The position numbers and the translations under genes were made by a program. This document shows positions 1 to 64,000 of a stretch of DNA of 64,000 nt, one piece after another. Each line of letters opens with the position of its first letter. Position 1 is the first letter of the stretch. The DNA lies in contig NZ_LMUO01000009.1 of NCBI RefSeq assembly GCF_009765905.1, positions 91,087-155,086 on the forward strand, given 5' to 3'. This DNA is from Mucilaginibacter sp. L196. GTDB lineage: Bacteria; Bacteroidota; Bacteroidia; Sphingobacteriales; Sphingobacteriaceae. The notes under the pieces were generated by a model. The model ran no database searches. It was not told the DNA's origin and worked only from the letters and a program-made list of their open reading frames with translations.

Positions 1-1
1 A

Positions 2-1171
2 ACAGGTTTGATCGCTTATTCGAAAGAGCAAAGCATTGATGATCCCTGGATATTGGTGCAAGATACGATGCTGACCGATTATAATAGCCGGAACCTCGAC
101 TTAGGCTATACACAAACCGAGCGGTCAAACGGCTTTTTACTACACCACGGCCTATTATTGGATGAGAACTATCTGCCTTTAGGGCTGCTGCATCAACAGA
201 TCATTCATCGCGAACGAAGTGATTTCGGGAAGGCTTCAAAGTGGAAAAGTAAACCAACTGCTGAGAAAGAGTCAAATAAATGGCTGGAAGGCATAGAAAC
301 GGGTATCCGTTTTAGTAAAGAAACGGGGCGTGGATTGATCCATGTAATGGATCGTGAAGCGGATATTATAGATGTGATCAATAAATGTGTCGAGACAGAC
401 CAATACTTTATCATTAGAGCAAGGCATGACCGTAGTATCTTAACCACTTCGCAAAAAGATAAAGCTGAGAGCCCTGAATTGTTCAGGATGTTCAGCCTTA
501 TGCCATCGTTGGCCGATTCAATTACCATTAACAGGACGTTAAGAAATGAGAAAGGAAGGGAATACAGAGCTGAATGCGATATGAGCTATCACTCCTTTAA
601 GTTCAGAGGTATTAATGAACCTATAAATTGTGTATGGATCAGGGAACGGGGTTGCCCGGAAGGTACTCGTCCGGCAGAGTGGTTTTTACTCACCAACAAA
701 GAAATTAGTAATAAGGCGGATGCAGAAAAAGTACCCGAGATATATTCGAGGCGTTGGACGGTTGAAGACTTTCACAAATGCTATAAAACGGGGTGCAGCA
801 TTGAAAAACGGCAGTTCAACTCTCGTAAATCACTGCTTACCGGCATCGGTTTATTGGCAATAACGGCTGTTGTTCTACTAAGAAGCAGGTATATTTCAAA
901 ACTGGAACATCATACACCCTTCGAAATAATTGTAACAGATAAACACGAGCAAGCGTTAGCGAAAACACTTGCAGATAAATACCTGATGCCAATTGACAGA
1001 CAATTATGCGAACCCTATTCTGTACTTTGGTGGGTGTTATTATTAGGTCGGATGGGTGGGCATCAGGGCTACAAAAGCAAAGGGCTACCCGGCTGGCAAA
1101 TACTTTGGAAAGGCTATTCCTTCTTTCAAACCATTGCTATCGGTTACAAACACGCGAATAACAGCCCTTGA
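2..1171 (+). CDS. IS4-family (Tn5/IS50-like) transposase, 5' end cut by window edge
   Basis: The DDE transposase of an insertion sequence; it cuts and joins the element's ends. The frame is open to the left edge, so about 80 N-terminal residues are missing compared with Tn5 transposase (about 476 aa). Visible motifs: QDTMLTDY holds the first catalytic Asp (about residue 21 here), HVMDREAD the second Asp, and YSRRWTVEDFHKCYKTG fits the IS4 signature Y-x2-R-x3-E-x6-K with the catalytic Glu. The C-terminus (GGHQGYKSKG...W..LWKG) also follows the Tn5 pattern. The frame has no internal stop, so the gene may be intact. I cannot place the right inverted repeat in the 46 bases before the next gene. 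Confidence 0.9.
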   Translation, partial: TGLIAYSKEQSIDDPWILVQDTMLTDYNSRNLDLGYTQTERSNGFLLHHGLLLDENYLPLGLLHQQIIHRERSDFGKASKWKSKPTAEKESNKWLEGIETGIRFSKETGRGLIHVMDREADIIDVINKCVETDQYFIIRARHDRSILTTSQKDKAESPELFRMFSLMPSLADSITINRTLRNEKGREYRAECDMSYHSFKFRGINEPINCVWIRERGCPEGTRPAEWFLLTNKEISNKADAEKVPEIYSRRWTVEDFHKCYKTGCSIEKRQFNSRKSLLTGIGLLAITAVVLLRSRYISKLEHHTPFEIIVTDKHEQALAKTLADKYLMPIDRQLCEPYSVLWWVLLLGRMGGHQGYKSKGLPGWQILWKGYSFFQTIAIGYKHANNSP

Positions 1172-1217
1172 TTTTGTGGGTTAACTTAAATTCCAAAGAG
1201 ACCCTGCGAAAACAAAT

Positions 1218-1931
1218 CTAATACTCCAAAATATCCCAATGCTGTTTATTCTTCAACGGGTTAGTATATTTTAGCTTTTCCGAGCCATCTTTCCAGCCTT
1301 TGTAGCGGTTACCGTGTGTTAGTTTGCTCAGTCGGCTATATAAATGGTAGTTAGTCATATGGTTATCGATCCAGGCTAATTGTTGCTCCAAAACGGCATC
1401 ACCAATTTTTATGGTATCAATAATATGTGGCAACACGGCAATTTTAAACAAGTTCGGTTCTGCAAATTGGTAACGGTAGTCCATAGCATAAAGCTGGTCG
1501 TTCCAAAATTCAACACGCTCAAAACAGGTGCGCTGCTCTTCGCTTAGTTGGTGCCTGTTATTATCCCAATCATTACGGTAAATACTGTTTAAATAAGGCA
1601 TAGCCTCATAATTAAACCGCTGCCATTGTCTGCGCTTAGGCTTTTTAAACGTTCTGTCGTAATGATACTGTACCGTGGTAATTCTATCCAGTATGTGCTG
1701 ATAAAAATCGGCTTTACTGCTTTTTTGCACTTCCGGTTTCAGCACAAATAAGCGCTTCCAGCCTTTTTGGTAGGGTTCATCTAAAGGTATTACAGTAAGG
1801 AACTCCGGATCTTTTGATATACGTTCCCGCTCCCTGTGTAATTTTAATAATTGTTTATCACGGTCTTCTTTCTGAAGGCGTTTTTTTCTTCGTGCCGATT
1901 TTAAGCGATACGGTAAATTTTGTGTGTCCAT
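1218..1931 (-). CDS. Hypothetical protein, basic N-terminus, about 237 aa
   Basis: A soluble protein of 237 aa with no signal peptide or membrane segment. The first 40 residues are very rich in Lys/Arg (KSARRKKRLQKEDRDKQ), suggesting nucleic-acid contact or a charged helix. The rest is rich in Trp, Tyr and His without a motif I can name. It converges on the transposase and lies just upstream of, and opposite to, the TROVE remnant and tRNA-like array. The unbroken frame and ordinary codon use support a real gene. Function unknown; an accessory gene of the mobile region or a lineage-specific protein are both possible. Confidence 0.7.
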   Translation of the reverse strand: MDTQNLPYRLKSARRKKRLQKEDRDKQLLKLHRERERISKDPEFLTVIPLDEPYQKGWKRLFVLKPEVQKSSKADFYQHILDRITTVQYHYDRTFKKPKRRQWQRFNYEAMPYLNSIYRNDWDNNRHQLSEEQRTCFERVEFWNDQLYAMDYRYQFAEPNLFKIAVLPHIIDTIKIGDAVLEQQLAWIDNHMTNYHLYSRLSKLTHGNRYKGWKDGSEKLKYTNPLKNKQHWDILEY

Positions 1932-2152
1932 CGGGACTTCTGCATAAATTTTTCATAAAAATTGTTGATTGAAAAATTCATCCGCCTTTGGCAGATATAT
2001 CCCTTTTTGGAACACAAAAAAGCAGGGCCATAAATGGCTGGTGCAATAACAGAAAATTTTAGAATAGAAATCTGTTCCGCCTTTATAAGACAGTGTGCGA
2101 AGAGATTATATGCAGATAAACGTAGTTTTCATTTCCGTGGAATTAGGTCAAA

Positions 2153-2190
2153 GATGGAATTATTTTTAAATAATTAAAAATAATTCCATC
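2153..2190. repeat. Perfect AT-rich inverted repeat, 16-bp arms
   Basis: GATGGAATTATTTTTA at 2153-2168 is exactly complementary to 2175-2190, with a 6-base loop (AATAAT). It abuts the point where recognisable TROVE coding homology begins (about 2192). It could be a terminator-like hairpin or a scar of the event that removed the 5' part of that gene. Confidence 0.8.
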
Positions 2191-2191
2191 T

Positions 2192-2359
2192 GCGCAAATA
2201 CACTGCGTAGCCCTGAAGGGCTACGGACAAGCACCAATGCAATTATTGCGCAACGACGTTTACCTGGTAGCAGGCTGGAGCGATAAAGTTTTCGAGGTGT
2301 TAGCAGCCTTAGAAAATGGAGCTTCGGCACTGGATGCCATAAACGAAATAGAACTATAA
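2192..2359 (+). pseudogene. 3' remnant of a TROVE (Ro60/Rsr-like) gene
   Basis: Reading + in the frame ending at the TAA at 2357-2359 gives about 55 residues, including NDVYLVAGWSDKVFEVLAAL and ending in DAINEIEL. The pattern D-[VI]-x3-[AG]-G-[FW]-S-D-x-V-F and the final Glu-rich helix resemble, from memory, the C-terminal von Willebrand A-like part of bacterial TROVE proteins, the RNA-binding Ro60 orthologues. The frame is closed by a stop at 2171-2173 and nothing upstream (1932-2152) looks like TROVE coding sequence, so only the last tenth or so of the gene remains. The tRNA-like array directly downstream supports the call, because bacterial Y RNAs are usually encoded beside the Ro60 gene. 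I have not confirmed it by alignment. Confidence 0.6.
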
Positions 2360-2361
2360 CC

Positions 2362-2392
2362 AAGTATGGGTAAGCTAAACATCCCCATACTT
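2362..2392 (+). terminator. Hairpin just after the TROVE remnant stop
   Basis: AAGTATGGG (2362-2370) pairs perfectly with CCCATACTT (2384-2392), followed by a short T/A tract. It starts 3 bases after the stop codon and may be the old gene's terminator or a very degenerate first unit of the array. Confidence 0.45.
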
Positions 2393-2410
2393 TTAAAAAG
2401 GAATTAAAAT

Positions 2411-2534
2411 ATAAGGATGCCGTAGAAACGGGTTACTTCGCACCGCTCAGGGGGGGGCAGTGTGGTGCAAGCCATGCTGAGGGTTCGAGTCCCTAAGGCG
2501 TTCCCCCGTCCCGCATTCGCCCGTTGCTCCTTAT
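2411..2534 (+). ncRNA. Y-RNA-like tRNA-mimic, array unit 1
   Basis: Outer stem ATAAGGA (2411-2417) / TCCTTAT (2528-2534). Inner stem AACGGG (2427-2432) / CCCGTT (2520-2525). Conserved boxes GATGCCGTA and TTACTTCG lie in the 5' strand, and TTGCTC in the 3' strand. A T-arm is seen at about 2479-2493: AGGG, loop TTCGAGT, CCCT. A run of eight or more G lies at about 2450-2457. No clear D-arm. The T-arm lies between closing stems rather than in a linear tRNA. Confidence 0.6.
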
Positions 2535-2543
2535 AAAAACATG

Positions 2544-2640
2544 AAAGGAGGTGTCGTAAATAAGTCTTACTTCGCTTTGGATCCGTTGTCGGGGCTTGCT
2601 TACGGACGGACATGAATGGCTTATTGCCTTTTACCCTTCT
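2544..2640 (+). ncRNA. Y-RNA-like array unit 2, tRNA domain reduced
   Basis: Conserved box GGTGTCGTAAA followed by stem AATAAGTC (2559-2566) / GGCTTATT (2618-2625, one G-T pair), then TTACTTCG. The 3' side has the shared TTGCCTTTTACCC. The interior is short: TCCGT (2582-2586) / ACGGA (2602-2606) hairpin, with no T-arm. Probably a shortened or decayed unit. Confidence 0.5.
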
Positions 2641-2660
2641 TTTTAAAGAAATTAAAACAT

Positions 2661-2795
2661 AAAAAGGTGTCGTAAATAAGTGTTACTTCGATATCCAACC
2701 CTGCGGTCGTCGGTTCGAGTCCGGCCCTTTTACAAAAGGTAGCTCAGATGGTTAGAGCACAGTAGACAGTCACTTATTGATTTTTACCCTTTTTT
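2661..2795 (+). ncRNA. Y-RNA-like tRNA-mimic, array unit 3 (best preserved)
   Basis: Outer stem AAAAAGGT (2661-2668) pairs with ACC(C)TTTTT (2786-2794). Closing stem AATAAGTG (2675-2682) / CACTTATT (2771-2778). Inside, in order: T-arm GTCGG (2709-2713), loop TTCGAGT, CCGGC (2721-2725); acceptor-like hairpin CCTTT (2726-2730) / AAAGG (2735-2739) with loop TACA; D-arm GCTC (2742-2745), loop AGATGGTTA, GAGC (2755-2758). This is a tRNA whose acceptor ends are joined by a small loop and whose opening lies where the anticodon stem would be: a circular permutation. The T-run at the end can act as terminator. Confidence 0.75.
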
Positions 2796-2803
2796 AAGAA
2801 ATT

Positions 2804-2860
2804 AAGAAGATGCCGTAAGTAAGCGTTACTTCAACCTGCCACGTTTAACACGCTTACCGG
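2804..2860 (+). ncRNA. Array unit 4, stem only
   Basis: Keeps the box GATGCCGTAA and the TTACTTC motif. GTAAGCGT (2819-2826) pairs perfectly with ACGCTTAC (2850-2857), enclosing only 23 bases. The whole tRNA-like module is missing, so it is either a deletion derivative or a stem-only RNA. Confidence 0.4.
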
Positions 2861-2883
2861 ATTATCTAAAAATACCTAAACCT

Positions 2884-3014
2884 AAAAGGTGCCGTAAACA
2901 GGTGATACTTCGGTATAACGTCCGCCCAATGGCGGAAGCTGCAGATTCGAGTTCTGCCTGCAATTTATTGCAGTGGTCAAAATTATAATCACCAGTTGCT
3001 TTTTGCCCTTTTTT
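2884..3014 (+). ncRNA. Y-RNA-like tRNA-mimic, array unit 5
   Basis: Outer stem AAAAGG (2884-2889) / CCTTTT (3007-3012). Closing stem AAC-A-GGTGAT (2897-2906) / ATCACC-A-GTT (2988-2997). Inside: hairpin TCCGCC (2921-2926) / GGCGGA (2931-2936); T-arm GCAGA (2941-2945), loop TTCGAGT, TCTGC (2953-2957); acceptor-like hairpin CTGCAA (2958-2963), loop TTTA, TTGCAG (2968-2973). The D-arm is not recognisable. T-rich 3' end. Confidence 0.7.
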
Positions 3015-3021
3015 AAAACAT

Positions 3022-3165
3022 AATGAAAGATGCCGTAAGTGTGTGATACTTCGCTGGTGAAACCGCATAAGCGGGCAGGTTCGAACAATTTCTTGAGCGG
3101 GTTCGTGTTTAGCCTGCGGGTGCGAAAAATCCTGAAAGACACACGCTGACTATTGCTCTTTCATT
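3022..3165 (+). ncRNA. Y-RNA-like array unit 6 (last)
   Basis: Outer stem AATGAAAGA (3022-3030) / TCTTTCATT (3157-3165), nine pairs. Closing stem GTGTGTG (3039-3045) / CACACGC (3140-3146, one G-T pair). Box GATGCCGTAAG and ATACTTCG are conserved. Inside, CCGC (3063-3066) / GCGG (3071-3074) matches the hairpin position of unit 5, followed by GCAGG-TTCGAAC, a T-arm-like half whose partner CCTGC lies at 3113-3117. Confidence 0.6.
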
Positions 3166-3244
3166 TATTTGTTTAATGTGTAGTGCTTTTAAAATAGTAT
3201 CAGCTTATTATAACCTGTTTTTATTAAGGATAACCAAATAGTTG

Positions 3245-3252
3245 TAAATTTG
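3245..3252 (+). promoter_or_regulatory. -7 promoter element (TAAATTTG)
   Basis: Matches the Bacteroidetes -7 consensus TAnnTTTG. It predicts transcription start near 3259, which argues against the TTG codon at 3260 as start of the next gene and for the ATG at 3290. No clear -33 element. Confidence 0.5.
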
Positions 3253-3289
3253 GATACTATTGATTAGAAATGTACCCAAACCTGACCGC

Positions 3290-6200
3290 ATGAGGAGACT
3301 TTTACTTGCTGTAACTTTTATTGCATTTTCCTTCTCATTTGTATTGCCTGCATTTGCGCAATCTGATCAGGTAGTGGCTAATGGTCACTTTACTACAGCT
3401 GTAAATTTTTCAGGATTAGGTTGTACCTATAACTGGGTAAACGATAATCCTGCTATCGGCTTACCAGCAAGTGGAACAGGTTACATAGGCTCTTTTATAG
3501 GTATAAATAATGGCACTGTTCCAATAATGGGTACCATTACAGCCAAGCCTGCCGTTGGTGGGTTCGCATACATTACCAATGAATCCGACGGTACTATATC
3601 TGTTATCAATGTCAGTAATAACCAGGTTATATCAACTATCCCTATTGCGTCAAACGCCGGGCCTTGGGGTGCAGCTATAAGTCCGGATGGTAAGTACGCG
3701 TATATTGCCGATGCTAACATAGGTACCATCTCAGTTATTAATACGGCAACCAATACTGTAATTAAAACGTTCCCTTCCGCATTACCCTATTCTTTATGTG
3801 TTAGCCCTGATGGCAGCCGTTTATATGTAGCAAATTACTCCACAAATTCAGTTTCAGTAATTAACACGTCAACATATGCGGTAATAAAAACCATTGCAGT
3901 AGGAAAAAGCCCGAGTAGTATAGCTATAAGTCCCAACGGATCAACCGTGTATGTTACAAACAGTGCTTCTTCAACAATTTCGGTAATAAATATTGCTGCC
4001 AATACCGTATCGACAACAATAACTTCACCGGTTTTAAATATCGAAGATGTTGCAGTTAGCCCCGACGGCAATAACATGTATTTTACTGCTCAACAATATG
4101 TATATGTCGTAAATACGGCTACAAACAACATCACCAATAAAATAACTGTAAATGCTGCATACGGTATAGTGGTAAGCCCAGACAGCAAACATATATATGT
4201 AGCAAATGCGGGCACGAATAATGTTTCGGTTATTGACGCTGTTAATCAGTCGGTTGTAGCCACTATCCCGGTAGGTAACCAGCCGGAAGGGGTATCGCTA
4301 AACGCAGATGGAAGTATTTTAATGGTGACAAATTACCGGTCAAATACTGTTTCGGTTATTAATACGGTAACCAATTCAGTCACCAATACTATACCTGTTG
4401 GGGCCTTCCCGCTTTCTTTAGGTAATTTTATCGCGCCAGATCCCTCAGGCTGTACCGGTTCAACCATCACTTTTACAATAACGGTAAATCCATCATCTAC
4501 TACTGTACCTGCTCTTACCGCAAGTGCGGCAACCGGCTCCATCACGTCCTGCGTTGGTACAGCATCTACAAGCCCAAATATCCAGCAGTTCACCGTTTCA
4601 GGCAGTAATTTAACTTCTGCAATTACGGCTACAGCGCCAACCGGGTTTGAAGTATCGCTTACCGCAGCAACAGGCTATGCCAGCAGCGTAACGCTTAACC
4701 AATCATCGGGTAGTTTAAGTAGTACTACCGTTTATGTACGGTCGGCAACAGGTGATGCAGTTGGCCCAATATCAGGCAATGTAGCTTTAAGTTCACCGGG
4801 TGCAGCAAATCAAAATGTAGCAGTATTGGGTACTGTAAATGCCTTGCCAACGGTAAATACTATAACTAATCAAACCTTATTAAATGGCGCAGCAACAACT
4901 GCAATTAATTTTACCGGCACTGGTAACACTGCTTTTACCTGGGTTAATAATACCCCTGGTGTAGGCTTACCGGCAACAGGTTCGGGTAATATTGGCTCGT
5001 TTACAGCGGTTAACAATGGGAACACCCCGATTACCGCGACAATTACGGCTACTCCTGTGTCAGAAGGGTTCGCATATATAGCAAATAGCGGCGATGGTAC
5101 TATCTCTGTAATCAATGTCGCTACCAATACAATCGTATCCACGATCATGCCTCCGCATGATCCCTTTTGCGTTTGCATAAGCCCCGATGGTAGCAAGGCA
5201 TATATTGGATGTAGCGACGGTTCATCTACCGTCACCATTATAAATACCACAACTAATGCAATCATATCTACCATACCTGTAAGTTCATCAGGTGAGTCTA
5301 CAGGTATAGTAGTGAGCCCGGATGGCACCACGCTATATGTGGCAAACTACGTTACAGGTACCGTATCAGTAGTTAATATTGCAACCAGTACTGTTGTTGC
5401 TGTGATCCAGGTCGGGTCAAATCCCTATGGTATAGCTATAAGTCCCGACGGAAGCAAGGTTTACGTAGCATTTACATATACCAGCAATATCTCAGTGATT
5501 GATACTAAAACAAATAATATATCAGCTAATCTAATCTTAGGTTCAGTACCGGATATAGCTGTAAGTCCGAATGGTAATATATATGTGCCGATTTCAAACT
5601 TAAATAACGTATCTGTTCTTAACCCCATAACTAATAGTGTTATAGCGGTTATCCCTGTAAGCGCCAGCCCGGGTGTAATAGCATTGAGTCCTGACGGAAC
5701 CAGGGCTTATGTAGCTACAGGTCAAAGTAATGTTTCAGTGATTAACACATCTACAAATACGGTATTATCCCTGATTTCAGTAGGCTCAAATCCCGAAGCG
5801 ATATGTGTAAGCCCTGATGGATATTTTGTATATGTCACTAATGCAACCTCAAATAATGTTTCGGTAATTAACACTTCAACAAACGTGGTTATAGCCACGG
5901 TTAAAGTGGGTACAAGTCCAATTTCACTGGGTAATTTTGTTACAGCCGGCTCAGGTTGTCCAGGTATCCCAACCACCTTTACCATTACCGTAAATCCATT
6001 ATCCATACCAACAATTACCGCAAGCACAGTAACAGGCAATATTACCGGCTGCGAGGGAACAGCTTCTTCAGACGTTCGGCAATTTACAGTTTCAGGCAGC
6101 GGGTTAACTGGCGACATCACAGCAACCGCCCCTTTAAACTTTGAAATATCGCTTAACGCCACAACCGGCTTTAGTAACAGCCTTACACTAACACAAATCA

Positions 6201-7453
6201 ACGGCACGGTAAGCAATACCATTATTTATGTCAGGGCAGCAGCCACAGCCCCTGCCGGAAGCATTTCGGGCAACGTTGATCTAACATCAGCGGGCGCTAC
6301 AAACCAGGCAGTTGTTGTAAGCTATACTATAAATGCTATACCAAGCGTAGATGCAGTAGTTGGCCAAACCCTGACAAACGGCGCGACGACTTCGCCGGTT
6401 AATTTTAGCGGGACAGCAGCTACATATAATTGGATTAATGATTCGCCCGGCATAGGGCTGGCTGCAAACGGGACGGGTAATATCCCTTCATTTACCAGCG
6501 TAAATAATACCAATAACCCAATCACAGCGACTATCACCGTAACGCCATTAAATGGTACAAGCTGTAGCGGCACACCCATTATATTTACCATCACGGTAAA
6601 CCCACCTGCGCCGTCTACTTTAACAGCAACGGCTAACCTTAGTCCGCTGGCAACTATTTACGGTACACCGTCATCAGCAGAAAGCTTCACTCTTTCGGGT
6701 ACAAATATTACCGGTGGCATAACAATAACTATATCCCCGGGTTTCGAAGTAAGTAATAATGGTTCAACCTACAACAGTACAACTACAATCAATGGTAATG
6801 GCACAATCACATCGGCGCCGGTTTATATCAGATTGGCTGCAACAACCCCGGTAGGGAGTTATACTGGCGGCATTTTGATAGGTACCAATAGTGCTAACAA
6901 TGTCAATGTGCTGATCCCTCTGAGCACGGTAAGCCCGGCACCGTTAATAATTACCGCGAATAACACAACCAAGCCCTTTGGCGCAATTAATCCGCCTTTA
7001 ACGGTAACATATTCAGGCTTTGTTAATAACGATGGCCCTGCGCAGCTTACCTCAAAACCAGTGGTAACCACAACAGCCTTAACCCAATCGCCGCTCGGGC
7101 AGTATCCTATCACGATTAGCGATGCCGTATCGCCTAATTATACTTTTACGTATATCTCCGGCATTTTAACCATAGAACCATCCTTATCCGCACTATCTAT
7201 CCCAAATACCTTTACCCCAAATGGGGATGGGATTAACGATACCTGGGAGATAAAGTATCTTGACTACTACCCTAAATCGACCGTTAATATATTTAACCGC
7301 TGGGGGCAAAAGGTATTCTCGTCCATAGGATATCCTACCCCGTGGGACGGTACCTATAAAGGGACTGTATTACCTTCGGGTACCTATTATTATATTATTG
7401 ACCCTAAAAATGGGCAAGCAGTTTTTTCGGGATGGCTTGCTATTATTAGGTAG
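3290..7453 (+). CDS. Secreted double beta-propeller protein with T9SS type-B C-terminal domain
   Basis: About 1387 aa. The ATG at 3290 gives a clean signal peptide (MRRLLLAVTF...PAFAQ). Layout: a PKD-like module (NWVNDNPAIGL), a YVTN-type propeller of about eight repeats with the pattern SPDG...YVAN..SNTVSVINT.TN, an Ig-like module (GFEVSL), a second PKD module and a second propeller, another Ig-like and a PKD module, an MBG-type domain (ITANNTTKPFG), and the gliding-type C-terminal sorting domain: FTPNGDGINDTW, NIFNRWGQKVF, WDG.Y.G..LPSGTYYY. That domain routes proteins through type IX secretion to the cell surface. The two propeller-Ig blocks look like an internal duplication. Ser/Thr/Asn-rich. 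Probable role is surface adhesion or polymer binding; ligand unknown. Confidence 0.88.
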   Translation: MRRLLLAVTFIAFSFSFVLPAFAQSDQVVANGHFTTAVNFSGLGCTYNWVNDNPAIGLPASGTGYIGSFIGINNGTVPIMGTITAKPAVGGFAYITNESDGTISVINVSNNQVISTIPIASNAGPWGAAISPDGKYAYIADANIGTISVINTATNTVIKTFPSALPYSLCVSPDGSRLYVANYSTNSVSVINTSTYAVIKTIAVGKSPSSIAISPNGSTVYVTNSASSTISVINIAANTVSTTITSPVLNIEDVAVSPDGNNMYFTAQQYVYVVNTATNNITNKITVNAAYGIVVSPDSKHIYVANAGTNNVSVIDAVNQSVVATIPVGNQPEGVSLNADGSILMVTNYRSNTVSVINTVTNSVTNTIPVGAFPLSLGNFIAPDPSGCTGSTITFTITVNPSSTTVPALTASAATGSITSCVGTASTSPNIQQFTVSGSNLTSAITATAPTGFEVSLTAATGYASSVTLNQSSGSLSSTTVYVRSATGDAVGPISGNVALSSPGAANQNVAVLGTVNALPTVNTITNQTLLNGAATTAINFTGTGNTAFTWVNNTPGVGLPATGSGNIGSFTAVNNGNTPITATITATPVSEGFAYIANSGDGTISVINVATNTIVSTIMPPHDPFCVCISPDGSKAYIGCSDGSSTVTIINTTTNAIISTIPVSSSGESTGIVVSPDGTTLYVANYVTGTVSVVNIATSTVVAVIQVGSNPYGIAISPDGSKVYVAFTYTSNISVIDTKTNNISANLILGSVPDIAVSPNGNIYVPISNLNNVSVLNPITNSVIAVIPVSASPGVIALSPDGTRAYVATGQSNVSVINTSTNTVLSLISVGSNPEAICVSPDGYFVYVTNATSNNVSVINTSTNVVIATVKVGTSPISLGNFVTAGSGCPGIPTTFTITVNPLSIPTITASTVTGNITGCEGTASSDVRQFTVSGSGLTGDITATAPLNFEISLNATTGFSNSLTLTQINGTVSNTIIYVRAAATAPAGSISGNVDLTSAGATNQAVVVSYTINAIPSVDAVVGQTLTNGATTSPVNFSGTAATYNWINDSPGIGLAANGTGNIPSFTSVNNTNNPITATITVTPLNGTSCSGTPIIFTITVNPPAPSTLTATANLSPLATIYGTPSSAESFTLSGTNITGGITITISPGFEVSNNGSTYNSTTTINGNGTITSAPVYIRLAATTPVGSYTGGILIGTNSANNVNVLIPLSTVSPAPLIITANNTTKPFGAINPPLTVTYSGFVNNDGPAQLTSKPVVTTTALTQSPLGQYPITISDAVSPNYTFTYISGILTIEPSLSALSIPNTFTPNGDGINDTWEIKYLDYYPKSTVNIFNRWGQKVFSSIGYPTPWDGTYKGTVLPSGTYYYIIDPKNGQAVFSGWLAIIR

Positions 7454-7591
7454 CGGTTAGGGCACATAGCGAAATTTACAGGCATATTAGGTATGTCAGT
7501 TGTAAAATAATTTATCTTTTTACCAAAAGCACTCTTCAATATTTATTTTTCGCAAACCCTCTCAAAACTCAAAAACATCATTTTTCATAGT

Positions 7592-7599
7592 TATATTTG
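7592..7599 (+). promoter_or_regulatory. -7 promoter element (TATATTTG)
   Basis: Exact TAnnTTTG match 19 bases before the ATG of the alpha-2-macroglobulin gene; predicts a short leader. No convincing -33 box. Confidence 0.5.
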
Positions 7600-7618
7600 G
7601 TTAGCAGAGCCTATAAAT

Positions 7619-10600
7619 ATGAACCTTTTACCTTACTTCTCAAACCCTCGCAAACGGCTGGTTGTTCTGGCTGTTATCTTTGCTGTTTTTGTAATCGCCG
7701 TGGTGTTGCTGGTCAGGCATCAGCATAAAAACAAGGTAAACCCGGCGTTTGGTAAGTATGTGGAATCCTATACCTCGGGTGTAATATCCCGCACGGGTAC
7801 TATTCGCATCAAGCTCTCAGGCGATGTACAAACGGGGCACGTGAAGAACGAAGCGTTGAGTGATGATGCATTCAGTTTCTCTCCATCTATAAAAGGAAAA
7901 GCCTACTGGGTTGATGCGCAAACCATCGAATTTAAACCGGCCACAGAAATGGACCCGGGCAAGTATTACGAGGCTGATTTTAACTTAAGTAAGGTAACCG
8001 GCGTGCCGCCTGATATGGATCACTTCACATTTTGGTTCAAAACCATCCGCCCCGATTATACCATTACTTTTAATGGCCTGCAAACCGCTACCACCACCTC
8101 GCTCGATAAAATGAAGCTGACCGGCGTGATCAAAACAGCTGATAAAGAAGCGCCTTTAAGTATTGAGCGGATCATCAGCAAGAATTATCCATCCAACGTG
8201 CTGATCACCTGGCAGCATGATGATGCCAATAACACGCATACCTTTACCATTGATAATATCAACAGGCCACTAAAAGGCTCATCCACGCTTACCGTAAACT
8301 GGGATGGTACAGGCTTAAACATCGATACCAAAGGCACAAAGGATTTTGAAATACCTGCCGTAGGCGTATTTAAGGTACTGAATATTCGCGCGGTGCAGGA
8401 CCAAGATCAATATGTGGAGGTCCAGTTCTCAAACCCGATACTCATCGGGCAGGAATTAACCGGCTTAACCGGCATCAATAATATTGCCGATGCGGCCTAT
8501 ACTATTGATGGCAGTTTGGTTAAAATATATGCCCCCGAACATCTGCAGGGCAGCTATACCGCTTTTGTTAACGAGGGCGTGAGCGACATCAGCCACAATA
8601 AAATAACGCAGGGTTTTACCGCCAATGTGTTTTTTGAGAACCGTTTGCCTACGGTAACCATACCCGGTAAAGGTGTTATTATGCCCGATTCCGGCAGGTT
8701 AACTTTGCCGTTCGAAGCGTCCAATTTAAAGGCAGTGGATGTAAGTATCATCAAGATATATGAAAACAACGTACCCCAGTTTTTGCAGAATAACGACCTG
8801 ACCGGCGAAGACGGCCTAAGGCAGGTGGGTAAATCCGTGCTGCAAACTACCATTAGGTTGGATGACGATAAAAATATCGACCTAACCAAGACTAACCGTT
8901 TTATGCTTGATCTGGATCATTTGATGCATACCGAGCCGGGAGCTATTTACCGGGTGATCATAGGTTACCGCAAAGAATATTCCTTATTCAATTGCAAAGT
9001 GAACGGTGGCACATCCGTCAGCAAAACCGATACTGACGAGAGTGATGACGAAGGCGAAGAAGACGGCGGTAACGGTAATTCATCAGGAACAAGTTTAGAT
9101 GATGATGATACCTTTTGGGCTCGATATGATAGTTATTATCCTGATGGCTACAATTGGAAGGATAAAGACGATCCATGCACAAACTCTTTTTACACTAAAG
9201 ATAAATGGGCGGTAAGAAACATCATCGCTTCAAACATTGGCCTCATCGCTAAAAAAGGTAACGACAATAATATGCTTGTTGCGGTAACTAATATTATGGA
9301 TGCCGCGCCGATGCAGGGTGTGGAAGTTACCCTGCTCGATTATCAGCACCAGATGGTGGCCAGAGCCATATCTGATGCTAATGGCTTTGCTAATATCAGC
9401 CTTAAACATAAACCTTTTTTGCTGGTAGCTAAAAAAGGCGACGAACGCGGCTATTTAAAACTGGATGATGGCAGTGCGCTATTACTATCAAAATTTGATG
9501 TAGGTGGTGAGCAAATTCAAAACGGTTTAAAAGGTTTTATTTATGGCGATCGCGGTGTTTGGCGCCCCGGTGATTCGCTTTTCGTTTCTTTTATTTTGGA
9601 GGACAAGCTTAAAACCCTGCCACCGGATCATCCTGTGCAGTTTGAGTTTTATAATCCTGCCGGGCAATTATACAAACGCATTACGCGCACCAGCTCAGTT
9701 GATGGGTTTTATAGTTTCCATACCGCTACCACAACATCATCGCCAACTGGTACCTGGACGGCCAAAGTAAAAGTTGGTGGTGCCGAATTTGATAAGAACC
9801 TGAAGGTGGAAACCATTATGCCGAACCGCATGAAGATAGCGCTGGACTTCGGCGGCAAAACGGCACTTACCAAAGGCAGCGATGTTAGTGGTACACTAAA
9901 AGCAACCTGGCTCTTCGGTGGTGCGGCGCAAAATTTGAAAGCTAAGGTTGATGCCTTTGTTAGTCCGCAGGTAACCCGCTTTAAAGGTTTTAATGATTAT
10001 GTTTTTGATGACCCTACGCTTGCTTTTAACACCCAAACACAAACTGTTTTTGATAACCGTTTAAATGCTGATGGTGTAGCCACGGTAAACGCCAATATTC
10101 ATGTAGATAAGCAGGCTCCCGGCCAGTTAAGGGCTAACTTTTTGATCAAGGTTTTTGAACCGGGCGGTAATTTCAGTATACAACAAGTCGAGCTACCTTA
10201 CAATGCTTACACCGGCTATGTTGGCATTAAAACACCCGATGGCGGCGAATATACCGACATGTTGCCTACCAATCACGATAACCCAATTGATATTGCCGAT
10301 GTAGATGTAAACGGAAACCCATTCTCCGGAAACCGCAATGTAACCGTTGAATTGTACAAGATACAATGGCGCTGGTGGTGGGATCAAACTGGCAATGACC
10401 TGAGCAACTTCACCCAAAACCAATATAACAGTTTGGTAAGCACCCAAAGCGTTCAACTGGTGAACGGCCGGGGTAAATGGGACCTGAATTTAAGTGAAAA
10501 TAATTGGGGCCGATACCTCATTCGTGTAAAAGATGAGCAAACCGGGCACTCTACCGGTAAAATTGTATATGTGGATTATGCCGAACGCATGCAGCAAGGC

Positions 10601-13210
10601 AACGCGACTGATGCCACCATGCTCTCCTTTGCGTCCGACAAAAAGAGTTATAAAGTGGGCGAAACCTGTACCCTCACCATCCCGACAGGTAATGATGGAC
10701 GCGCGCTTATCAGCTTTGAAAACGGCAGCAAAATTATCCGCTCAGTTTGGATAGACACCCATCAAGGCCAAACAATTTATAGTTTTAAGGTAGATGGCAG
10801 CATGGCGCCAAACGTTTTTGTTAACGTGACCATGTTGCAGCATCATTCGCAAACGATGAATGACCTGCCTATACGCATGTATGGTGTTATCCCGCTAATT
10901 GTGAATGATCCCGGGACGGTGTTAAAGCCGGTTATTAATATACCGGATAAGATCAGGCCTGAGAGTACCTCGGCCATAACCGTTTCAGAAGCTAACGGCA
11001 AGGAAATGACCTATACCATTGCTATTGTTGATGAGGGTTTGTTAGACCTCACCAACTTTAAAACACCTGATCCGCATGAAACTTTTTATGCCCGTGAAGC
11101 ATTGGGCGTTAAAACCTGGGATCTGTACGATTATGTAATTGGTGCTTACGGCGGCGAACTGGAACGCATACTAAGTATCGGCGGCGATGAAGCCTTGAAT
11201 AACAATCAGAATGTATCCGTTAACCGCTTTAAACCGGTAGTAAAATTCTTAGGTCCGTTCCACTTAAACAGCGGCGAAAAGCAAACACATAAATTCACCT
11301 TACCGCAATACATTGGTTCGGTGCGTACCATGGTAATTGCCGGGCACGATGGTGCTTATGGTTTCACGGAAAAAGCGGTTGCTGTTAAAAAACCATTAAT
11401 GCTGATAGCGACCTTACCGCGTGTGTTAGGCCCAACCGAAAAATTTAAACTACCGGTAACGGTGTTCGCGATGGAGAAAAACATTAAGACGGTTACGGTA
11501 CAGGTACAATCAAATGCCTTTAGCAATTTACAGGGCGCGGATAAGCAAACCCTTACCTTCAATTCGCCCGGCGATCAAATGGTTACTTTTGATTTGGACG
11601 TTAAGAATTTTGTAGGCATCGGCAAAGTAAAGATTACCGCTAGAAGTGGCAACGAGGTTGCCGATTACGATGTGGAGCTGAATGTCCGCAACGCAAATCC
11701 GCCTATTACCAAAACCTTCCAGAAGGAAATTAAACCAGGCGAAGTTTGGAATGCCAGCTACACGCCAATTGGCATGAGCGGCACCAATAAAGCTATGCTG
11801 GAGGTTTCATCGGTACCTGCGCTTAACCTGGCTAAACGTTTAGCCTATTTAATTGATTATCCGCATGGCTGTGTGGAGCAAACCACATCGTCTGCTTTCC
11901 CGCAGCTATATCTGGATCAGTTGGTTGATCTTTCGGCCCGCCAAAAGGCCGAAACAGAACGGAATATCAAGCTAGCTATTAACAAACTAAGTAGTTTCCA
12001 GGTTAAGGAGGGCGGCTTAAGCTACTGGCCGGGCGAAAGTGATGTAGATGAGTGGTGTACTGATTATGCCGGGCATTTTATGCTGGCAGCGCAGGCCAAA
12101 GGCTATACCCTGCCTGTTGGCTTTTTAGATAACTGGAAGCGTTTCCAAAAACAAAAAGCGGTTAACTGGGCCCCTGATACCCGCAGCTTCTACGGTGCGG
12201 ATTTGGTACAGGCTTATCGCTTATACCTGTTAGCATTGGCTCGTGTACCTGAATTGGGTGCCATGAACAGGCTGAAGGAATTTAAATATATCAGTCCGCA
12301 GGCCAAATGGCGTTTGGCGGCAGCATACAAGTTGGCAGGCCAGCCGGAGATTGGTTTGCAAATGATAAACGGCTTGCCAACCACCATTAAACCTTACGAT
12401 CAATTATATGGAACTTATGGTTCTGATCTGCGTGATGAAGCCATGATTCTGGAAACGCTGACTTTATTGGGGCAGCATGCCAAAGCAGCCGCGATGCTGC
12501 AAACTGTAGCCGCTCATTTATCCAAAGATGATTGGTACAGCACCCAAACTACCGCTTATGCGCTGCTGGCTGTAGCACAATATTGCGGGCAAAACAAAAA
12601 TGGCAGCAAACTTATATTTAACTATGGTACAGCCGCGGTTAACTCCAATTATTATTTGTGGCAATCGCCGCTTGCTGTTAATGGAGGCAACATCAGCATA
12701 AAAAATAGGGGTAATAATGTTTTATACCTAAAGCTAACCCAACAAGGCCAGCCTGCACCCGGACAAGAACCGGCAAGTGTAAATAATGACGATGTGTTAA
12801 GAATGGAAGTGAATTACATCACCCTAAAAGGCCAACCGCTAAGCGTTACCAGCATTAAACAAGGTACAGATTTCGTGGCGCAGGTAACCATCAAAAACCC
12901 GGGGCATAAAGGCAATTACGAAAACATGGCGCTGACCCAGATATTCCCTTCGGGTTGGGAAATATTAAACACCCGGATGATGAATAATGACGAGGCATTT
13001 AAATCATCGCCATCCGATTATATTGATATTCGGGATGACCGCGTCAACACTTATTTTAGTTTGGATGAAGGGAAGGAAGTAACTTATTATGTAATGCTTA
13101 ACGCCGCATATACCGGGCAATATTATTTACCGGCGACATATTGCGAGGCTATGTATAATTCATCAATTAATGCGCTGCAAAAAGGCAAATGGGTAAAGGT
13201 TGTAAAGTAG
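7619..13210 (+). CDS. Alpha-2-macroglobulin family protein (bacterial, thioester type)
   Basis: 1863 aa. An N-terminal membrane segment (about residues 13-32, after a short basic start) anchors the protein facing the periplasm. The body has the MG beta-sandwich domains, a bait region and a thioester domain. The thioester motif GCVEQ is intact (Cys about 1418, Gln about 1421), so it should trap attacking proteases covalently. An acidic, Gly/Asn-rich insert (TDESDDEGEEDGG, about 470-500) is unusual. The next gene, pbpC, starts 6 bases after the stop, the same pairing as E. coli yfhM-pbpC, where the A2M is thought to protect the wall and periplasm while PbpC repairs peptidoglycan. Confidence 0.93.
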   Translation: MNLLPYFSNPRKRLVVLAVIFAVFVIAVVLLVRHQHKNKVNPAFGKYVESYTSGVISRTGTIRIKLSGDVQTGHVKNEALSDDAFSFSPSIKGKAYWVDAQTIEFKPATEMDPGKYYEADFNLSKVTGVPPDMDHFTFWFKTIRPDYTITFNGLQTATTTSLDKMKLTGVIKTADKEAPLSIERIISKNYPSNVLITWQHDDANNTHTFTIDNINRPLKGSSTLTVNWDGTGLNIDTKGTKDFEIPAVGVFKVLNIRAVQDQDQYVEVQFSNPILIGQELTGLTGINNIADAAYTIDGSLVKIYAPEHLQGSYTAFVNEGVSDISHNKITQGFTANVFFENRLPTVTIPGKGVIMPDSGRLTLPFEASNLKAVDVSIIKIYENNVPQFLQNNDLTGEDGLRQVGKSVLQTTIRLDDDKNIDLTKTNRFMLDLDHLMHTEPGAIYRVIIGYRKEYSLFNCKVNGGTSVSKTDTDESDDEGEEDGGNGNSSGTSLDDDDTFWARYDSYYPDGYNWKDKDDPCTNSFYTKDKWAVRNIIASNIGLIAKKGNDNNMLVAVTNIMDAAPMQGVEVTLLDYQHQMVARAISDANGFANISLKHKPFLLVAKKGDERGYLKLDDGSALLLSKFDVGGEQIQNGLKGFIYGDRGVWRPGDSLFVSFILEDKLKTLPPDHPVQFEFYNPAGQLYKRITRTSSVDGFYSFHTATTTSSPTGTWTAKVKVGGAEFDKNLKVETIMPNRMKIALDFGGKTALTKGSDVSGTLKATWLFGGAAQNLKAKVDAFVSPQVTRFKGFNDYVFDDPTLAFNTQTQTVFDNRLNADGVATVNANIHVDKQAPGQLRANFLIKVFEPGGNFSIQQVELPYNAYTGYVGIKTPDGGEYTDMLPTNHDNPIDIADVDVNGNPFSGNRNVTVELYKIQWRWWWDQTGNDLSNFTQNQYNSLVSTQSVQLVNGRGKWDLNLSENNWGRYLIRVKDEQTGHSTGKIVYVDYAERMQQGNATDATMLSFASDKKSYKVGETCTLTIPTGNDGRALISFENGSKIIRSVWIDTHQGQTIYSFKVDGSMAPNVFVNVTMLQHHSQTMNDLPIRMYGVIPLIVNDPGTVLKPVINIPDKIRPESTSAITVSEANGKEMTYTIAIVDEGLLDLTNFKTPDPHETFYAREALGVKTWDLYDYVIGAYGGELERILSIGGDEALNNNQNVSVNRFKPVVKFLGPFHLNSGEKQTHKFTLPQYIGSVRTMVIAGHDGAYGFTEKAVAVKKPLMLIATLPRVLGPTEKFKLPVTVFAMEKNIKTVTVQVQSNAFSNLQGADKQTLTFNSPGDQMVTFDLDVKNFVGIGKVKITARSGNEVADYDVELNVRNANPPITKTFQKEIKPGEVWNASYTPIGMSGTNKAMLEVSSVPALNLAKRLAYLIDYPHGCVEQTTSSAFPQLYLDQLVDLSARQKAETERNIKLAINKLSSFQVKEGGLSYWPGESDVDEWCTDYAGHFMLAAQAKGYTLPVGFLDNWKRFQKQKAVNWAPDTRSFYGADLVQAYRLYLLALARVPELGAMNRLKEFKYISPQAKWRLAAAYKLAGQPEIGLQMINGLPTTIKPYDQLYGTYGSDLRDEAMILETLTLLGQHAKAAAMLQTVAAHLSKDDWYSTQTTAYALLAVAQYCGQNKNGSKLIFNYGTAAVNSNYYLWQSPLAVNGGNISIKNRGNNVLYLKLTQQGQPAPGQEPASVNNDDVLRMEVNYITLKGQPLSVTSIKQGTDFVAQVTIKNPGHKGNYENMALTQIFPSGWEILNTRMMNNDEAFKSSPSDYIDIRDDRVNTYFSLDEGKEVTYYVMLNAAYTGQYYLPATYCEAMYNSSINALQKGKWVKVVK

Positions 13211-13216
13211 GGATGT

Positions 13217-15607
13217 ATGTATTTGCTTAAAAGGCGGCCGGTTTGGCTTAGCAATAAAAGGCTGGTGATGATTTTATCATTGCTGGTGTTGTTCCTGCTT
13301 TTTTGGTTTTGCCTGCCCAAAAGGTTATTTAATAGCCCTACGTCGTACATTATTGATGATGATAAAGGGCAATTGCTGGGGGCGGCTATTGCTCCCGATG
13401 GGCAGTGGCGCTTTCCATATGATACTTTGGTGCCCGAGAAGTTTAAGCAATGTATAATCGCGTTTGAAGACAAGCGTTTTGAACATCATCCCGGTGTTGA
13501 TTTTTTAGCTTTTGGCAGGGCGATCGTGCAAAACATCAGATCAAGACATATTAGCAGCGGTGGCAGTACCCTAACCATGCAGGTCATCAGGATAGCTACC
13601 CATCATCACCGTACGTTTTTTAATAAGCTACTGGAAATGGTGATGGCACTAAGGCTGGAAGTGACTTATAGCAAACAAGAGATACTTGCACTTTACGCCA
13701 GCAATGCACCCTTCGGCAGTAATGTGGTGGGATTGGATGCCGCGTCGTGGCGATATTTTGGAAGAGATCCTAATCAATTGTCATGGGGAGAGATGGCTGC
13801 ATTAGCCGTTCTGCCCAACTCGCCTTCACTGGTGCATCCCGGTAAAAACAGGAATATCCTGTTAAAGAAAAGAAATCTATTACTTGATAAACTAAACAAA
13901 CAAGGTGTTATCGATAAAAACACAGCCTACCTTGCCAAGCTAGAGCCTATGCCCGATAAGCCGTTGCCGTTGCCCATACTTGCCCCGCATTTGTTAGAGC
14001 GATTTAAGCAAGATTGCCAAAGCGGCGTTCACGTTGGCCCAACCCGTATCACAACTTCTATTAAAGCAGAATTGCAACAGCAGGTTAGCGATATTATAGA
14101 AAGGCATCACCAGGTATTAGCGGCCAATCACATCAACAACATTGCAGCTATTGTTTTGGATGTAGAAACCGGCGCCACGATAGCCTATGTGGGTAATATT
14201 TATCACCCGGAAGATACCAGCATGGAAAGTAATGTTGATGTGATTAATGCGCCGCGCAGTCCCGGTAGTACCCTGAAGCCTCTACTATATGCTGCTATGC
14301 TGCATGACGGCTATATATTGCCCAATACCTTAATGCCCGACATTCCTACCCAAATAGCGGGTTATCATCCCGAAAACTTCGACCTGGGTTATGATGGCGC
14401 GGTACCAGCTTCACGCGCATTGGCCCGTTCGCTTAATGTGCCTACTGTAAAAATGCTGCAAAAGTATAAATACGAACGTTTTTATGATTTTTTGAAGAAG
14501 GTGGGTATCACCACCTTAAAACAACCCGCGGATTATTATGGCTTATCACTAATATTAGGCGGTGGTGAAAATACGCTGTGGGAGCTTTCCGGCGCTTACG
14601 CGGATATGGCGCGGGTGCTTAATCACTACGATAAATACCGGGGTAAATATGATCCTGCGGATTATCACTCTCCTGTATATGCCAATAAGCCTGTTTCAAA
14701 ACCACAACTAGAAAACTCAGGCTTGTTAGATGCCGGATCAATTTATTACACCATGCAAGCCATGGAAGAAGTGATGCGGCCCGGCGAAGAAATGTTGTGG
14801 CAGCAATTTGGCTCAACACAACGCATTGCCTGGAAAACGGGAACAAGTTTTGGTTTTCGCGATGGCTGGGCTATTGGTATAACACCAAAATATGTAGTTG
14901 GGGTATGGGTGGGCAATACATCAGGCGAGGGCCGTTCAGGTTTAACGGGCATCAACACCGCAGCCCCGGCGCTATTTGAGATATTCCGGCTATTACCTGT
15001 GACCCGCGACTGGTTTGATATGCCAACCGGCGAAATGGTTAGGATAAGCGTTTGCAGGCAAAGTGGCTACCGTGCAGGTGAGTATTGTACCGATACGGAT
15101 GAGATGTATGTCCCCAAAGCTGGGTTAAGATCGCCTGTTTGTCCTTATCACCAATTGGTGCATTTAGATAAGACCGGGCAGTGGCAGGTTAACAGTGATT
15201 GCGTAGCGCCCGACCAGATAGTAAACCGCAGCTGGTTTGTGTTGCCGCCTGCCATGGAATACTATTACAAAGCAAAGAATTATCAATATCATAGTTTACC
15301 GCCATTTAGGGCTGATTGCGCTTCAACGGATAAGATACAACCTATGGAACTCATCTACCCCAAAGAAGGTGCTAAAATTTATATACCGCTGGAAGCTGAT
15401 GGCAAGCGCGGCCGGATGATATGCAATGCCGCGCACCGCCAGGCCGGGATGAAGATATTTTGGCACCTGGATGATCAGTATATCGGTGTTACAAAAGACT
15501 ATCATCAGATAGCCTTAAACCCATCTCAGGGCGTGCATACTCTTACTTTGGTGGATTCAGAAGGCAATACGATAAAAACAACATTCGAGGTGTTGAACAA
15601 AAAGTAA
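13217..15607 (+). CDS. pbpC: Penicillin-binding protein 1C (glycosyltransferase/transpeptidase)
   Basis: 796 aa bifunctional class A PBP. One N-terminal membrane helix (about 15-35); GT51 domain with catalytic Glu in EDKRFEHHPGVD (E84) and GGSTLTMQ; transpeptidase domain with SxxK as S351-T-L-K354, SLN, and KTGT at 540-543; C-terminal BiPBP_C beta domain (about 700-790). Polymerises lipid II and cross-links it in the periplasm. Overlapping candidate ATG at 13213 is out of frame; the ATG at 13217 is used. Co-transcribed with the alpha-2-macroglobulin gene. Normal length for PbpC. Confidence 0.95.
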   Translation: MYLLKRRPVWLSNKRLVMILSLLVLFLLFWFCLPKRLFNSPTSYIIDDDKGQLLGAAIAPDGQWRFPYDTLVPEKFKQCIIAFEDKRFEHHPGVDFLAFGRAIVQNIRSRHISSGGSTLTMQVIRIATHHHRTFFNKLLEMVMALRLEVTYSKQEILALYASNAPFGSNVVGLDAASWRYFGRDPNQLSWGEMAALAVLPNSPSLVHPGKNRNILLKKRNLLLDKLNKQGVIDKNTAYLAKLEPMPDKPLPLPILAPHLLERFKQDCQSGVHVGPTRITTSIKAELQQQVSDIIERHHQVLAANHINNIAAIVLDVETGATIAYVGNIYHPEDTSMESNVDVINAPRSPGSTLKPLLYAAMLHDGYILPNTLMPDIPTQIAGYHPENFDLGYDGAVPASRALARSLNVPTVKMLQKYKYERFYDFLKKVGITTLKQPADYYGLSLILGGGENTLWELSGAYADMARVLNHYDKYRGKYDPADYHSPVYANKPVSKPQLENSGLLDAGSIYYTMQAMEEVMRPGEEMLWQQFGSTQRIAWKTGTSFGFRDGWAIGITPKYVVGVWVGNTSGEGRSGLTGINTAAPALFEIFRLLPVTRDWFDMPTGEMVRISVCRQSGYRAGEYCTDTDEMYVPKAGLRSPVCPYHQLVHLDKTGQWQVNSDCVAPDQIVNRSWFVLPPAMEYYYKAKNYQYHSLPPFRADCASTDKIQPMELIYPKEGAKIYIPLEADGKRGRMICNAAHRQAGMKIFWHLDDQYIGVTKDYHQIALNPSQGVHTLTLVDSEGNTIKTTFEVLNKK

Positions 15608-15681
15608 ATAGCTGTTAAGCTTAATCCACTATATATCATTTGATAAAATGGATATAGTAAGGATTGTTTTTTCGCTTTTTT

Positions 15682-15739
15682 ATGCTGATTGGGCCATTTT
15701 TATGGTGCGGTGAAAACACCTATTGTGAAAACACCGACG
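15682..15739. repeat. Dispersed repeat, family 2 (GCGGTGAAAACACC)
   Basis: Thirty-nine bases (15682-15720) match 18340-18378 at all but three positions. The core GGTGCGGTGAAAACACC is followed by a second GTGAAAACACCG. Related copies lie at 18661, 23013, 25087 and 37903. Confidence 0.75.
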
Positions 15740-15933
15740 ATAGACTGAATGCTTTTCTTCCAGTAAGCTTCATTATGATCTCCGGGCTGGATGATATAAG
15801 TGACCGGAATTTTCAAACTGTCACAAACTTGTTTAAGCTTTAAAGTCATCGGTAACAGAATGTCTTCTAATCCGCTCACCAAAGTGCATATCTGGAAATC
15901 GGTTCTATAATTTCCGTTGATTTTGAGGTGGTG
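15712..15933 (-). pseudogene. C-terminal fragment of an esterase (alpha/beta hydrolase)
   Basis: The minus-strand frame reads FQICTLVSGLEDILLPMTLK ... VTYIIQPGDHNEAYWKKSI. The GxxD acid region and GDHNEAYW, with the catalytic His, match the C-terminus of the putative esterase family (PF00756 type). After SIQSIV the frame runs into the family-2 repeat and ends. No N-terminal part or GxSxG motif is present, and upstream it overlaps the next gene's 3' end. A dead remnant with the repeat at its broken end. Confidence 0.6.
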
Positions 15934-16594
15934 CTTCACCTTTTTTCGGTAGTTCAATGGCTACGGTACCAAATTGTTCTGAAAGTGATCTATGCATTGA
16001 ACTTTCTAATACTACTCCTAAATTAGGGAAGGCCCAAATAGCCACATAATAATTAAGCGACGCTCCATAACCATTTTGTATTGTATAGGGCTTTACAACT
16101 GCATTATTTCCATACTTTTTTTTCAGTGCCGCAAATATATTATCGGCATCACCAGCATATATCGTAAAGGTAACAGCCGTCAATTTAGAATCTTCAATAG
16201 ATGCATTAAATGAGCCTAAAGGGCACATCTCCTTTGAGGGAGCGTCTTGCGGTGCAAATCGAACGTTGATAATTCCATTTGTAACTGCAGGTAACGGATT
16301 TAATTGGTCACTTTTTTTTACTTTATAATTATCTATGTCTAAACGTTCAAAACAGGTGGTGCTAACGGGAGTTCCTAATCCTGATACATATTGATAGCCT
16401 TTAATGTGTGTAATGCTTAAAACTCCATAATTACCTACTCTTTTCGATTCAACAATCTTACAAGGGCATTCCGGTATGGGTATTTTTTTACCCAATTTAT
16501 ATCCAAATACAGTCATGTCTGGTTGAGAAGTTTGTGCAAGGCTAAGCAACGGGTTAGCAGATAACAAAATGAGGGCTAAAATTATTCTGTTCAT
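15905..16594 (-). CDS. Secreted protein of unknown function
   Basis: 229 aa with a clear signal peptide (MNRIILALILLSANPLLSLA, cleavage before Q). After it comes PECPCKIV, then two further Cys (TTCFERL, KEMCPLG). The mature domain looks like a mixed alpha/beta secreted protein; I recognise no family. The C-terminal tail is basic and Pro/Gln-rich (GEAPPQNQRKL). It stands alone, with the esterase remnant downstream. Confidence 0.75.
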   Translation of the reverse strand: MNRIILALILLSANPLLSLAQTSQPDMTVFGYKLGKKIPIPECPCKIVESKRVGNYGVLSITHIKGYQYVSGLGTPVSTTCFERLDIDNYKVKKSDQLNPLPAVTNGIINVRFAPQDAPSKEMCPLGSFNASIEDSKLTAVTFTIYAGDADNIFAALKKKYGNNAVVKPYTIQNGYGASLNYYVAIWAFPNLGVVLESSMHRSLSEQFGTVAIELPKKGEAPPQNQRKL

Positions 16595-16962
16595 ATTTTA
16601 TTAAAAATTAGAGATTTAACAATTAACTTTTAAGCTGTAAAAATCAGGGTCTCAATATAAAAACAAGTACCAGCAGGCGGTATTAAAAGCATATCTTCTT
16701 TGTTGCACTTAAAGCTATAATTGTTGATTTTCCGGGATGCTTGTTTTCCCGACGGTACATCAACCTGAAAAAATATTCTTAAAACAGCTTCAGGAAACCT
16801 ATATGATTGTTTAAAGTTATGTTTACCTTAACAATAACTGTAGAAATAATGTTTTCTTAATTTATGTTTTTGGAAATTCCATGGCAATTGATCTGGCATC
16901 TAACAGTAGATAGCATCTATCACCTAATTAAATTCTAACTTTATCTTCTAAACATTAACGCA
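16595..16962. other. Intergenic region between divergent genes
   Basis: AT-rich, no gene seen. It holds an imperfect hairpin at 16723-16764 (GTTGAT/ATCAAC outside, CGGGA/TCCCG inside) and a near-consensus -7 element TAACTTTA at 16936-16943 for the rightward hydrolase gene. Confidence 0.4.
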
Positions 16963-18288
16963 ATGACTAAAAAAAGATTAAATCTTTTATTCTTGCTCCT
17001 TATTTTGCAAAGTTGCACTCATGCTCAAACCTTCGACAAAGCCAAGTTAGACAGTTTTTTTGTCGCGCTGAACACGCATGGCCAAAACATGGGTAGTATT
17101 GCTATAACATCCAATGGTGTGGTCGTATACCAAAACGCCATCGGTTACAGTCAGGTAAACGATGGGTTAAAAACACCAGCGACAATTAAGACTGAATACC
17201 GGATAGGCTCTATCAGTAAGATGTTTACAGCGGTTATGATCTTTCAACTGATTGATGAAGGTAAGCTTAGCTTTGAAACACCATTGGCTACTTATTTTCC
17301 ACAACTCCCTAATGCTGGAAATATCACCATAGGAGAAATGCTTGATCACCGCAGTGGCCTTCATAACTTTACGAGTGACTCGCTTTATACCACATATATG
17401 GCTACCCCTAAATCAGAAGCTGAAATGACTGCCATTTTTGCCAGGCAGAAACCCGATTTTGAACCGGATGCAAAGGCCGAATACAGCAATACCAATTTTG
17501 TGTTGCTGGGTTATATTATTGAAAAATTAACCGGTAAAACCTATGCCGAAGAATTGAAAAATCGCGTCACTTCCCGAATTGGCTTGGCAGATACTTATTA
17601 TGGTACTAAAACCAATACAGCCAAAAACGAAGCACACTCCTACAAATATGCAGGGCAATGGACGCAAATGCCAGAAACGGATATGAGTATTCCGGGTGGG
17701 GCTGGCGCTATTGTATCCACACCGACGGACTTGGTTAAATTTATAAATGCGCTTTTTGCAGGAAAACTCATTAACCGTGCTAGTTTAGAGCTTATGAAAA
17801 CGATGAAGGATAACTATGGTATGGCCATGATCACGATTCCGTTTTATGACAAAAAAGGTTATGGGCACAGCGGGGGCATCGACGGGTTCTCCAGTTGGCT
17901 TATTTATTTCCCGCAAGAGAAGCTAGCGATAGCTTATACTGCTAACGGGGTGCGATATTCAACTACTGATATAATCACAGGTGCGTTAAGCATCTATTTT
18001 AATAAGCCGTTTACAATTCCTGAATTTAAAACAATTACCCTAAGCACGGCTGATCTCGATAAATATGTCGGTAAATATTCCAGTACCCAAATACCTTTAA
18101 AAATTGCTATTACTAAAAATAATACAGCGCTGTTTGCGCAAGCCACTGGTCAGATGGCATTTCCGCTGGAAGCCAAAGGAGGTGATAAATTCACTTATGC
18201 CAACATTACCGTACAATTCGACCCAGCCAAAAATAGTTTCTCTTTAAATCAGGGGGGAGTTACCTATCTTTTTACTAAAGCCAACTAA
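16963..18288 (+). CDS. Serine hydrolase, beta-lactamase class C-like lipoprotein
   Basis: 441 aa. A lipobox-like LLILQSC (Cys18) suggests a lipoprotein. The PF00144 fold carries SISK (Ser83, Lys86) as SxxK, YSN as the second motif (AEYSNTN), and GHSGG as the HxG-type third motif. A C-terminal beta domain of about 100 residues (LDKYVGKYSS) follows, as in D-aminopeptidase/esterase-like members. Such proteins hydrolyse peptides or esters; the beta-lactam activity is not implied. Monocistronic. Confidence 0.88.
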   Translation: MTKKRLNLLFLLLILQSCTHAQTFDKAKLDSFFVALNTHGQNMGSIAITSNGVVVYQNAIGYSQVNDGLKTPATIKTEYRIGSISKMFTAVMIFQLIDEGKLSFETPLATYFPQLPNAGNITIGEMLDHRSGLHNFTSDSLYTTYMATPKSEAEMTAIFARQKPDFEPDAKAEYSNTNFVLLGYIIEKLTGKTYAEELKNRVTSRIGLADTYYGTKTNTAKNEAHSYKYAGQWTQMPETDMSIPGGAGAIVSTPTDLVKFINALFAGKLINRASLELMKTMKDNYGMAMITIPFYDKKGYGHSGGIDGFSSWLIYFPQEKLAIAYTANGVRYSTTDIITGALSIYFNKPFTIPEFKTITLSTADLDKYVGKYSSTQIPLKIAITKNNTALFAQATGQMAFPLEAKGGDKFTYANITVQFDPAKNSFSLNQGGVTYLFTKAN

Positions 18289-18339
18289 TGGGATCAAATT
18301 GCAAATTCGAAATTGATAGTTGAAAAAAACTGCTTTTTC

Positions 18340-18378
18340 ATGCTGATCAGGCCATTTTTATGATGCGGTGAAAACACC
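18340..18378. repeat. Dispersed repeat, family 2 copy
   Basis: Thirty-six of 39 bases identical to 15682-15720, ending in GCGGTGAAAACACC. Confidence 0.75.
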
Positions 18379-18413
18379 ATAGGTGTTCGGAAGTTTACAT
18401 TGTCGTTTTAATT

Positions 18414-18566
18414 CCCTCTTTTTTGCTTGCAAAAGAGAGGGTGGTCGAGCGAAGCAAAGACCGGGTGAGTTGAGTATACGAGCGACATTGGCGCAAATAA
18501 CTGGCGAACAGTCGACTCACCCCGAATGCGCTGCGCTGTTCGACCCTCTCTCCGGTAAGAGGGTAA
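18414..18566. repeat. Dispersed palindromic repeat, family 1 copy (inverted)
   Basis: About 150 bp. Left arm GAGAGGGTGGTCGAGCGAAG and CCGGGTGAGT, right arm ACTCACCCCG and GTTCGACCCTCTC fold into one long imperfect hairpin. Same element as 24915-25072 and 31729-31890 in the opposite orientation. An open frame here is a by-product of the repeat, not a gene. Confidence 0.8.
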
Positions 18567-18660
18567 AGAATTATTCCCCATTAACTAAGTTACATTGTCC
18601 CCACCCCATGGCCGGAATCACACAAGGCCGGTGCTTCCTTTTTTATTCTTCTGAACATCT

Positions 18661-18688
18661 GCGGTGAAAACACCGACCACAGGCTGAA
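18661..18688. repeat. Dispersed repeat, family 2 copy
   Basis: GCGGTGAAAACACCGACCAC followed by AGGCTGAA, the outer end of the family-2 element. Together with the copy at 18340 it flanks the family-1 repeat. Confidence 0.65.
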
Positions 18689-18737
18689 AGGTGATATTCC
18701 AAAAGATCTGGTATCAGAACATAAAAACGAATACTTT

Positions 18738-20021
18738 TTAGGCGGCTATATCAGAACTATGAATATCTTCCATTGACAGTGGTAGCAGGTTTTTTGTTTT
18801 GAAATAGGTAACGGTTACTACCGTCAGCGTGACGCATCCGCCGAAAATTACAGCCGGTACCAGGCCCAAAATACTTGCTGCCGTGCCTGATTCAAAGTCA
18901 CCGAGTTCATTTGATGAACCGATAAACATTGAACTTACTGCCGATACCCTGCCCCTCATTTGGTCGGGAGTGAGTAACTGCATTATACTGCCACGGATAA
19001 TCACGCTTATGCTATCGAATGAACCTTGAGCAAACAGGAAAAATAAAGTAAGGTAAAAATTTCGCGAAAGCCCGAAGGAAATAATAGAGATACCAAAACC
19101 TGTAACAGCGATCAATAAATTACGCCACGACCTGTTCATTGGTGAATACTTTGACATAATCAGCATGGTTACTATCGATCCGGTAGAGAATACTGCACGC
19201 ATAATACCCAGTCCTTCGGGGCCCACTTTTAGCAATGTATTGGCAAAAGCCGGTAATAAAGCAACTACGCCGCCAAAAAATACCGAGAACAGATCAAGGC
19301 TCATGGCACCCAGCATCATCTTGGTTTTAAATACGAACCTTACACCTTCACCAAGGCTGAACCAAATGTTTTCCTTCGGTTTGAATACTGCCGGATATTC
19401 CTTCATGAAATAAACAAGTATCAGTGCAACCGCCACAAAAAACAAGATCACGTAAAACGCTGCTGTTATACCGGCAAAGCCATACACCAGGCCGCCGGTT
19501 GCCGGGCCTAATATGTAGGCTAAGCGCTTGGTGGAGGTGGTCCAGGTAGTGCCGTTAGGATAAAGTTCCTTTGGGATACTGTGGGCATACACGGTAAAGG
19601 TTGCCGGGCCAAAAAACGCACGCGCCACGCCGTTGCAAAATATCATGCCATCTATAATTGGCACTATCCAGCCTGCATGTAGATAAGGGCCTATGCTTTT
19701 TAGCGTAACCGTATACATAATAGCTGACGATAAAATTACACCGCTATAGATCCACAACAACATCTTTCTTTTTTCAGATTTGTCTGCAATATAGCCACCA
19801 TATAAAGCAATCCCTACAGCAGGAATGGCTTCGCTTAGGCCAAGCATGCCTAATGCAAAAACACTTTTAGTTAACTGGTAAATGTAAAAACCGATAACAA
19901 TGGTTTGCATTTGGTAAGCGAACGTAAAAAAGAAGTTCATGGCAATGTATGAACGGAAATCTTTAAAACGTAGCGATGCAAAAGGATCATGTTTGATATG
20001 TTGAGTGGTTACGCTATCCAT
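18738..20021 (-). CDS. MFS transporter (enterobactin exporter-like, MFS_3)
   Basis: 427 aa with about 12 membrane helices. It has the loop 2-3 motif GGYIADKSEKRK of the major facilitator superfamily and a long central loop after helix 6. It most resembles the EntS/MFS_3 exporters of siderophores and macrolides, but the substrate is not shown by sequence. It lies 50 bases downstream of, and on the same strand as, a LysR regulator, so the two are probably co-transcribed. The stop codon lies 49 bases from the family-2 repeat. Confidence 0.85.
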   Translation of the reverse strand: MDSVTTQHIKHDPFASLRFKDFRSYIAMNFFFTFAYQMQTIVIGFYIYQLTKSVFALGMLGLSEAIPAVGIALYGGYIADKSEKRKMLLWIYSGVILSSAIMYTVTLKSIGPYLHAGWIVPIIDGMIFCNGVARAFFGPATFTVYAHSIPKELYPNGTTWTTSTKRLAYILGPATGGLVYGFAGITAAFYVILFFVAVALILVYFMKEYPAVFKPKENIWFSLGEGVRFVFKTKMMLGAMSLDLFSVFFGGVVALLPAFANTLLKVGPEGLGIMRAVFSTGSIVTMLIMSKYSPMNRSWRNLLIAVTGFGISIISFGLSRNFYLTLFFLFAQGSFDSISVIIRGSIMQLLTPDQMRGRVSAVSSMFIGSSNELGDFESGTAASILGLVPAVIFGGCVTLTVVTVTYFKTKNLLPLSMEDIHSSDIAA

Positions 20022-20071
20022 ACAACAAACGTAAATCTTAAGCTGTGGCTAACAAAGCGAAAAAAAGTTAC

Positions 20072-20977
20072 TTAGGGTGCCAAAAATTCCTCCTGGAAAG
20101 CCCCGCTCCGCATATGTTTCCTTAATTTAAGAAAAGGAAAGTTCTTACGGGTAATGAAATAAACCGAAATGGGGATAAGAACTTCGCTGCATTGGATTTT
20201 TACATATTCTTTATTCCAATTGCTGTTACGGTAATAAAAATCAGATATAAACTGTAATGCATCCTGTGTTTTGCACAGATGGTCCGTCAATTCATCATTC
20301 TTTCCTGTTTGTTTGGTATTTTGAAGCTGGATGTGATTTTCAAATAGAAATTGTTCTACATAAAATCTTGTTGACGATCCTTTCTCCCGTAGGCAAATCG
20401 GATACGTTATGTCCTTTAATGATACTGTGGCGGACGCCAGCGGATGTTTGTGGTAGGCGTATAAGGATATATTGTCATTATAAATCAATTCCTTATCCAC
20501 ATGATCGGGTACTATTCCCGATACGATGCCGCAATCCAGTTCGCCTTTCTCAACAAGATTCAATATTTCAGCTGAGTTATTGGTTACCACGTCATATTCC
20601 AATTTCGGGAATGAGCGCTCAAAGAACTCCAGCAACTTGTTCATAATGATTTTCGAGTGTGAGCCTCCCGAACCTATTTGCAAAGCTGCTGTACTATTGT
20701 GCCCATTTAAAACGGATAGTTGCTCAGCGAAGTTGGTGCCTGCCTGCAGAATATCAGTTGCAAGGCCAGCCAATTGATTCGCTTGAGGGGTAACTTTAAT
20801 GCTATTTCCTGTCGACTGAACTAATTGAAGGTTCCACTCAGCTTCGAGGCTTTTAATGATTTTGCTGACCGCTGAAGGAGTGATATATAGATTTTTTGAT
20901 GCAATGCGATAACTGTTCGTTTTGCAAACTTCCGATAATACTTTGATCTTAAATAAGTTCAGAATTTTGTCGGGCAT
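20072..20977 (-). CDS. LysR-family transcriptional regulator
   Basis: 301 aa. An N-terminal winged helix-turn-helix (about 1-60; SYRIASKNLYITPSAVSKII is the recognition region) is followed by the substrate-binding regulatory domain (about 90-295). It binds DNA near its own or its neighbour's promoter and responds to a small molecule. The 50-base gap to the MFS exporter gene suggests that it controls that transporter; the inducer is unknown. Length is normal for the family. Confidence 0.88.
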   Translation of the reverse strand: MPDKILNLFKIKVLSEVCKTNSYRIASKNLYITPSAVSKIIKSLEAEWNLQLVQSTGNSIKVTPQANQLAGLATDILQAGTNFAEQLSVLNGHNSTAALQIGSGGSHSKIIMNKLLEFFERSFPKLEYDVVTNNSAEILNLVEKGELDCGIVSGIVPDHVDKELIYNDNISLYAYHKHPLASATVSLKDITYPICLREKGSSTRFYVEQFLFENHIQLQNTKQTGKNDELTDHLCKTQDALQFISDFYYRNSNWNKEYVKIQCSEVLIPISVYFITRKNFPFLKLRKHMRSGAFQEEFLAP

Positions 20978-21065
20978 AGCGTTTAATTTTGCCTGTGATT
21001 TGATTAAATAATCATGCTAATATATGATAATCAAAAATAAATCATTTGGTGTTATCCATCCCGCA

Positions 21066-22931
21066 TTATTCCGGTTTGCGGGTTTGCGTAACAAAGCCGG
21101 GCGCGGTATAATCCTTTGGTAAATAGTCTGGCGGGATAGTAGTTGCATTACCGTCCCTTAGCGCTTTATAATGCGGCGACATTATCTCGACACCAGCTTT
21201 ATTGAAATGATCCTGGATATTGGCATGCAACGCCGAGTAAATGGCCGCCTGCCGGTTGGGTTCTTTGGTAAATGCATTGATACGGTAACTCACGTAATAA
21301 TCGTCAAGGCTGGTTTGGTATACGTAGGGCAGTGGTTCTTTTTCAACCATTGGCGTATCCAGCGCGGCATCTATCAGCAATTGATGTACCTGTCTCCACG
21401 GTGCGTCATAGCCAATGGTTACCGTGGTATGGATAATCAAGCCTTTGTCGGGCGCATCGCTGCTGTAGTTGATGGTATGGTTACTGATAACCGTTGAATT
21501 CGGTATGGAAATAATCTCATTTTGAACCGTACGAATACGGGTAACAAGCATTGTTTTTTCAATAATGTCACCTGTCACTTCACCTATTTTTACACGGTCG
21601 CCCAGTTTAAAGGCGCGTGTATAAGTCATAACTACGCCCGAAACGATATTTCCCAAAGCGCCTGCCGAACCAAAGGTAAATAAGACCCCAACGAAAACCG
21701 AAACCCCTTTAAATACGGCCGAATCTGAACCCGGCAGATAGGGAAAGATGACGATCAGCATAAAGGCAAGGATCAACACGCGTACGATCTGGTAAGTAGG
21801 GCTTGCCCAATCCGGGTAAAACCCTGGAATGGTTAGTGAGCCTTTTGCTACTTCATCCCTTATGTAACGGATAAAACGTAGGATGTACCTGAAAATAACG
21901 AATAAAACCAGAATGGTGATCAGGTTAGGAATATAATCCCAAATAGAAACTGCTATACTCTTTAAAGGGCTGGTGATGTAACCTATTAAGAGGTCTGAAA
22001 GGTCGTGTGTGAAAGGGAATATCCCGAACAGTACGGGTAAGGCAAGGTAAACGATCAGGATGATGAGGAACCATTTAACGATCCTGAATATAAAATCGAG
22101 CAGATAAACCTGTCTATCGGCATTGAGCAATTCGTAATCGCTGATCTTTATACCCGATGTAAACCAACGTTGTTTGCCCCTTATCCTGTTCAGCAACCAT
22201 TTTAATGAACGGTTAACCCCGTAGATAAGCAGGATTACAACAACAATAACAAATAATGCCAGTAATGACTCCTTTAATAAAGTTTGCCAACGGGTCTCTT
22301 CCCGGTGCTGCAATACTGCTGCCCCGATACTTGATTTCAGTTTTATGGCGAGCGACTGCCTGTCGGTGTTTTGCCATAACGCGTCGGGTTCTGATACAGC
22401 CATTAGCAGTTGATCCTTAAAAACTATATCAGTAGTCGTTTCATTGTCGACTATTTTTAGCGAGTCGGGCCTGAAGTTATAGTCGCTGCTTAATTTTTCA
22501 ATACGCCCGGCGATGGCCTCTGCCCGCTCCTGTGCGGTAAAACTTCCCTGCCTGGTATAAAGTGAAAACAATGTGTCTCTGAACGGCACAACCGGAAACC
22601 CCTTCACAAACTTCCGGAGCGAATCGATCTGGTGTTTTTGCTGTACTAGCCGGAGTGAGTCTTTTTCCTTAATGGCGTTAACCTCTTTTAACAGGTCCAG
22701 CCTTTTTAGGTTATCGGCACTGCTTAGTTGTGCTACCTGTTTCTCCAGTTGCTGTCTCTTTAATGAATCGGACAAACGATCTGCTGAAAGCTTTTGGATA
22801 TTCAACAGCTGGTTGTTCAGTGCTATATTGTGGGTAGAGTCATTCTTGTGGTTACTGGTGTCTTGCTGCGCGAGAAGTTCTTGCTGTCCCGCTATAACTA
22901 AACAGATAACCAGGTAAATAAGTTTTTTCAT
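21066..22931 (-). CDS. Mechanosensitive ion channel, MscS family, with periplasmic coiled-coil domain
   Basis: 621 aa. Signal peptide (MKKLIYLVICLVIAGQQELLAQ), then about 190 residues of charged coiled coil in the periplasm (LSADRLSDSLKRQQLEKQVA), several membrane helices (about 215-420), and the MscS pore helix and beta domain: GSAGALGNIVSGV and RVKIGEVTGDIIEKTMLVTR, then IPNST. The C-terminal cytoplasmic domain is about 90 residues. It opens under membrane tension to release solutes on hypo-osmotic shock. The extended N-terminus resembles large MscS homologues (MscM/MscK style). Monocistronic. Confidence 0.9.
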   Translation of the reverse strand: MKKLIYLVICLVIAGQQELLAQQDTSNHKNDSTHNIALNNQLLNIQKLSADRLSDSLKRQQLEKQVAQLSSADNLKRLDLLKEVNAIKEKDSLRLVQQKHQIDSLRKFVKGFPVVPFRDTLFSLYTRQGSFTAQERAEAIAGRIEKLSSDYNFRPDSLKIVDNETTTDIVFKDQLLMAVSEPDALWQNTDRQSLAIKLKSSIGAAVLQHREETRWQTLLKESLLALFVIVVVILLIYGVNRSLKWLLNRIRGKQRWFTSGIKISDYELLNADRQVYLLDFIFRIVKWFLIILIVYLALPVLFGIFPFTHDLSDLLIGYITSPLKSIAVSIWDYIPNLITILVLFVIFRYILRFIRYIRDEVAKGSLTIPGFYPDWASPTYQIVRVLILAFMLIVIFPYLPGSDSAVFKGVSVFVGVLFTFGSAGALGNIVSGVVMTYTRAFKLGDRVKIGEVTGDIIEKTMLVTRIRTVQNEIISIPNSTVISNHTINYSSDAPDKGLIIHTTVTIGYDAPWRQVHQLLIDAALDTPMVEKEPLPYVYQTSLDDYYVSYRINAFTKEPNRQAAIYSALHANIQDHFNKAGVEIMSPHYKALRDGNATTIPPDYLPKDYTAPGFVTQTRKPE

Positions 22932-23012
22932 CGCTAAAAAGGTAACAGGTTTTTAATATCACTAAGATACCATTAAATGTTATCCGCGAAAACGAAGGTG
23001 GGTTTAATATTA

Positions 23013-23037
23013 TTTAGCCTGTGGTTGGTGTTTTACG
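23013..23037. repeat. Half copy of family-2 repeat
   Basis: AGCCTGTGGTTGGTGTTTT corresponds to the left arm of the complete element at 37903-37994; the right arm is missing. Confidence 0.5.
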
Positions 23038-23166
23038 ATCGGTCTTCGGAAAAGTAGAAAAAGGTGCCATGCTAAGCGTAGTCCAAGTATGCGAGGCGGG
23101 CCTCTGCGCCAACCCTTCGCGAGCCTCAGGGCGACACCACACGCCATTTCTAAGTATTATCTCCGT

Positions 23167-24612
23167 TTAATTAAATACCTGATGGTCTAGTGGTAGGCTG
23201 AAGGAAAATATGCTTCCTTTGCCAACTTCACTTATTGTGGAAAATGTGCCGTTATGTTTTTTGATAATCTCAGATGCGATGTATAAGCCAAGCCCGACCC
23301 CCTGAAAATTCATAGCTACTTTGCTCACGCGGTAAAAGCGCTGGAATAATTGATCGATATCTTCTCTCGCGATACCAATTCCAAAATCCTCTACATTTAC
23401 TACAAGGTTGTTCGCTTCAATCTTGGCCCTTACAATAACCTGTCTCGCATCCGGCGAATATTTAATAGCATTGTTCAGTAAGTTGATCAATACCTGCTCT
23501 ATCCTGAATTGATCGCCTGTATAAAACAAGTCAATGGAATTTTCGAGTAAGATGTCGTGCTTGGGTGCCGTTAATTGAACATTAACAATGCTGTTCGTAA
23601 GGGCATCCGAAAAATGGAAAGCTGCAATATTCAGGTCGATTTGTCCCGAATTAATTTTGGTTACATCTAACAGATCTTCTATCAGTTTTTCCAGGCGTTT
23701 AATGCTATTATTAGCGTTTGCAATAAAAGGATAAATATTATCCGCCTTATTTATCCTTTGGGTCAGCAGCTGGTTAATAGCTTTTATATTAGTTAATGGT
23801 GTTTTAAATTCATGGCTAACCATGTTGAAAAATTCATCCTTTTTAGCTTCGGCAGCAGCACGCCTTTCCTTTTCCTGTTTCTGAACCAATACTTCCCGGT
23901 TAGCAATGAGCAGTTCTGCGGCACGTTTCCCCCGTTCTTCATCCTGAAAATCCAGCTCCTTAAGCGCGTTGATCAGTTCCTCGGCACGCTTTTCCTTTTC
24001 ACTGTCCTGAAAATTCAACTCAATATTGGCAATAATTAATTCGGCTGCACGTTTTCCCTTTTCTTTTGCCTGGAAAAGCAGTTCCTTATTGGCGATAATC
24101 AGCTCGTTTGCCCGCTTTTCCTTTTCTTCATTCTGAAAAAGCAATTCTTTATTGGCGATGATTAGCTCGGCGGCACGTTTTTCCTTCTCCTGATTTTGAA
24201 AGATCAGTTCAGTATTAGCTAAAATGAGCTCCGCGGCGCGCGCTTCACGCTCACGGTTTTGTACATCCAGCTGGCTATAAGCAATAACCAGCTCGGCAGC
24301 ACGCTTTTCCTTTTCTGCATTTTGAAACCGTAACTCTTTATTGGCGATGATCAGCTCTGCGGCCCGCATTGCTTTCTCTTCAATTTGAAAATCAAGCGCC
24401 TTATTAACGATGACCAATTCCATAGCGAGTTTCAGCTTTTCTTCATTTTGAAGATCCATCTCGACGTTGGCTAGGATGAGTTCTGCCGCACGCTTTCCTT
24501 TTTCCTTGTTCTGAAGATCAAGTTCGCTATTAGCCTGTTCCAGCGCCGCGGCAAGATTAATCTTGTCCTGATTGGCAATGGTTAACAGCTCTGCTAAATT
24601 ATTGGTTTCCAT
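23167..24612 (-). CDS. Soluble sensor histidine kinase with ten 21-residue coiled-coil repeats
   Basis: 481 aa from the ATG at 24612 (METNNLAELL); an in-frame ATG 48 bases earlier would add an unlikely leader. Residues about 35-260 are ten near-identical 21-residue repeats of the form EKRAAELIIANKELLFQNEEK. Twenty-one is three heptads, so a long continuous coiled coil is expected. Then HisKA with the phospho-acceptor in NMVSHEFKTPLTNIK, and HATPase_c with N box LLNNAIKYSP, G1 EDFGIGIA and G2 GVGLGLYIA. No membrane segment and no sensory domain, so the coil may be the sensor or a partner platform. No cognate regulator is adjacent. Confidence 0.92.
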   Translation of the reverse strand: METNNLAELLTIANQDKINLAAALEQANSELDLQNKEKGKRAAELILANVEMDLQNEEKLKLAMELVIVNKALDFQIEEKAMRAAELIIANKELRFQNAEKEKRAAELVIAYSQLDVQNREREARAAELILANTELIFQNQEKEKRAAELIIANKELLFQNEEKEKRANELIIANKELLFQAKEKGKRAAELIIANIELNFQDSEKEKRAEELINALKELDFQDEERGKRAAELLIANREVLVQKQEKERRAAAEAKKDEFFNMVSHEFKTPLTNIKAINQLLTQRINKADNIYPFIANANNSIKRLEKLIEDLLDVTKINSGQIDLNIAAFHFSDALTNSIVNVQLTAPKHDILLENSIDLFYTGDQFRIEQVLINLLNNAIKYSPDARQVIVRAKIEANNLVVNVEDFGIGIAREDIDQLFQRFYRVSKVAMNFQGVGLGLYIASEIIKKHNGTFSTISEVGKGSIFSFSLPLDHQVFN

Positions 24613-24914
24613 AAATAGGAGATGAGCAAATAATATTGAGTAATTAATACAGGAGGCCAATTTGACCAGGGCATTCTTTTAGCACGCAAACCACTTCACA
24701 CAAGCTTTCGCGCCCATAATTTTGGTAATCTATGCATTAAAAGCCGTATATCGTTTATTATTCTTTTAGATACGTCTTTTTCAGCTATTGGTATATAGTA
24801 TAACAAAGTATAAATAGACCTATTATGTTTTAAGCTTCCTGATTAAAACGACTTTTACAGAAAAAAGATTATAACTTCTATTTAAACGACATCTTAAGTA
24901 AAGAGGGATTTTTA
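24613..24914. other. AT-rich intergenic region
   Basis: About 300 bases upstream of the histidine kinase. I see no gene or RNA. It presumably holds the kinase promoter; no exact TAnnTTTG was placed. Confidence 0.3.
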
Positions 24915-25072
24915 CCTCTTTACGGCTTGCCGGAGAGAGGGGCGAACAGCGTAGTGCGTTCGGGGTGAGCCAACTATGCGCCGGGCATTTGCGCCAATGT
25001 CGCTCGTATAATTACTCACCCGGTCTTTGCTTCGCTCGACCATCCTCTCTTTTGCAGGCAAAAAAGAGGATG
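24915..25072. repeat. Dispersed palindromic repeat, family 1 copy
   Basis: Shares GCTTGCCGGAGAGAGG, the TTCGGGGTGAG arm, ACTCACCCGGTCTTTGCTTC and GCTCGACC with the copy at 31729, and is inverted relative to 18414. It folds back on itself and ends about 45 bases after the thioredoxin stop, so it may serve as terminator. Confidence 0.8.
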
Positions 25073-25086
25073 AAAAAATCGGCTTG

Positions 25087-25107
25087 AGGGCGGTGTTTTC
25101 ACCGTAC
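25087..25107. repeat. Half copy of family-2 repeat
   Basis: GGGCGGTGTTTTCACCGTAC next to the family-1 repeat and 10 bases from the thioredoxin stop codon. Confidence 0.55.
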
Positions 25108-25116
25108 CACTCTAAA

Positions 25117-25542
25117 TTATTTCTCCGCGCTAATCTGCGATACAAATTGCTCAGGCGTTTCATTCGGGAAACCGTCCCAGTCTTTTAAAACTTTTCCGTT
25201 TTCATCAACCAATAAGGTATAAGGGAATTTACCGTCAGGGTTATATTTGTCGGCAAGTGACTCATTAAGCTTTACCTGATCTTTGCTCAATTGGTTTTTC
25301 TTTTGCCTCGGAAAATCGGCACGCACTAAAACCAGGTGGTCCGACGCGTAGCTTTCAAATGTTGATGATTCTAATATTTCTTTTCGTAAACGGATGCAAG
25401 GGCCGCACCAGTCCGATCCTGAAAAATTGATCAATATTAACTTATGCTCCTGCGAAGCCTCTTTTTGAGCCGCGCTAAAATCTCCCGACCAGGTAACCCC
25501 GGTCATCAAAAACATTGCTATAAATACTGTTAGTAATTTCAT
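25117..25542 (-). CDS. Secreted thioredoxin-like protein (WCGPC)
   Basis: 141 aa with a signal peptide (MKLLTVFIAMFLMTGVTWSG) and a thioredoxin fold with active site WCGPC (Cys46, Cys49), then the cis-Pro region (KFPYTLLVD). It should act as a periplasmic thiol oxidoreductase. It is the last gene of the tight leftward set apbE-DUF4266-DUF3570-thioredoxin (11-base gap). The DUF4266 protein of the set ends in a Cys-Gly motif, a plausible client. Confidence 0.88.
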   Translation of the reverse strand: MKLLTVFIAMFLMTGVTWSGDFSAAQKEASQEHKLILINFSGSDWCGPCIRLRKEILESSTFESYASDHLVLVRADFPRQKKNQLSKDQVKLNESLADKYNPDGKFPYTLLVDENGKVLKDWDGFPNETPEQFVSQISAEK

Positions 25543-25553
25543 GATTTTGTATT

Positions 25554-26837
25554 TTATTTAAAGCCTAAGCTTACCGACACCACGTTTGATACCAGGTCAG
25601 TAGTTTGGGTGTAATGCCCGTATCTAATCTCCATTTCGTGTAAACCTTGTATTCCAAATACACCATTAGGTGGCGCTAGTCTAAAACCTATGCCGTAAAA
25701 ACTGCTTTCAAATTTCGCGTACTCATAATTGCTGGTAAAATATTGGTCGGTTGGGCTATGCTCTTCATAAGGCGCGAAATATTTACTTGCCGATTGATTA
25801 TAAAACCTGTAAAAAGGTGATATTGAAAAGAACGGTGTAACCTTATATGGCACCTCGAGGCCTGCCGTATTTGATCGTATGCCCCAGTTATCAATATAAT
25901 AACGGTAATAGGTACGAATGATGATATTATCACCCAGAAAATAATTCAGCCTGGCCCCAATAGGCAGCTTAAATCGCGAAGAAGGTAACCGCTCAATAGT
26001 GTCTTTTCCGTTGTTAAAGTACACCCGGTGAAAGGGCAGGCTTAAAAAACCATTTTGCGTAACTACATCGGCTAAAAGCATAACTTGTAAGCGCGAGTTG
26101 ATCATTTGTGAGTAGGAGAACGATGCAGCAAGCGTTGTACGGGGGCTGCTGCCGTAATTATGATGGCTCCTACCATCGCCAGAACCAGTTCCATTTCCAT
26201 TGTAATCAGTTGTTGATGCCGGTTCAAACTCCGACGGATAAATAAGTGTAACCTTGTCAAAATAACCTTGAAGTTTGGCGCTGAATTCGCCATTTTTATC
26301 TGTTGTTTTTTGCGAGAAATGCAAATCAGCACCTAAGGATTGGTAATTAAATTCGCCTGAATAATAAGCTCCTACACCAAATGTATTTCCCTTTTTTGCG
26401 TTTTCAACTGTCCAGTCTAATGATGGATATATCCTTGTGCCGGTAGGAGATGATGCACCGGTTTTAGATACAAAAGCCTGTGATGCCGCGGTATGATAAT
26501 CAAACCCGAGGCCTACCTCTAAGGTATTTTTATTATTCGATTTGTTGAGCCAAACCAAGTTTAAGGTAAGGCTATTGGCAACATCGGTAACCTTTTCTGT
26601 GCCGATACCACCCGTAATTGCTGAGTGATCGCCGTTTTGATTATAGTAGCTGGTTACAAAATCCACCTCATCTATATGTATCTTTCTTAACTTGTAATCA
26701 CCGGTATCAGTAACTGCAGGGGTTGATATAGTAAAAGGTGCCTTGTTGTCGGCCAGGCTGTTATTGCCAACCTGGGCCACCGCGTTTAAACGGCAGAGTA
26801 TTGAAAATCCAACTATGGATAAATATATTTTTTTCAT
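25554..26837 (-). CDS. DUF3570 domain protein, predicted outer-membrane beta barrel
   Basis: 427 aa with signal peptide (MKKIYLSIVG...NAVAQ). The body alternates aromatic and polar residues (RTYYRYYIDNWG, SISPFYRFYNQ) and ends in VSVSLGFK, typical of an outer-membrane beta barrel with a C-terminal aromatic. Matches DUF3570 as I know it. It sits between DUF4266 and thioredoxin in the ApbE gene set, an arrangement reported in surveys of extracytoplasmic flavinylation. Its biochemical role is not known; a conduit or anchor for surface redox parts is an inference. Confidence 0.8.
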   Translation of the reverse strand: MKKIYLSIVGFSILCRLNAVAQVGNNSLADNKAPFTISTPAVTDTGDYKLRKIHIDEVDFVTSYYNQNGDHSAITGGIGTEKVTDVANSLTLNLVWLNKSNNKNTLEVGLGFDYHTAASQAFVSKTGASSPTGTRIYPSLDWTVENAKKGNTFGVGAYYSGEFNYQSLGADLHFSQKTTDKNGEFSAKLQGYFDKVTLIYPSEFEPASTTDYNGNGTGSGDGRSHHNYGSSPRTTLAASFSYSQMINSRLQVMLLADVVTQNGFLSLPFHRVYFNNGKDTIERLPSSRFKLPIGARLNYFLGDNIIIRTYYRYYIDNWGIRSNTAGLEVPYKVTPFFSISPFYRFYNQSASKYFAPYEEHSPTDQYFTSNYEYAKFESSFYGIGFRLAPPNGVFGIQGLHEMEIRYGHYTQTTDLVSNVVSVSLGFK

Positions 26838-26854
26838 GTTTTTATTTATCCTGA

Positions 26855-27076
26855 TTAGTTACATCCACAACCGCCACCCGTTTTCCCCGCGTTAGCGCCT
26901 GATGCCGCTTCGCGATAGGATTCAAAGTTCAACTCATTCTTTTCAACCTTCCGGTTACCCAGCACCATTTCCGAATCATTGAGCCTGTTTTTCTGATATT
27001 CCTTTAAATGCACGCACGATGTAGCCGTTATTATCAGCGCTACGCATGCTGCTCCGTTTATCAATCGTTTTATCAT
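26855..27076 (-). CDS. DUF4266 small lipoprotein with C-terminal Gly-Cys motif
   Basis: 73 aa. Lipobox-like ATSC (Cys21) after a hydrophobic stretch, so probably membrane-anchored. Conserved core YQKNRLNDSEM; the chain ends GKTGGGCGCN, with two Cys that could bind metal, form a disulfide or be modified. It lies 8 bases after apbE and 17 before DUF3570. Family role unknown; context points to the periplasmic redox module. Confidence 0.8.
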   Translation of the reverse strand: MIKRLINGAACVALIITATSCVHLKEYQKNRLNDSEMVLGNRKVEKNELNFESYREAASGANAGKTGGGCGCN

Positions 27077-27084
27077 AATAGGGG

Positions 27085-28020
27085 CTATTTAATGTCTATG
27101 TTTTTTGAGGTATAAAGCTTATCATCGTCATCAATAATAATAGCTTCAATGTTTTTCATTTGATTGATCAGATCAAGACCGGCGTTTATACCCATAATGG
27201 TTACTGGTGTTGCCATGGCATCGGCAAGCTCGGCGTTGGTAGTAATTATGGTTACGCTTTTAATGCCCCTTATCGGCAAGCCCGTATACGGATCAATCGT
27301 GTGCGAGTATTTCTTGCCATCAATCATTACAAATTTTTCATAATTACCTGATGTTGCCGCGGCCATATCGCTAATATTCATGTATGAAAATGCTTCGTGA
27401 GCTGCATTTGGGTTGGCTATGGCTATGGTCCATTGTTTGCCATCAGGCCGTAACCCCCAGGTTGTTAAATCTCCTGATGCATTAACCACACCGCTTTCTA
27501 CTCCCTGTAGTTTCATTATTTGTTTGGCACGCTCGGCGGCGTAGCCCTTACCTATGCCCCCAAAGCCAATACGCATACCTTTTTCGCGTAAATACACGGT
27601 GCATTTATCATCATCGAGTTCGATGTTTTTGTAGTTTATCAGCCTCACCATCTTTTTAGCTGTTTCTTTATCCGGTAATTGGGTCATCTGCTGGTCGAAG
27701 TTCCATAAACGTTTATCTATCGAACCATAACTAATATCAAATGCGCCCTGGGTTAAAGCCGATATCCTGAGCGAGCGTTGTATCAGGTTAAACGTTTCCC
27801 GACTAACTTCAACAGGTTTTATGCCTGCATTTAAGTTTACCCGATTGGTTTCGCTATCATCGCTAAAGGTGGTAAGCAGTTTTTCAATGCGTTGTATCTC
27901 GGCAACCCCAGCATCAATTTTTTCATTTGCCCACTGCTCATCATCAGCAACTACGCTTAGTTCAAAGCGGTTGCCCATTAATTTACAAGCTCTTTTAAAA
28001 ACGTCTTTAATTCCTATCAT
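27085..28020 (-). CDS. apbE: FAD:protein FMN transferase (ApbE family)
   Basis: 311 aa. Attaches FMN covalently to Thr/Ser of target proteins using FAD and Mg2+. Visible motifs: MGNRFEL at the start of the fold, FGGIGKGYAAERA, NASGDLTTWG, SHTIDPYTG, and the metal-binding Asp region AELADAMATP. Most ApbE proteins are exported lipoproteins, but this one has no signal peptide. An in-frame TGA lies directly before the ATG, so no longer start is possible. No target with the usual flavinylation motif ([DN]xxT[SA] type) was noticed in the neighbours. First gene of the tight four-gene set. Confidence 0.9.
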   Translation of the reverse strand: MIGIKDVFKRACKLMGNRFELSVVADDEQWANEKIDAGVAEIQRIEKLLTTFSDDSETNRVNLNAGIKPVEVSRETFNLIQRSLRISALTQGAFDISYGSIDKRLWNFDQQMTQLPDKETAKKMVRLINYKNIELDDDKCTVYLREKGMRIGFGGIGKGYAAERAKQIMKLQGVESGVVNASGDLTTWGLRPDGKQWTIAIANPNAAHEAFSYMNISDMAAATSGNYEKFVMIDGKKYSHTIDPYTGLPIRGIKSVTIITTNAELADAMATPVTIMGINAGLDLINQMKNIEAIIIDDDDKLYTSKNIDIK

Positions 28021-28111
28021 TCAAACAAACCTGATGAGCCAAAATCATTCTTTCTGCAAGAAAACGTATAGATGAATGGCCTTTTTTCCACCCAACCCAA
28101 TGTCTGATACC

Positions 28112-28178
28112 TTAACGCAATGTTAACTTAACATTCTGTAGCTAGCATGAAATTTCGCCATTTAACATAAGTTTAACA
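28112..28178. promoter_or_regulatory. Pho-box-like direct repeats and palindrome upstream of apbE
   Basis: TTAACA (28162-28167), five bases, TTAACA (28173-28178) gives an 11-bp period; a second weaker pair is TTAACG (28112-28117), five bases, TTAACT (28123-28128). AATGTTAA-C-TTAACATT (28119-28135) is also a perfect palindrome. The arrangement equals the TTAACA-N5-TTAACA operator of B. subtilis PhoP; use of this code here is an inference. It lies in the 174-base gap between the cytochrome b and apbE genes. Confidence 0.4.
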
Positions 28179-28194
28179 TAATGGATGTCTCTGT

Positions 28195-28866
28195 CTACGA
28201 ATCTGTACCGCCGTTTATCATATCAGATACAATGCCCTGGCTATCTTTCCGCTCAGCCAGTAAAACGCCGACCACATGAACAATAATAAACGCGAGTATC
28301 AGATACATGGTAAAAGCGTGTATCTGCCTAAAAGCATGAATTGATTTAAGCAAAGGCACATCATCTTCAAAAGCCAGGCACAAACCTGTTAGCGCCATTG
28401 TTATCAGCATCAGGTAAAAAACAGCATAAATGGTTTTAATCCAAAACTCGTGTTTGGCAAGCTCACGGTGTTTTTTCGTGGTTTGATATTGATGATAGGC
28501 GCTTTTTAGTTTACGAATAAACTTCTGATCGGCTAATTGGAAAAACTCCACCAGCAGCCTGAAAAGTAACAGCGCGGCTAAGGTATAGCCAAAGTAAGTA
28601 TGTATCATCCAAACTTTATTGCTCAGCTCATGCGCTACCGACCGTGCCTGTCCATCGGTTACCGTTATCCCCGAGTGAGCTAAATTGGCTTTAATAGCTA
28701 CAGCGTTCTTTTTTGTTTTTAACAGGGTTGAATTTAAAAGCACTGTTAATAATGATCCGGTTATAACAATAGCGTTAAGCCAATGCCACAAGCGTAAAGA
28801 CGGTGAATGTTTTTTTATTTCCTGCGGATGTTGAACGTCCCGGCGTTTTGGTTCAATGATTGTCAT
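28195..28866 (-). CDS. Cytochrome b561-type membrane protein
   Basis: 223 aa, four predicted membrane helices. Candidate haem ligands are in LRLWHWLN (helix 1), WMIHTYFGY (helix 2), and the pair IHAFTMYLILAFIIVH (helix 4). This is the PF01292 family of quinol-linked di-haem cytochromes that pass electrons across the inner membrane. It lies 28 bases downstream of the VIT-like gene and upstream of apbE on the same strand. A role as inner-membrane electron entry for the flavin module is inferred. Confidence 0.85.
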   Translation of the reverse strand: MTIIEPKRRDVQHPQEIKKHSPSLRLWHWLNAIVITGSLLTVLLNSTLLKTKKNAVAIKANLAHSGITVTDGQARSVAHELSNKVWMIHTYFGYTLAALLLFRLLVEFFQLADQKFIRKLKSAYHQYQTTKKHRELAKHEFWIKTIYAVFYLMLITMALTGLCLAFEDDVPLLKSIHAFRQIHAFTMYLILAFIIVHVVGVLLAERKDSQGIVSDMINGGTDS

Positions 28867-28894
28867 AAATTAGATGTATTCTGTATGTAATTTT

Positions 28895-29380
28895 TTAAGA
28901 TCCGGCGCTTCCCAGCCATAAGCCAACGGCAAAAACAATTCCGCCGCCCACAATAACTTGTAATATGGTGGAGTACAAAGGTGTTTTCATGAATTTGTAA
29001 CGTATAAAAGCTATTGCAAGCAGCTCACATATAACCACTATGTATGCAAAGTGCAATGCCCGGTGTAAATCAGGTATAAGGAAAGGCAGTGTATGTAACA
29101 TTCCGCCCAATGCGGTGGCAAATGCCGTAATTGCACCACGCGTTATCGGGCTGCCGCGGCCGGTAACTTTACCATCATCAGATAGCGCTTCGGCCAGGCC
29201 CATGCTGATACCCGCGCCCAACGAAGCCGCTAACCCTACATAAAAAGCTTTTATAGGTTGCCCGGTTAAACCGGCAGTTGCAAAAATAGGGGCAAGGGTT
29301 GATACTGAGCCATCCATTAAGCCAAGCAAACCGGGTTGAATCTTTTGAATGACAAATTTAGCGTCTGATTTTTCAGTCAT
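28895..29380 (-). CDS. VIT1/CCC1-like metal transporter domain protein
   Basis: 161 aa with about five hydrophobic helices. [20 protein letters not shown], then [20 protein letters not shown] and [14 protein letters not shown] fit the VIT1/CCC1 membrane domain, which moves Fe2+ or Mn2+. It is the short form without the ferritin-like head found in some bacterial homologues. First gene of the leftward run towards cytochrome b and apbE, so iron handling may be linked to the redox module. Substrate not shown directly. Confidence 0.75.
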
Positions 29381-29715
29381 GGAAATAGGAGAGGGGGGTT
29401 AATATCAACACCAACTGTTAAACTTAAAGATAGACCTAAAGTTTGTAGGAAAACTGAAGTGTAAAAAAATAATATACCACTCCGGTTTTGCGAAAATGCC
29501 ATTTGGTGACTGCTAAAAGGATTTTTAATCATAGATTAAAAATAAAGTAGAAAATAAATTTAAAAATATGTGTACGTACACGCATAATTATTTTATATAT
29601 TTGATTTAAAGGTATTTTAGATTGTAAATCAATGTATAAGTATTTTAACTGACCTGAACTTTCTTGCGTACCCGAACACATTATTCACCATTTTTATTTA
29701 CCAAACTCTTTTCTT
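29381..29715. other. AT-rich divergent promoter region with palindromes
   Basis: ATTTTTAATC (29521-29530) and GATTAAAAAT (29534-29543) form a perfect 10-bp inverted repeat with loop ATA. GTGTACGTACAC (29570-29581) is a perfect 12-bp palindrome. TATATTTG at 29596-29603 is an exact -7 element for the rightward gene, leaving a leader of about 105 bases. The palindromes just upstream could be operator sites. Confidence 0.45.
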
Positions 29716-31287
29716 ATGAAAAAATTATCCTTGTTTTTGGTGTCTGCAGCACTGCTTGCCGGTTGCAACAAATCTGTTGTGAAACCAACCTCACCAGCCC
29801 TTGGTTCAACCGGGAATGTAAAAAGTTCTCTTACCGGGCCCGGTACTAATTATTACGTTAATACTTCAACCGGGAGTGATTCAAATACGGGTCTTTCCAC
29901 ATCCGTACCGTTAAAAACTATCCAGGCGGCTTTAAACAAAACCACCGCGGGTGCAGCTGCAACTATTAATGTATTACCGGGCACTTATTATGAACGAATA
30001 ACGTTCCCAAATTCAGGGGCATCATCTGCTGCGCCAATAACTGTAGTTAACGATGGCGGCACTGTTATTATAGATGGAAGTACAACCAATACCGGCAGCA
30101 ACGCCAATATGATAACTGTAGCAAGCAAAAGCTACATTAGCATTAATGGTATCACCATTCAAAATAATATTATGGCGTATGCTAATGGTATTGCTGTTAC
30201 AGGATCGGGTACTAATGTGGACATAAGCAACTGTACCGTAGATAATGTAGGCTGGACAACCAGTTTGACAGCTGTTCCATCATCATCAAACAATGCGCAT
30301 GCAATTTTTGTGGAAGGTACGGGTGCAACAGGTGCATTAGCTTATAACAATGTATATGTTGGCTACAATACTATTTACGATTGCGCCACCGGTTACAGTG
30401 AGGCCTTGACCATGGCGGGTAATGTGAGCAATTTTTTAATAGAGCACAATGTTGTGCATGATATTCCAAATATTGGGATTGATATGTCGGGCCATTACAG
30501 CTATACCGGCGCACCTGATAGCGTAAATTATGCAAGGGGCGGAAACGTAAATTATAATACCGTATACAACTGCGTATCGCAAGTTGCAACCTCAGGTGGT
30601 ATTTATGTAGATGGCGGCTCGTATATTAATATACAAGGTAATACCAGCTATGCTAATGGCGCGGGTATTACCGTAGGCTGCGAAAACAACGGTTACACCG
30701 CTACTGAAATTAATGTGCGTGATAACTTTATCTACAATAACGTAACCGCCGGTATTATATACGGTTCAAACCAGGCAAGCAGTAAGGTTACTTATTCAAC
30801 GTTATCCGGCAATACATTTTATGATAACTTTTCACAAGGTGGTTACGGTGGCGAGGTGGAGTACCAAAATACCGATCACTTAAATGTGTTTGATAACATT
30901 ATCCAGTCGCGCAGCAATGTGGTGGTTATCGCTTTATCAGGCTATACTTCAACAAACCTGACCATGGATTATGATGACTATTATACCCTGAGCGCATCAT
31001 CAGGCACCATCACATTTGACTTTGGCACAGCAGGTGGCTGGTATTCATTCGCGAATTTCCAGGCCCAAACAGTGATTCCCAATGCAGAAGCACATGGTCT
31101 TTACAACATTCCGGGTTTTGTAACCGCCAGCTTACCAACGCCAAATCTACACTTAAGTAGTACATCAGTTTGTATAAATGCAGGGTTGCCAGGTTATGTA
31201 GCAGCAACAGGCGAACTTGATATTGACGGACAAGCACGCGTTCAAAATTCAAGGGTTGATATTGGTGCCGATGAAACATCGTACTAA
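29716..31287 (+). CDS. Right-handed parallel beta-helix lipoprotein
   Basis: 523 aa. Lipobox LLAGC (Cys17) followed by a Ser/Thr-rich linker, then DUF1565-type entry (NYYVNTSTGSDSNTGLS..PLKTIQAAL) and repeated beta-helix rungs (SYISINGITIQNN, NVNYNTVYN, EINVRDNFIYNN). The C-terminus DIDGQAR..NSRVDIGADE is the usual end of such exported proteins. Related folds are polysaccharide lyases and epimerases, but I see no catalytic signature. It probably binds or cleaves a polysaccharide at the cell surface. Confidence 0.85.
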   Translation: MKKLSLFLVSAALLAGCNKSVVKPTSPALGSTGNVKSSLTGPGTNYYVNTSTGSDSNTGLSTSVPLKTIQAALNKTTAGAAATINVLPGTYYERITFPNSGASSAAPITVVNDGGTVIIDGSTTNTGSNANMITVASKSYISINGITIQNNIMAYANGIAVTGSGTNVDISNCTVDNVGWTTSLTAVPSSSNNAHAIFVEGTGATGALAYNNVYVGYNTIYDCATGYSEALTMAGNVSNFLIEHNVVHDIPNIGIDMSGHYSYTGAPDSVNYARGGNVNYNTVYNCVSQVATSGGIYVDGGSYINIQGNTSYANGAGITVGCENNGYTATEINVRDNFIYNNVTAGIIYGSNQASSKVTYSTLSGNTFYDNFSQGGYGGEVEYQNTDHLNVFDNIIQSRSNVVVIALSGYTSTNLTMDYDDYYTLSASSGTITFDFGTAGGWYSFANFQAQTVIPNAEAHGLYNIPGFVTASLPTPNLHLSSTSVCINAGLPGYVAATGELDIDGQARVQNSRVDIGADETSY

Positions 31288-31319
31288 AACAACACCCTTC
31301 TGATCCTACATCTATGATT

Positions 31320-31352
31320 AAAGCCTTGCTATTAATTTAGCAAGGCTTTTTT
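31320..31352 (+). terminator. Intrinsic terminator of the beta-helix gene
   Basis: AAAGCCTTGCTA (31320-31331), loop TTAATT, TAGCAAGGCTTT (31338-31349) and a T-run. Confidence 0.9.
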
Positions 31353-31378
31353 AATGAAGAATAGCACAAATATGTAAC

Positions 31379-31621
31379 CTATTTAGAAATATGATCGGCC
31401 ACCTTTTTTACTTTATCCTTAGAAACGCCGGTTTTCCCGCTGATAAATCTTGATACCAGGTTTTTAAATTCATCTTTCAATTTATGCGATATGGAGTTAC
31501 GTACTTCGTTACCGCTTTCAGTTAAATATAAATAGGCAAGCGCACCTGCGCCTGCAGCCGTTACTACTGAAGCTACAGCAATAAGGCCCGTGTTGTTCTG
31601 TTTTACAAATGGATTTTTCAT
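31379..31621 (-). CDS. Small membrane protein, YtxH-like
   Basis: 80 aa with one hydrophobic helix (about 12-32, GLIAVASVVTAAGAGALAYL) and a charged, helical C-terminal tail (SHKLKDEFKNLVSRFIS). It resembles the YtxH general-stress family, like the 125-aa protein at 44272. Function unknown; stress-linked in related species. Confidence 0.65.
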   Translation of the reverse strand: MKNPFVKQNNTGLIAVASVVTAAGAGALAYLYLTESGNEVRNSISHKLKDEFKNLVSRFISGKTGVSKDKVKKVADHISK

Positions 31622-31728
31622 ATCAGTTTAACAAGCTATTTTTATTAAGGTTTAAATTTTAAGTAAATAAGCTTATTATTCTCATGCTACAGCAGCGTCC
31701 TGTTTGTAGGATCGTGCAATAATTTTCG

Positions 31729-31890
31729 CCCTCTTTCCGGCTTGCCGGAGAGAGGGTCGAACAGCGCAGCGCATTCGGGGTGAGTCAACTGTGCGCCAAG
31801 CGTTTGCGCCAATGGCGCTCGTATAATTACTCACCCGGTCTTTGCTTCGCTCGACCGCCCTCTCTATCGCTGCGCGACAAAGAGGGTAAA
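31729..31890. repeat. Dispersed palindromic repeat, family 1 copy
   Basis: About 160 bp, same orientation as 24915-25072. CCCTCTTTCCGGCTTGCCGG at its left end and CTCGACCGCCCTCTC at its right form the ends of a long imperfect hairpin. Confidence 0.8.
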
Positions 31891-31997
31891 AGCATTAAAA
31901 AATATTCCATAATTGCACTTATTGCAAACGAGCGCAATTATGGTATTTAAAACAGTTGGATAATACTATCTTAGTGAAATAATGTATGAATCTCGCT

Positions 31998-32048
31998 GTT
32001 CGAAGTCTCTGACTTCGAACCAATAAGACTGTAGTTTGCAACTACAGT
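31998..32048. repeat. Two adjacent perfect hairpins
   Basis: GTTCGAAGTC (31998-32007), loop TCT, GACTTCGAAC; then ACTGTAGTT (32028-32036), loop TGC, AACTACAGT (32040-32048). They end 2 bases from the stop of the leftward AlkB-like gene. There is no T-run, so they are probably repeats rather than a classic terminator. Confidence 0.7.
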
Positions 32049-32049
32049 A

Positions 32050-32625
32050 TCACCCCATCATACGCCTAAAAGTCAAATTCACCCTCGGCAAAATAATCTT
32101 CTTGCTTTTTGGCAACGAATGCAGCCAATTGGTTTGTGTTGCACCCTTCATAATAAGCAGACTGCCGTTTTCCAACAATACGGAGTGGCTCTCCTTAGTT
32201 ACCCGATGTTTCAGGCTGAACTTTCGCTCCGCGCCAAAACTTAATGAAGCAATAGCCGAATCTTTCCCGAGCGATTTTTCATCATCGCTATGCCAGGCCA
32301 TGCCCTCGTTGCCATCATGATACAAGTTAAGCAGGCAGGAGTTGAATGATTCGCCGGTTAGTTGTTCTGTTAGCTTTTTAAGTTCCAGTAATTCCGGTGT
32401 CCAGCTTAACGCTTGCTTGGTAGTGCCCGAATATTTGTAGGAGTAACCATCATCGCCATACCAGGCCACTTTTCGTTTAGTAATGATGTGCCTGCCGAAG
32501 ATGATCGCCTCATCATTTTTCCATTCAATAGTATCGAGCAAATTTTTGAGATACGCGTCTGCTTCATGCTTATTCATCACTTTACCATAATAGTTTACGA
32601 TGCCATCGTTGTTAATTATCTCCAT
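32050..32625 (-). CDS. AlkB-like 2-oxoglutarate/Fe(II) dioxygenase
   Basis: 191 aa, the usual size of the ALKBH2/3-like group. Iron ligands H112 and D114 in WHSDDE and H169 in WLHSLP; 2-oxoglutarate Arg in RVNLTFR (R181, R187). NLYHDGNEGMAWHSD is the family signature. It removes methyl groups from N1-A/N3-C in damaged DNA or RNA. Monocistronic. No ada or mutator gene nearby. Confidence 0.92.
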   Translation of the reverse strand: MEIINNDGIVNYYGKVMNKHEADAYLKNLLDTIEWKNDEAIIFGRHIITKRKVAWYGDDGYSYKYSGTTKQALSWTPELLELKKLTEQLTGESFNSCLLNLYHDGNEGMAWHSDDEKSLGKDSAIASLSFGAERKFSLKHRVTKESHSVLLENGSLLIMKGATQTNWLHSLPKSKKIILPRVNLTFRRMMG

Positions 32626-32754
32626 AGCACAAAAGTAGAACAGTAATCCTTGTGTAAAAACCCGGTTCTTGCGGTAAAATTGGCTTTAAGTTAAATTATT
32701 AAGTTTAATCTTTGCCGAAACATTGTAAGGCCAATAGCCTTAGGTATTTATAAC

Positions 32755-33933
32755 ATGAAACAAAGAATCCCCCTTATTATACTCATTTGGCTTATAGCCG
32801 ACGTTTATTTTTTTCACGCAGTTAAAATTATGACTGATAATTCAGCCATTGCCACCTGGATTTACTGGATGATAGATGTATTGCTGATTGGCGGCATCAT
32901 GCTCTTTATGTTTATACGCAGCATAGGCCGCAACCCTGCGATTATATCCATATTGATGGCAGGGTTGCTACTATCGGCTGTACCGAAAATTTTGGCACTC
33001 CCGGTTTTACTGGTCGAGGATATTGCCCGCCTGTTCCTCAACTTCCCGCCAAGGCAGTTTTGGGTGAGCGCGCTGGCTGCCGTTGTCGCAGCAATCCCGT
33101 TCTTTAGTTTGTTGTATGGGATGATCGGCGGGCGACACAATTACAAAGTGCACAGGATTACCTTGCCATTCACTGATCTGCCGGAGGCTTTCGATGGCTT
33201 TACTATAACACAGTTATCGGATATTCATTCTGGTAGCTTCAGCAGCAAAAAAGGCGTCGAAAAAGGTATTAGCCTGGTAAACGCCCAAAACAGCGACCTC
33301 TTGCTGTTCACCGGCGACTTGGTGAATAACCTGGCTTCAGAAATGGATCCCTGGATAGAATCTTTCGCTAAACTGAAAGCCAAAGTGGGCAAATACTCGG
33401 TATTAGGCAACCACGACTATGGTAGCTATTCCAAGTGGCCTTCAAAAAAGGATGAAGCAGATAACCTCGCCCGCCTTAAAGAGGTTCATAAAGAGATTGG
33501 CTTTAAATTATTGCTTAACCAATCCGTAAATATTGAAAAAGGTGGTGAGAAAATCGCTTTGATAGGAGTGGAGAACTGGGGTAAAGGCGGTTTCCAAAAA
33601 TACGGCGATCTGACTAAAGCTACCGCCAATCTGGATGACAGCGAGTTCAAGATCCTGATGTCGCACGACCCATCGCACTGGGAAGCAAAAACTTTAGAGC
33701 ATGAAAAGCATATCAATTTGGCGCTTGCGGGGCACACACATGGCATGCAGTTTGGTATCGAACTGTTTGGTTTTAAATGGAGCCCCGTGAAATATGTTTA
33801 TGAGCAATGGGCAGGCCTGTATAAACGCGGCGAAAAATATTTGTATGTTAACCGTGGCTTTGGTTTCATCGGCTTTAAGGGTAGGGTAGGTATCTGGCCC
33901 GAGATTACGGTGATCACCCTGAAAAGTATTTAA
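32755..33933 (+). CDS. Membrane-bound metallophosphoesterase (YkuE/YaeI-like)
   Basis: 392 aa. Four N-terminal membrane helices (about 5-130), then a calcineurin-like domain with all metal motifs: LSDIHSG, TGDLVNN, GNHDYG, MSHDPSHW and GHTHGMQ. These enzymes hydrolyse phosphoesters such as lipid-linked substrates (YaeI/LpxG types). The last motifs VNRGFGFIGFKGRVG are family-typical. Substrate unknown. Confidence 0.9.
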   Translation: MKQRIPLIILIWLIADVYFFHAVKIMTDNSAIATWIYWMIDVLLIGGIMLFMFIRSIGRNPAIISILMAGLLLSAVPKILALPVLLVEDIARLFLNFPPRQFWVSALAAVVAAIPFFSLLYGMIGGRHNYKVHRITLPFTDLPEAFDGFTITQLSDIHSGSFSSKKGVEKGISLVNAQNSDLLLFTGDLVNNLASEMDPWIESFAKLKAKVGKYSVLGNHDYGSYSKWPSKKDEADNLARLKEVHKEIGFKLLLNQSVNIEKGGEKIALIGVENWGKGGFQKYGDLTKATANLDDSEFKILMSHDPSHWEAKTLEHEKHINLALAGHTHGMQFGIELFGFKWSPVKYVYEQWAGLYKRGEKYLYVNRGFGFIGFKGRVGIWPEITVITLKSI

Positions 33934-33975
33934 TAATACTGATGATTTTTGTTTATGAAACATCGTAAACATTTT

Positions 33976-33983
33976 TAACTTTG
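33976..33983 (+). promoter_or_regulatory. -7 promoter element (TAACTTTG)
   Basis: Exact TAnnTTTG, predicting a start near 33990; it decides for the ATG at 34008 over the upstream in-frame start. A TTTG at 33948-33951 may be the -33 box, with a slightly long spacer of 24. Confidence 0.5.
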
Positions 33984-34007
33984 TGGCATAATACTACTAT
34001 ACAGCAT

Positions 34008-34241
34008 ATGAAAAAAGCAGGCTTATCTATAATGGTAATAACAGCAATTGCCATGATCGTGTTTACTATCATGTTTTATCACCCTATAACTGATAATGCA
34101 GTTGATTCAGGAGGTTTTTGGGCATATATGTATGGTGCTGTATCTGTGCCATGGCCTACTTATAGCGCAGGTGTAGTATTTTTAATGGGTCTTACCCTTT
34201 ATATGTCATCATGGGAGCAAAAAGCTCGCCGTTATAACTAA
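34008..34241 (+). CDS. Small two-helix membrane protein of unknown function
   Basis: 77 aa with two hydrophobic helices (about 4-24 and 48-66) and a short charged tail. Not recognised. It is bounded by its own promoter and terminator, so it is expressed as a single gene. Confidence 0.7.
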   Translation: MKKAGLSIMVITAIAMIVFTIMFYHPITDNAVDSGGFWAYMYGAVSVPWPTYSAGVVFLMGLTLYMSSWEQKARRYN

Positions 34242-34280
34242 TCGTCTACCGGTTCAAATTAAAACAATATAAAGAATTTT

Positions 34281-34308
34281 AAATGCTGCACATTGTGCGG
34301 CATTTTTT
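34281..34308 (+). terminator. Intrinsic terminator
   Basis: AAATGCTGCAC (34281-34291), loop ATT, GTGCGGCATTT (34295-34305) and a T-run. Confidence 0.85.
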
Positions 34309-34486
34309 ATTTTATGCTATTTTATAGCTGTCTTTTTAGGGATAAGCTTCAGTAACAATCTGCAAACAATAGCTGTTAATTTGGCTTATATACTTACATT
34401 TAGTTGTTTACGGCCGGTTCATAAATCATTCTTAGCAGCAAGGCAACCGACATGTGCTATAAAAACGTACTTATATAAAAAAATAT

Positions 34487-35545
34487 ATGCCTTCTATAAC
34501 CGCAGTCTCTAAAATTGAACTACCCTATAAAATATCTCAGCAGGAAGTAAAAGAACAAGCCCAGCTAATGTTCTCAGCTAACTTCCCCCAAACCAACAGG
34601 CTGATATTCGCTTTTGATAATACCGAGATCAAAACCCGTAATTTTTGCAAACCGCTTTCCTATTACACCAGTACAACTACATTTGAGGAGCGTAACCTGG
34701 AATATATCAATACCGCATTAGAGTATTCGGTACAGGCAGTGGAGGATGTAATTAAAAAGGCAGGCATCACTAAAGATGATATTACCGACATTATATTCCT
34801 CTCAACCAGCGGACTTGCAACGCCAAGTTTGGATGCACTCATCATCAACAAAATGAGACTTAACCCCAACATCCGCCGTATGCCGATATGGGGCTTGGGC
34901 TGTGCGGGTGGCGTATCGGGCATGGCAAAGGCCAATGCTTTAGCGCAAGCAAACCCTGATGCGGTTGTACTTTTAGTAGCGGTTGAGCTTTGCTCATTAA
35001 CACTCATCAAAAGCGATTACAGTAAAAGTAATTTCATAGGGTCGAGCTTGTTTTCGGATGGTATAGCGGCTTGTATTATCAAAGGCGATAATCACGGTAT
35101 TGATAAAGCGGTAACTTATTTTGATGCCAGCAGCAAACTGTATTATGATTCGCTGGATGTAATGGGCTGGGAGTTTCAGGATACGGGCTTTAAGGTTCTA
35201 TTTTCTAAAGATATTCCAACCTTTATTAATGAGCATGTTTTGGAAGATATCACCCTCTTCCTGCAAAAACATGATCTGCAATTAAGTGACATCAAGAATT
35301 TTATCTTTCATCCCGGAGGCAAAAAAGTATTGGATGCTTATGCCGATGCTTTGCCTATTGACGGCGATTTTTTAAAGAAAACCCGCGAAGTGATGAACGA
35401 TAACGGCAATATGTCGAGCGTTACGGTGCTATATGTACTGGAAAAATTCATGGAGCAGGGATTTGAAGACGGTTACGGATTAATGATGGCCATGGGCCCA
35501 GGTTTTTCGAGCGAGATGGTTTTATTAAAGATGAAGAATAAATAA
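34487..35545 (+). CDS. Type III polyketide synthase (chalcone/stilbene synthase family)
   Basis: 352 aa thiolase-fold enzyme with the type III PKS triad: Cys139 in WGLGCAGGVSG, His275 in FHPGGKKVLDAY, Asn308 in DNGNMSS. It condenses an acyl-CoA starter with malonyl-CoA to make alkylpyrones, alkylresorcinols or related lipids. It is paired, one base apart, with an ICMT-like methyltransferase, as in bacterial BpsA/BpsB-type and SrsA/SrsB-type systems where the product is methylated. No oxidoreductase or hydroxylase follows. Confidence 0.92.
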   Translation: MPSITAVSKIELPYKISQQEVKEQAQLMFSANFPQTNRLIFAFDNTEIKTRNFCKPLSYYTSTTTFEERNLEYINTALEYSVQAVEDVIKKAGITKDDITDIIFLSTSGLATPSLDALIINKMRLNPNIRRMPIWGLGCAGGVSGMAKANALAQANPDAVVLLVAVELCSLTLIKSDYSKSNFIGSSLFSDGIAACIIKGDNHGIDKAVTYFDASSKLYYDSLDVMGWEFQDTGFKVLFSKDIPTFINEHVLEDITLFLQKHDLQLSDIKNFIFHPGGKKVLDAYADALPIDGDFLKKTREVMNDNGNMSSVTVLYVLEKFMEQGFEDGYGLMMAMGPGFSSEMVLLKMKNK

Positions 35546-35546
35546 C

Positions 35547-36038
35547 ATGTATTTCATCATCTTCATTCTATTCGTCATTATCCAGCGTTTATCAGAGCTG
35601 TACATCGCCAGAAGCAACGAAAAATGGCTGCGCTCTCAGGGCGCAGTAGAGTACGGTAAAGAGCATTACCCGTTCATTGTAGCGCTGCATACTTTGTTTA
35701 TCATTTCCATTATTGTAGAATACACACTGCGTGGCAATACGCCTATTGATTTTGTATTCCTGATACTATTCGCGCTATTACTGTTGTTCAAGTTCTGGGC
35801 GTTATCCTCATTAGGTAGATACTGGAATACCAAAATATTCCGCGTGCCCGGCGCTGGTCCGGTTAAAAAAGGACCGTATAAGTTATTTAAGCATCCTAAT
35901 TATTTTATTGTAGTATGTGAGATAGCTATTATCCCGATGGTATTCCATTTGTATTATACCGCTATTGTCTTTACGGTATTAAATGCGATAATGCTTACGG
36001 TAAGAATCAGTGTTGAAAATAAAGTTTGGGCTAAATAA
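35547..36038 (+). CDS. Isoprenylcysteine methyltransferase-like membrane methyltransferase
   Basis: 163 aa integral membrane protein (four to five helices). The SAM-binding signature of the ICMT/PEMT fold is visible: YKLFKHPNYFIVV, followed by EN near the C-terminus. Translationally tied to the preceding type III PKS, so it most likely O-methylates the alkylpyrone or phenolic lipid product at the membrane. Followed by a strong terminator, so the unit is a two-gene operon. Confidence 0.88.
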   Translation: MYFIIFILFVIIQRLSELYIARSNEKWLRSQGAVEYGKEHYPFIVALHTLFIISIIVEYTLRGNTPIDFVFLILFALLLLFKFWALSSLGRYWNTKIFRVPGAGPVKKGPYKLFKHPNYFIVVCEIAIIPMVFHLYYTAIVFTVLNAIMLTVRISVENKVWAK

Positions 36039-36068
36039 AAAAGTCCGGTTTCTAACCGGACTTTTTTT
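36039..36068 (+). terminator. Intrinsic terminator of the PKS operon
   Basis: AAAAGTCCGGTT (36039-36050), loop TCT, AACCGGACTTTT (36054-36065), T-run. Confidence 0.92.
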
Positions 36069-36170
36069 AACCTTGTCATTCTGAACGGAGTGAAGAATCT
36101 ATCGATAGGCTCACCGCATGGTTATTAGCGGATAGATTCTTCGTTCCTCAGAATGACAAAAGGAATATTA
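36068..36170. repeat. Family-3 palindromic repeat, copy A
   Basis: About 103 bp. Arms CTTGTCATTCTGAACGGAG and TTCGTTCCTCAGAATGACAA fold over an AGAATCTATC/GATAGATTCT core. Copy B at 36200-36302 differs at about one base. Confidence 0.85.
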
Positions 36171-36200
36171 AGGCTTGGTTCTAAAATCAAGCCTCTTTTT
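36171..36200. terminator. Second hairpin terminator between the repeats
   Basis: AGGCTTG (36171-36177) / CAAGCCT (36188-36194) followed by CTTTTT. With the first terminator it makes a duplicated [terminator + repeat] module. Confidence 0.65.
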
Positions 36201-36302
36201 AACCTTGTCATTCTGAACGGAGTGAAGAATCTATCGATAGGCTCACCGCATGGTTATTAGCGGATAGATTCTTCGTTCCTCGGAATGACAAAAGGAATAT
36301 TA
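36200..36302. repeat. Family-3 palindromic repeat, copy B
   Basis: Nearly identical to copy A, 132 bases away. Its right end (AATATTA) includes the TAA stop codon of the leftward peptidase gene at 36300-36302. Confidence 0.85.
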
Positions 36303-37835
36303 CTTCAATGCGCTTTTATAAAATACTTCCGCATCGGTCTTAAGCTTCTCATCGGTTTCTTTACTTACATAAACCATGTGGCCAGCTTTGTAATAGTTAA
36401 CAATGATATTGCCACGCAAATCAGGACGTAACCCCATGTGATTAATCACATATTCCGCATTGAAAAGCGGGGTGGCCAAATCATAATAACCGCAAATCAT
36501 GTTCACTTTTAAGTGCGGATTTTGTGTCATGGCGCTACGCAGCGTTTCTGATACATCAAGGTAAGCGTTCTCTGTATTTTTGTAGTTCCATGGCCATACG
36601 TTGGTTATTGCCTCGTATGGAATGTCGTTGCGGTAGTTTAAATCTTTACGCACATAAGCGTTAAATGCGCCAACAAATAAACCATTTAGGTTGGCATCAC
36701 TTGGGTCGTATGATGGGTTTTCACCCGCGTCATCAATATCTTCACCACTAAAGCGACTATCGTAACGGCCTACAATCTTGCCTTCATCACGTAATACTTC
36801 CTTGAAAAAGCGGGAATCGGTAATCCTTTCATTAGTTTTCCTGATATAATCTTTAGGTATGCCTGTAAAGTAATTCAGGGAGTCAATCACCAAATTAGTC
36901 AAATCAGCAGGAACCTGATCGCCTAAACTCAAAAATCTTGCGTACGTGCCATTGGCAAATATTTCCGATTTTTTAGTAAGCTCGGCAGGGGTAAGGCTTT
37001 CCAGTTCAGGTGTTAATTTATGATAATACGAGGCCGTGTTAGCATAAGTTGGTAAAAAGTAAATGTATGGCATATCGTTACCATTCTTAAAATCAATCAG
37101 CTGGAAATTCAATACCGAAGATATTAAGGTGATACCATTTAAATAGATGTTATAACGATCAGCTAAATAACCCGAAAGGCCAGCGGCGCGGGTTGTACCA
37201 TAGCTTTCACCGGCGATAAACTTAGGGCTTGCCCAACGTTCATCCTTGGTGATATATAGCCTGATGAAATCTCCAACAGATGCCAGATCCTCGTTATAAC
37301 CATGAAACTGATTAACATCAACACCCTTATAAGCGCGGCTATAACCGGTTGATATCGGGTCGATAAATACTAAATCCGTAAAAGCAAGCCAGGTATTTGG
37401 GTTTTCGCCATATTCGTAAGGTGCTCCGGGAGCATCGCCTTTATCATTGGCAAACTTTACCCTAACCGGCGATATACCGCCCATATGCAGCCATATGGAT
37501 GCCGAGCCTGGTCCGCCATTAAATACAAATGTTACGGGGCGTTTCTCTTTGGTTTGCCCGCTGTTGGTTGCGGTATAGGCTACGTAAAATATTTTGGCTA
37601 GCAGTTTGTTATCATCCTTATCGTGCATCGGCATATAGCCCGCTGTGGCTTTGTAGGTGATGGTTTTGCCATCAACCGTAACCTGGTGATAGGTAACTAC
37701 GGGTTTACCGGGTATGGTATCCCTTTTTTCAATGGTGGAGTCCTTTACAGTTACCTGTATGCTGCGTTTATTTTGCGCTTGGGTAAATAACGATGCAGCT
37801 AAAACTAATGTTAAAGTTGTACTGATAAATTTCAT
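36300..37835 (-). CDS. Secreted S10 family serine carboxypeptidase
   Basis: 511 aa with signal peptide (MKFISTTLTLVLAASLFTQA). Oxyanion motif FVFNGGPGSAS (about 104-113), nucleophile Ser211 in GESYGTTRA, Asp in GYYDLATP and His in KAGHMVY near the C-terminus complete the triad. Removes C-terminal residues from peptides in the periplasm or outside. Length is normal for bacterial S10 members. Its stop codon is supplied by the end of a family-3 repeat. Confidence 0.92.
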   Translation of the reverse strand: MKFISTTLTLVLAASLFTQAQNKRSIQVTVKDSTIEKRDTIPGKPVVTYHQVTVDGKTITYKATAGYMPMHDKDDNKLLAKIFYVAYTATNSGQTKEKRPVTFVFNGGPGSASIWLHMGGISPVRVKFANDKGDAPGAPYEYGENPNTWLAFTDLVFIDPISTGYSRAYKGVDVNQFHGYNEDLASVGDFIRLYITKDERWASPKFIAGESYGTTRAAGLSGYLADRYNIYLNGITLISSVLNFQLIDFKNGNDMPYIYFLPTYANTASYYHKLTPELESLTPAELTKKSEIFANGTYARFLSLGDQVPADLTNLVIDSLNYFTGIPKDYIRKTNERITDSRFFKEVLRDEGKIVGRYDSRFSGEDIDDAGENPSYDPSDANLNGLFVGAFNAYVRKDLNYRNDIPYEAITNVWPWNYKNTENAYLDVSETLRSAMTQNPHLKVNMICGYYDLATPLFNAEYVINHMGLRPDLRGNIIVNYYKAGHMVYVSKETDEKLKTDAEVFYKSALK

Positions 37836-37902
37836 GAAGAGGCTTTAAAATGAATAGCCCAAAATAAGGTTTTATTCTGAATTAAAACAGGGGGATTATT
37901 TT

Positions 37903-37994
37903 AGCTTCTGGTTGGTGTTTTCACCGCACCAGCCCTACGTAATAAGCAAGTAAATAATAAGTGGTGCGGTGAAAACACCACCACAAGCTGAAGA
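37903..37994. repeat. Complete family-2 element (MITE-like, inverted ends)
   Basis: GGTGTTTTCACCGCACCA (37914-37931) is exactly inverted at 37962-37979, with flanking AGCTTCTGGTT / CCACAAGCTGAAG continuing the arms imperfectly. About 92 bp with a 30-base AT-rich centre. Other copies in the window look like halves of this. Confidence 0.8.
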
Positions 37995-38013
37995 CGCTTA
38001 GTTTTGGTTTTGA

Positions 38014-39159
38014 TTATGCTACGATAGAAAGCGGGCTGCTAATCGTTTTTTCGGAATCGGCTACAATAATGCGGATCTTTTCGTCCAGCTCGTTAATGGT
38101 CAAGTTCATCATATCAAAATAGTCAAACTCTAATTCTTCTATCTTCATTAAGTGCATGAAACCCAGTAGCGAAGCTACAGGGCGGCGCAATTCGTGCGAT
38201 TGTATAATGGCTATACGGGTTAACGCCTCGTTTTGAATATGAATTTGTTTTTCCTGCTGCTTGCGTCTGCTTATATCTGCCGAGTTTAACGCTACGCCAA
38301 TGATCTCGTCATGGTTGTTTTTAATGGGTACCAGTTTTATTTCGCGCCAGCATTCAAACCGGGTTCCCGGTCGTATTAAGAGATCATGTTTGATGGTTTT
38401 GCCTGTAAAAGCAATGTCGAAATATTTAGCGAAATGTTTTTTGTTTTTGGGGTCGACGTAGTTTAGTATCCTATCGCCAACAGTAACTTCGTACTGATAA
38501 ATGCTTCTGATGTAGAATGATGCAGGTTTATTAAAAGCTAATACTTCTAAATTTTTACCAACTAAAACGTGAACATCTGACGAACTGTCAAAGGCTGCTT
38601 TTAATTTAATTTCCGAGTCTTCAATTGCTTTTTTATTGTACTGCTGCTGTTCGTTTTGCTGGGCCATAACCTGCAAACTCCAATTAAGTTCAAGCAGATT
38701 AATTACTTGTTTTGATAGCACCATTAACGATTTTTGTTGATGTGCATCCAACCCACGTGCTTCAAAGTCCATTACGCATAATGTCCCTACATTAAAGCCA
38801 TCTTTGGTGGTTAATGGGGCGCCTGCATAAAAACGAATATTGGGATCACCTGTAACTAAGGGATTATTAGCAAAGCGATCATCAGCTTTGGCATCGCCAA
38901 CTATTGAAATACCTTGCTCTTCAATAGCAAATTGGCAAAATGATATTTCTTTTGAAGTGCTAAATATATTTATACCTGTAGTGGCTTTAAACCATTGCGT
39001 ATCCTCATCTAATAAAGTTATAAGTGCGGCAGGTGTGTTGCATATTTGAGCCGCCAGCTCCACTATATCATTTAAATCCTGCGTGATGGCAGGATCAAGT
39101 TCCAGTTCTTTAAAACGTTTAACAGCCTCCAGGCGGTGAAGTTCCCGATCCATTAGCAC
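38014..39159 (-). CDS. GAF-PAS protein with HisKA-like domain but no ATPase
   Basis: 381 aa soluble. GAF domain (about 20-165; AALITLLDEDTQWFKA, FYAGAPLTT), coiled linker, PAS domain (about 190-305, with the PAC-like region ECWREIKLVPIKNNHDEIIG), and a final helix pair SHELRRPVASLLGFMHLM like the dimerisation/phospho-acceptor helix of histidine kinases. The chain ends at 381 with no HATPase, so it cannot phosphorylate itself. Such HELRRP-type endings without ATPase are, as I recall, common in Sphingobacteriaceae, so this need not be a truncation, though the family-2 element lies only 19 bases after the stop. A dimerising sensor or partner for another kinase is plausible. Confidence 0.8.
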   Translation of the reverse strand: MLMDRELHRLEAVKRFKELELDPAITQDLNDIVELAAQICNTPAALITLLDEDTQWFKATTGINIFSTSKEISFCQFAIEEQGISIVGDAKADDRFANNPLVTGDPNIRFYAGAPLTTKDGFNVGTLCVMDFEARGLDAHQQKSLMVLSKQVINLLELNWSLQVMAQQNEQQQYNKKAIEDSEIKLKAAFDSSSDVHVLVGKNLEVLAFNKPASFYIRSIYQYEVTVGDRILNYVDPKNKKHFAKYFDIAFTGKTIKHDLLIRPGTRFECWREIKLVPIKNNHDEIIGVALNSADISRRKQQEKQIHIQNEALTRIAIIQSHELRRPVASLLGFMHLMKIEELEFDYFDMMNLTINELDEKIRIIVADSEKTISSPLSIVA

Positions 39160-39460
39160 ATTATAGAGTAAGCGGTTAAACGTTGTCCCATTTTAGTAGT
39201 AAATGACATACCTAAATACACTACGATATTTTTTGCAGGTCGATTTTTATTTTTTTAATATTTTCATTCCAGTAAACGTAAATATCCATTTATTAGTTGT
39301 TGTTTTTCAAACAAAAACAAAAAATTTATTTAAAATTAACTTATGGGTAACCTGGGTTAATTAATGAATAATTATTGTAGTTAATAATCTCATTACACCT
39401 TAAAAATATATGTCGTTTTTTTTGAATTAACACTACATTAGTATTTATTCGATTGTGATA
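39160..39460. other. AT-rich intergenic region between divergent genes
   Basis: No gene or clear structured element seen. It contains poly-A/T tracts and must hold the promoters of both flanking genes. Confidence 0.3.
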
Positions 39461-39769
39461 ATGAAGGACGAAAAACCATTGCCGCTAAGCCGGATGGCTA
39501 CCATCAATAAACCATCCTTCTGGATTTTTATACTGGCATGCCTGGGGCTTTATGTAGCCAACAAGATGATAGCCCCCGATACCCTTGACAGCACATTTGT
39601 GGAACCACATGATATGCTGATAATGGGAGTCGCATTCACAGGTTTAGTGCTCAATATTTTAACAATATCCTTAACCAATAAAGTTGTAACCCGAGCCCTA
39701 ACGGTGATCTGCTACCTTTTTGAAGCTATCAGCATTGTAGCATTATGCTTTTTAGTATTTAGCAGATAG
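39461..39769 (+). CDS. Small membrane protein, three helices, unknown
   Basis: 102 aa from the ATG at 39461 (a GTG six bases earlier is also in frame). Three hydrophobic helices (about 19-38, 49-69, 79-100). Converges on lysA. Not recognised. Confidence 0.6.
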   Translation: MKDEKPLPLSRMATINKPSFWIFILACLGLYVANKMIAPDTLDSTFVEPHDMLIMGVAFTGLVLNILTISLTNKVVTRALTVICYLFEAISIVALCFLVFSR

Positions 39770-39785
39770 TAAAATCCTGAAGTAA

Positions 39786-40937
39786 TCAGGCTGAATAAAC
39801 GCTTTGCACTTTATCCCGCAGGTTATATCCTGAAGCCATTACTTCGGCATAAGCGCCTGCTGTACGTATGGCTATCAAATCACCACGGAAAGATTCAGGA
39901 AGGTCAACATCCTTACGGAAACAATCGGTGCTTTCGCAAATTGGGCCAACCACATCATATTTTATGCTTTGTCCTGATTCTCTGCTCAGATTTTCAATAT
40001 CATGATAAGCCTGGTACAACATAGGGCGGATGAGCTCCGTCATGCCTGCATCTAAGATCAGAAAATTCTTTTTTTGTCCGTTTTTAACGTATAATACCCT
40101 TGAAATCAATGATCCGCTTTGAGCAACCATCGCACGGCCCAACTCAAAGTGCACTTCCTGACCAGGTTTTACATTTAAAAAGTTCTTAAACACTTCAAAA
40201 TAGCTTTCAAAATCAGCCATTCCATTAGTGTCGGGGTTATGATAATCTACGCCTAAGCCGCCGCCAGTATTTAATACTTTAACCGGGAAACCGTGGTCTT
40301 CAAACCAATCCTGCATTTCGTTTATGCGGGTACAAAGGCTTTTATAAACCTCCATATCCGTTATTTGCGAACCGATGTGGAAATGGATACCTAAGAATTG
40401 GAGGCTAGTACATTCGCGTAATGCATTAGCCACATCAGGTAATTGCCAAATGTTTACACCAAATTTATTTTCGTCCAACCCGGTGGTAATAAAATGGTGG
40501 GTATGAGCATCAACATTTGGGTTAATACGGATGGCTACATTAGCTTTTTTGTTTTTGGCTTTCGCCAGATCGTTTATAATGTGTAATTCTTGTACCGACT
40601 CTACATTAAAACAAAAAATATCAGCATCCAAAGCGAAGTTTATCTCTTTGTCTGATTTGCCAACCCCGGCAAAAACTACTTTGCCTTTATCAAAGCCATG
40701 TTCAATAGCAGCCTTAACTTCGTTACCACTCACACAATCGGCACCTACACCAAAAGACTGGATCATATCCAGCACCTTTGGGTTAAAGTTAGCCTTCATG
40801 GCATAATGCACGTGGAAGCCGTACTTAGCCGAAGCATTGGTACAGGCTTCTAAGGTTTGCCTTAAAACACCCATATCATAATAGTAGAATGGGGTTTCTA
40901 AGTCTTTGAATTTATTTGTTATAGTAGTATTGAACAT
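39786..40937 (-). CDS. lysA: Diaminopimelate decarboxylase
   Basis: 383 aa PLP enzyme, alanine-racemase fold. The PLP lysine is K48 in YAMKAN; GGGLGVDY binds phosphate; CESTDCF carries the substrate-site Cys and DAGMTELIRP is family-typical. Converts meso-diaminopimelate to lysine, the last step of lysine synthesis. The aspartate kinase gene lies upstream on the same strand, forming a lysC-lysA pair separated by a 115-bp palindromic repeat. The repeat reaches to within 1 base of the ATG, so the ribosome-binding site (GAGGGGG) is part of the repeat. Confidence 0.95.
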   Translation of the reverse strand: MFNTTITNKFKDLETPFYYYDMGVLRQTLEACTNASAKYGFHVHYAMKANFNPKVLDMIQSFGVGADCVSGNEVKAAIEHGFDKGKVVFAGVGKSDKEINFALDADIFCFNVESVQELHIINDLAKAKNKKANVAIRINPNVDAHTHHFITTGLDENKFGVNIWQLPDVANALRECTSLQFLGIHFHIGSQITDMEVYKSLCTRINEMQDWFEDHGFPVKVLNTGGGLGVDYHNPDTNGMADFESYFEVFKNFLNVKPGQEVHFELGRAMVAQSGSLISRVLYVKNGQKKNFLILDAGMTELIRPMLYQAYHDIENLSRESGQSIKYDVVGPICESTDCFRKDVDLPESFRGDLIAIRTAGAYAEVMASGYNLRDKVQSVYSA

Positions 40938-40938
40938 A

Positions 40939-41053
40939 AGCCCCCTCTAAATCTCCCCCGGTAGGGGAGACTTATAATGATTAATGGTATCTAATAAATT
41001 TATTTCCTCCAAATTTTAAAGCCCTCCCTACCGGGGAGGATTTAGGAGGGGCT
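40939..41053. repeat. Family-4 palindromic element between lysC and lysA
   Basis: Left part AGCCCCCTCTAAATCTCCCC, right part ending GAGGATTTAGGAGGGGCT: the ends are complementary in outline, and each half is itself a hairpin (TCTCCCCCGG/TAGGGGAGA and CCCTCCC/GGGGAGG). A second copy in opposite orientation lies at 42476-42562. Confidence 0.8.
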
Positions 41054-41054
41054 G

Positions 41055-42365
41055 TTAAAACAACCTATTATGCAGGCTTCTTAACGCTTCAGTTTTTTCT
41101 TCAGTTTTTATCAGTATAGATAAATTATGATCGCTGCCTCCGTATGAAATCATACGCAACGGGATATGCTTAACCGCCTCTAAAACTTTAGCGGCATAAC
41201 CGTGCTTCTCAACACCAAAATCGCCAACCACACAAATAATAGTTTGGTTCTCGTCAATCTCAACACTACCAAAAGCGTTAAGCTCTTTTTTGATCTCGGT
41301 TAAATAGGTAGTATCATCAATAGTTAATGATACCGCTACTTCCGAAGTGGTGATCATATCGATAGAGGTTTTATAACGCTCAAAAACCTCGAACAGCTTG
41401 CGTAAAAAACCATGCGCCAATAGCATACGGCTTGATTGCACCTTGATAGCGGTAATGCCATCTTTAGCGGCGATAGATTTGATCTTATCCTTTTCGCTAT
41501 CGTTGGTAATTAAGGTACCAGCAGCTTGCGGGTCCATTGTATTTAACAGGCGAACCGGGATCTTGTATTTTTGTGCCGGGAAAACGCTTTGCGGATGCAA
41601 TATTTTCGCGCCGAAATAAGCCAGCTCGGCAGCTTCATCAAATGATAACTGGGCGATAGGTTTGGTGCCTTTAACAATCCTCGGATCGTTATTGTGCATA
41701 CCATCAATATCAGTCCAGATTTGTACTTCTTCGCTGCGGATACCGGCACCAATTAACGACGCGGTATAATCGCTGCCACCACGGCGCAGGTTATCAATCT
41801 CGCCAAAAACGTTGCGGCAAATATATCCCTGGGTAATAAACAGGTTGTTATTTGGATGTTTCGCCAACAGCGGGGTAAGCTTTTCGGTGATATAATCAAC
41901 CACTGGTTCGCTATCCTCATCTGTTTTCATAAAATCAAGCGCCGGCAATAATACCGATGGCACGCCGATCTGTTTTAAATAAACATGATACAAGGTAGTC
42001 GATAATAATTCGCCTTGCGCTAAAATGATCTTATCTTCAATTGTAGTGAACAGATCATTAGCTAAATTGCTTAACAAGCCAAAATGATAGTCGATCACTT
42101 CCTTGCCTTGTGCTAAAAACTCAGGCTTGGTTAAAAGTTCCTTAATAAAAATTTCGTACTTATCCTTCAGCGTCTTTATCAATTCGGTGGCCCTGGTCTT
42201 GTCACCGGCCAGGTAAGCCTGGCCAATTTCCACTAAATTGTTTGTTGTTCCGGATACTGCCGACAATACCACGATCTGCCTCTCGGTTGGATCGATGATG
42301 TCCAACAGTTTCGTCATCCTTTCGGGACTGCCTACTGATGTTCCACCAAATTTTAAAACTTTCAT
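41055..42365 (-). CDS. lysC: Aspartate kinase
   Basis: 436 aa monofunctional aspartokinase: KFGGTSVGSPER at the N-terminus (ATP site), LAQGELLSTTL, RRGGSDYTASLIGAG (kinase core), then two C-terminal ACT domains (about 300-436; VAVSLTIDD, ICVVGDFGV, SILIKTEE) for feedback control by lysine or threonine. First step of the aspartate pathway. Upstream of lysA on the same strand and flanked on both sides by family-4 repeats in opposite orientations. Confidence 0.94.
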   Translation of the reverse strand: MKVLKFGGTSVGSPERMTKLLDIIDPTERQIVVLSAVSGTTNNLVEIGQAYLAGDKTRATELIKTLKDKYEIFIKELLTKPEFLAQGKEVIDYHFGLLSNLANDLFTTIEDKIILAQGELLSTTLYHVYLKQIGVPSVLLPALDFMKTDEDSEPVVDYITEKLTPLLAKHPNNNLFITQGYICRNVFGEIDNLRRGGSDYTASLIGAGIRSEEVQIWTDIDGMHNNDPRIVKGTKPIAQLSFDEAAELAYFGAKILHPQSVFPAQKYKIPVRLLNTMDPQAAGTLITNDSEKDKIKSIAAKDGITAIKVQSSRMLLAHGFLRKLFEVFERYKTSIDMITTSEVAVSLTIDDTTYLTEIKKELNAFGSVEIDENQTIICVVGDFGVEKHGYAAKVLEAVKHIPLRMISYGGSDHNLSILIKTEEKTEALRSLHNRLF

Positions 42366-42475
42366 TTTTGTTAATTTATACCATAATGTGTTGATATTCT
42401 CATACCAATTTTGCGGCGCTAAAAATAGGATTTTTAAAGAGTTATCGGTAATATTATTAAAATAAAAATGATGTT

Positions 42476-42562
42476 AGCCCCACCCAACCCTCCCCGGAAG
42501 GGAGGGCTTTAAAGAAGAATGAAACTAAAGTCTCCCCTACCGGGGGAGATTTAGAGGGGGCT
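42476..42562. repeat. Family-4 palindromic element upstream of lysC
   Basis: AGCCCCACCCAACCCTCCCC at the left and GGGGGAGATTTAGAGGGGGC at the right; the reverse complement matches the 40939 copy over both ends. About 110 bases before the lysC start. Confidence 0.8.
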
Positions 42563-42662
42563 ATTGTCACCAATGCATCACTTTCTATACAATATAATAG
42601 CTCACCACACTTTTTACGTTTATATATTTAACCGGTAAAAATCACATCGTCTTTAACATTCT

Positions 42663-43292
42663 ATGAAAAAAATAACCCTTTTATTATTTCTATCGCTTAC
42701 TATTTGCTTAAGCGCATCCGCACACAGCAATAATAAACCCAATCATCCTATAAAAAGCACACATTTAGATACCGCCACCTTTGCTACCGGTTGTTTTTGG
42801 TGTACCGAAGCAAAGTTTCAGCAATTACGTGGTGTGGTAAAAGTAGTTTCCGGTTTTTCGGGCGGGCATGTGGCTAATCCAAGCTATGAGCAGGTTTGCA
42901 CCGGCACCACCGGCCATGCCGAGGCCTGCAATATTATTTATGATCCTACCAAAATATCATTTGAGCTATTGCTGCAAGCCTTTTTTGTATCACATGATCC
43001 AACACAACTAAACAGGCAGGGTAATGATGTGGGTACACAATACCGCTCCGCCATATTTTATCATGGTGCTATACAAAAACAAAAAGCCAACTATTACATT
43101 GCTAAACTAAATGCGGTAAAAGCATATAAAAAACCAATCGTAACCCAGGTTGTACCTTACACAGCGTTTTACAAGGCAGAGAATTATCATCAAAACTATT
43201 TTAACAATAACTCCCACCAGCCGTATTGCGAAAATGTGATACAACCCGAGCTTGATAAATTTAAAGCCGCTTTTAAAGACAAACTAAAATAA
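42663..43292 (+). CDS. msrA: Secreted peptide-methionine (S)-S-oxide reductase
   Basis: 209 aa with signal peptide (MKKITLLLFLSLTICLSASA). Catalytic GCFWCTEA (Cys44), then VVSGFSGGHVANPSYEQVCTG region and GTQYRSAIF, all MsrA hallmarks. Repairs the S form of methionine sulfoxide in periplasmic proteins. Stop codon directly abuts the msrB start, so the two are translated as a unit. Confidence 0.95.
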   Translation: MKKITLLLFLSLTICLSASAHSNNKPNHPIKSTHLDTATFATGCFWCTEAKFQQLRGVVKVVSGFSGGHVANPSYEQVCTGTTGHAEACNIIYDPTKISFELLLQAFFVSHDPTQLNRQGNDVGTQYRSAIFYHGAIQKQKANYYIAKLNAVKAYKKPIVTQVVPYTAFYKAENYHQNYFNNNSHQPYCENVIQPELDKFKAAFKDKLK

Positions 43293-43808
43293 ATGAGATC
43301 AGCACTAATTATCATCGGCATCTTCATCAGTGCAATTACGCTGACAAATGCGCAGCAACTTAAATCAGATAAAGGGCATGCCAACAACCCGTATTATTCT
43401 AATACAGATACCAAACCATTAAAGGTGACTGATGCCCAATGGAAAAAGATATTGCCACCCGACTTGTACGCTGTAGCGAGAAAACAAGATACAGAAAAGC
43501 CTTTCACTGGTAAATACTGGAACAGCAATGCAAAGGGAACGTACTATTGCGCGGTTTGCGGGAATGAATTGTTCCGATCAGATGCTAAATTTGCCAGCAC
43601 CTGCGGCTGGCCCAGCTTTTTTGAACCGGTTAGAAAGGGGAGCGTGATATACCGGGAAGATGATTCGTACGGTATGAAACGTACCGAAGTAATATGCGCC
43701 AGGTGCGGCTCGCATTTGGGCCATATATTTAACGACGGGCCGCCGCCAACTTATAAACGCTTTTGTATGAACTCCATATCATTGGATTTCGCGCCGGATA
43801 AATTGTAA
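43293..43808 (+). CDS. msrB: Secreted peptide-methionine (R)-S-oxide reductase
   Basis: 171 aa with signal peptide (MRSALIIIGIFISAITLTNA). Zinc Cys pairs C86/C89 (CAVCG) and C135/C138 (CARCG), resolving-type Cys104 in STCGWPSF, catalytic Cys158 in KRFCMNS. Repairs the R form; with MsrA it gives a complete exported repair pair. Electron donor not in the operon; the secreted thioredoxin at 25117 is a possible but unproven one. Confidence 0.95.
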   Translation: MRSALIIIGIFISAITLTNAQQLKSDKGHANNPYYSNTDTKPLKVTDAQWKKILPPDLYAVARKQDTEKPFTGKYWNSNAKGTYYCAVCGNELFRSDAKFASTCGWPSFFEPVRKGSVIYREDDSYGMKRTEVICARCGSHLGHIFNDGPPPTYKRFCMNSISLDFAPDKL

Positions 43809-43928
43809 TAATTAACAGTTTCAAACTCAATTATGGGTCTTGTGATTAGTCGCTCATACGTCATGATTTGCAATAATTAGTGTATTTGGAATATTATACC
43901 TAACTTGCGCGCTTTAATAAACAATATA

Positions 43929-44123
<195 letters not shown>

Positions 44124-44147
44124 TTATAATATAATCATCAATCGTAC

Positions 44148-44181
44148 AGCATCCACTCATCAGAGTGGGTGCTTTTTTTTT
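44148..44181 (+). terminator. Intrinsic terminator of the cold-shock gene
   Basis: AGCATCCACTC (44148-44158), loop ATCA, GAGTGGGTGCT, then a run of T. Confidence 0.9.
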
Positions 44182-44271
44182 GTATTATACTTTCTTTTTT
44201 TTTGCAATTAGTTTAAACTTAAAACGTTAAATAGTGTTGTTTATTTATTCATCTACTAAAAGAAAACGAAT

Positions 44272-44649
44272 ATGAAAGATCAAACAAAGATTATAGCAGC
44301 ACTTTTAGTTGGTGCTGCAGCAGGCGCTGCACTGGGTTTATTATTAGCACCAGATAGCGGAGCAAGTACCCGGGACGGTATAGCTGAATACATTAATGAT
44401 TTAATAGAATCAGCAAAAGATAAGGCGCAAACAACAGCCAGCGGCGTTAAAGATTATAGCAATAACGTTTATAACACTGCCAAAACAAAAATTAATGACT
44501 TAGTTGGCGATGATGTAATCGGCAATATAAAATCAAAAGCAAGTGATGTTGCCGATCAGGCCAAAGCATACGGCGAGGATGCCCTTAACAATGTTAAAGC
44601 AAAGGCAAAAAGTAATCTTGATGATTTGAACACCATTGTTCATAACTAA
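44272..44649 (+). CDS. YtxH-family membrane-anchored protein
   Basis: 125 aa. Glycine/alanine-rich membrane helix with the YtxH signature (LLVGAAAGAALGLLLAPDSG) followed by a long amphipathic helical tail (KAKSNLDDLNTI) resembling LEA-like stress proteins. Stress role inferred from family. Single gene with terminator. Confidence 0.85.
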   Translation: MKDQTKIIAALLVGAAAGAALGLLLAPDSGASTRDGIAEYINDLIESAKDKAQTTASGVKDYSNNVYNTAKTKINDLVGDDVIGNIKSKASDVADQAKAYGEDALNNVKAKAKSNLDDLNTIVHN

Positions 44650-44670
44650 TTGAATCAGCTTTTATAAAGC

Positions 44671-44701
44671 AAGAAACCCGGCCATAAGCCGGGTTTCTTT
44701 G
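44671..44701 (+). terminator. Intrinsic terminator of the YtxH gene
   Basis: AAGAAACCCGGC (44671-44682), loop CATAA, GCCGGGTTTCTT (44688-44699). Confidence 0.88.
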
Positions 44702-44720
44702 TTTGTATGTTAAATCTTCT

Positions 44721-44811
44721 CTGTCATTCTGAGCGGAGCGAAGAATCTATCGACAGGCATTTGCGCCATGTATAACGGATAGATTCTTCGCTTCGCTCAG
44801 AATGACAAAGG
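44721..44811. repeat. Family-3 palindromic repeat copy
   Basis: CTGTCATTCTGAGCGGAGCG and CTTCGCTCAGAATGACAAAG arms around AAGAATCTATC/GATAGATTCTT; same family as 36068 and 36200, different centre. Confidence 0.85.
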
Positions 44812-44837
44812 GCTTTAAAGGGTTGCCCGCTGCCGGG

Positions 44838-46712
44838 TTACTTACTCACCCACTTATTATTACTAATATCCGCATCCATAAAAATACCATTATCTAAAAA
44901 GATGGATTGTACAGCTTTGGTGGTTTTTACATGAACGGATATTTGCTTTTGGTTATACTCCCAAACTGCAGGGGTTTGGTGCAGGCTTTCTGTGGTTCCA
45001 TCGGCATAAGTTACTTTAACATCAAAAGGTATAACAAAGCCACCAATATTTTGTATGGCTAACATATAACCGGTTTTATCTTTACTCACGCTTTGTAGAT
45101 TAAGGTCGATATAGTTATTGGTGAAGAACCAGTTGTTGAAAAACCAGTTCAAATTTTTACCCGATCCTGCACTCATCGAGTTAAAATAATCCCATGGAAT
45201 TGGGTGTTTGCCGTTCCAGTTATTCATGTAAACGTGCAATGCCTTTTTAAAGCCTTCATCGCCCAGCATATCCTTTAAAGCGATATAGCTTAATGATGGT
45301 TTTACATAAGCATTATTACCATAGCCACGGGTTAATTCGCTGGTTGGGGTGATGATCGGCAGGTCTTCGCTGGTTGATGGGTCGAATATCCATTTTTTCA
45401 CACGGAAGTTTCTATAAACTTCTTCTGAGGCAGCTTTACCTACCTCGGTATAACCTAAAAATAGTTCAAACGTGGTTGCCCAGCCTTCGTCCATATAGCC
45501 GTAACGGGTTTCATTAATTCCCATGTAGAAAGGGAAGTAGGTATGCGCCATTTCATGGTCCTGCAAAAGCTCGGCATCGGCCAAATCAGTTTCGTGACTA
45601 TCGTTCACCATCATCGGGAACTCCATATCCGCAAAGCCCTGGAAGGCCGTCATTTTTGGGAAGGGGTAGGGCACACCCGGTAAGCCATGCGATAAATAAT
45701 CCAGCGCATGCAATCCCCATTTAACAGCTAAATGAAAGTCTGCCGAATTATCGGCAAAGGCAGCCTGCATGCTGGCTCGACGATGGGTCGCGTCATCAAC
45801 CACAACACTCCCTGCATCCCAGTCGTAATGGTCGCTCACGCCAACGGCCAGATCGCTGATGTCGTTAGCTGTCCAAACCCAAGTATTCAGATCGTTTTGC
45901 GCGGTGATGTTCTTTTTAGCCAGATCATCAGCAGTAGCTATGTGCATTACCGCATCGCTTGTCATTGATTGTTGCAGTCTTTTAGCATATTCCGGCTGTA
46001 AAACCTGGTTAGGGTTTTGCAAGGTACCTGTTGCCCAAACAATAAAGTTTTTCGGTACGGTTACCTTTAAAGTATAATCATTAAAGTCGTTATAAAATTC
46101 CTGACGATCATTAAACTCCAGCCTGTCCCATCCATTATAATCGTCATAAACAGACACACGCGGGTAAAAGTAACCTATATAAAATGTGGTAGGATCGATC
46201 ATGCCTTCGCGTTCACTTTTTAACGATAGCTCATAGTGCCAGGTGATATTTAGTTTTACCGAGTCATGGGGCATTAATGGCTGGCCCAGCGCTATAAATT
46301 GGTTAGTGCCTAAAGCCTTGGCGTTATCCCATTCTTTTTTAGCACCATTTACAAATATGGAATCAACCTGTATGCCCTGGGTTAAATAATCAGGAGTGGT
46401 GTTGGCGTAGCGGGTTGCGCCGGGGCGGTGGATGTTTAATATCAGCTTCATATTAAGCTGTTTTAGCGTATCCGGGCTATTGTTAAAATAGGTTATTTGC
46501 TCGGTGCCTTGTACATTACGGTTAGGTGGCAATACCGTTATTGAAATGTTATACCTGCCGGTATTTTGCCAATAGTTTTTTCCGGGTTTTCCGTCTGCGG
46601 ATCGTGTTCCTTTTTCGTATGCTTTTTTAATATCGCGCGGGATGTACAAGCTTTGAGCCTGCCCCTGCAATAAAAAACCACAGCATAACATGGATAAAAT
46701 GAAATACTTCAT
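44838..46712 (-). CDS. Secreted M1-family metallopeptidase
   Basis: 624 aa with signal peptide (MKYFILSMLCCGFLLQGQAQ). Zinc site HEMAH (386-390) with the third ligand Glu in DEGWATTFE (about 409). The exopeptidase GAMEN motif is replaced by GFADMEFP, as in the gluzincin members common in Bacteroidetes. N-terminal beta domain (about 45-300) and C-terminal helical domain. Cleaves N-terminal residues from peptides outside the cytoplasm. Confidence 0.9.
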   Translation of the reverse strand: MKYFILSMLCCGFLLQGQAQSLYIPRDIKKAYEKGTRSADGKPGKNYWQNTGRYNISITVLPPNRNVQGTEQITYFNNSPDTLKQLNMKLILNIHRPGATRYANTTPDYLTQGIQVDSIFVNGAKKEWDNAKALGTNQFIALGQPLMPHDSVKLNITWHYELSLKSEREGMIDPTTFYIGYFYPRVSVYDDYNGWDRLEFNDRQEFYNDFNDYTLKVTVPKNFIVWATGTLQNPNQVLQPEYAKRLQQSMTSDAVMHIATADDLAKKNITAQNDLNTWVWTANDISDLAVGVSDHYDWDAGSVVVDDATHRRASMQAAFADNSADFHLAVKWGLHALDYLSHGLPGVPYPFPKMTAFQGFADMEFPMMVNDSHETDLADAELLQDHEMAHTYFPFYMGINETRYGYMDEGWATTFELFLGYTEVGKAASEEVYRNFRVKKWIFDPSTSEDLPIITPTSELTRGYGNNAYVKPSLSYIALKDMLGDEGFKKALHVYMNNWNGKHPIPWDYFNSMSAGSGKNLNWFFNNWFFTNNYIDLNLQSVSKDKTGYMLAIQNIGGFVIPFDVKVTYADGTTESLHQTPAVWEYNQKQISVHVKTTKAVQSIFLDNGIFMDADISNNKWVSK

Positions 46713-46847
46713 TACGTTACAATTATTTATTAAGTCAGTTAAAATTAAGTACGAAAATACGTTTTAGCACTAGTAAAAAAGGTAACAAGTATATTACAAC
46801 AATTAAAATAGCTTGCTTGGTATTAAATATTTTCCTATTTTTGAGGA

Positions 46848-46917
46848 GTTATTTTAATAGGGGTATTAAATAACTATATCGGGCCATCTGCTATTAGTAG
46901 ATGGCCTTCTTTTTTTT
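46848..46917 (+). ncRNA. Predicted orphan small RNA with own promoter and terminator
   Basis: TATTTTTG (46836-46843) is an exact -7 element with TTGC (46813-46816) 19 bases upstream as -33. About 35 bases on comes GGCCATCT (46882-46889) / AGATGGCC (46899-46906) and a T-rich run. No rightward gene exists upstream, so the terminator ends a transcript of about 70 nt with no good frame. Its leader holds a 15-base sequence, ATTTTAATAGGGGTA, repeated at 49218-49232. Confidence 0.5.
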
Positions 46918-46924
46918 ATAGCGA

Positions 46925-47143
46925 TTAATCTATAGCTATGTATTCTTTAGATATTAGCATGAATAAATGATCATTATCTATTGATTCATCAAAACATTCA
47001 GTAAGCAATTGGCTTGCTTCTCTCATCTTTAATTTTGGGGCTATCATTTTAACATGCTGCAAGCACTTATGTTTATGTGCTCTAACAGTTGCATGTATGG
47101 ATGTAAGGTGCTTAATCTGCTCAAAATTAAAACTAATAATCTG
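46925..47143 (-). pseudogene. Possible small gene remnant without start codon
   Basis: On the minus strand about 73 codons are open, ending KEYIAID, with coding-like composition (MREASQLLTECFDES). No ATG/GTG/TTG lies in the first half; the first ATG would leave about 41 residues. Either a decayed gene or chance. Not recognised. Confidence 0.3.
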
Positions 47144-47188
47144 ATAATATAGTATGTTTTATTTTTACCGGTTAGCGGTAATATAGGG

Positions 47189-47196
47189 TACATTTG
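47189..47196 (+). promoter_or_regulatory. -7 promoter element (TACATTTG)
   Basis: Exact TAnnTTTG 18 bases before the ATG of the DUF2027-Smr gene. Confidence 0.5.
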
Positions 47197-47214
47197 CAGT
47201 AGATAATATAATAT

Positions 47215-48165
47215 ATGAAATACAAATTAGGTGATTTTGTGCGGTTTGTTGATGAGAAAATGGAAGGTTTTGTAACCCGCATTATTGATGAGCAAATGAT
47301 TGGTGTTACAGGTGATGATGATTTTGAGATACCGGTTTTGGCCAGCAAAGTAACCTTTGTACACGGGTACGAAAACAATGGTACAAAAAGTACAGCTTCT
47401 GATCTAAACATCGCGCAAATACCTGCTGCGGAATTTATTAGCAAAGGGGTTTATCTGGGCCTGGTGAATGATGCGAAGGTAAATTCTGTTATTCATTTTT
47501 ATCTGATAAACGATACTTCTTTCCAGCTTTTGGCAGCTTTAACTACCGAAGATCAGCAGAAATACAAAGGCGAGCATGCGGAGATCATCGGGCCTAAAAA
47601 AGCGGTAAAAATATACTCGGCGCAATTGGCCGATATGCAGGTATGGCCTAAGTTTATATTTAATATCACTTTTTATACCACGCAAAATATTAAACCCGAA
47701 GCGCCTTTACTAATAACCGAAAAGTTAAAAGCGAAAGATTTAGCCGGTGCCAAAAAGAAACTGCCTTTGCTTGATGCACAAGGCTGGTTAATACAGCTTG
47801 ATGAACCCGAATTGGTTATCGATGCGCAAAAACTTAAAGAAAGCTTTCATAAACCCGCAGAAGAGAAAAAGGAAATAAGTAAGCCAACCGGTGAGGTGGA
47901 TTTACATATTGAAAAACTGCGCGATGATTACCAGTTTTTACAAAGCTCCGAAATATTGAATATTCAACTGACATATTTTAACAAGGCGCTGGATGCCGCT
48001 ATTGTACATCAATTGCCTGATATTACTTTTATACACGGATCGGGCAACGGTACATTAAGACTTGAATTGCATAAATTGTTAAGCAAGAATAACCGCATAC
48101 AAACCTTTATGGATGCCCGTAAAGAGAAGTTTGGTTATGGCGCTACCAAGGTGATATTAAAGTAG
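47215..48165 (+). CDS. DUF2027 and Smr domain protein
   Basis: 316 aa. An N-terminal SH3-like/DUF2027 region (about 1-210; KLGDFVRFVDEKMEGFV) and a C-terminal Smr domain (about 228-316) with EVDLHIEKL and the signature FIHGSGNGTLRLEL. Smr domains of MutS2 type cut or bind nucleic acid; recent work ties MutS2 Smr to ribosome rescue, but the role of this architecture is not known to me. Its last 9 bases overlap the end of the convergent glycosyltransferase gene. Confidence 0.88.
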   Translation: MKYKLGDFVRFVDEKMEGFVTRIIDEQMIGVTGDDDFEIPVLASKVTFVHGYENNGTKSTASDLNIAQIPAAEFISKGVYLGLVNDAKVNSVIHFYLINDTSFQLLAALTTEDQQKYKGEHAEIIGPKKAVKIYSAQLADMQVWPKFIFNITFYTTQNIKPEAPLLITEKLKAKDLAGAKKKLPLLDAQGWLIQLDEPELVIDAQKLKESFHKPAEEKKEISKPTGEVDLHIEKLRDDYQFLQSSEILNIQLTYFNKALDAAIVHQLPDITFIHGSGNGTLRLELHKLLSKNNRIQTFMDARKEKFGYGATKVILK

Positions 48166-49023
48166 CCCTTGTTTTACCGGCTCATCAATAATTGTATCCA
48201 GGTAATCTAATATTTGGGTGTCAACATCGTTGTCAAATTTACGGGCGAAAAGTTTGCCTGATGCGTTTAATCTTTCGGCATCATTCATGGTGAAAATTGT
48301 TGGGCGGGTATTACCCGACTGCTCAATAAATCTTAAATTGTCGTTAACGAGTTTATTCCGTAATGGGGAGTTCATCAATATGGTTTGAAAAAATATTTCA
48401 TCAATAGCCCATGTCCGCCTGAAATAGCGCTTTAGCTGCGGATTATTTTTTAGATAATTTATAGTATAAAGCGCGCACTGTGGTGTGATAGTTAACCACT
48501 GCGAGCCGCCATAGGGCCTTAGTTTTAATGGTACTTTACGTTGCGGTAAAAGAGTGTTTGCCAAATACTGAAGCCTATACTTAAATATATAATGGTAATC
48601 GCCAAAGCTGTATTTTAAAAGGCGTTCTTTTCCCTGATCCCATTCATTATCATTAATGGATAGCAGGCGCATAAACGTTTTATCGCTGTTAGCAAACAGG
48701 AAACGGTGTATTTCGTCAATAGGTTTTAATGGATAATCCTGCCCGCTTAATAAATTAATATGGGTATAGTTTTTATGCGACTTAAGGATGTATTCAAAAC
48801 CATTAAGAGTGGATTCGATGATGCTGTAATTGCCCCAAACCGTATTAATTCTTTTATCAACAAAACAGGTATTCGGAATATTTTCGATATAAATAAACTC
48901 ATTTATATCCGATTTCGCATCCAGCAATATATAGATGTCAGCATCCTTATGTTGCAGTTTTTTAACCAGCCGTTCAACCAAACGAGGGTCTTTATGTGCC
49001 AATATTAAATGGGCAATTTTCAT
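48157..49023 (-). CDS. GT14 family glycosyltransferase (core-2/I-branching type)
   Basis: 288 aa without membrane segments. AHLILAHKDP at the start, LLSGQDYPLK and GSQWLTIT are the PF02485 signatures; WAIDEIFFQT carries the acidic catalytic region. Transfers GlcNAc or xylose to glycans, probably for exopolysaccharide or surface glycan. Stands alone, with no neighbouring polysaccharide genes. Confidence 0.88.
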   Translation of the reverse strand: MKIAHLILAHKDPRLVERLVKKLQHKDADIYILLDAKSDINEFIYIENIPNTCFVDKRINTVWGNYSIIESTLNGFEYILKSHKNYTHINLLSGQDYPLKPIDEIHRFLFANSDKTFMRLLSINDNEWDQGKERLLKYSFGDYHYIFKYRLQYLANTLLPQRKVPLKLRPYGGSQWLTITPQCALYTINYLKNNPQLKRYFRRTWAIDEIFFQTILMNSPLRNKLVNDNLRFIEQSGNTRPTIFTMNDAERLNASGKLFARKFDNDVDTQILDYLDTIIDEPVKQGLL

Positions 49024-49371
49024 TAATGAGGGGTATTTAATGTGTATATATCAGTAATTCTTCAATAAAAATATCATAGCCTTTTATCATCAATGATAAA
49101 AGGCACACAAAGCATTATTCAGAAAGCGATCAACCAGTAAAGTGTAAATTATTGTAGTAATTAGCCGAGGGCTTTTTTTTAGGCACGATAATGCCTGATT
49201 TAGTGAATCTTAGTTTCATTTTAATAGGGGTAATTACTGTAAATATACAAAATCTTTATTTTATATAACTGTTAAATAAAGCGCTTTGATTATAAGCTAT
49301 TTACGGGAGGAATATTAAGATGGTTGCCTGTGGAAAAACAACATTGAACTATTTTTAACAGCTTCTAAAGA
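49024..49371. other. Intergenic region with hairpins
   Basis: GCCTTTTATCA (49079-49089), loop TCAA, TGATAAAAGGC is a perfect hairpin. Further on there is AGCC-GAG-GGCT followed by eight T (about 49162-49180), a weak + strand terminator without a gene, and ATTTTAATAGGGGTA at 49218-49232, shared with the small-RNA leader at 46851. No coding sequence seen. Confidence 0.4.
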
Positions 49372-49770
49372 TTACTTATTGCGCCAGCCATCAATAGAAA
49401 CAGTATTATAAGGCAAAAAGTAATACAGCAGAACTAAATAAGCGCTGTACATTAACTGTATAAACACACCATCCCACTGCCCAAGCGATGTTGAACCGAA
49501 AATTAACGCCAGCATAGTAATTACCCCCAACACGGTGGCAAAACGGGTGAAAAGCCCTAATAATAATAAAATACCAAGCAATAGCTCAACAAAGGGCAAG
49601 CCGAAGCTAAAGGGTAGTACCAACGCACCGGGGATAAAAGATTTGCCGAAGCTAGTCACCATACCATTACTAAATTTTGTCAGGATGGGCAATCTTTGTA
49701 ATCCGTGGCCTAAAAAGCTCATGCCTATGGGCAGGCGGGCCAGTAAGTAGGTGGTGCTTTCTCTTGTCAT
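49372..49770 (-). CDS. DoxX family membrane protein
   Basis: 132 aa, four helices. RLPIGMSFLGHGLQRL and the GLPFVELLLGILLLLGLFTR segment fit DoxX. Members act in quinone/thiosulfate redox or are uncharacterised. Single gene. Confidence 0.82.
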   Translation of the reverse strand: MTRESTTYLLARLPIGMSFLGHGLQRLPILTKFSNGMVTSFGKSFIPGALVLPFSFGLPFVELLLGILLLLGLFTRFATVLGVITMLALIFGSTSLGQWDGVFIQLMYSAYLVLLYYFLPYNTVSIDGWRNK

Positions 49771-49994
49771 TATACTAATTTACAAAAAAGCATATCATTA
49801 AGTTTTATAAGGTTGATGATTAACAAGATTGTTGCAGGAGAGCCGGTTTTTCGTTCCGGTTAATTAGCGGGTAACCAATTTAATTTATGCAAAACCCAAA
49901 GCGTTTATTGTTGTTTGGTTGCTACATAGTATCCGATATTATTATCATATTTGGCACTACTTATTATCAATAATAAACACAATATACAGTACTT

Positions 49995-51731
49995 ATGCAG
50001 GAATTAGATCCCGCCATTCTTCAAAAGGCGAACTCATGGCTACAGGGCAGTTATGATGATGATGTTAAAAAACAAGTTCAGAAACTGATAGATGATAAAA
50101 ATTATACTGAACTAACTGATGCTTTTTACCGCGACCTTGAATTTGGTACCGGCGGCTTACGTGGTACCATGGGCCCGGGAACAAACCGCATTAATAAATA
50201 CACCCTTGGAGCAGCTACACAAGGCCTGGCTAATCACCTGAAAAAGAGCTATCCCGGCGAAAAAATTAAAGTCGCTATAGCGCATGATAGCCGTAACAAT
50301 GCCGATCTGTTTTCAAACATCACCGCCGAAGTTTTCTCGGCTAATGATATATATGTTTACTTTTTCGAGGCTTTACGCCCAACGCCAGAGCTTTCATTCG
50401 CCATACGTACTTTAGGCTGCAAAAGCGGGGTAATGCTTACCGCGTCACACAACCCCAAAGAATACAATGGTTACAAAGCCTATGGTGCCGATGGTGGTCA
50501 GTTTGTATCGCCAGAGGATAAGGCTGTAATGGATGAAGTAGCGGCAATTAAAAGTATTGATGAAATAAAATTCAACAGGGTTGATGCTAACATCGAGATA
50601 ATAGGAGAGAAGATAGATAACCTGTACCTGGATAAGATCACCGAACTATCGGTATCAAAAGAAGCTATCCGTCGCCAAAAAGACCTTAAAATAGTTTACT
50701 CTCCAATACATGGAACCGGGATTACTTTAGTGCCGCAGGCATTAAAACGTTTTGGTTTTGAGAATGTGATTTTGGTTGATGAACAAACTACACCTGATGG
50801 TAATTTCCCTACGGTAGTTTATCCAAACCCTGAAGAAAAAGAAGCTTTAACCCTCGCCCTTAAAAAAGCGCAGGAAGTTGATGCCGATTTAGTATTAGCT
50901 ACTGATCCTGATGCCGACCGTGTAGGTATCGCCGTAAAAAACACCGACAACGAGTTTGTATTACTTAACGGCAACCAAACCGGTGCCATGCTTATAAATT
51001 ACCTGCTTACCGCATGGGAGGAGAAAGGCAAACTTACCGGCAACGAGTACATTGTTAAAACCATTGTAACCACTAACCTTATCGAGGCTATTGCTAACGC
51101 CAAACACGTTAAGTTTTACAATACCCTAACCGGCTTTAAATACATTGGCGAGCTGATGACCAAATTTGAAGGCAAACAAACCTTTATTGGCGGAGGCGAA
51201 GAAAGCTATGGTTACCTGATTGGTGAACTGGTAAGGGATAAAGATGCCATAATATCGAGCGCGTTTATTGCGGAAATGACCGCTTATTACAAGGACAAAG
51301 GCAGCAGCTTATTTGAAGCTTTATTGAATACTTATATCGAGTATGGTTTTTACAAAGAAAAGCTGATCTCCATCACCCAAAAAGGTAAAGCCGGTGCAGA
51401 AGAAATTAAAGCTATGATGGAAAAATTCCGTAGCAACCCACCTGCTACTTTGGGTGGATCGAAGGTGATTACTTTGAAGGATTATGAGAAAGGTACGGAG
51501 ACTGATTTGACTTCAAACACAACCACAAAACTGGATTTCCCTGAATCGGATGTATTACAGTTTATCACCGCGGATGGTAGCATTATATCTGCCCGCCCGT
51601 CAGGCACTGAACCTAAGATAAAATTCTATTGCAGTGTTAACGGCAAATTAGCCAGCGCCGCTGTTTATAAAGAAACAGACAAGCAATTAGACGACAAGAT
51701 AACCGCTATTATGCAGGATCTGGGTGTTTAA
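49995..51731 (+). CDS. Phospho-sugar mutase (phosphoglucomutase/phosphomannomutase)
   Basis: 578 aa, four-domain alpha-D-phosphohexomutase. Phosphoserine loop TASHNPKEYNGYK (Ser151), Mg2+ loop DPDADRVG, sugar loop GGEESYGYL, phosphate loop RPSGTEPK. Length and motifs fit the PGM2-like long form. Interconverts glucose-1-P and glucose-6-P (or mannose/ribose phosphates) in the cytoplasm. Confidence 0.94.
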   Translation: MQELDPAILQKANSWLQGSYDDDVKKQVQKLIDDKNYTELTDAFYRDLEFGTGGLRGTMGPGTNRINKYTLGAATQGLANHLKKSYPGEKIKVAIAHDSRNNADLFSNITAEVFSANDIYVYFFEALRPTPELSFAIRTLGCKSGVMLTASHNPKEYNGYKAYGADGGQFVSPEDKAVMDEVAAIKSIDEIKFNRVDANIEIIGEKIDNLYLDKITELSVSKEAIRRQKDLKIVYSPIHGTGITLVPQALKRFGFENVILVDEQTTPDGNFPTVVYPNPEEKEALTLALKKAQEVDADLVLATDPDADRVGIAVKNTDNEFVLLNGNQTGAMLINYLLTAWEEKGKLTGNEYIVKTIVTTNLIEAIANAKHVKFYNTLTGFKYIGELMTKFEGKQTFIGGGEESYGYLIGELVRDKDAIISSAFIAEMTAYYKDKGSSLFEALLNTYIEYGFYKEKLISITQKGKAGAEEIKAMMEKFRSNPPATLGGSKVITLKDYEKGTETDLTSNTTTKLDFPESDVLQFITADGSIISARPSGTEPKIKFYCSVNGKLASAAVYKETDKQLDDKITAIMQDLGV

Positions 51732-51750
51732 TAAAAACGCCATTTTATAA

Positions 51751-51783
51751 AGAGCCCGGATCTATTGGTCCGGGTTCTTTTGT
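51751..51783. terminator. Bidirectional terminator between convergent genes
   Basis: AGAGCCCGGA (51751-51760) / TCCGGGTTCT (51769-51778) with T-rich right flank and A-rich left flank; serves the mutase and perhaps the VOC gene. Confidence 0.8.
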
Positions 51784-51784
51784 T

Positions 51785-52207
51785 TTAGGATTGTTCCTGG
51801 TTTACGTAGCTCAGCATCCAGGTGATGCCAAACTTGTCAGTCACCATGCCGAAGAACGCGCCCCAAAACTGGTGGGCAAGCGGCATTTTAATATCTCCAC
51901 CTTCGGCAAGTTTATTAAACAGGTGGGTGTTTTCCACTTCGCTGGCGGTATCAATGGTTATCATAAAGTTATTACCCACATTTACTGGCGGTATGCTTGC
52001 GGGGCAGTCCATACCCATTAACATGTTCTCGCCAATAGGCAGATCCATAAATAATATCTTGTTTGCCTGATCCTCCGGCAAGGGCGGTGCGCCGGGTGTT
52101 TCGCTCATGCGCGATAGTCTGCCAAAATCGCCGCCAAATATGGAGCGATAAAAGTTAAAAGCCTCTTCGGTTTGCCCGTTGTATACAATGGTGATGTTAG
52201 CTTTCAT
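51785..52207 (-). CDS. VOC family protein (PhnB-like)
   Basis: 140 aa, two beta-alpha-beta modules of the glyoxalase/bleomycin-resistance fold. YNGQTEEAFNFYRSIFGG at the start and AHQFWGAFFGMVTDKFGITW at the end are the PhnB/3-demethylubiquinone-like signature. Function of this subgroup is unknown. Confidence 0.88.
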   Translation of the reverse strand: MKANITIVYNGQTEEAFNFYRSIFGGDFGRLSRMSETPGAPPLPEDQANKILFMDLPIGENMLMGMDCPASIPPVNVGNNFMITIDTASEVENTHLFNKLAEGGDIKMPLAHQFWGAFFGMVTDKFGITWMLSYVNQEQS

Positions 52208-52384
52208 GATGATGATTGGTTAGTTATAACAAATATAGTGATGGTCAGTAATTTAAATATGATTTTGTGAAATTATCATTTACCGCTTTTGCTACCGTAT
52301 TGCACTTAATAAAAAATAATTTTCATACTTATTTCCATTTATATAATATTTAATATCTTTATAATTAATATTTTCTTATAAATT

Positions 52385-52513
52385 ATGCCAGTAGGAAATC
52401 GCAAGTACGAAAATACTCTTCAATATGCATTTGGATTAGTAATCTTAGCGATATTGACCCAGTGTTTAATCAAAAGTTTGATGACATTGTTTAGTCATCT
52501 ATTAAGACGATAA
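52385..52513 (+). CDS. Possible 42-residue membrane peptide
   Basis: ATG at 52385, stop at 52511-52513. A polar start (MPVGNRKYENTLQ), one hydrophobic helix (YAFGLVILAILTQCLI) and a basic end (HLLRR) fit a small membrane protein. No ribosome-binding site or family recognised. Chance cannot be excluded. Confidence 0.4.
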   Translation: MPVGNRKYENTLQYAFGLVILAILTQCLIKSLMTLFSHLLRR

Positions 52514-52570
52514 GTGAACCGTTATTTATTGATGGAGGAGCTTGGCATGAATGTAAAGGCCAGCCCACAT

Positions 52571-52824
52571 ACTTCGACTACGCTCAGTATGACAGCCTTT
52601 GCGCACGTTATACTCAACCCTCGTTATTGTAAGCGCAAGGTGATAAAAAAGTTTTGTCATGAGGAACGAAACATCTGTACTGATGCAAACAACTTTACAG
52701 ATTCTTCGCTATGCTCAGAATGACAATAAAGGAAAATAAAACGCCTTGTCATTGCTTCGTTCCTCGCAATGACATAGTAGAGAGACTACTTTACAGATCC
52801 TTCGCTATGCTCAGAATGACAAAG
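52571..52824. repeat. Cluster of degenerate family-3 repeats
   Basis: Several partial arms: CTTCGACTACGCTCAGTATG, TTTTGTCATGAGGAACGAAA, ATTCTTCGCTATGCTCAGAA, CCTTGTCATTGCTTCGTTCC and again ATCCTTCGCTATGCTCAGAA. They look like three decayed or rearranged copies. An open frame here is incidental. Confidence 0.7.
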
Positions 52825-52862
52825 GAGTGTAAAAAATCTCACGCTGGGACGATAACACATCC

Positions 52863-55800
52863 CTAATTATTCTTCAAATTAATCAGCTCACCATATTTTT
52901 CAAGTACGGCTATCATTTCATTTAATTTCATGGGCTTGCTTAGATAATCGTCCATGCCTGCTTGTAGGCATATATCCCTGTCCTCAGTCATTGCGTTAGC
53001 CGTCATGGCAACAATATAAGGTTGGGCGGTAAAGTTTACCCTGATGAACCGTGTGGCCGCCAGGCCGTCCATCTCCGGCATCTGTACATCCATAAAAACC
53101 AAATCAAAACGATTGTTTTTTATAGCATTTACTGCCTCCAGGCCATTGTTTGCTATTAGTGGACGATACCCCATTTTGCCAAGAATATGCATGGCTACTT
53201 TTTGGTTAACCAAATTATCCTCAACAATTAAAATTTCCATTGGATATTTTAGCGCCATTTCGGTTGATATGTGGCTTTTTTGAGCTTTTACATTTTTAAC
53301 TGCTTCATCCTTATGTTTTAACAAGTCGACGATACATTTAAGCAACACATTATGGCGGGCAGGTTTGCTCAGTATTACATCAAATAAAGCAGAGTCGGGC
53401 CCAATTTGCTGGCTATCAACCGAAGTAAGTAAAATAACAGGTACTTCTGGACGTATGCGTTTTATTTTTTTTGTGAGCTGGATGCCATCCATTTCGGGCA
53501 TACTCATATCCGATATTATTATATCAATAGGGCTCCCTGTTGATAATATACTTAAAGCTTCCAGCCCCGAGCTTGCTAATACCGGGATGAAATTCCAGTA
53601 ACTTAACTGGGCTTTAAGAATGTTGAGGTTGGTATTATTATCATCAACAATAAGGATGTGCTTATTCTCTAACGCAGCTGTGGGTAGGTATTCGGGTGGC
53701 TGGGTAACGCCGGTTGCGATACCACATTTTATGGTGAACGTAAATGTAGTACCCTGATTGATCTTACTATCAACAGAAATATTGCCGCCCATTAGTTGCA
53801 CCAGTTTATCGCATATTACTAAACCGAGGCCGGTGCCGCCATACTTCCTGGTGGTGCTTGAGTCAACCTGAGAGAATGCTTTAAACAATCGCGCTATCTT
53901 ATCTTCGGGTATGCCAATCCCGGTGTCGCGTATTTCAAAAGTTAGGGTTAACTCCTCATTAACAACATTAACAACGCTCGCGTGTAAATAAATTTCGCCC
54001 TTGGTGGTAAATTTAACAGCGTTCCCAACCAAATTTATTAATATCTGCCTCAGACGGGTAGAATCCGCGATTACATTGGCTGGGACATTGGGTTCGATAT
54101 GATAGAGTAGCTCGAGGTTTGAACGGTGTATTTTTTCTTTAAAGAGTTCCAAAACGCCCTCGATGCATTCCCGCAGGTCAAACTCATGTTCATCAAGCTC
54201 CATATTGCCCGATTCTATCTTTGAGAAATCAAGGATGTCGTTAATAACGGTTAACAACGCATCCCCCGAACTTTTAATGATCTCGGTGTATTCCGTTTGT
54301 TCGGGGGTTAAATTAGTGTCTGCCAATAAAGTAGCCATACCTATAACACCATTCATTGGTGTTCTTATTTCATGGTTCATGGTAGCTAAAAATATGCTTT
54401 TGGCTTTGTTGGCATTTTCAGCTTCCTCTTTTGCCTTTTCGGCAATCTCACGCGATTTACGTTCTTCAAGCGTAAGCTGCAAAATGTTTTGGGTACGCTC
54501 AAGCACCTGTTGTTCTAATTCTTCTTTTTGTTTTTCAATTGCACGTAACCTGTATCTGAACAAGGCGATAACAGCACTTACAATAAATATTACTGCGAGT
54601 ATTTCAAACCACCAGGTTAACCAAAATGGTGGTACTATAACTATATTAAGTGGCGATGCTACCGGTGACCATGCCCCCTGGCTATTCCTGTATTTTAATT
54701 TGAAGGTGTAATTACCGGGGGGCAGATTAGTGTAATATGCCGCGTTATGGCTGCCGATGTAATTCCATTCTTTATCAAAACCCTCTAAAAAATAGGCATA
54801 TTGTTTTCTATCAGGCGAGGCATAATCAAGCGCCGCAAATTCAATCGAAAAGACTGATTGCTTATGCGATAAGGTTATTTTCCGGGTATCGGTTACATCG
54901 TTTTTTAATGGCGAGTTATCATTTGGGCCTTGCGCAATGGTGAGCGGCTTGTTAAATAACTGGAATGATGTAATAACCAGCGGCGCGAACTTTGGAGCTT
55001 TTAAAACCTTATCTGGCGAGAAAACATTAAATCCATTAATGCCACCAAAATATATATCGCCATCGTGGGTAACCAAAGCCGAGTGTGGTTTAAATTCGTC
55101 TCCCTGTAAGCCATCTTCGGTAGTATAATTGGTGAAGGTATTCTCCTCCGGATCAAATTTTGTTAGCCCGCCATTGCTGCTTATCCATAATTTGCCCAGG
55201 TTGCCTTGCCTTATGGCATAAATAATATCGCTTGGCAAGCCATCTTTTTTTGTATAAACGGTAAAATGCTTGGTCCTCCGGTCAAATAAATCAAGGCCTG
55301 ATAATGTGGCTAACCACAACCGCCCTTTGCTATCCTCAAAAATATCTGTTACAGAATTGCTGCTTATACTATTTGTTTTTTCGTTATGCTGGTAACTTGT
55401 AAATGTGTTGTTACTCCGGTTTAACAGGTCAAGGCCACCGTCGGCTGTTCCAAACCAAAGGTTGCCCTCTTTATCCTCATAAATTACATATACCCTGTCG
55501 CTGCTTATACTTTTGGGATCATTTGCATTAAAATTATGGTGTTTAAATAAACCTGTTGCCGGGTCGTAACAATCTACGCCGTTATTAAAGGCACTTATCC
55601 AGGTTTTTTTGTCGCGGGTATGTAACAGGTAGTAAATGCTGTTGCCGCCAATACTATTAGGTTTGCTGGTATCAACCTTAAAGTTTTTAAATGTATTTGT
55701 TGAAGGATTAAATATGCTTAAACCATCGCCCCAGGTACCTATCCAAATATTGCCCTGGTCATCGGGTTTTACCACAAGGTCATAGTTGCCAGCGATACCA

Positions 55801-57056
55801 TTTTTGCCTTCATCGGGTTTTTTGTAATGGATGAAAGTTTGTTTAACCGGATCAAACTTATTTAAGCCGCCACCATCGGTACCAATCCATATGTTGCCGG
55901 TTTTATCTTCGGCAAAATCAAGTACATAATTGTTTGATAAGCTTAACGGTGAACTGCTATGGCGATAAAGTGAGAAACTTGAAGTGCTTTTTTTATACAG
56001 ATTTATGCCACCACCGAATGCCCCCACCCACATATTGCCATTTTTGTCCCGGCAAATGGCGTATACCGAGTTGCCGTTAATGCTGTTATTATCAACCTCA
56101 TCATTTTGATAAACGTTGATCTTGCCGGTGTGCTTGTTTAAGATACATAAGCCGCCATTTTCTGTCCCTATCCATAAATTGCCGTTTTTATCATCGTTTA
56201 AACTGTATATGGTTTTGGATGATATGCTGTTCGGATTCTTTTTATCGAAAGCAAAATGTTTAAATGTTTTTTGCTGCGGATTAAAGGAGAAGAGCCCGTC
56301 ATCCTGCGTACCAAACCATATTTGTTGTTGCCTGTCTTCAAAAATGCATATAACGTCATTCCCAATAACGGTATGGGTAACGGGGTTATGATATTGATAT
56401 TTGGTAAAGGTATTATTAGCCTTGTTATAAAGGTTTAAACCTCCATTTTCGGTTCCGACCCATAGGCGGTGCTCGTTATCTTGATAAACCGTACGAAGGT
56501 TATTGTCGCTTAAACTGTTAGTATCCTGCTTATTGTGCTGATGGTGCACGAATTTATTTTGTGAAATATAAAAGCAATCCAGGCCGCCATCCTGCGTTGC
56601 TATCCACAAATTATTATCAGCATCAAATGTAATGCGGTTTATAATGTTATCAATAATGCTCGTGTTGTTATGGCTGTTATGTACATAGCGTATAAAACGC
56701 CCTGTACTGCGTTGATACATATTTAAACCACCAAGTGTAGCCAACCAGATATTGCCGGTTTTATCTTCGGCAATATCGGTAACCATGTTATTGCTGAGGG
56801 ATGTGCTATCAGTAGGGTCATACCGGTAGGTTATAAAATGGTAACCGTCATAACGGTTTAAGCCGTTCCGGGTGGCAATCCATATAAAACCCCGGCTGTC
56901 CTGCATGATACAGTTCACATTAATTTGCGACAAACCTTCGGTTGTGCCAACATGCTGAAACTTGAGGCTTATATTTTGGGCATAACTTTTATTTAATAAG
57001 CCGAAAAGGCCTATCAGCAATAAAAATAAAATACGTTTCGTATCCCGATACAACAT
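52863..57056 (-). CDS. Hybrid two-component sensor with propeller, kinase and two receivers
   Basis: 1397 aa. Signal peptide; about 14 two-component propeller repeats ([20 protein letters not shown], then ...GNIWIGT.GGGL) forming two periplasmic propellers; Y_Y_Y domain; one membrane helix (about 800-825); coiled linker; HisKA ([17 protein letters not shown]); HATPase ([22 protein letters not shown]); receiver 1 ([11 protein letters not shown]) and receiver 2 ([12 protein letters not shown]). Unlike classic HTCS proteins it has no AraC-type output domain, so the signal must pass to another regulator. Propeller HTCS usually sense glycan fragments; no PUL genes are adjacent. Confidence 0.93.
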
Positions 57057-57274
57057 TTAGGAATGAAGGTATGAATTGGTTGTTAAGTGGTATACGTTTA
57101 TGCGGTCATTAAGTTTCTTCTAAATTAACTGTCTGGGTGGATGTTTTTACTATTCGCGGGGAAATTATTTTGGTTTGATAAATCATCTTTTACAATCAAA
57201 ATTCTGCTATTATGATTGTTATGCTAATTGATAGCTGGCAAACAATAGATATATAGTAATGTTGATTGTAAAAG

Positions 57275-58513
57275 ATGGGAAAGCAAAAATCCACTATTGC
57301 GAAAAATCATTGGGTTATTTGGCCACTCCAATCACTCAATTTTTTCATGGCGGATATGCAGGCAGGAATTGGTCCGTTTCTGGGTGTCTTTCTGTTAGCC
57401 AATGGCTGGAAAAGCGGCCCCATTGGCACCGTAATGACCATAGGCGGAGTTGCAGGCATGCTAATGACCGCCCCGGCCGGAGCATTAATAGATGAAACGA
57501 AACGTAAGCGTTTATATATAGTTATCCCCGGTATTTTTACCATTTTGGCATCGGCTATTATATTGCTATCCCAAAACTTTTGGTTGGTAAGCGTTTCGCA
57601 GATAGCCACAGCTGTCGCGGGCTCAGCTATTGGGCCAGCCGTTGTTGGCATTACACTCGGCATAGTAAAACAAGCGGGCTTTAACCGGCAAAACGGTTAT
57701 AACCAAGCTTATAATCATGCCGGGAATGTGGCAGGTGCGGCACTATCGGGCTATTTAGGGATGAAATTTGGTATGCCGGCAGTATTTTACCTGGCAGCGC
57801 TTTTTGGAGTGCTTTCGATAATATCTGTTTTAATGGTTCCCGCCAAAAGCATTGATGACAGAGCCGCCAGAGGTTTAAAAGAGAGTGGAGGCGATAGTAA
57901 GGCGAGCGGCCTAAAAGTATTACTGCATTGTAAACCGCTACTTATACTGGCCGCTGCACTGGCTTGTTTCCATTTAGGCAATGGCGCTATGCTGCCTTTA
58001 TATGGGTTAGCTGCCGCCACCAAAAATCAGGGTAATCCGATCATGTTTGTAGCCATGACGATTGTAATTGCACAGGTAGTAATGGTTATTGTATCGCTGA
58101 TTGCTATGCGTATGGCTGAGAAAAGTGGCTATTGGCTTGTCTTATTAGTTTCATTTTTGGCACTGCCTGTTAGGGGGGTGATCGCTTCGCATATGATCAA
58201 TCACACGGGGCTTTATCCGGTTCAAATACTGGATGGTATAGGCGCTGGCTTACAGAGTGTGGCTGTGCCGGGTTTGGTAGCACACATCTTAAACGGAACA
58301 GGGCGGGTAAATATAGGCCAGGGTGCAGTAATGACTGTTCAAGGCTTAGGCGCGTCCTTAAGCCCCGCTATCGGTGGCTGGATAGCGCAGGGTTTTGGCT
58401 ATAGTTCCACTTTTTTAATTTTAGGTAGCTTTGCTACGATCTCAATTTTATTATGGCTAATTTTCGCAAAATCACTTAGAATGGCTTGTGATACTTCTAA
58501 ACAAACTACATGA
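57275..58513 (+). CDS. MFS transporter
   Basis: 412 aa, about 12 helices. GALIDETKRKRLY is the loop 2-3 motif; the C-terminal half has a matching GAGLQSVAVPGLVAHIL. The stop overlaps the start of the ArsB-like gene by 4 bases (ATGA), so the two are translated together. Substrate unknown; linked by position to the arsenite-permease-like protein. Confidence 0.85.
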   Translation: MGKQKSTIAKNHWVIWPLQSLNFFMADMQAGIGPFLGVFLLANGWKSGPIGTVMTIGGVAGMLMTAPAGALIDETKRKRLYIVIPGIFTILASAIILLSQNFWLVSVSQIATAVAGSAIGPAVVGITLGIVKQAGFNRQNGYNQAYNHAGNVAGAALSGYLGMKFGMPAVFYLAALFGVLSIISVLMVPAKSIDDRAARGLKESGGDSKASGLKVLLHCKPLLILAAALACFHLGNGAMLPLYGLAAATKNQGNPIMFVAMTIVIAQVVMVIVSLIAMRMAEKSGYWLVLLVSFLALPVRGVIASHMINHTGLYPVQILDGIGAGLQSVAVPGLVAHILNGTGRVNIGQGAVMTVQGLGASLSPAIGGWIAQGFGYSSTFLILGSFATISILLWLIFAKSLRMACDTSKQTT

Positions 58514-59751
58514 ACATCGCTATCTGTATCATCTCGTTTTTGGCCATTGCCGGAGTTATCATCAGGCCATTTAAAATAACAGAAGCCATATATGCTGTAA
58601 TTGGTGCTATAATACTACTGATATTTCAATTGATTAAGCCCGGCGACGCATGGTTAGGCGTTGTAAAAGGGTTAGATGTATACCTGTTTTTGATAGGTAT
58701 GATGCTGCTTGCAGAAACCGCCCGGGAGGAAAAGCTGTTTGATTGGCTCGCCGCGCATGCTACAGTAATGGCTAAAGGATCGGCTAACAGGTTGTTTTTA
58801 TTAATTTACCTGGTAGGGGTAATTGTAACCATATTCTTATCCAATGATGCAACTGCCGTGGTATTAACACCAGCTGTCGCCGCCGCCGTTAAAGCCGCCA
58901 AGGTTGAAAAACCATTGCCTTATTTGCTCATCTGCGCGTTTATAGCCAATGCGGCATCTTTTGTATTACCTATCTCCAACCCGGCTAATTTGGTTATTTA
59001 TGGCAGCCGTATGCCTGCCTTGCTGCACTGGTTGGGCCAATATGGTTTGCCATCAGTTTGCGCTATTGTGGTTACTTATTTCGCGCTGCGCCTTACACAA
59101 CGCAGCTATTTTAAAGCAAAATTGGAGACAAACATCAATATCCCACATTTACCACAGGGCGGTAAAACCGCGTTGATTGGTATTGCCATAACTGCTGTTG
59201 TTTTATTGATCGCATCGGCATACGGTCTTCAACTGGGTTTACCAACGGCCATTACCGGGATTATAACCTCGGGGATCGTTATCATCCGTTCAAAAAAGAA
59301 TCCTTTGGTGGTGATCAGAGATGTATCCTGGGCGGTGTTGCCGCTGGTGGCGGGATTATTTGTAATTGTTGAAGCCTTAAATAAAACGGGTTTAATTCAG
59401 CATCTTACTATGATACTTAATCATGGTATATCGCAATCAATAACCGGTACGGTTTGGATAGGCGCAGGCACTACCGCCGTAGTTTGCAACCTGATGAATA
59501 ATTTACCGGTCGGCCTTATTGCGGGTAATGTAATTAACGTTGGGTATGCTCCAGAAATGGTTAAAAGCGCGGTACTTATTGGGGTAGATCTCGGGCCAAA
59601 TCTTTCCATCACGGGTTCGCTGGCTACTATACTTTGGCTGGTGGCTTTGCGACGCGAGGGCCAAACCATTAGTGCATGGGCGTTTTTAAAATTGGGCAGT
59701 ATAGTGATGACGCTGGCGCTTATCGCGGCGCTGGCTTCATTATGGGTTTGA
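58510..59751 (+). CDS. ArsB/NhaD-superfamily permease (arsenite efflux-like)
   Basis: 413 aa, about 11-12 helices. FLSNDATAVVLTPAV and GVDLGPNLSITGSLATILW are the two re-entrant motifs of the ArsB/NhaD ion-transporter superfamily; length equals ArsB (about 429). Likely expels arsenite or antimonite, or carries another anion. There is no arsR, arsC or arsA beside it, which leaves the substrate open. Its 3' end overlaps the convergent DUF2165 gene by 12 bases. Confidence 0.8.
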   Translation: MNIAICIISFLAIAGVIIRPFKITEAIYAVIGAIILLIFQLIKPGDAWLGVVKGLDVYLFLIGMMLLAETAREEKLFDWLAAHATVMAKGSANRLFLLIYLVGVIVTIFLSNDATAVVLTPAVAAAVKAAKVEKPLPYLLICAFIANAASFVLPISNPANLVIYGSRMPALLHWLGQYGLPSVCAIVVTYFALRLTQRSYFKAKLETNINIPHLPQGGKTALIGIAITAVVLLIASAYGLQLGLPTAITGIITSGIVIIRSKKNPLVVIRDVSWAVLPLVAGLFVIVEALNKTGLIQHLTMILNHGISQSITGTVWIGAGTTAVVCNLMNNLPVGLIAGNVINVGYAPEMVKSAVLIGVDLGPNLSITGSLATILWLVALRREGQTISAWAFLKLGSIVMTLALIAALASLWV

Positions 59752-60258
59752 TATGAGTTCTTCCTCTTTAAAATGAAGCAGGATTAGTATCAGCACTAAA
59801 AAGCTTACAATTCTTTCTGCCGCGCCCAGTCCATTCCAAACCTGACTTTGCCACATAGCGAACCATTCGCCGCCTATCACCTCAAAACCTAAAAACCAAA
59901 TGGTAATGCCGATAGTAATGCCCACCACCGCCCAGCTCTTAGCCGCGTGGAAAGATACTGCATCCGATTTTAAGTTTTTGAGAAGTAGCCAGCTGCCTTT
60001 TATACAGCAAAATGTCATTACAGCTTCCAGCGCGATTAATAAGATATAACCAGTATGATACAGAAATGGAACCCCAATATGTCGGTAGTATACCATGCTG
60101 CCCGAGAAAATCGTGTCCATTTTCATTACATGCTCCACAAAGTGGTAATTGGTAAAGTAATCGGTGGTATTGCCAAAAACAATCAATAGCGACATTAAGC
60201 CTATTGCAGTAACTGCAATTGTTTTAGCAACCCGAAACAGAAATTGAGTGGAGTACAT
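59740..60258 (-). CDS. DUF2165 family membrane protein
   Basis: 172 aa with four helices. FGNTTDYFTNYHFVEHVMKM and GGEWFAMWQSQVWNGL are the DUF2165 signatures. Function unknown. Single gene. Confidence 0.82.
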   Translation of the reverse strand: MYSTQFLFRVAKTIAVTAIGLMSLLIVFGNTTDYFTNYHFVEHVMKMDTIFSGSMVYYRHIGVPFLYHTGYILLIALEAVMTFCCIKGSWLLLKNLKSDAVSFHAAKSWAVVGITIGITIWFLGFEVIGGEWFAMWQSQVWNGLGAAERIVSFLVLILILLHFKEEELISNP

Positions 60259-60384
60259 ATTGTGATGGTTTATTTACGAATATGCCACATCTTTTAACCT
60301 AAAGCAAATTTCATTTATTAAACTACTTTAATTTTATTCAGGCTGAATTGCCCGTGTTTTGCAGTACACTAAAATTAAATAAAA

Positions 60385-60732
60385 ATGATACCATCAGTTG
60401 AAGAAATGATCGAAATATATGTTGCATCCTGGAACAAAAACAATTTGGAAGAATTTAAAGCAGCCTTCGCGGAATGTTGGGCAGCGGATGCCACCTACAC
60501 CGACCCGAATTTTGAATTAGTAAAAGGCGTGGGCGGCATTGCGGGTTTAGCGCAGTCTTCTTTGGAGAAAATTCCAATAAGGAAGTTTAACGTGATCACC
60601 AAACCCGAATATCACCACAACGTGGGCCGCTACAATTGGAATGTTGTACTGCCGGAAGAAACCAAAGAGGGATTTGATTATTTTGAGTTTAATGACGAGC
60701 ACAAGATCACGAGGATCGTGAGCTTTTTTTAA
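60385..60732 (+). CDS. NTF2-like/SnoaL-type small protein
   Basis: 115 aa cone-shaped NTF2 fold: VEEMIEIYVASWNKNNLEEF, DATYTDPNFELVKG, and a C-terminal beta strand FDYFEFNDEHKITRI. Such proteins bind or isomerise small hydrophobic molecules; the substrate is unknown. It lies 69 bases before the Crp-like regulator gene. Confidence 0.8.
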   Translation: MIPSVEEMIEIYVASWNKNNLEEFKAAFAECWAADATYTDPNFELVKGVGGIAGLAQSSLEKIPIRKFNVITKPEYHHNVGRYNWNVVLPEETKEGFDYFEFNDEHKITRIVSFF

Positions 60733-60801
60733 ACAGCCGAAATAATCCATCATCAACCTGAGAAAATGAGCGGTACATTTTATCTTTACCAAAAAAGGAA
60801 A

Positions 60802-61374
60802 ATGTACGAGCTCATTTTTGCCAATTTCGCATTGCATATTAAACTTGATGTCGCCGAAATTGAGCAGATAAAATACCGCCTACAATCCAAAACCATTAAA
60901 AAGAAGACGGGACTACTAAGCGCCGGGGCTATATGCCGAAACATATACTTTGTAAATAAGGGCTGCCTGCGTATTTTTAATGTAGATGGCGAGGGTGAAG
61001 AGCACAACGTATCGTTTTGCCCGGAGAATTGGTGGGCGGTGGATATTTCCAGTTTCTCTCATCAAACGCCTGCGTTTTATAATATTGATGCTTTGGAAGA
61101 TACCGAGGTTTCCTACCTGAGTTACCCCGTGCTTGAAGAACTTTATATAGCGATACCTAAGTTGGAGCGTTTTTTCAGGATATTAACGCAAAACGGCTTT
61201 CATTTGTACCAGCAGCGCATCACCTCGAATTTATCCAAATCTGCCGAGGAGCGATATACACTTTTCCAAAAACAATATCCCAAACTGGAACAAAGAATAA
61301 CGCAAAAGCAAATTGCTTCCTATTTAGGTATCACACCGGTATTTTTGAGTATGATCCGTGGAAGGAATACTTAA
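60802..61374 (+). CDS. Crp/Fnr-family transcriptional regulator
   Basis: 190 aa from the ATG at 60802, chosen because a near -7 element (TATCTTTA, about 60780-60787) and AAAAGGAAA precede it; a start at 60766 would add 12 residues. Cyclic-nucleotide-binding fold (about 10-120; FVNKGCLRIFN) and a C-terminal HTH (ITQKQIASYLGITPVFLSMI). No Fnr Cys cluster. Ligand unknown. May control the NTF2-like and cupin genes around it. Confidence 0.85.
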   Translation: MYELIFANFALHIKLDVAEIEQIKYRLQSKTIKKKTGLLSAGAICRNIYFVNKGCLRIFNVDGEGEEHNVSFCPENWWAVDISSFSHQTPAFYNIDALEDTEVSYLSYPVLEELYIAIPKLERFFRILTQNGFHLYQQRITSNLSKSAEERYTLFQKQYPKLEQRITQKQIASYLGITPVFLSMIRGRNT

Positions 61375-61419
61375 GTTTCGTCAAAATAGTTCTTATATTT
61401 AGTTAAATCTATAAAAACT

Positions 61420-61920
61420 ATGAAAAACGAAAAACCTGCTCCAATCATCCTTGGAGCCGAAGATGGCAAAAGCATCTCAATGGTGGGGGATACCTACCGG
61501 GTATTGATCACCGGAAACCAGACTAATGGCGAATTCGCGACGATCGATATGTTTATTCCGCCCGGTGGTGGGCCGGGCCCGCATGCTCATCCCGACATCT
61601 ATGAGTCTTTTTATGTAATTGATGGCGAGATTGAAGTTAAATCAGAAGCTGGAGGTTATACGGCCAAAAAGGGTTCGTTTATCACTATCCCCAAAGGGGG
61701 CATTATACACTGTTTTAAAAACAAGAGCGATAAAATGGCTCACTTGCTTTGTACTGTAGTGCCATCGGGACTGGAAGAGATGTTTTTAGAATTAGGAACA
61801 CCTGTTGAAGCGGATACCTTTTTACCACCACCGCACCTCGACCCGGAAACATTGAAAAAATTCCAGCAGACAGCCGAAAAATACGGGCAACAATTGTTCC
61901 CGCCTGATTATTTGGATTAA
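61420..61920 (+). CDS. Cupin-domain protein
   Basis: 166 aa single cupin. Motif 1 GPGPHAHPDIYESFYVIDGE with the metal His pair and Glu, motif 2 IPKGGIIHCFKN with the third His. Metal-dependent binding or dioxygenase role not defined. Near -7 element TATATTTA at 61394-61401. Confidence 0.85.
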   Translation: MKNEKPAPIILGAEDGKSISMVGDTYRVLITGNQTNGEFATIDMFIPPGGGPGPHAHPDIYESFYVIDGEIEVKSEAGGYTAKKGSFITIPKGGIIHCFKNKSDKMAHLLCTVVPSGLEEMFLELGTPVEADTFLPPPHLDPETLKKFQQTAEKYGQQLFPPDYLD

Positions 61921-61938
61921 AGACTAATGTCATAAAAA

Positions 61939-61971
61939 AGATGGGCTATCGTTTACAACGATAACCCATCT
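61939..61971 (-). terminator. Intrinsic terminator of the LLM oxidoreductase gene
   Basis: AGATGGG/CCCATCT plus TATCGTT/AACGATA with loop TAC and one C-A mismatch; on the minus strand it is followed by TTTTTT. Confidence 0.82.
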
Positions 61972-61995
61972 AAAAAACAATCAATCAAAAAAAAA

Positions 61996-63000
61996 TTAAA
62001 CTTTGGCGAAGCTGCTCTTATGCACAGCCTCGGCAAATAAGCGGTATGATTTTAAGCGTGCCTGATGATCAAAAATATGCGAAGTGGCCATTATCTCATC
62101 AATACCTGTTTCGTCGGCAAATTCCTGTAGTTCGCGGCTTAGTTTTTCGGGGCCGCCTATAAATGCATAGGCCAGCATACCCAGAATGTGGTCTCTTTCA
62201 ATAGGGTTCCAAATTTCGTTCATATCTTTTACCGGTGGTTGCAATAACTGGCGTTTACCAGTGATCACACCCATAAAAAACTGTTTAACGGAGGTCGACC
62301 AATATTCGGCTTCCTCGTCAGTATCAGCCGCTACTACGTTTACGCAAGCCATAACATAAGGCTTTTGTAAGTATTGTGATGGCTTAAAGTTATTACGGTA
62401 TATTTCTATCGCCGCCTTAAAATAAGTAGGCGCAAAGTGGCTTGCAAAAGCGTAGGGCAGTCCCATCGCGGCAGCAAGATGCGCACTATCGGTACTCGAT
62501 CCTAAGATCCATATCGGTATGTCAACACCTTCACCCGGTATGGACCGAACGGCCGCGTGTTGATTATCGGCAGAGAAAAAAGTAAGCAAGCTTTTAACAT
62601 CATGCGGAAAGTAATGGGGTGCATTCATGTTTTCGCCGCGTATGGCTTTGGCGGTTACCTGGTCGGTTCCGGGGGCGCGGCCTAAGCCTAAATCAATACG
62701 GTTGGGGTATAAAGTGGCAAGCGTTCCAAACTGTTCGGCTATTACTAAAGGCGCATGGTTGGGCAGCATAATGCCACCTGATCCAACACGGATCTTTTTG
62801 GTATTACCGGCTATATAGCCAATCAATACCGATGTTGCCGAACTGGCAACATTCATCATATTATGGTGCTCGGCAAACCAATAGCGGGTATATCCCAGCT
62901 CCTCGGCTTGTTTGGCAATTTCAAGGCTTCTATGATAGGTGTCTGCTATGGAGTGGCCTTCAACCACGGTAGCTAGATCAAGTACTGAATAATTAAGCAT
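61996..63000 (-). CDS. LLM-class flavin-dependent monooxygenase (luciferase-like)
   Basis: 334 aa TIM barrel of the bacterial luciferase-like superfamily, MsnO8/YhbW-like. [43 protein letters not shown] and [12 protein letters not shown] are the typical signatures. Uses reduced FMN and O2 on an unknown substrate. Own terminator downstream. Confidence 0.92.
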
Positions 63001-63111
63001 GAATAAATTTAAGGCTTATCCTTAACTATTATGCTACGCCATTAAGCGATATGACCTTAAAATGATAGGAGAAAGGAGGTATGACAATTGCATTAAAATT
63101 GCCCTGGGTTA

Positions 63112-63411
63112 TTACTCGGGTGTAATGTTAAGCGCCAGGTAAACTTCTGCATAAAGCAAGCCGCTTCCGCCGCCGTAATGCAGTACTACCGGTATCTCCT
63201 GGAATGCTTGTTTGATTTGTAAAGTCTCCTCTTCGTTGATGCCTGCTCCAATTAATACCGCATCAAATTTTTGCTCTTTAGCTAGTTTTATAACGTCCGG
63301 CAAAGTGCCCGCACCTGTGGCTTGCCAGCCGGGTTTGTTATTTAACAGGCGTAGAATGGTCGCCATTATTTGGGGATGGGTGCCTACTACCAATATGTTG
63401 ATCTCTTTCAT
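63112..63411 (-). CDS. Small receiver-like protein lacking the phospho-acceptor
   Basis: 99 aa with a CheY/Rossmann-like pattern: NILVVGTHPQIMATILRLL, KFDAVLIGAGINEEE, IPVVLHYGGGSGLL. The usual DD pocket and the phospho-Asp after strand 3 are replaced by small residues, so phosphorylation is unlikely. It lies 13 bases downstream of the pirin gene, same strand, probably one operon. Function unknown. Confidence 0.7.
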   Translation of the reverse strand: MKEINILVVGTHPQIMATILRLLNNKPGWQATGAGTLPDVIKLAKEQKFDAVLIGAGINEEETLQIKQAFQEIPVVLHYGGGSGLLYAEVYLALNITPE

Positions 63412-63424
63412 GATTCTTCTAAAA

Positions 63425-64000
63425 TTAAAATATCATCGGTACTTCCACAATCAGGAACTCAGTATTGGTTAACGCTTCTATGGTAAACTCATCAGTTCCC
63501 CAAATACCAAAACCATCGCGTGTGTGTAATACTTGCCTATCAACTTTTACAGCACCGCTTATCACAAATATGTAGGCACCGTTTCCTTTGGCTTTTAGCC
63601 GATAATTGACGCTTAACCCTTTGTCATAATTCCCCAAATTAAACCATGCGTTTTGATAAATCCAAACACCTTCGTCGTCAGCATTTGGCGATAGTATTTG
63701 CTGTAGTTTATTGTGGCGGGCCGATTTATTTAAAGTTAGCTGGTCATATCGCGGCTCAACATTCCGTTTGTTAGGGTAAACCCAGATCTGCAGGAATTTT
63801 GCCACTTCATCTTCATCATCGTTATGTTCCTGGTGAAAGATGCCTGTGCCTGCGCTCATTACCTGTATATCGCCATCGCTTATCACTGCAATATTGTCCA
63901 TACTGTCCTGGTGTTTTAAATCGCCGGATAGTGGGATAGAGATAATCTCCATATTATCATGCGGGTGGTCGCCGAAACCTTTACCTCCATCAAGCGAGTC
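63425..64000 (-). CDS. Pirin family protein, 5' end beyond the window
   Basis: The frame stays open to the right edge (192 codons counted with the stop); about 40 N-terminal residues lie outside. Metal site GDHPHDNME and FHQEHN (three His and a Glu), then the bicupin second half. Pirins are non-haem iron cupins acting as quercetinase-like enzymes or redox-sensing cofactors. An internal ATG at 63952 exists but would lose the HPH ligands, so it is not the start. Confidence 0.9.
   Translation of the reverse strand, partial: DSLDGGKGFGDHPHDNMEIISIPLSGDLKHQDSMDNIAVISDGDIQVMSAGTGIFHQEHNDDEDEVAKFLQIWVYPNKRNVEPRYDQLTLNKSARHNKLQQILSPNADDEGVWIYQNAWFNLGNYDKGLSVNYRLKAKGNGAYIFVISGAVKVDRQVLHTRDGFGIWGTDEFTIEALTNTEFLIVEVPMIF

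Follow-up and report, generated by a model that had tools for sequence, protein, structure and literature searches.

The stretch of DNA analysed here (64 kb in length, referred to as the window) contains near its start a Ro60 locus minus most of its protein gene, followed by an array of six short units (Table 1). When the Ro60 protein of a relative (553 aa) was searched against the whole genome, the sole match was to its residues 493-552, at window positions 2177-2356 and followed by a stop codon (2357-2359), and the remaining ~490 codons of the gene were not found with this complete query. The last 57 residues of the stub align at the C-terminus of Ro60 in 79 of 80 named loci of relatives (the best 80 of 524, described below), with identities of 74-79% in the first 12 listed. 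The genome is rated 100% complete and has no match to the TROVE domain, nor was RtcB found in it, beside the stub or elsewhere. The DDE transposase encoded upstream of the stub, which we take to be IS4-like, is a possible agent of the Ro60 loss, and an AT-rich inverted repeat (AGATGGAATTATT...AATAATTCCATCT) at 2152-2191, which overlaps the start of the stub, may mark the deletion junction. Two further genes flank the locus. One (1218-1931, minus strand) encodes a 237-aa protein with no Pfam match, relatives of which lie upstream of Ro60 in two of the best 80 of 524 named loci (L059, 59%; L078, 45%), and the other (3260-7453) encodes a 1397-aa protein in which YNCE/lactonase-like beta-propellers and an MBG_2 domain are combined with a CHU_C type IX secretion signal.

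Table 1. Features of the Ro60 locus in the window, with positions counted from the first letter of the window.
Feature	Position	Strand	Remarks
DDE transposase, upstream of the Ro60 stub	8..1171	+	Pfam PF01609, E 6.3e-8; reading frame starts before the window
Ro60/Rsr remnant (vWA end), final 60 codons plus stop codon	2177..2359	+	77% identity to the Ro60 of a relative
Unit 1	2408..2534	+	Class A, hairpin and T-arm; class A HMM built without the window, E 9.5e-31
Predicted Ro60-binding helix of unit 1, 5' strand GGATGCC	2415..2421	+	Bulged-U helix from RNAalifold, classes A, B, E, F
Unit 2	2544..2640	+	Class C, no recognisable tRNA module; HMM E 5.6e-25
Unit 3	2660..2793	+	Class B, YrlA type (T-arm, acceptor hairpin, D-arm); HMM E 4e-33
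Unit 4	2802..2861	+	Class D, minimal Y-like (closing stem and short loop); HMM E 9.7e-10
Unit 5	2882..3012	+	Class E, reads as a tRNA circularly permuted and opened in the D-loop; HMM E 6.7e-28
Unit 6	3022..3163	+	Class F, hairpin and T-arm, 44-nt insertion; HMM E 6.6e-22

The first box of unit 1 lies 56 nt downstream of the Ro60 stub, and a box similar to its GGATGCC stands at the start of all six units. The original prediction placed six units with a GRTGYCGTA...TACTTC motif at this locus, and these are present where it put them, with motif starts at 2416, 2550, 2666, 2809, 2888, and 3029 (units 1-6). The exact pattern has six matches in the 5.33-Mb genome, all of them in the array. Class HMMs built from relatives only also find all six units and, since the best class model differs for every unit with E values from 4e-33 to 1e-9, the window holds one unit of each class; outside positions 2408-3163 these HMMs have no match in the 64-kb window at E≤1. 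The T-loops TTCGAGT expected in units 1, 3, and 5 are in the sequence, and the T-rich 3' end claimed for every unit holds in part, unit 4 having none and unit 1 only CTCCTTAT. Unit 2 is without a T-arm, and that of unit 6 is present and split by an insertion. No damage is visible in units 1-3. Unit 4 ends before the RCYC strand, where its class D relatives end in ...GCTCTTC or the like, unit 6 carries 44 nt inserted in its T-loop (at about 3084-3127) that are absent from the other 19 aligned rows, and unit 5 has lost one D-stem pair. With only a stub of Ro60 left in the genome, the array is therefore likely a leftover.

Arrays behind Ro60 and their classes of unit

Among 60 genomes, that of the window and those of 59 relatives, 14 have a member of the TROVE family, all 14 being of the same genus as the window, and each of these Ro60-bearing relatives contains the exact motif and also has rtcB somewhere in the genome. 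Among the 46 TROVE-less genomes, the exact motif occurs only in that of the window (six matches) and in one other, G008 (one match). The match in G008 was rejected as a real unit and is counted as chance, because there is no array around it and a reversed control pattern also yields five matches in the same 60 genomes.

Named genomes with a Ro60 alignment were also scanned, and the best 80 of 524 loci come from Mucilaginibacter, Pedobacter, Desertivirga, Dyadobacter, Flavobacterium, Dysgonomonas, Bacteroides, Prevotella, and others, several of the records being the same contigs as same-genus genomes of the 60. Across these best 80 loci the 1.5 kb downstream of the Ro60 match contains 386 motif matches (3.26 per kb) and the Ro60 strand elsewhere contains 20 (0.022 per kb), while the opposite strand has one match in the same 1.5 kb and 23 over its whole length. 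Recurrence of such arrays beside TROVE genes, which the original prediction had named as a check, is borne out, as at least three units lie behind Ro60 in 71 of these best 80 of 524 loci and at least two in 75. Arrays in this set occur in Mucilaginibacter, Pedobacter, Flavobacterium, Dyadobacter, and one Bacteroides, among others, and the largest array parsed has 11 units (L040/L097). Fewer than two units were found at L088 (which has no downstream sequence), L091 (Prevotella), L103 and L119 (the two Dysgonomonas loci, with one unit each), and L108. The Prevotella MAG L091 has five spaced matches to a loose pattern upstream, at -5008 to -4444 relative to the Ro60 end, and one further motif match 19 nt downstream of Ro60, and its array may have moved upstream. 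For the phylum, 395 genomes were searched with a looser pattern and the counts were read by eye from lists, giving matches in 95 genomes, most of them lone and far from TROVE. Of the 27 TROVE-bearing genomes in this sample, 12 have a match within ~2 kb of TROVE and 15 have none near it; groups of at least three matches within 1.5 kb occur in five of the 27 and, among the 368 TROVE-less genomes, in the window's own genome only.

The array system sits near RNA repair in part of the loci. For the best 80 of 524 named loci, rtcB lies within the examined flanks in 38, and each of two RlaP-family query proteins has a match in 15. At L030, two adjacent RlaP-family genes follow the array (7407-8162 and 8159-9226; PF10127, RNA repair pathway polymerase-beta-like), the second of which is a partial profile match. 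The flanks of other Ro60 loci contain a Flavo-1 RNA (L093:5172-5271, minus strand) and a cluster of three ordinary tRNA genes (L060:5354-5593, minus strand). Four IMG/VR contigs filed as viral (L124-L126 and L128) combine a Ro60 homologue with 3-5 motif units that precede Ro60 in L124/L125 and follow it in L126/L128, and are possibly prophages or phages with Y RNA arrays of their own; the remaining 18 of 22 scanned IMG/VR contigs have 0-2 motif matches on that strand.

Sorting by motif rules was based on the 268 units with an accepted 3' arm among 396 motif matches (128 were without one) and gave 51 units of class A, 78 of B, 12 of C, 51 of D, 21 of E, 29 of F, and 26 others, by rules that are rough, were tuned by eye, and misfiled at least two class-E-like units (L061_7 and L067_5). 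The order of classes within an array is a tendency, class A being first in 30 and class F last in 26 of 42 loci (those with at least three units in L044-L087). Dyadobacter belongs to another order and, since its rows fit the same class alignments (L080 in classes A and F, L085 in F), the classes look old.

Covarying helices and tRNA-like heads

For classes A, B, E, and F, RNAalifold predicts a lower helix, AAGR(U)GY/RCYCUU, in which the GRTGY box pairs with the 3' RCYC box around a bulged U. The units thus have a closing stem with a bulged helix of the Ro60 type, as Y RNAs do, with unit 4 of the window lacking the 3' strand. In a test of the boxes, where the 3' site was chosen by the upper stem and any letter was allowed at the tested places, 160 of the 186 distinct cases have a Watson-Crick R:Y pair (shuffles, mean 84, maximum 108) and 150 of the 186 a Watson-Crick Y:R pair (mean 96, maximum 122). 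Both pairs lie above every shuffle when L044-L078 with the window (114 and 104 of 125) and L079 onwards (47 and 47 of 62) are taken separately. The closing stems had been predicted to keep their pairing through changes of sequence, and the upper stems do so beyond chance: with the 3' arm located by the motif alone (found for 262 of the 396 motif matches), units form 6.53 of 8 pairs with their own arms versus 4.69 with swapped ones (maximum of 1000 swaps, 4.96), and 6.57 versus 5.04 (maximum 5.33, n=243) when arms are swapped inside the same array. In the window, the upper stems of units 2, 3, 5, and 6 pair at 7-8 of 8 positions (unit 2 at 8 of 8 possible).

Within the class alignments, 97.3% of cells are paired in class B, 96.4% in class A, and 97.0% in class F, with 16, 11, and 10 pairs, respectively, changed on both sides, the class A count having used the CCCGTT-type partner as upper stem where a later swap test favours another. 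The covariation scores of these three classes are 0.33-0.37 versus 0.15-0.18 when shuffled and at most 0.095 when slid, and 0 or 1 of 500 shuffles reach their counts while slid versions are 32-57% paired, comparisons in which the structures, being derived from the same alignments, are favoured over the slid versions and in which related sequences can exceed shuffles even without structure. Significant covariation, which had been suggested as a check, is found in the boxes, the upper stems, and the class A, B, and F counts.

The original prediction took CCCGTT (2520-2525) as the upper-stem partner in unit 1, a choice also made by RNAalifold and by the single-sequence fold, but the class A swaps go against it. 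Swapped arms pair as well as the units' own in 952 of 1000 trials at the CCCGTT site and in 1 of 1000 at the CCCGCATTC site (about 2510-2518), both in 35 units with 14 distinct stems, and we lean towards CCCGCATTC rather than CCCGTT as the probable partner. Neither partner is supported in 41 class A units over a range that cuts off the distal site (distal, 5.68 versus 5.54 swapped, maximum 5.78; adjacent, 4.71 versus 4.84). Single-sequence folding is weak as modelled (z values for units 1-6, in order, -0.75, -0.89, -0.62, -2.17, -2.36, and -2.39), units 1-3 being unremarkable; in the best single-sequence fold of unit 2 the closing upper stem is not formed.

Above these stems, a tRNA-like module is seen in units 3 and 5 and a T-arm alone in units 1 and 6, and none is seen in units 2 and 4. 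The array had been described as six circularly permuted tRNA mimics, which goes too far, permutation being seen in units 3 and 5 and not in units 1, 2, 4, and 6, and the acceptor-like hairpin said to follow the T-arm in units 3 and 5 agrees with the layout of classes B and E. In unit 1, a GGGGG/CCCCC stem round the hairpin and T-arm was seen by eye and also in the single-sequence fold, and is absent from the consensus fold. Unit 3 matches the Rfam model of YrlA (RF02553) at 2701-2764 with 41.6 bits (E 1.6e-7), below the gathering score of 69 bits. Five matches to YrlA of 32-42 bits, two of them over the full model, were found in four of five relatives' loci (none in L093), and at the cut-off there are none in 11 relatives' loci. 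Like YrlA of Salmonella and Mycobacterium, class B has a T-arm, acceptor hairpin, and D-arm on a closing stem and lies beside Ro60, with RNA-repair genes adjoining in part of the array loci. Unlike YrlA, unit 3 stays below the cut-off, the arrays contain several copies together with several other classes, and the GRTGY/RCYC helix is outside the region aligned by the Rfam model. Class A resembles the consensus of the Deinococcus radiodurans Y RNA (Deinococcus_Y_RNA, RF01053) in its GCAA-type hairpin followed by a T-arm and in a GUUACUUC stretch, but the match of unit 1 to that model is not significant (21.7 bits, E 0.45, gathering score 80 bits), and class A is one member of an array.

The order of elements in class E is GG-N3-GAAC, an anticodon-like hairpin, a T-arm, an acceptor hairpin, and GTTC-AG. 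We read it as an entire tRNA that is opened within the D-loop, where, by tRNA numbering, the Y stem separates the AG from the GG. The class E set was collected with a pattern of its own; one of its 20 matches, L113_2, resembled YrlA and was excluded, which left 19. This pattern missed the rule-based members in L068, L071, L087, and L093 and caught L061_7 and L067_5, which the rules file elsewhere. The D-stem, counted by script since MAFFT had shifted it and RNAalifold missed it, is fully paired in 17 of the 19 units (GTTC/GAAC, GCTC/GAGC, GTTC/GAGC, and GTC with GAC or GAT), the exceptions being L047 (3 of 4 pairs) and unit 5 of the window (2 of 3). With the permutation undone, 7 of the 19 class E units, unit 5 of the window among them, are recognised as tRNAs by ARAGORN, which finds none in the natural order (0/19) or after shuffling (0/380); one of the 19, L059, was cut at the wrong place in this test. 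The anticodon-like loops are short and varied and have no conserved anticodon, so decoding by class E is unlikely.

A proposed role for the array and its alternatives

Y RNAs, Ro60, and their tRNA mimicry are already known. Rsr binds Y RNA through its lower stem and, in Deinococcus, the Y RNA tethers Rsr to PNPase and gates it (PMC4726728, PMC7790460). tRNA-modifying enzymes accept YrlA as a substrate (PMC8394870). In animal Y RNAs the Ro60 site is described as a helix that is broken by one bulged base and also by a larger bulge (PMC4726728). The array units share this arrangement with vertebrate Y RNAs but have a bulged U instead of a C and carry tRNA-like heads, and the likeness is one of form, with no sequence homology claimed. 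Ro60, Y RNAs, and RNA-repair genes also stand together in the Salmonella RNA repair operon rsr-yrlBA-rtcBA (PMC7790460), the name of which gives two Y RNAs (yrlB and yrlA), whereas the arrays mostly have at least three units and up to 11, and some Mucilaginibacter loci have RlaP genes. A provisional literature search, which did not cover a key survey (Chen 2014), found no report of multi-class Y RNA arrays or of a D-loop-opened class; multi-copy Y RNA loci in Bacteroidota may have been reported before.

That the array is Y-RNA-like, as originally predicted, agrees with the stub just upstream, with the arrays behind intact Ro60 in relatives, and with the resemblance of unit 3 to YrlA below the cut-off; the conserved classes across Bacteroidota, the box covariation, the Ro60 deletion, and the two damaged units were not part of that prediction. 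We propose that the array consists of six diverged predicted Y RNAs, one per class, of a kind that lies behind Ro60 in relatives and is predicted to be bound by Ro60 via the shared bulged helix, and that with Ro60 reduced here to a 60-codon stub it is likely a relic, a reading to which we give a probability of roughly 0.78. Counting against it are the YrlA scores below the gathering cut-off, the single-sequence folds of units 1-3, the rough class rules, and the 15 of 27 TROVE-bearing genomes in the phylum sample in which the strict motif has no match near TROVE. Since Ro60 and RtcB are gone and units 4-6 are damaged, a recent relic is the simplest reading, and the array of this one genome is probably a relic of a widespread multi-class Y RNA system.

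In the mechanism that we put forward, each unit would be a separate small RNA, the lower helix of which (AAGR-U-GY/RCYCUU with its bulged U), together with the CGUA/UACUUC loops, would attach to the outer surface of the Ro60 ring. The variable head, which is a YrlA-type tRNA mimic, a putative D-loop-opened tRNA, a hairpin with T-arm, or nothing, would then determine which molecules are recruited or blocked by the Ro60 particle. As with Rsr and PNPase in Deinococcus, the tRNA-like heads may tether a nuclease or a tRNA-handling enzyme to Ro60, while the headless class D may only cap it, and the array would be a set of exchangeable adaptors for one Ro60 protein. More broadly, Ro60 of Bacteroidota might be a multi-tool served by a bank of specialised Y RNAs that is conserved and only loosely ordered (as many as 11 per locus, in at least six classes) and that loads one ring with different tRNA-shaped adaptors. 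The bank would include an RNA of a new kind, built from a complete, circularly permuted tRNA with the Ro60-binding stem spliced into its D-loop, and would decay after the loss of Ro60; we see the chances of this wider proposal as evenly balanced.

The array could instead still work here without Ro60, its RNAs being expressed and serving another partner such as PNPase or tRNA-modifying enzymes. The well-paired upper stems of units 2, 3, 5, and 6 fit such continued use, as do units 1-3 without visible damage and unit 5 with the loss of one D-stem pair only, but with Ro60 and RtcB gone, unit 4 without its 3' arm, unit 6 with its insertion, and an array kept in no other of the 46 TROVE-less sampled genomes, we consider it unlikely. 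Slightly less probable again is that the tRNA-like heads are decoys for tRNA-cutting nucleases or toxins, their diversity mirroring several attackers and Ro60 only stabilising them. Neighbouring RNA-repair genes (rtcB and RlaP) would suit decoys, and YrlA has been proposed as a possible competitive inhibitor of an anticodon nuclease (PMC7790460), but class E offers no conserved anticodon in its anticodon-like hairpins and classes C and D have no tRNA part. Ordinary tRNA genes or pseudogenes in a degrading tRNA cluster were rejected as very improbable: despite the resemblance of the T-arms and D-arms to tRNA and the class E units recognised once the permutation is undone, ARAGORN finds no tRNA in the window, Rfam has no match there at the gathering cut-off, that of linear tRNA (RF00005) included, class E in its natural order gives none, and the covarying closing helices belong to no tRNA. 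The spread of a repeat element or coding repeat through duplication, with no RNA function, which the tandem units and their common short motifs might suggest, was rejected as just as improbable on the covariation and strand-specific placement, since the classes persist across genera with compensatory changes and the placement behind Ro60 is specific to strand and place.

Six diverged predicted Y RNAs behind a lost Ro60, the reading we prefer, would bear on questions beyond this genome. Neither the array of the window nor those of 11 tested loci are annotated by Rfam at its own cut-off, so routine annotation probably overlooks such arrays. Ro60 particles of commensals, with their Y RNAs, have been implicated in lupus (Greiling 2018, as given in PMC11277228), which makes the full RNA set of practical weight. 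Class E, if our reading of it is true, would be a second route, besides YrlA, from a tRNA to a Ro60 partner. In our judgement, the arrays bear on why a single Ro60 is accompanied by several Y RNAs in a cell, as one short locus, repeated in many Bacteroidota, holds several classes that could be removed one by one.
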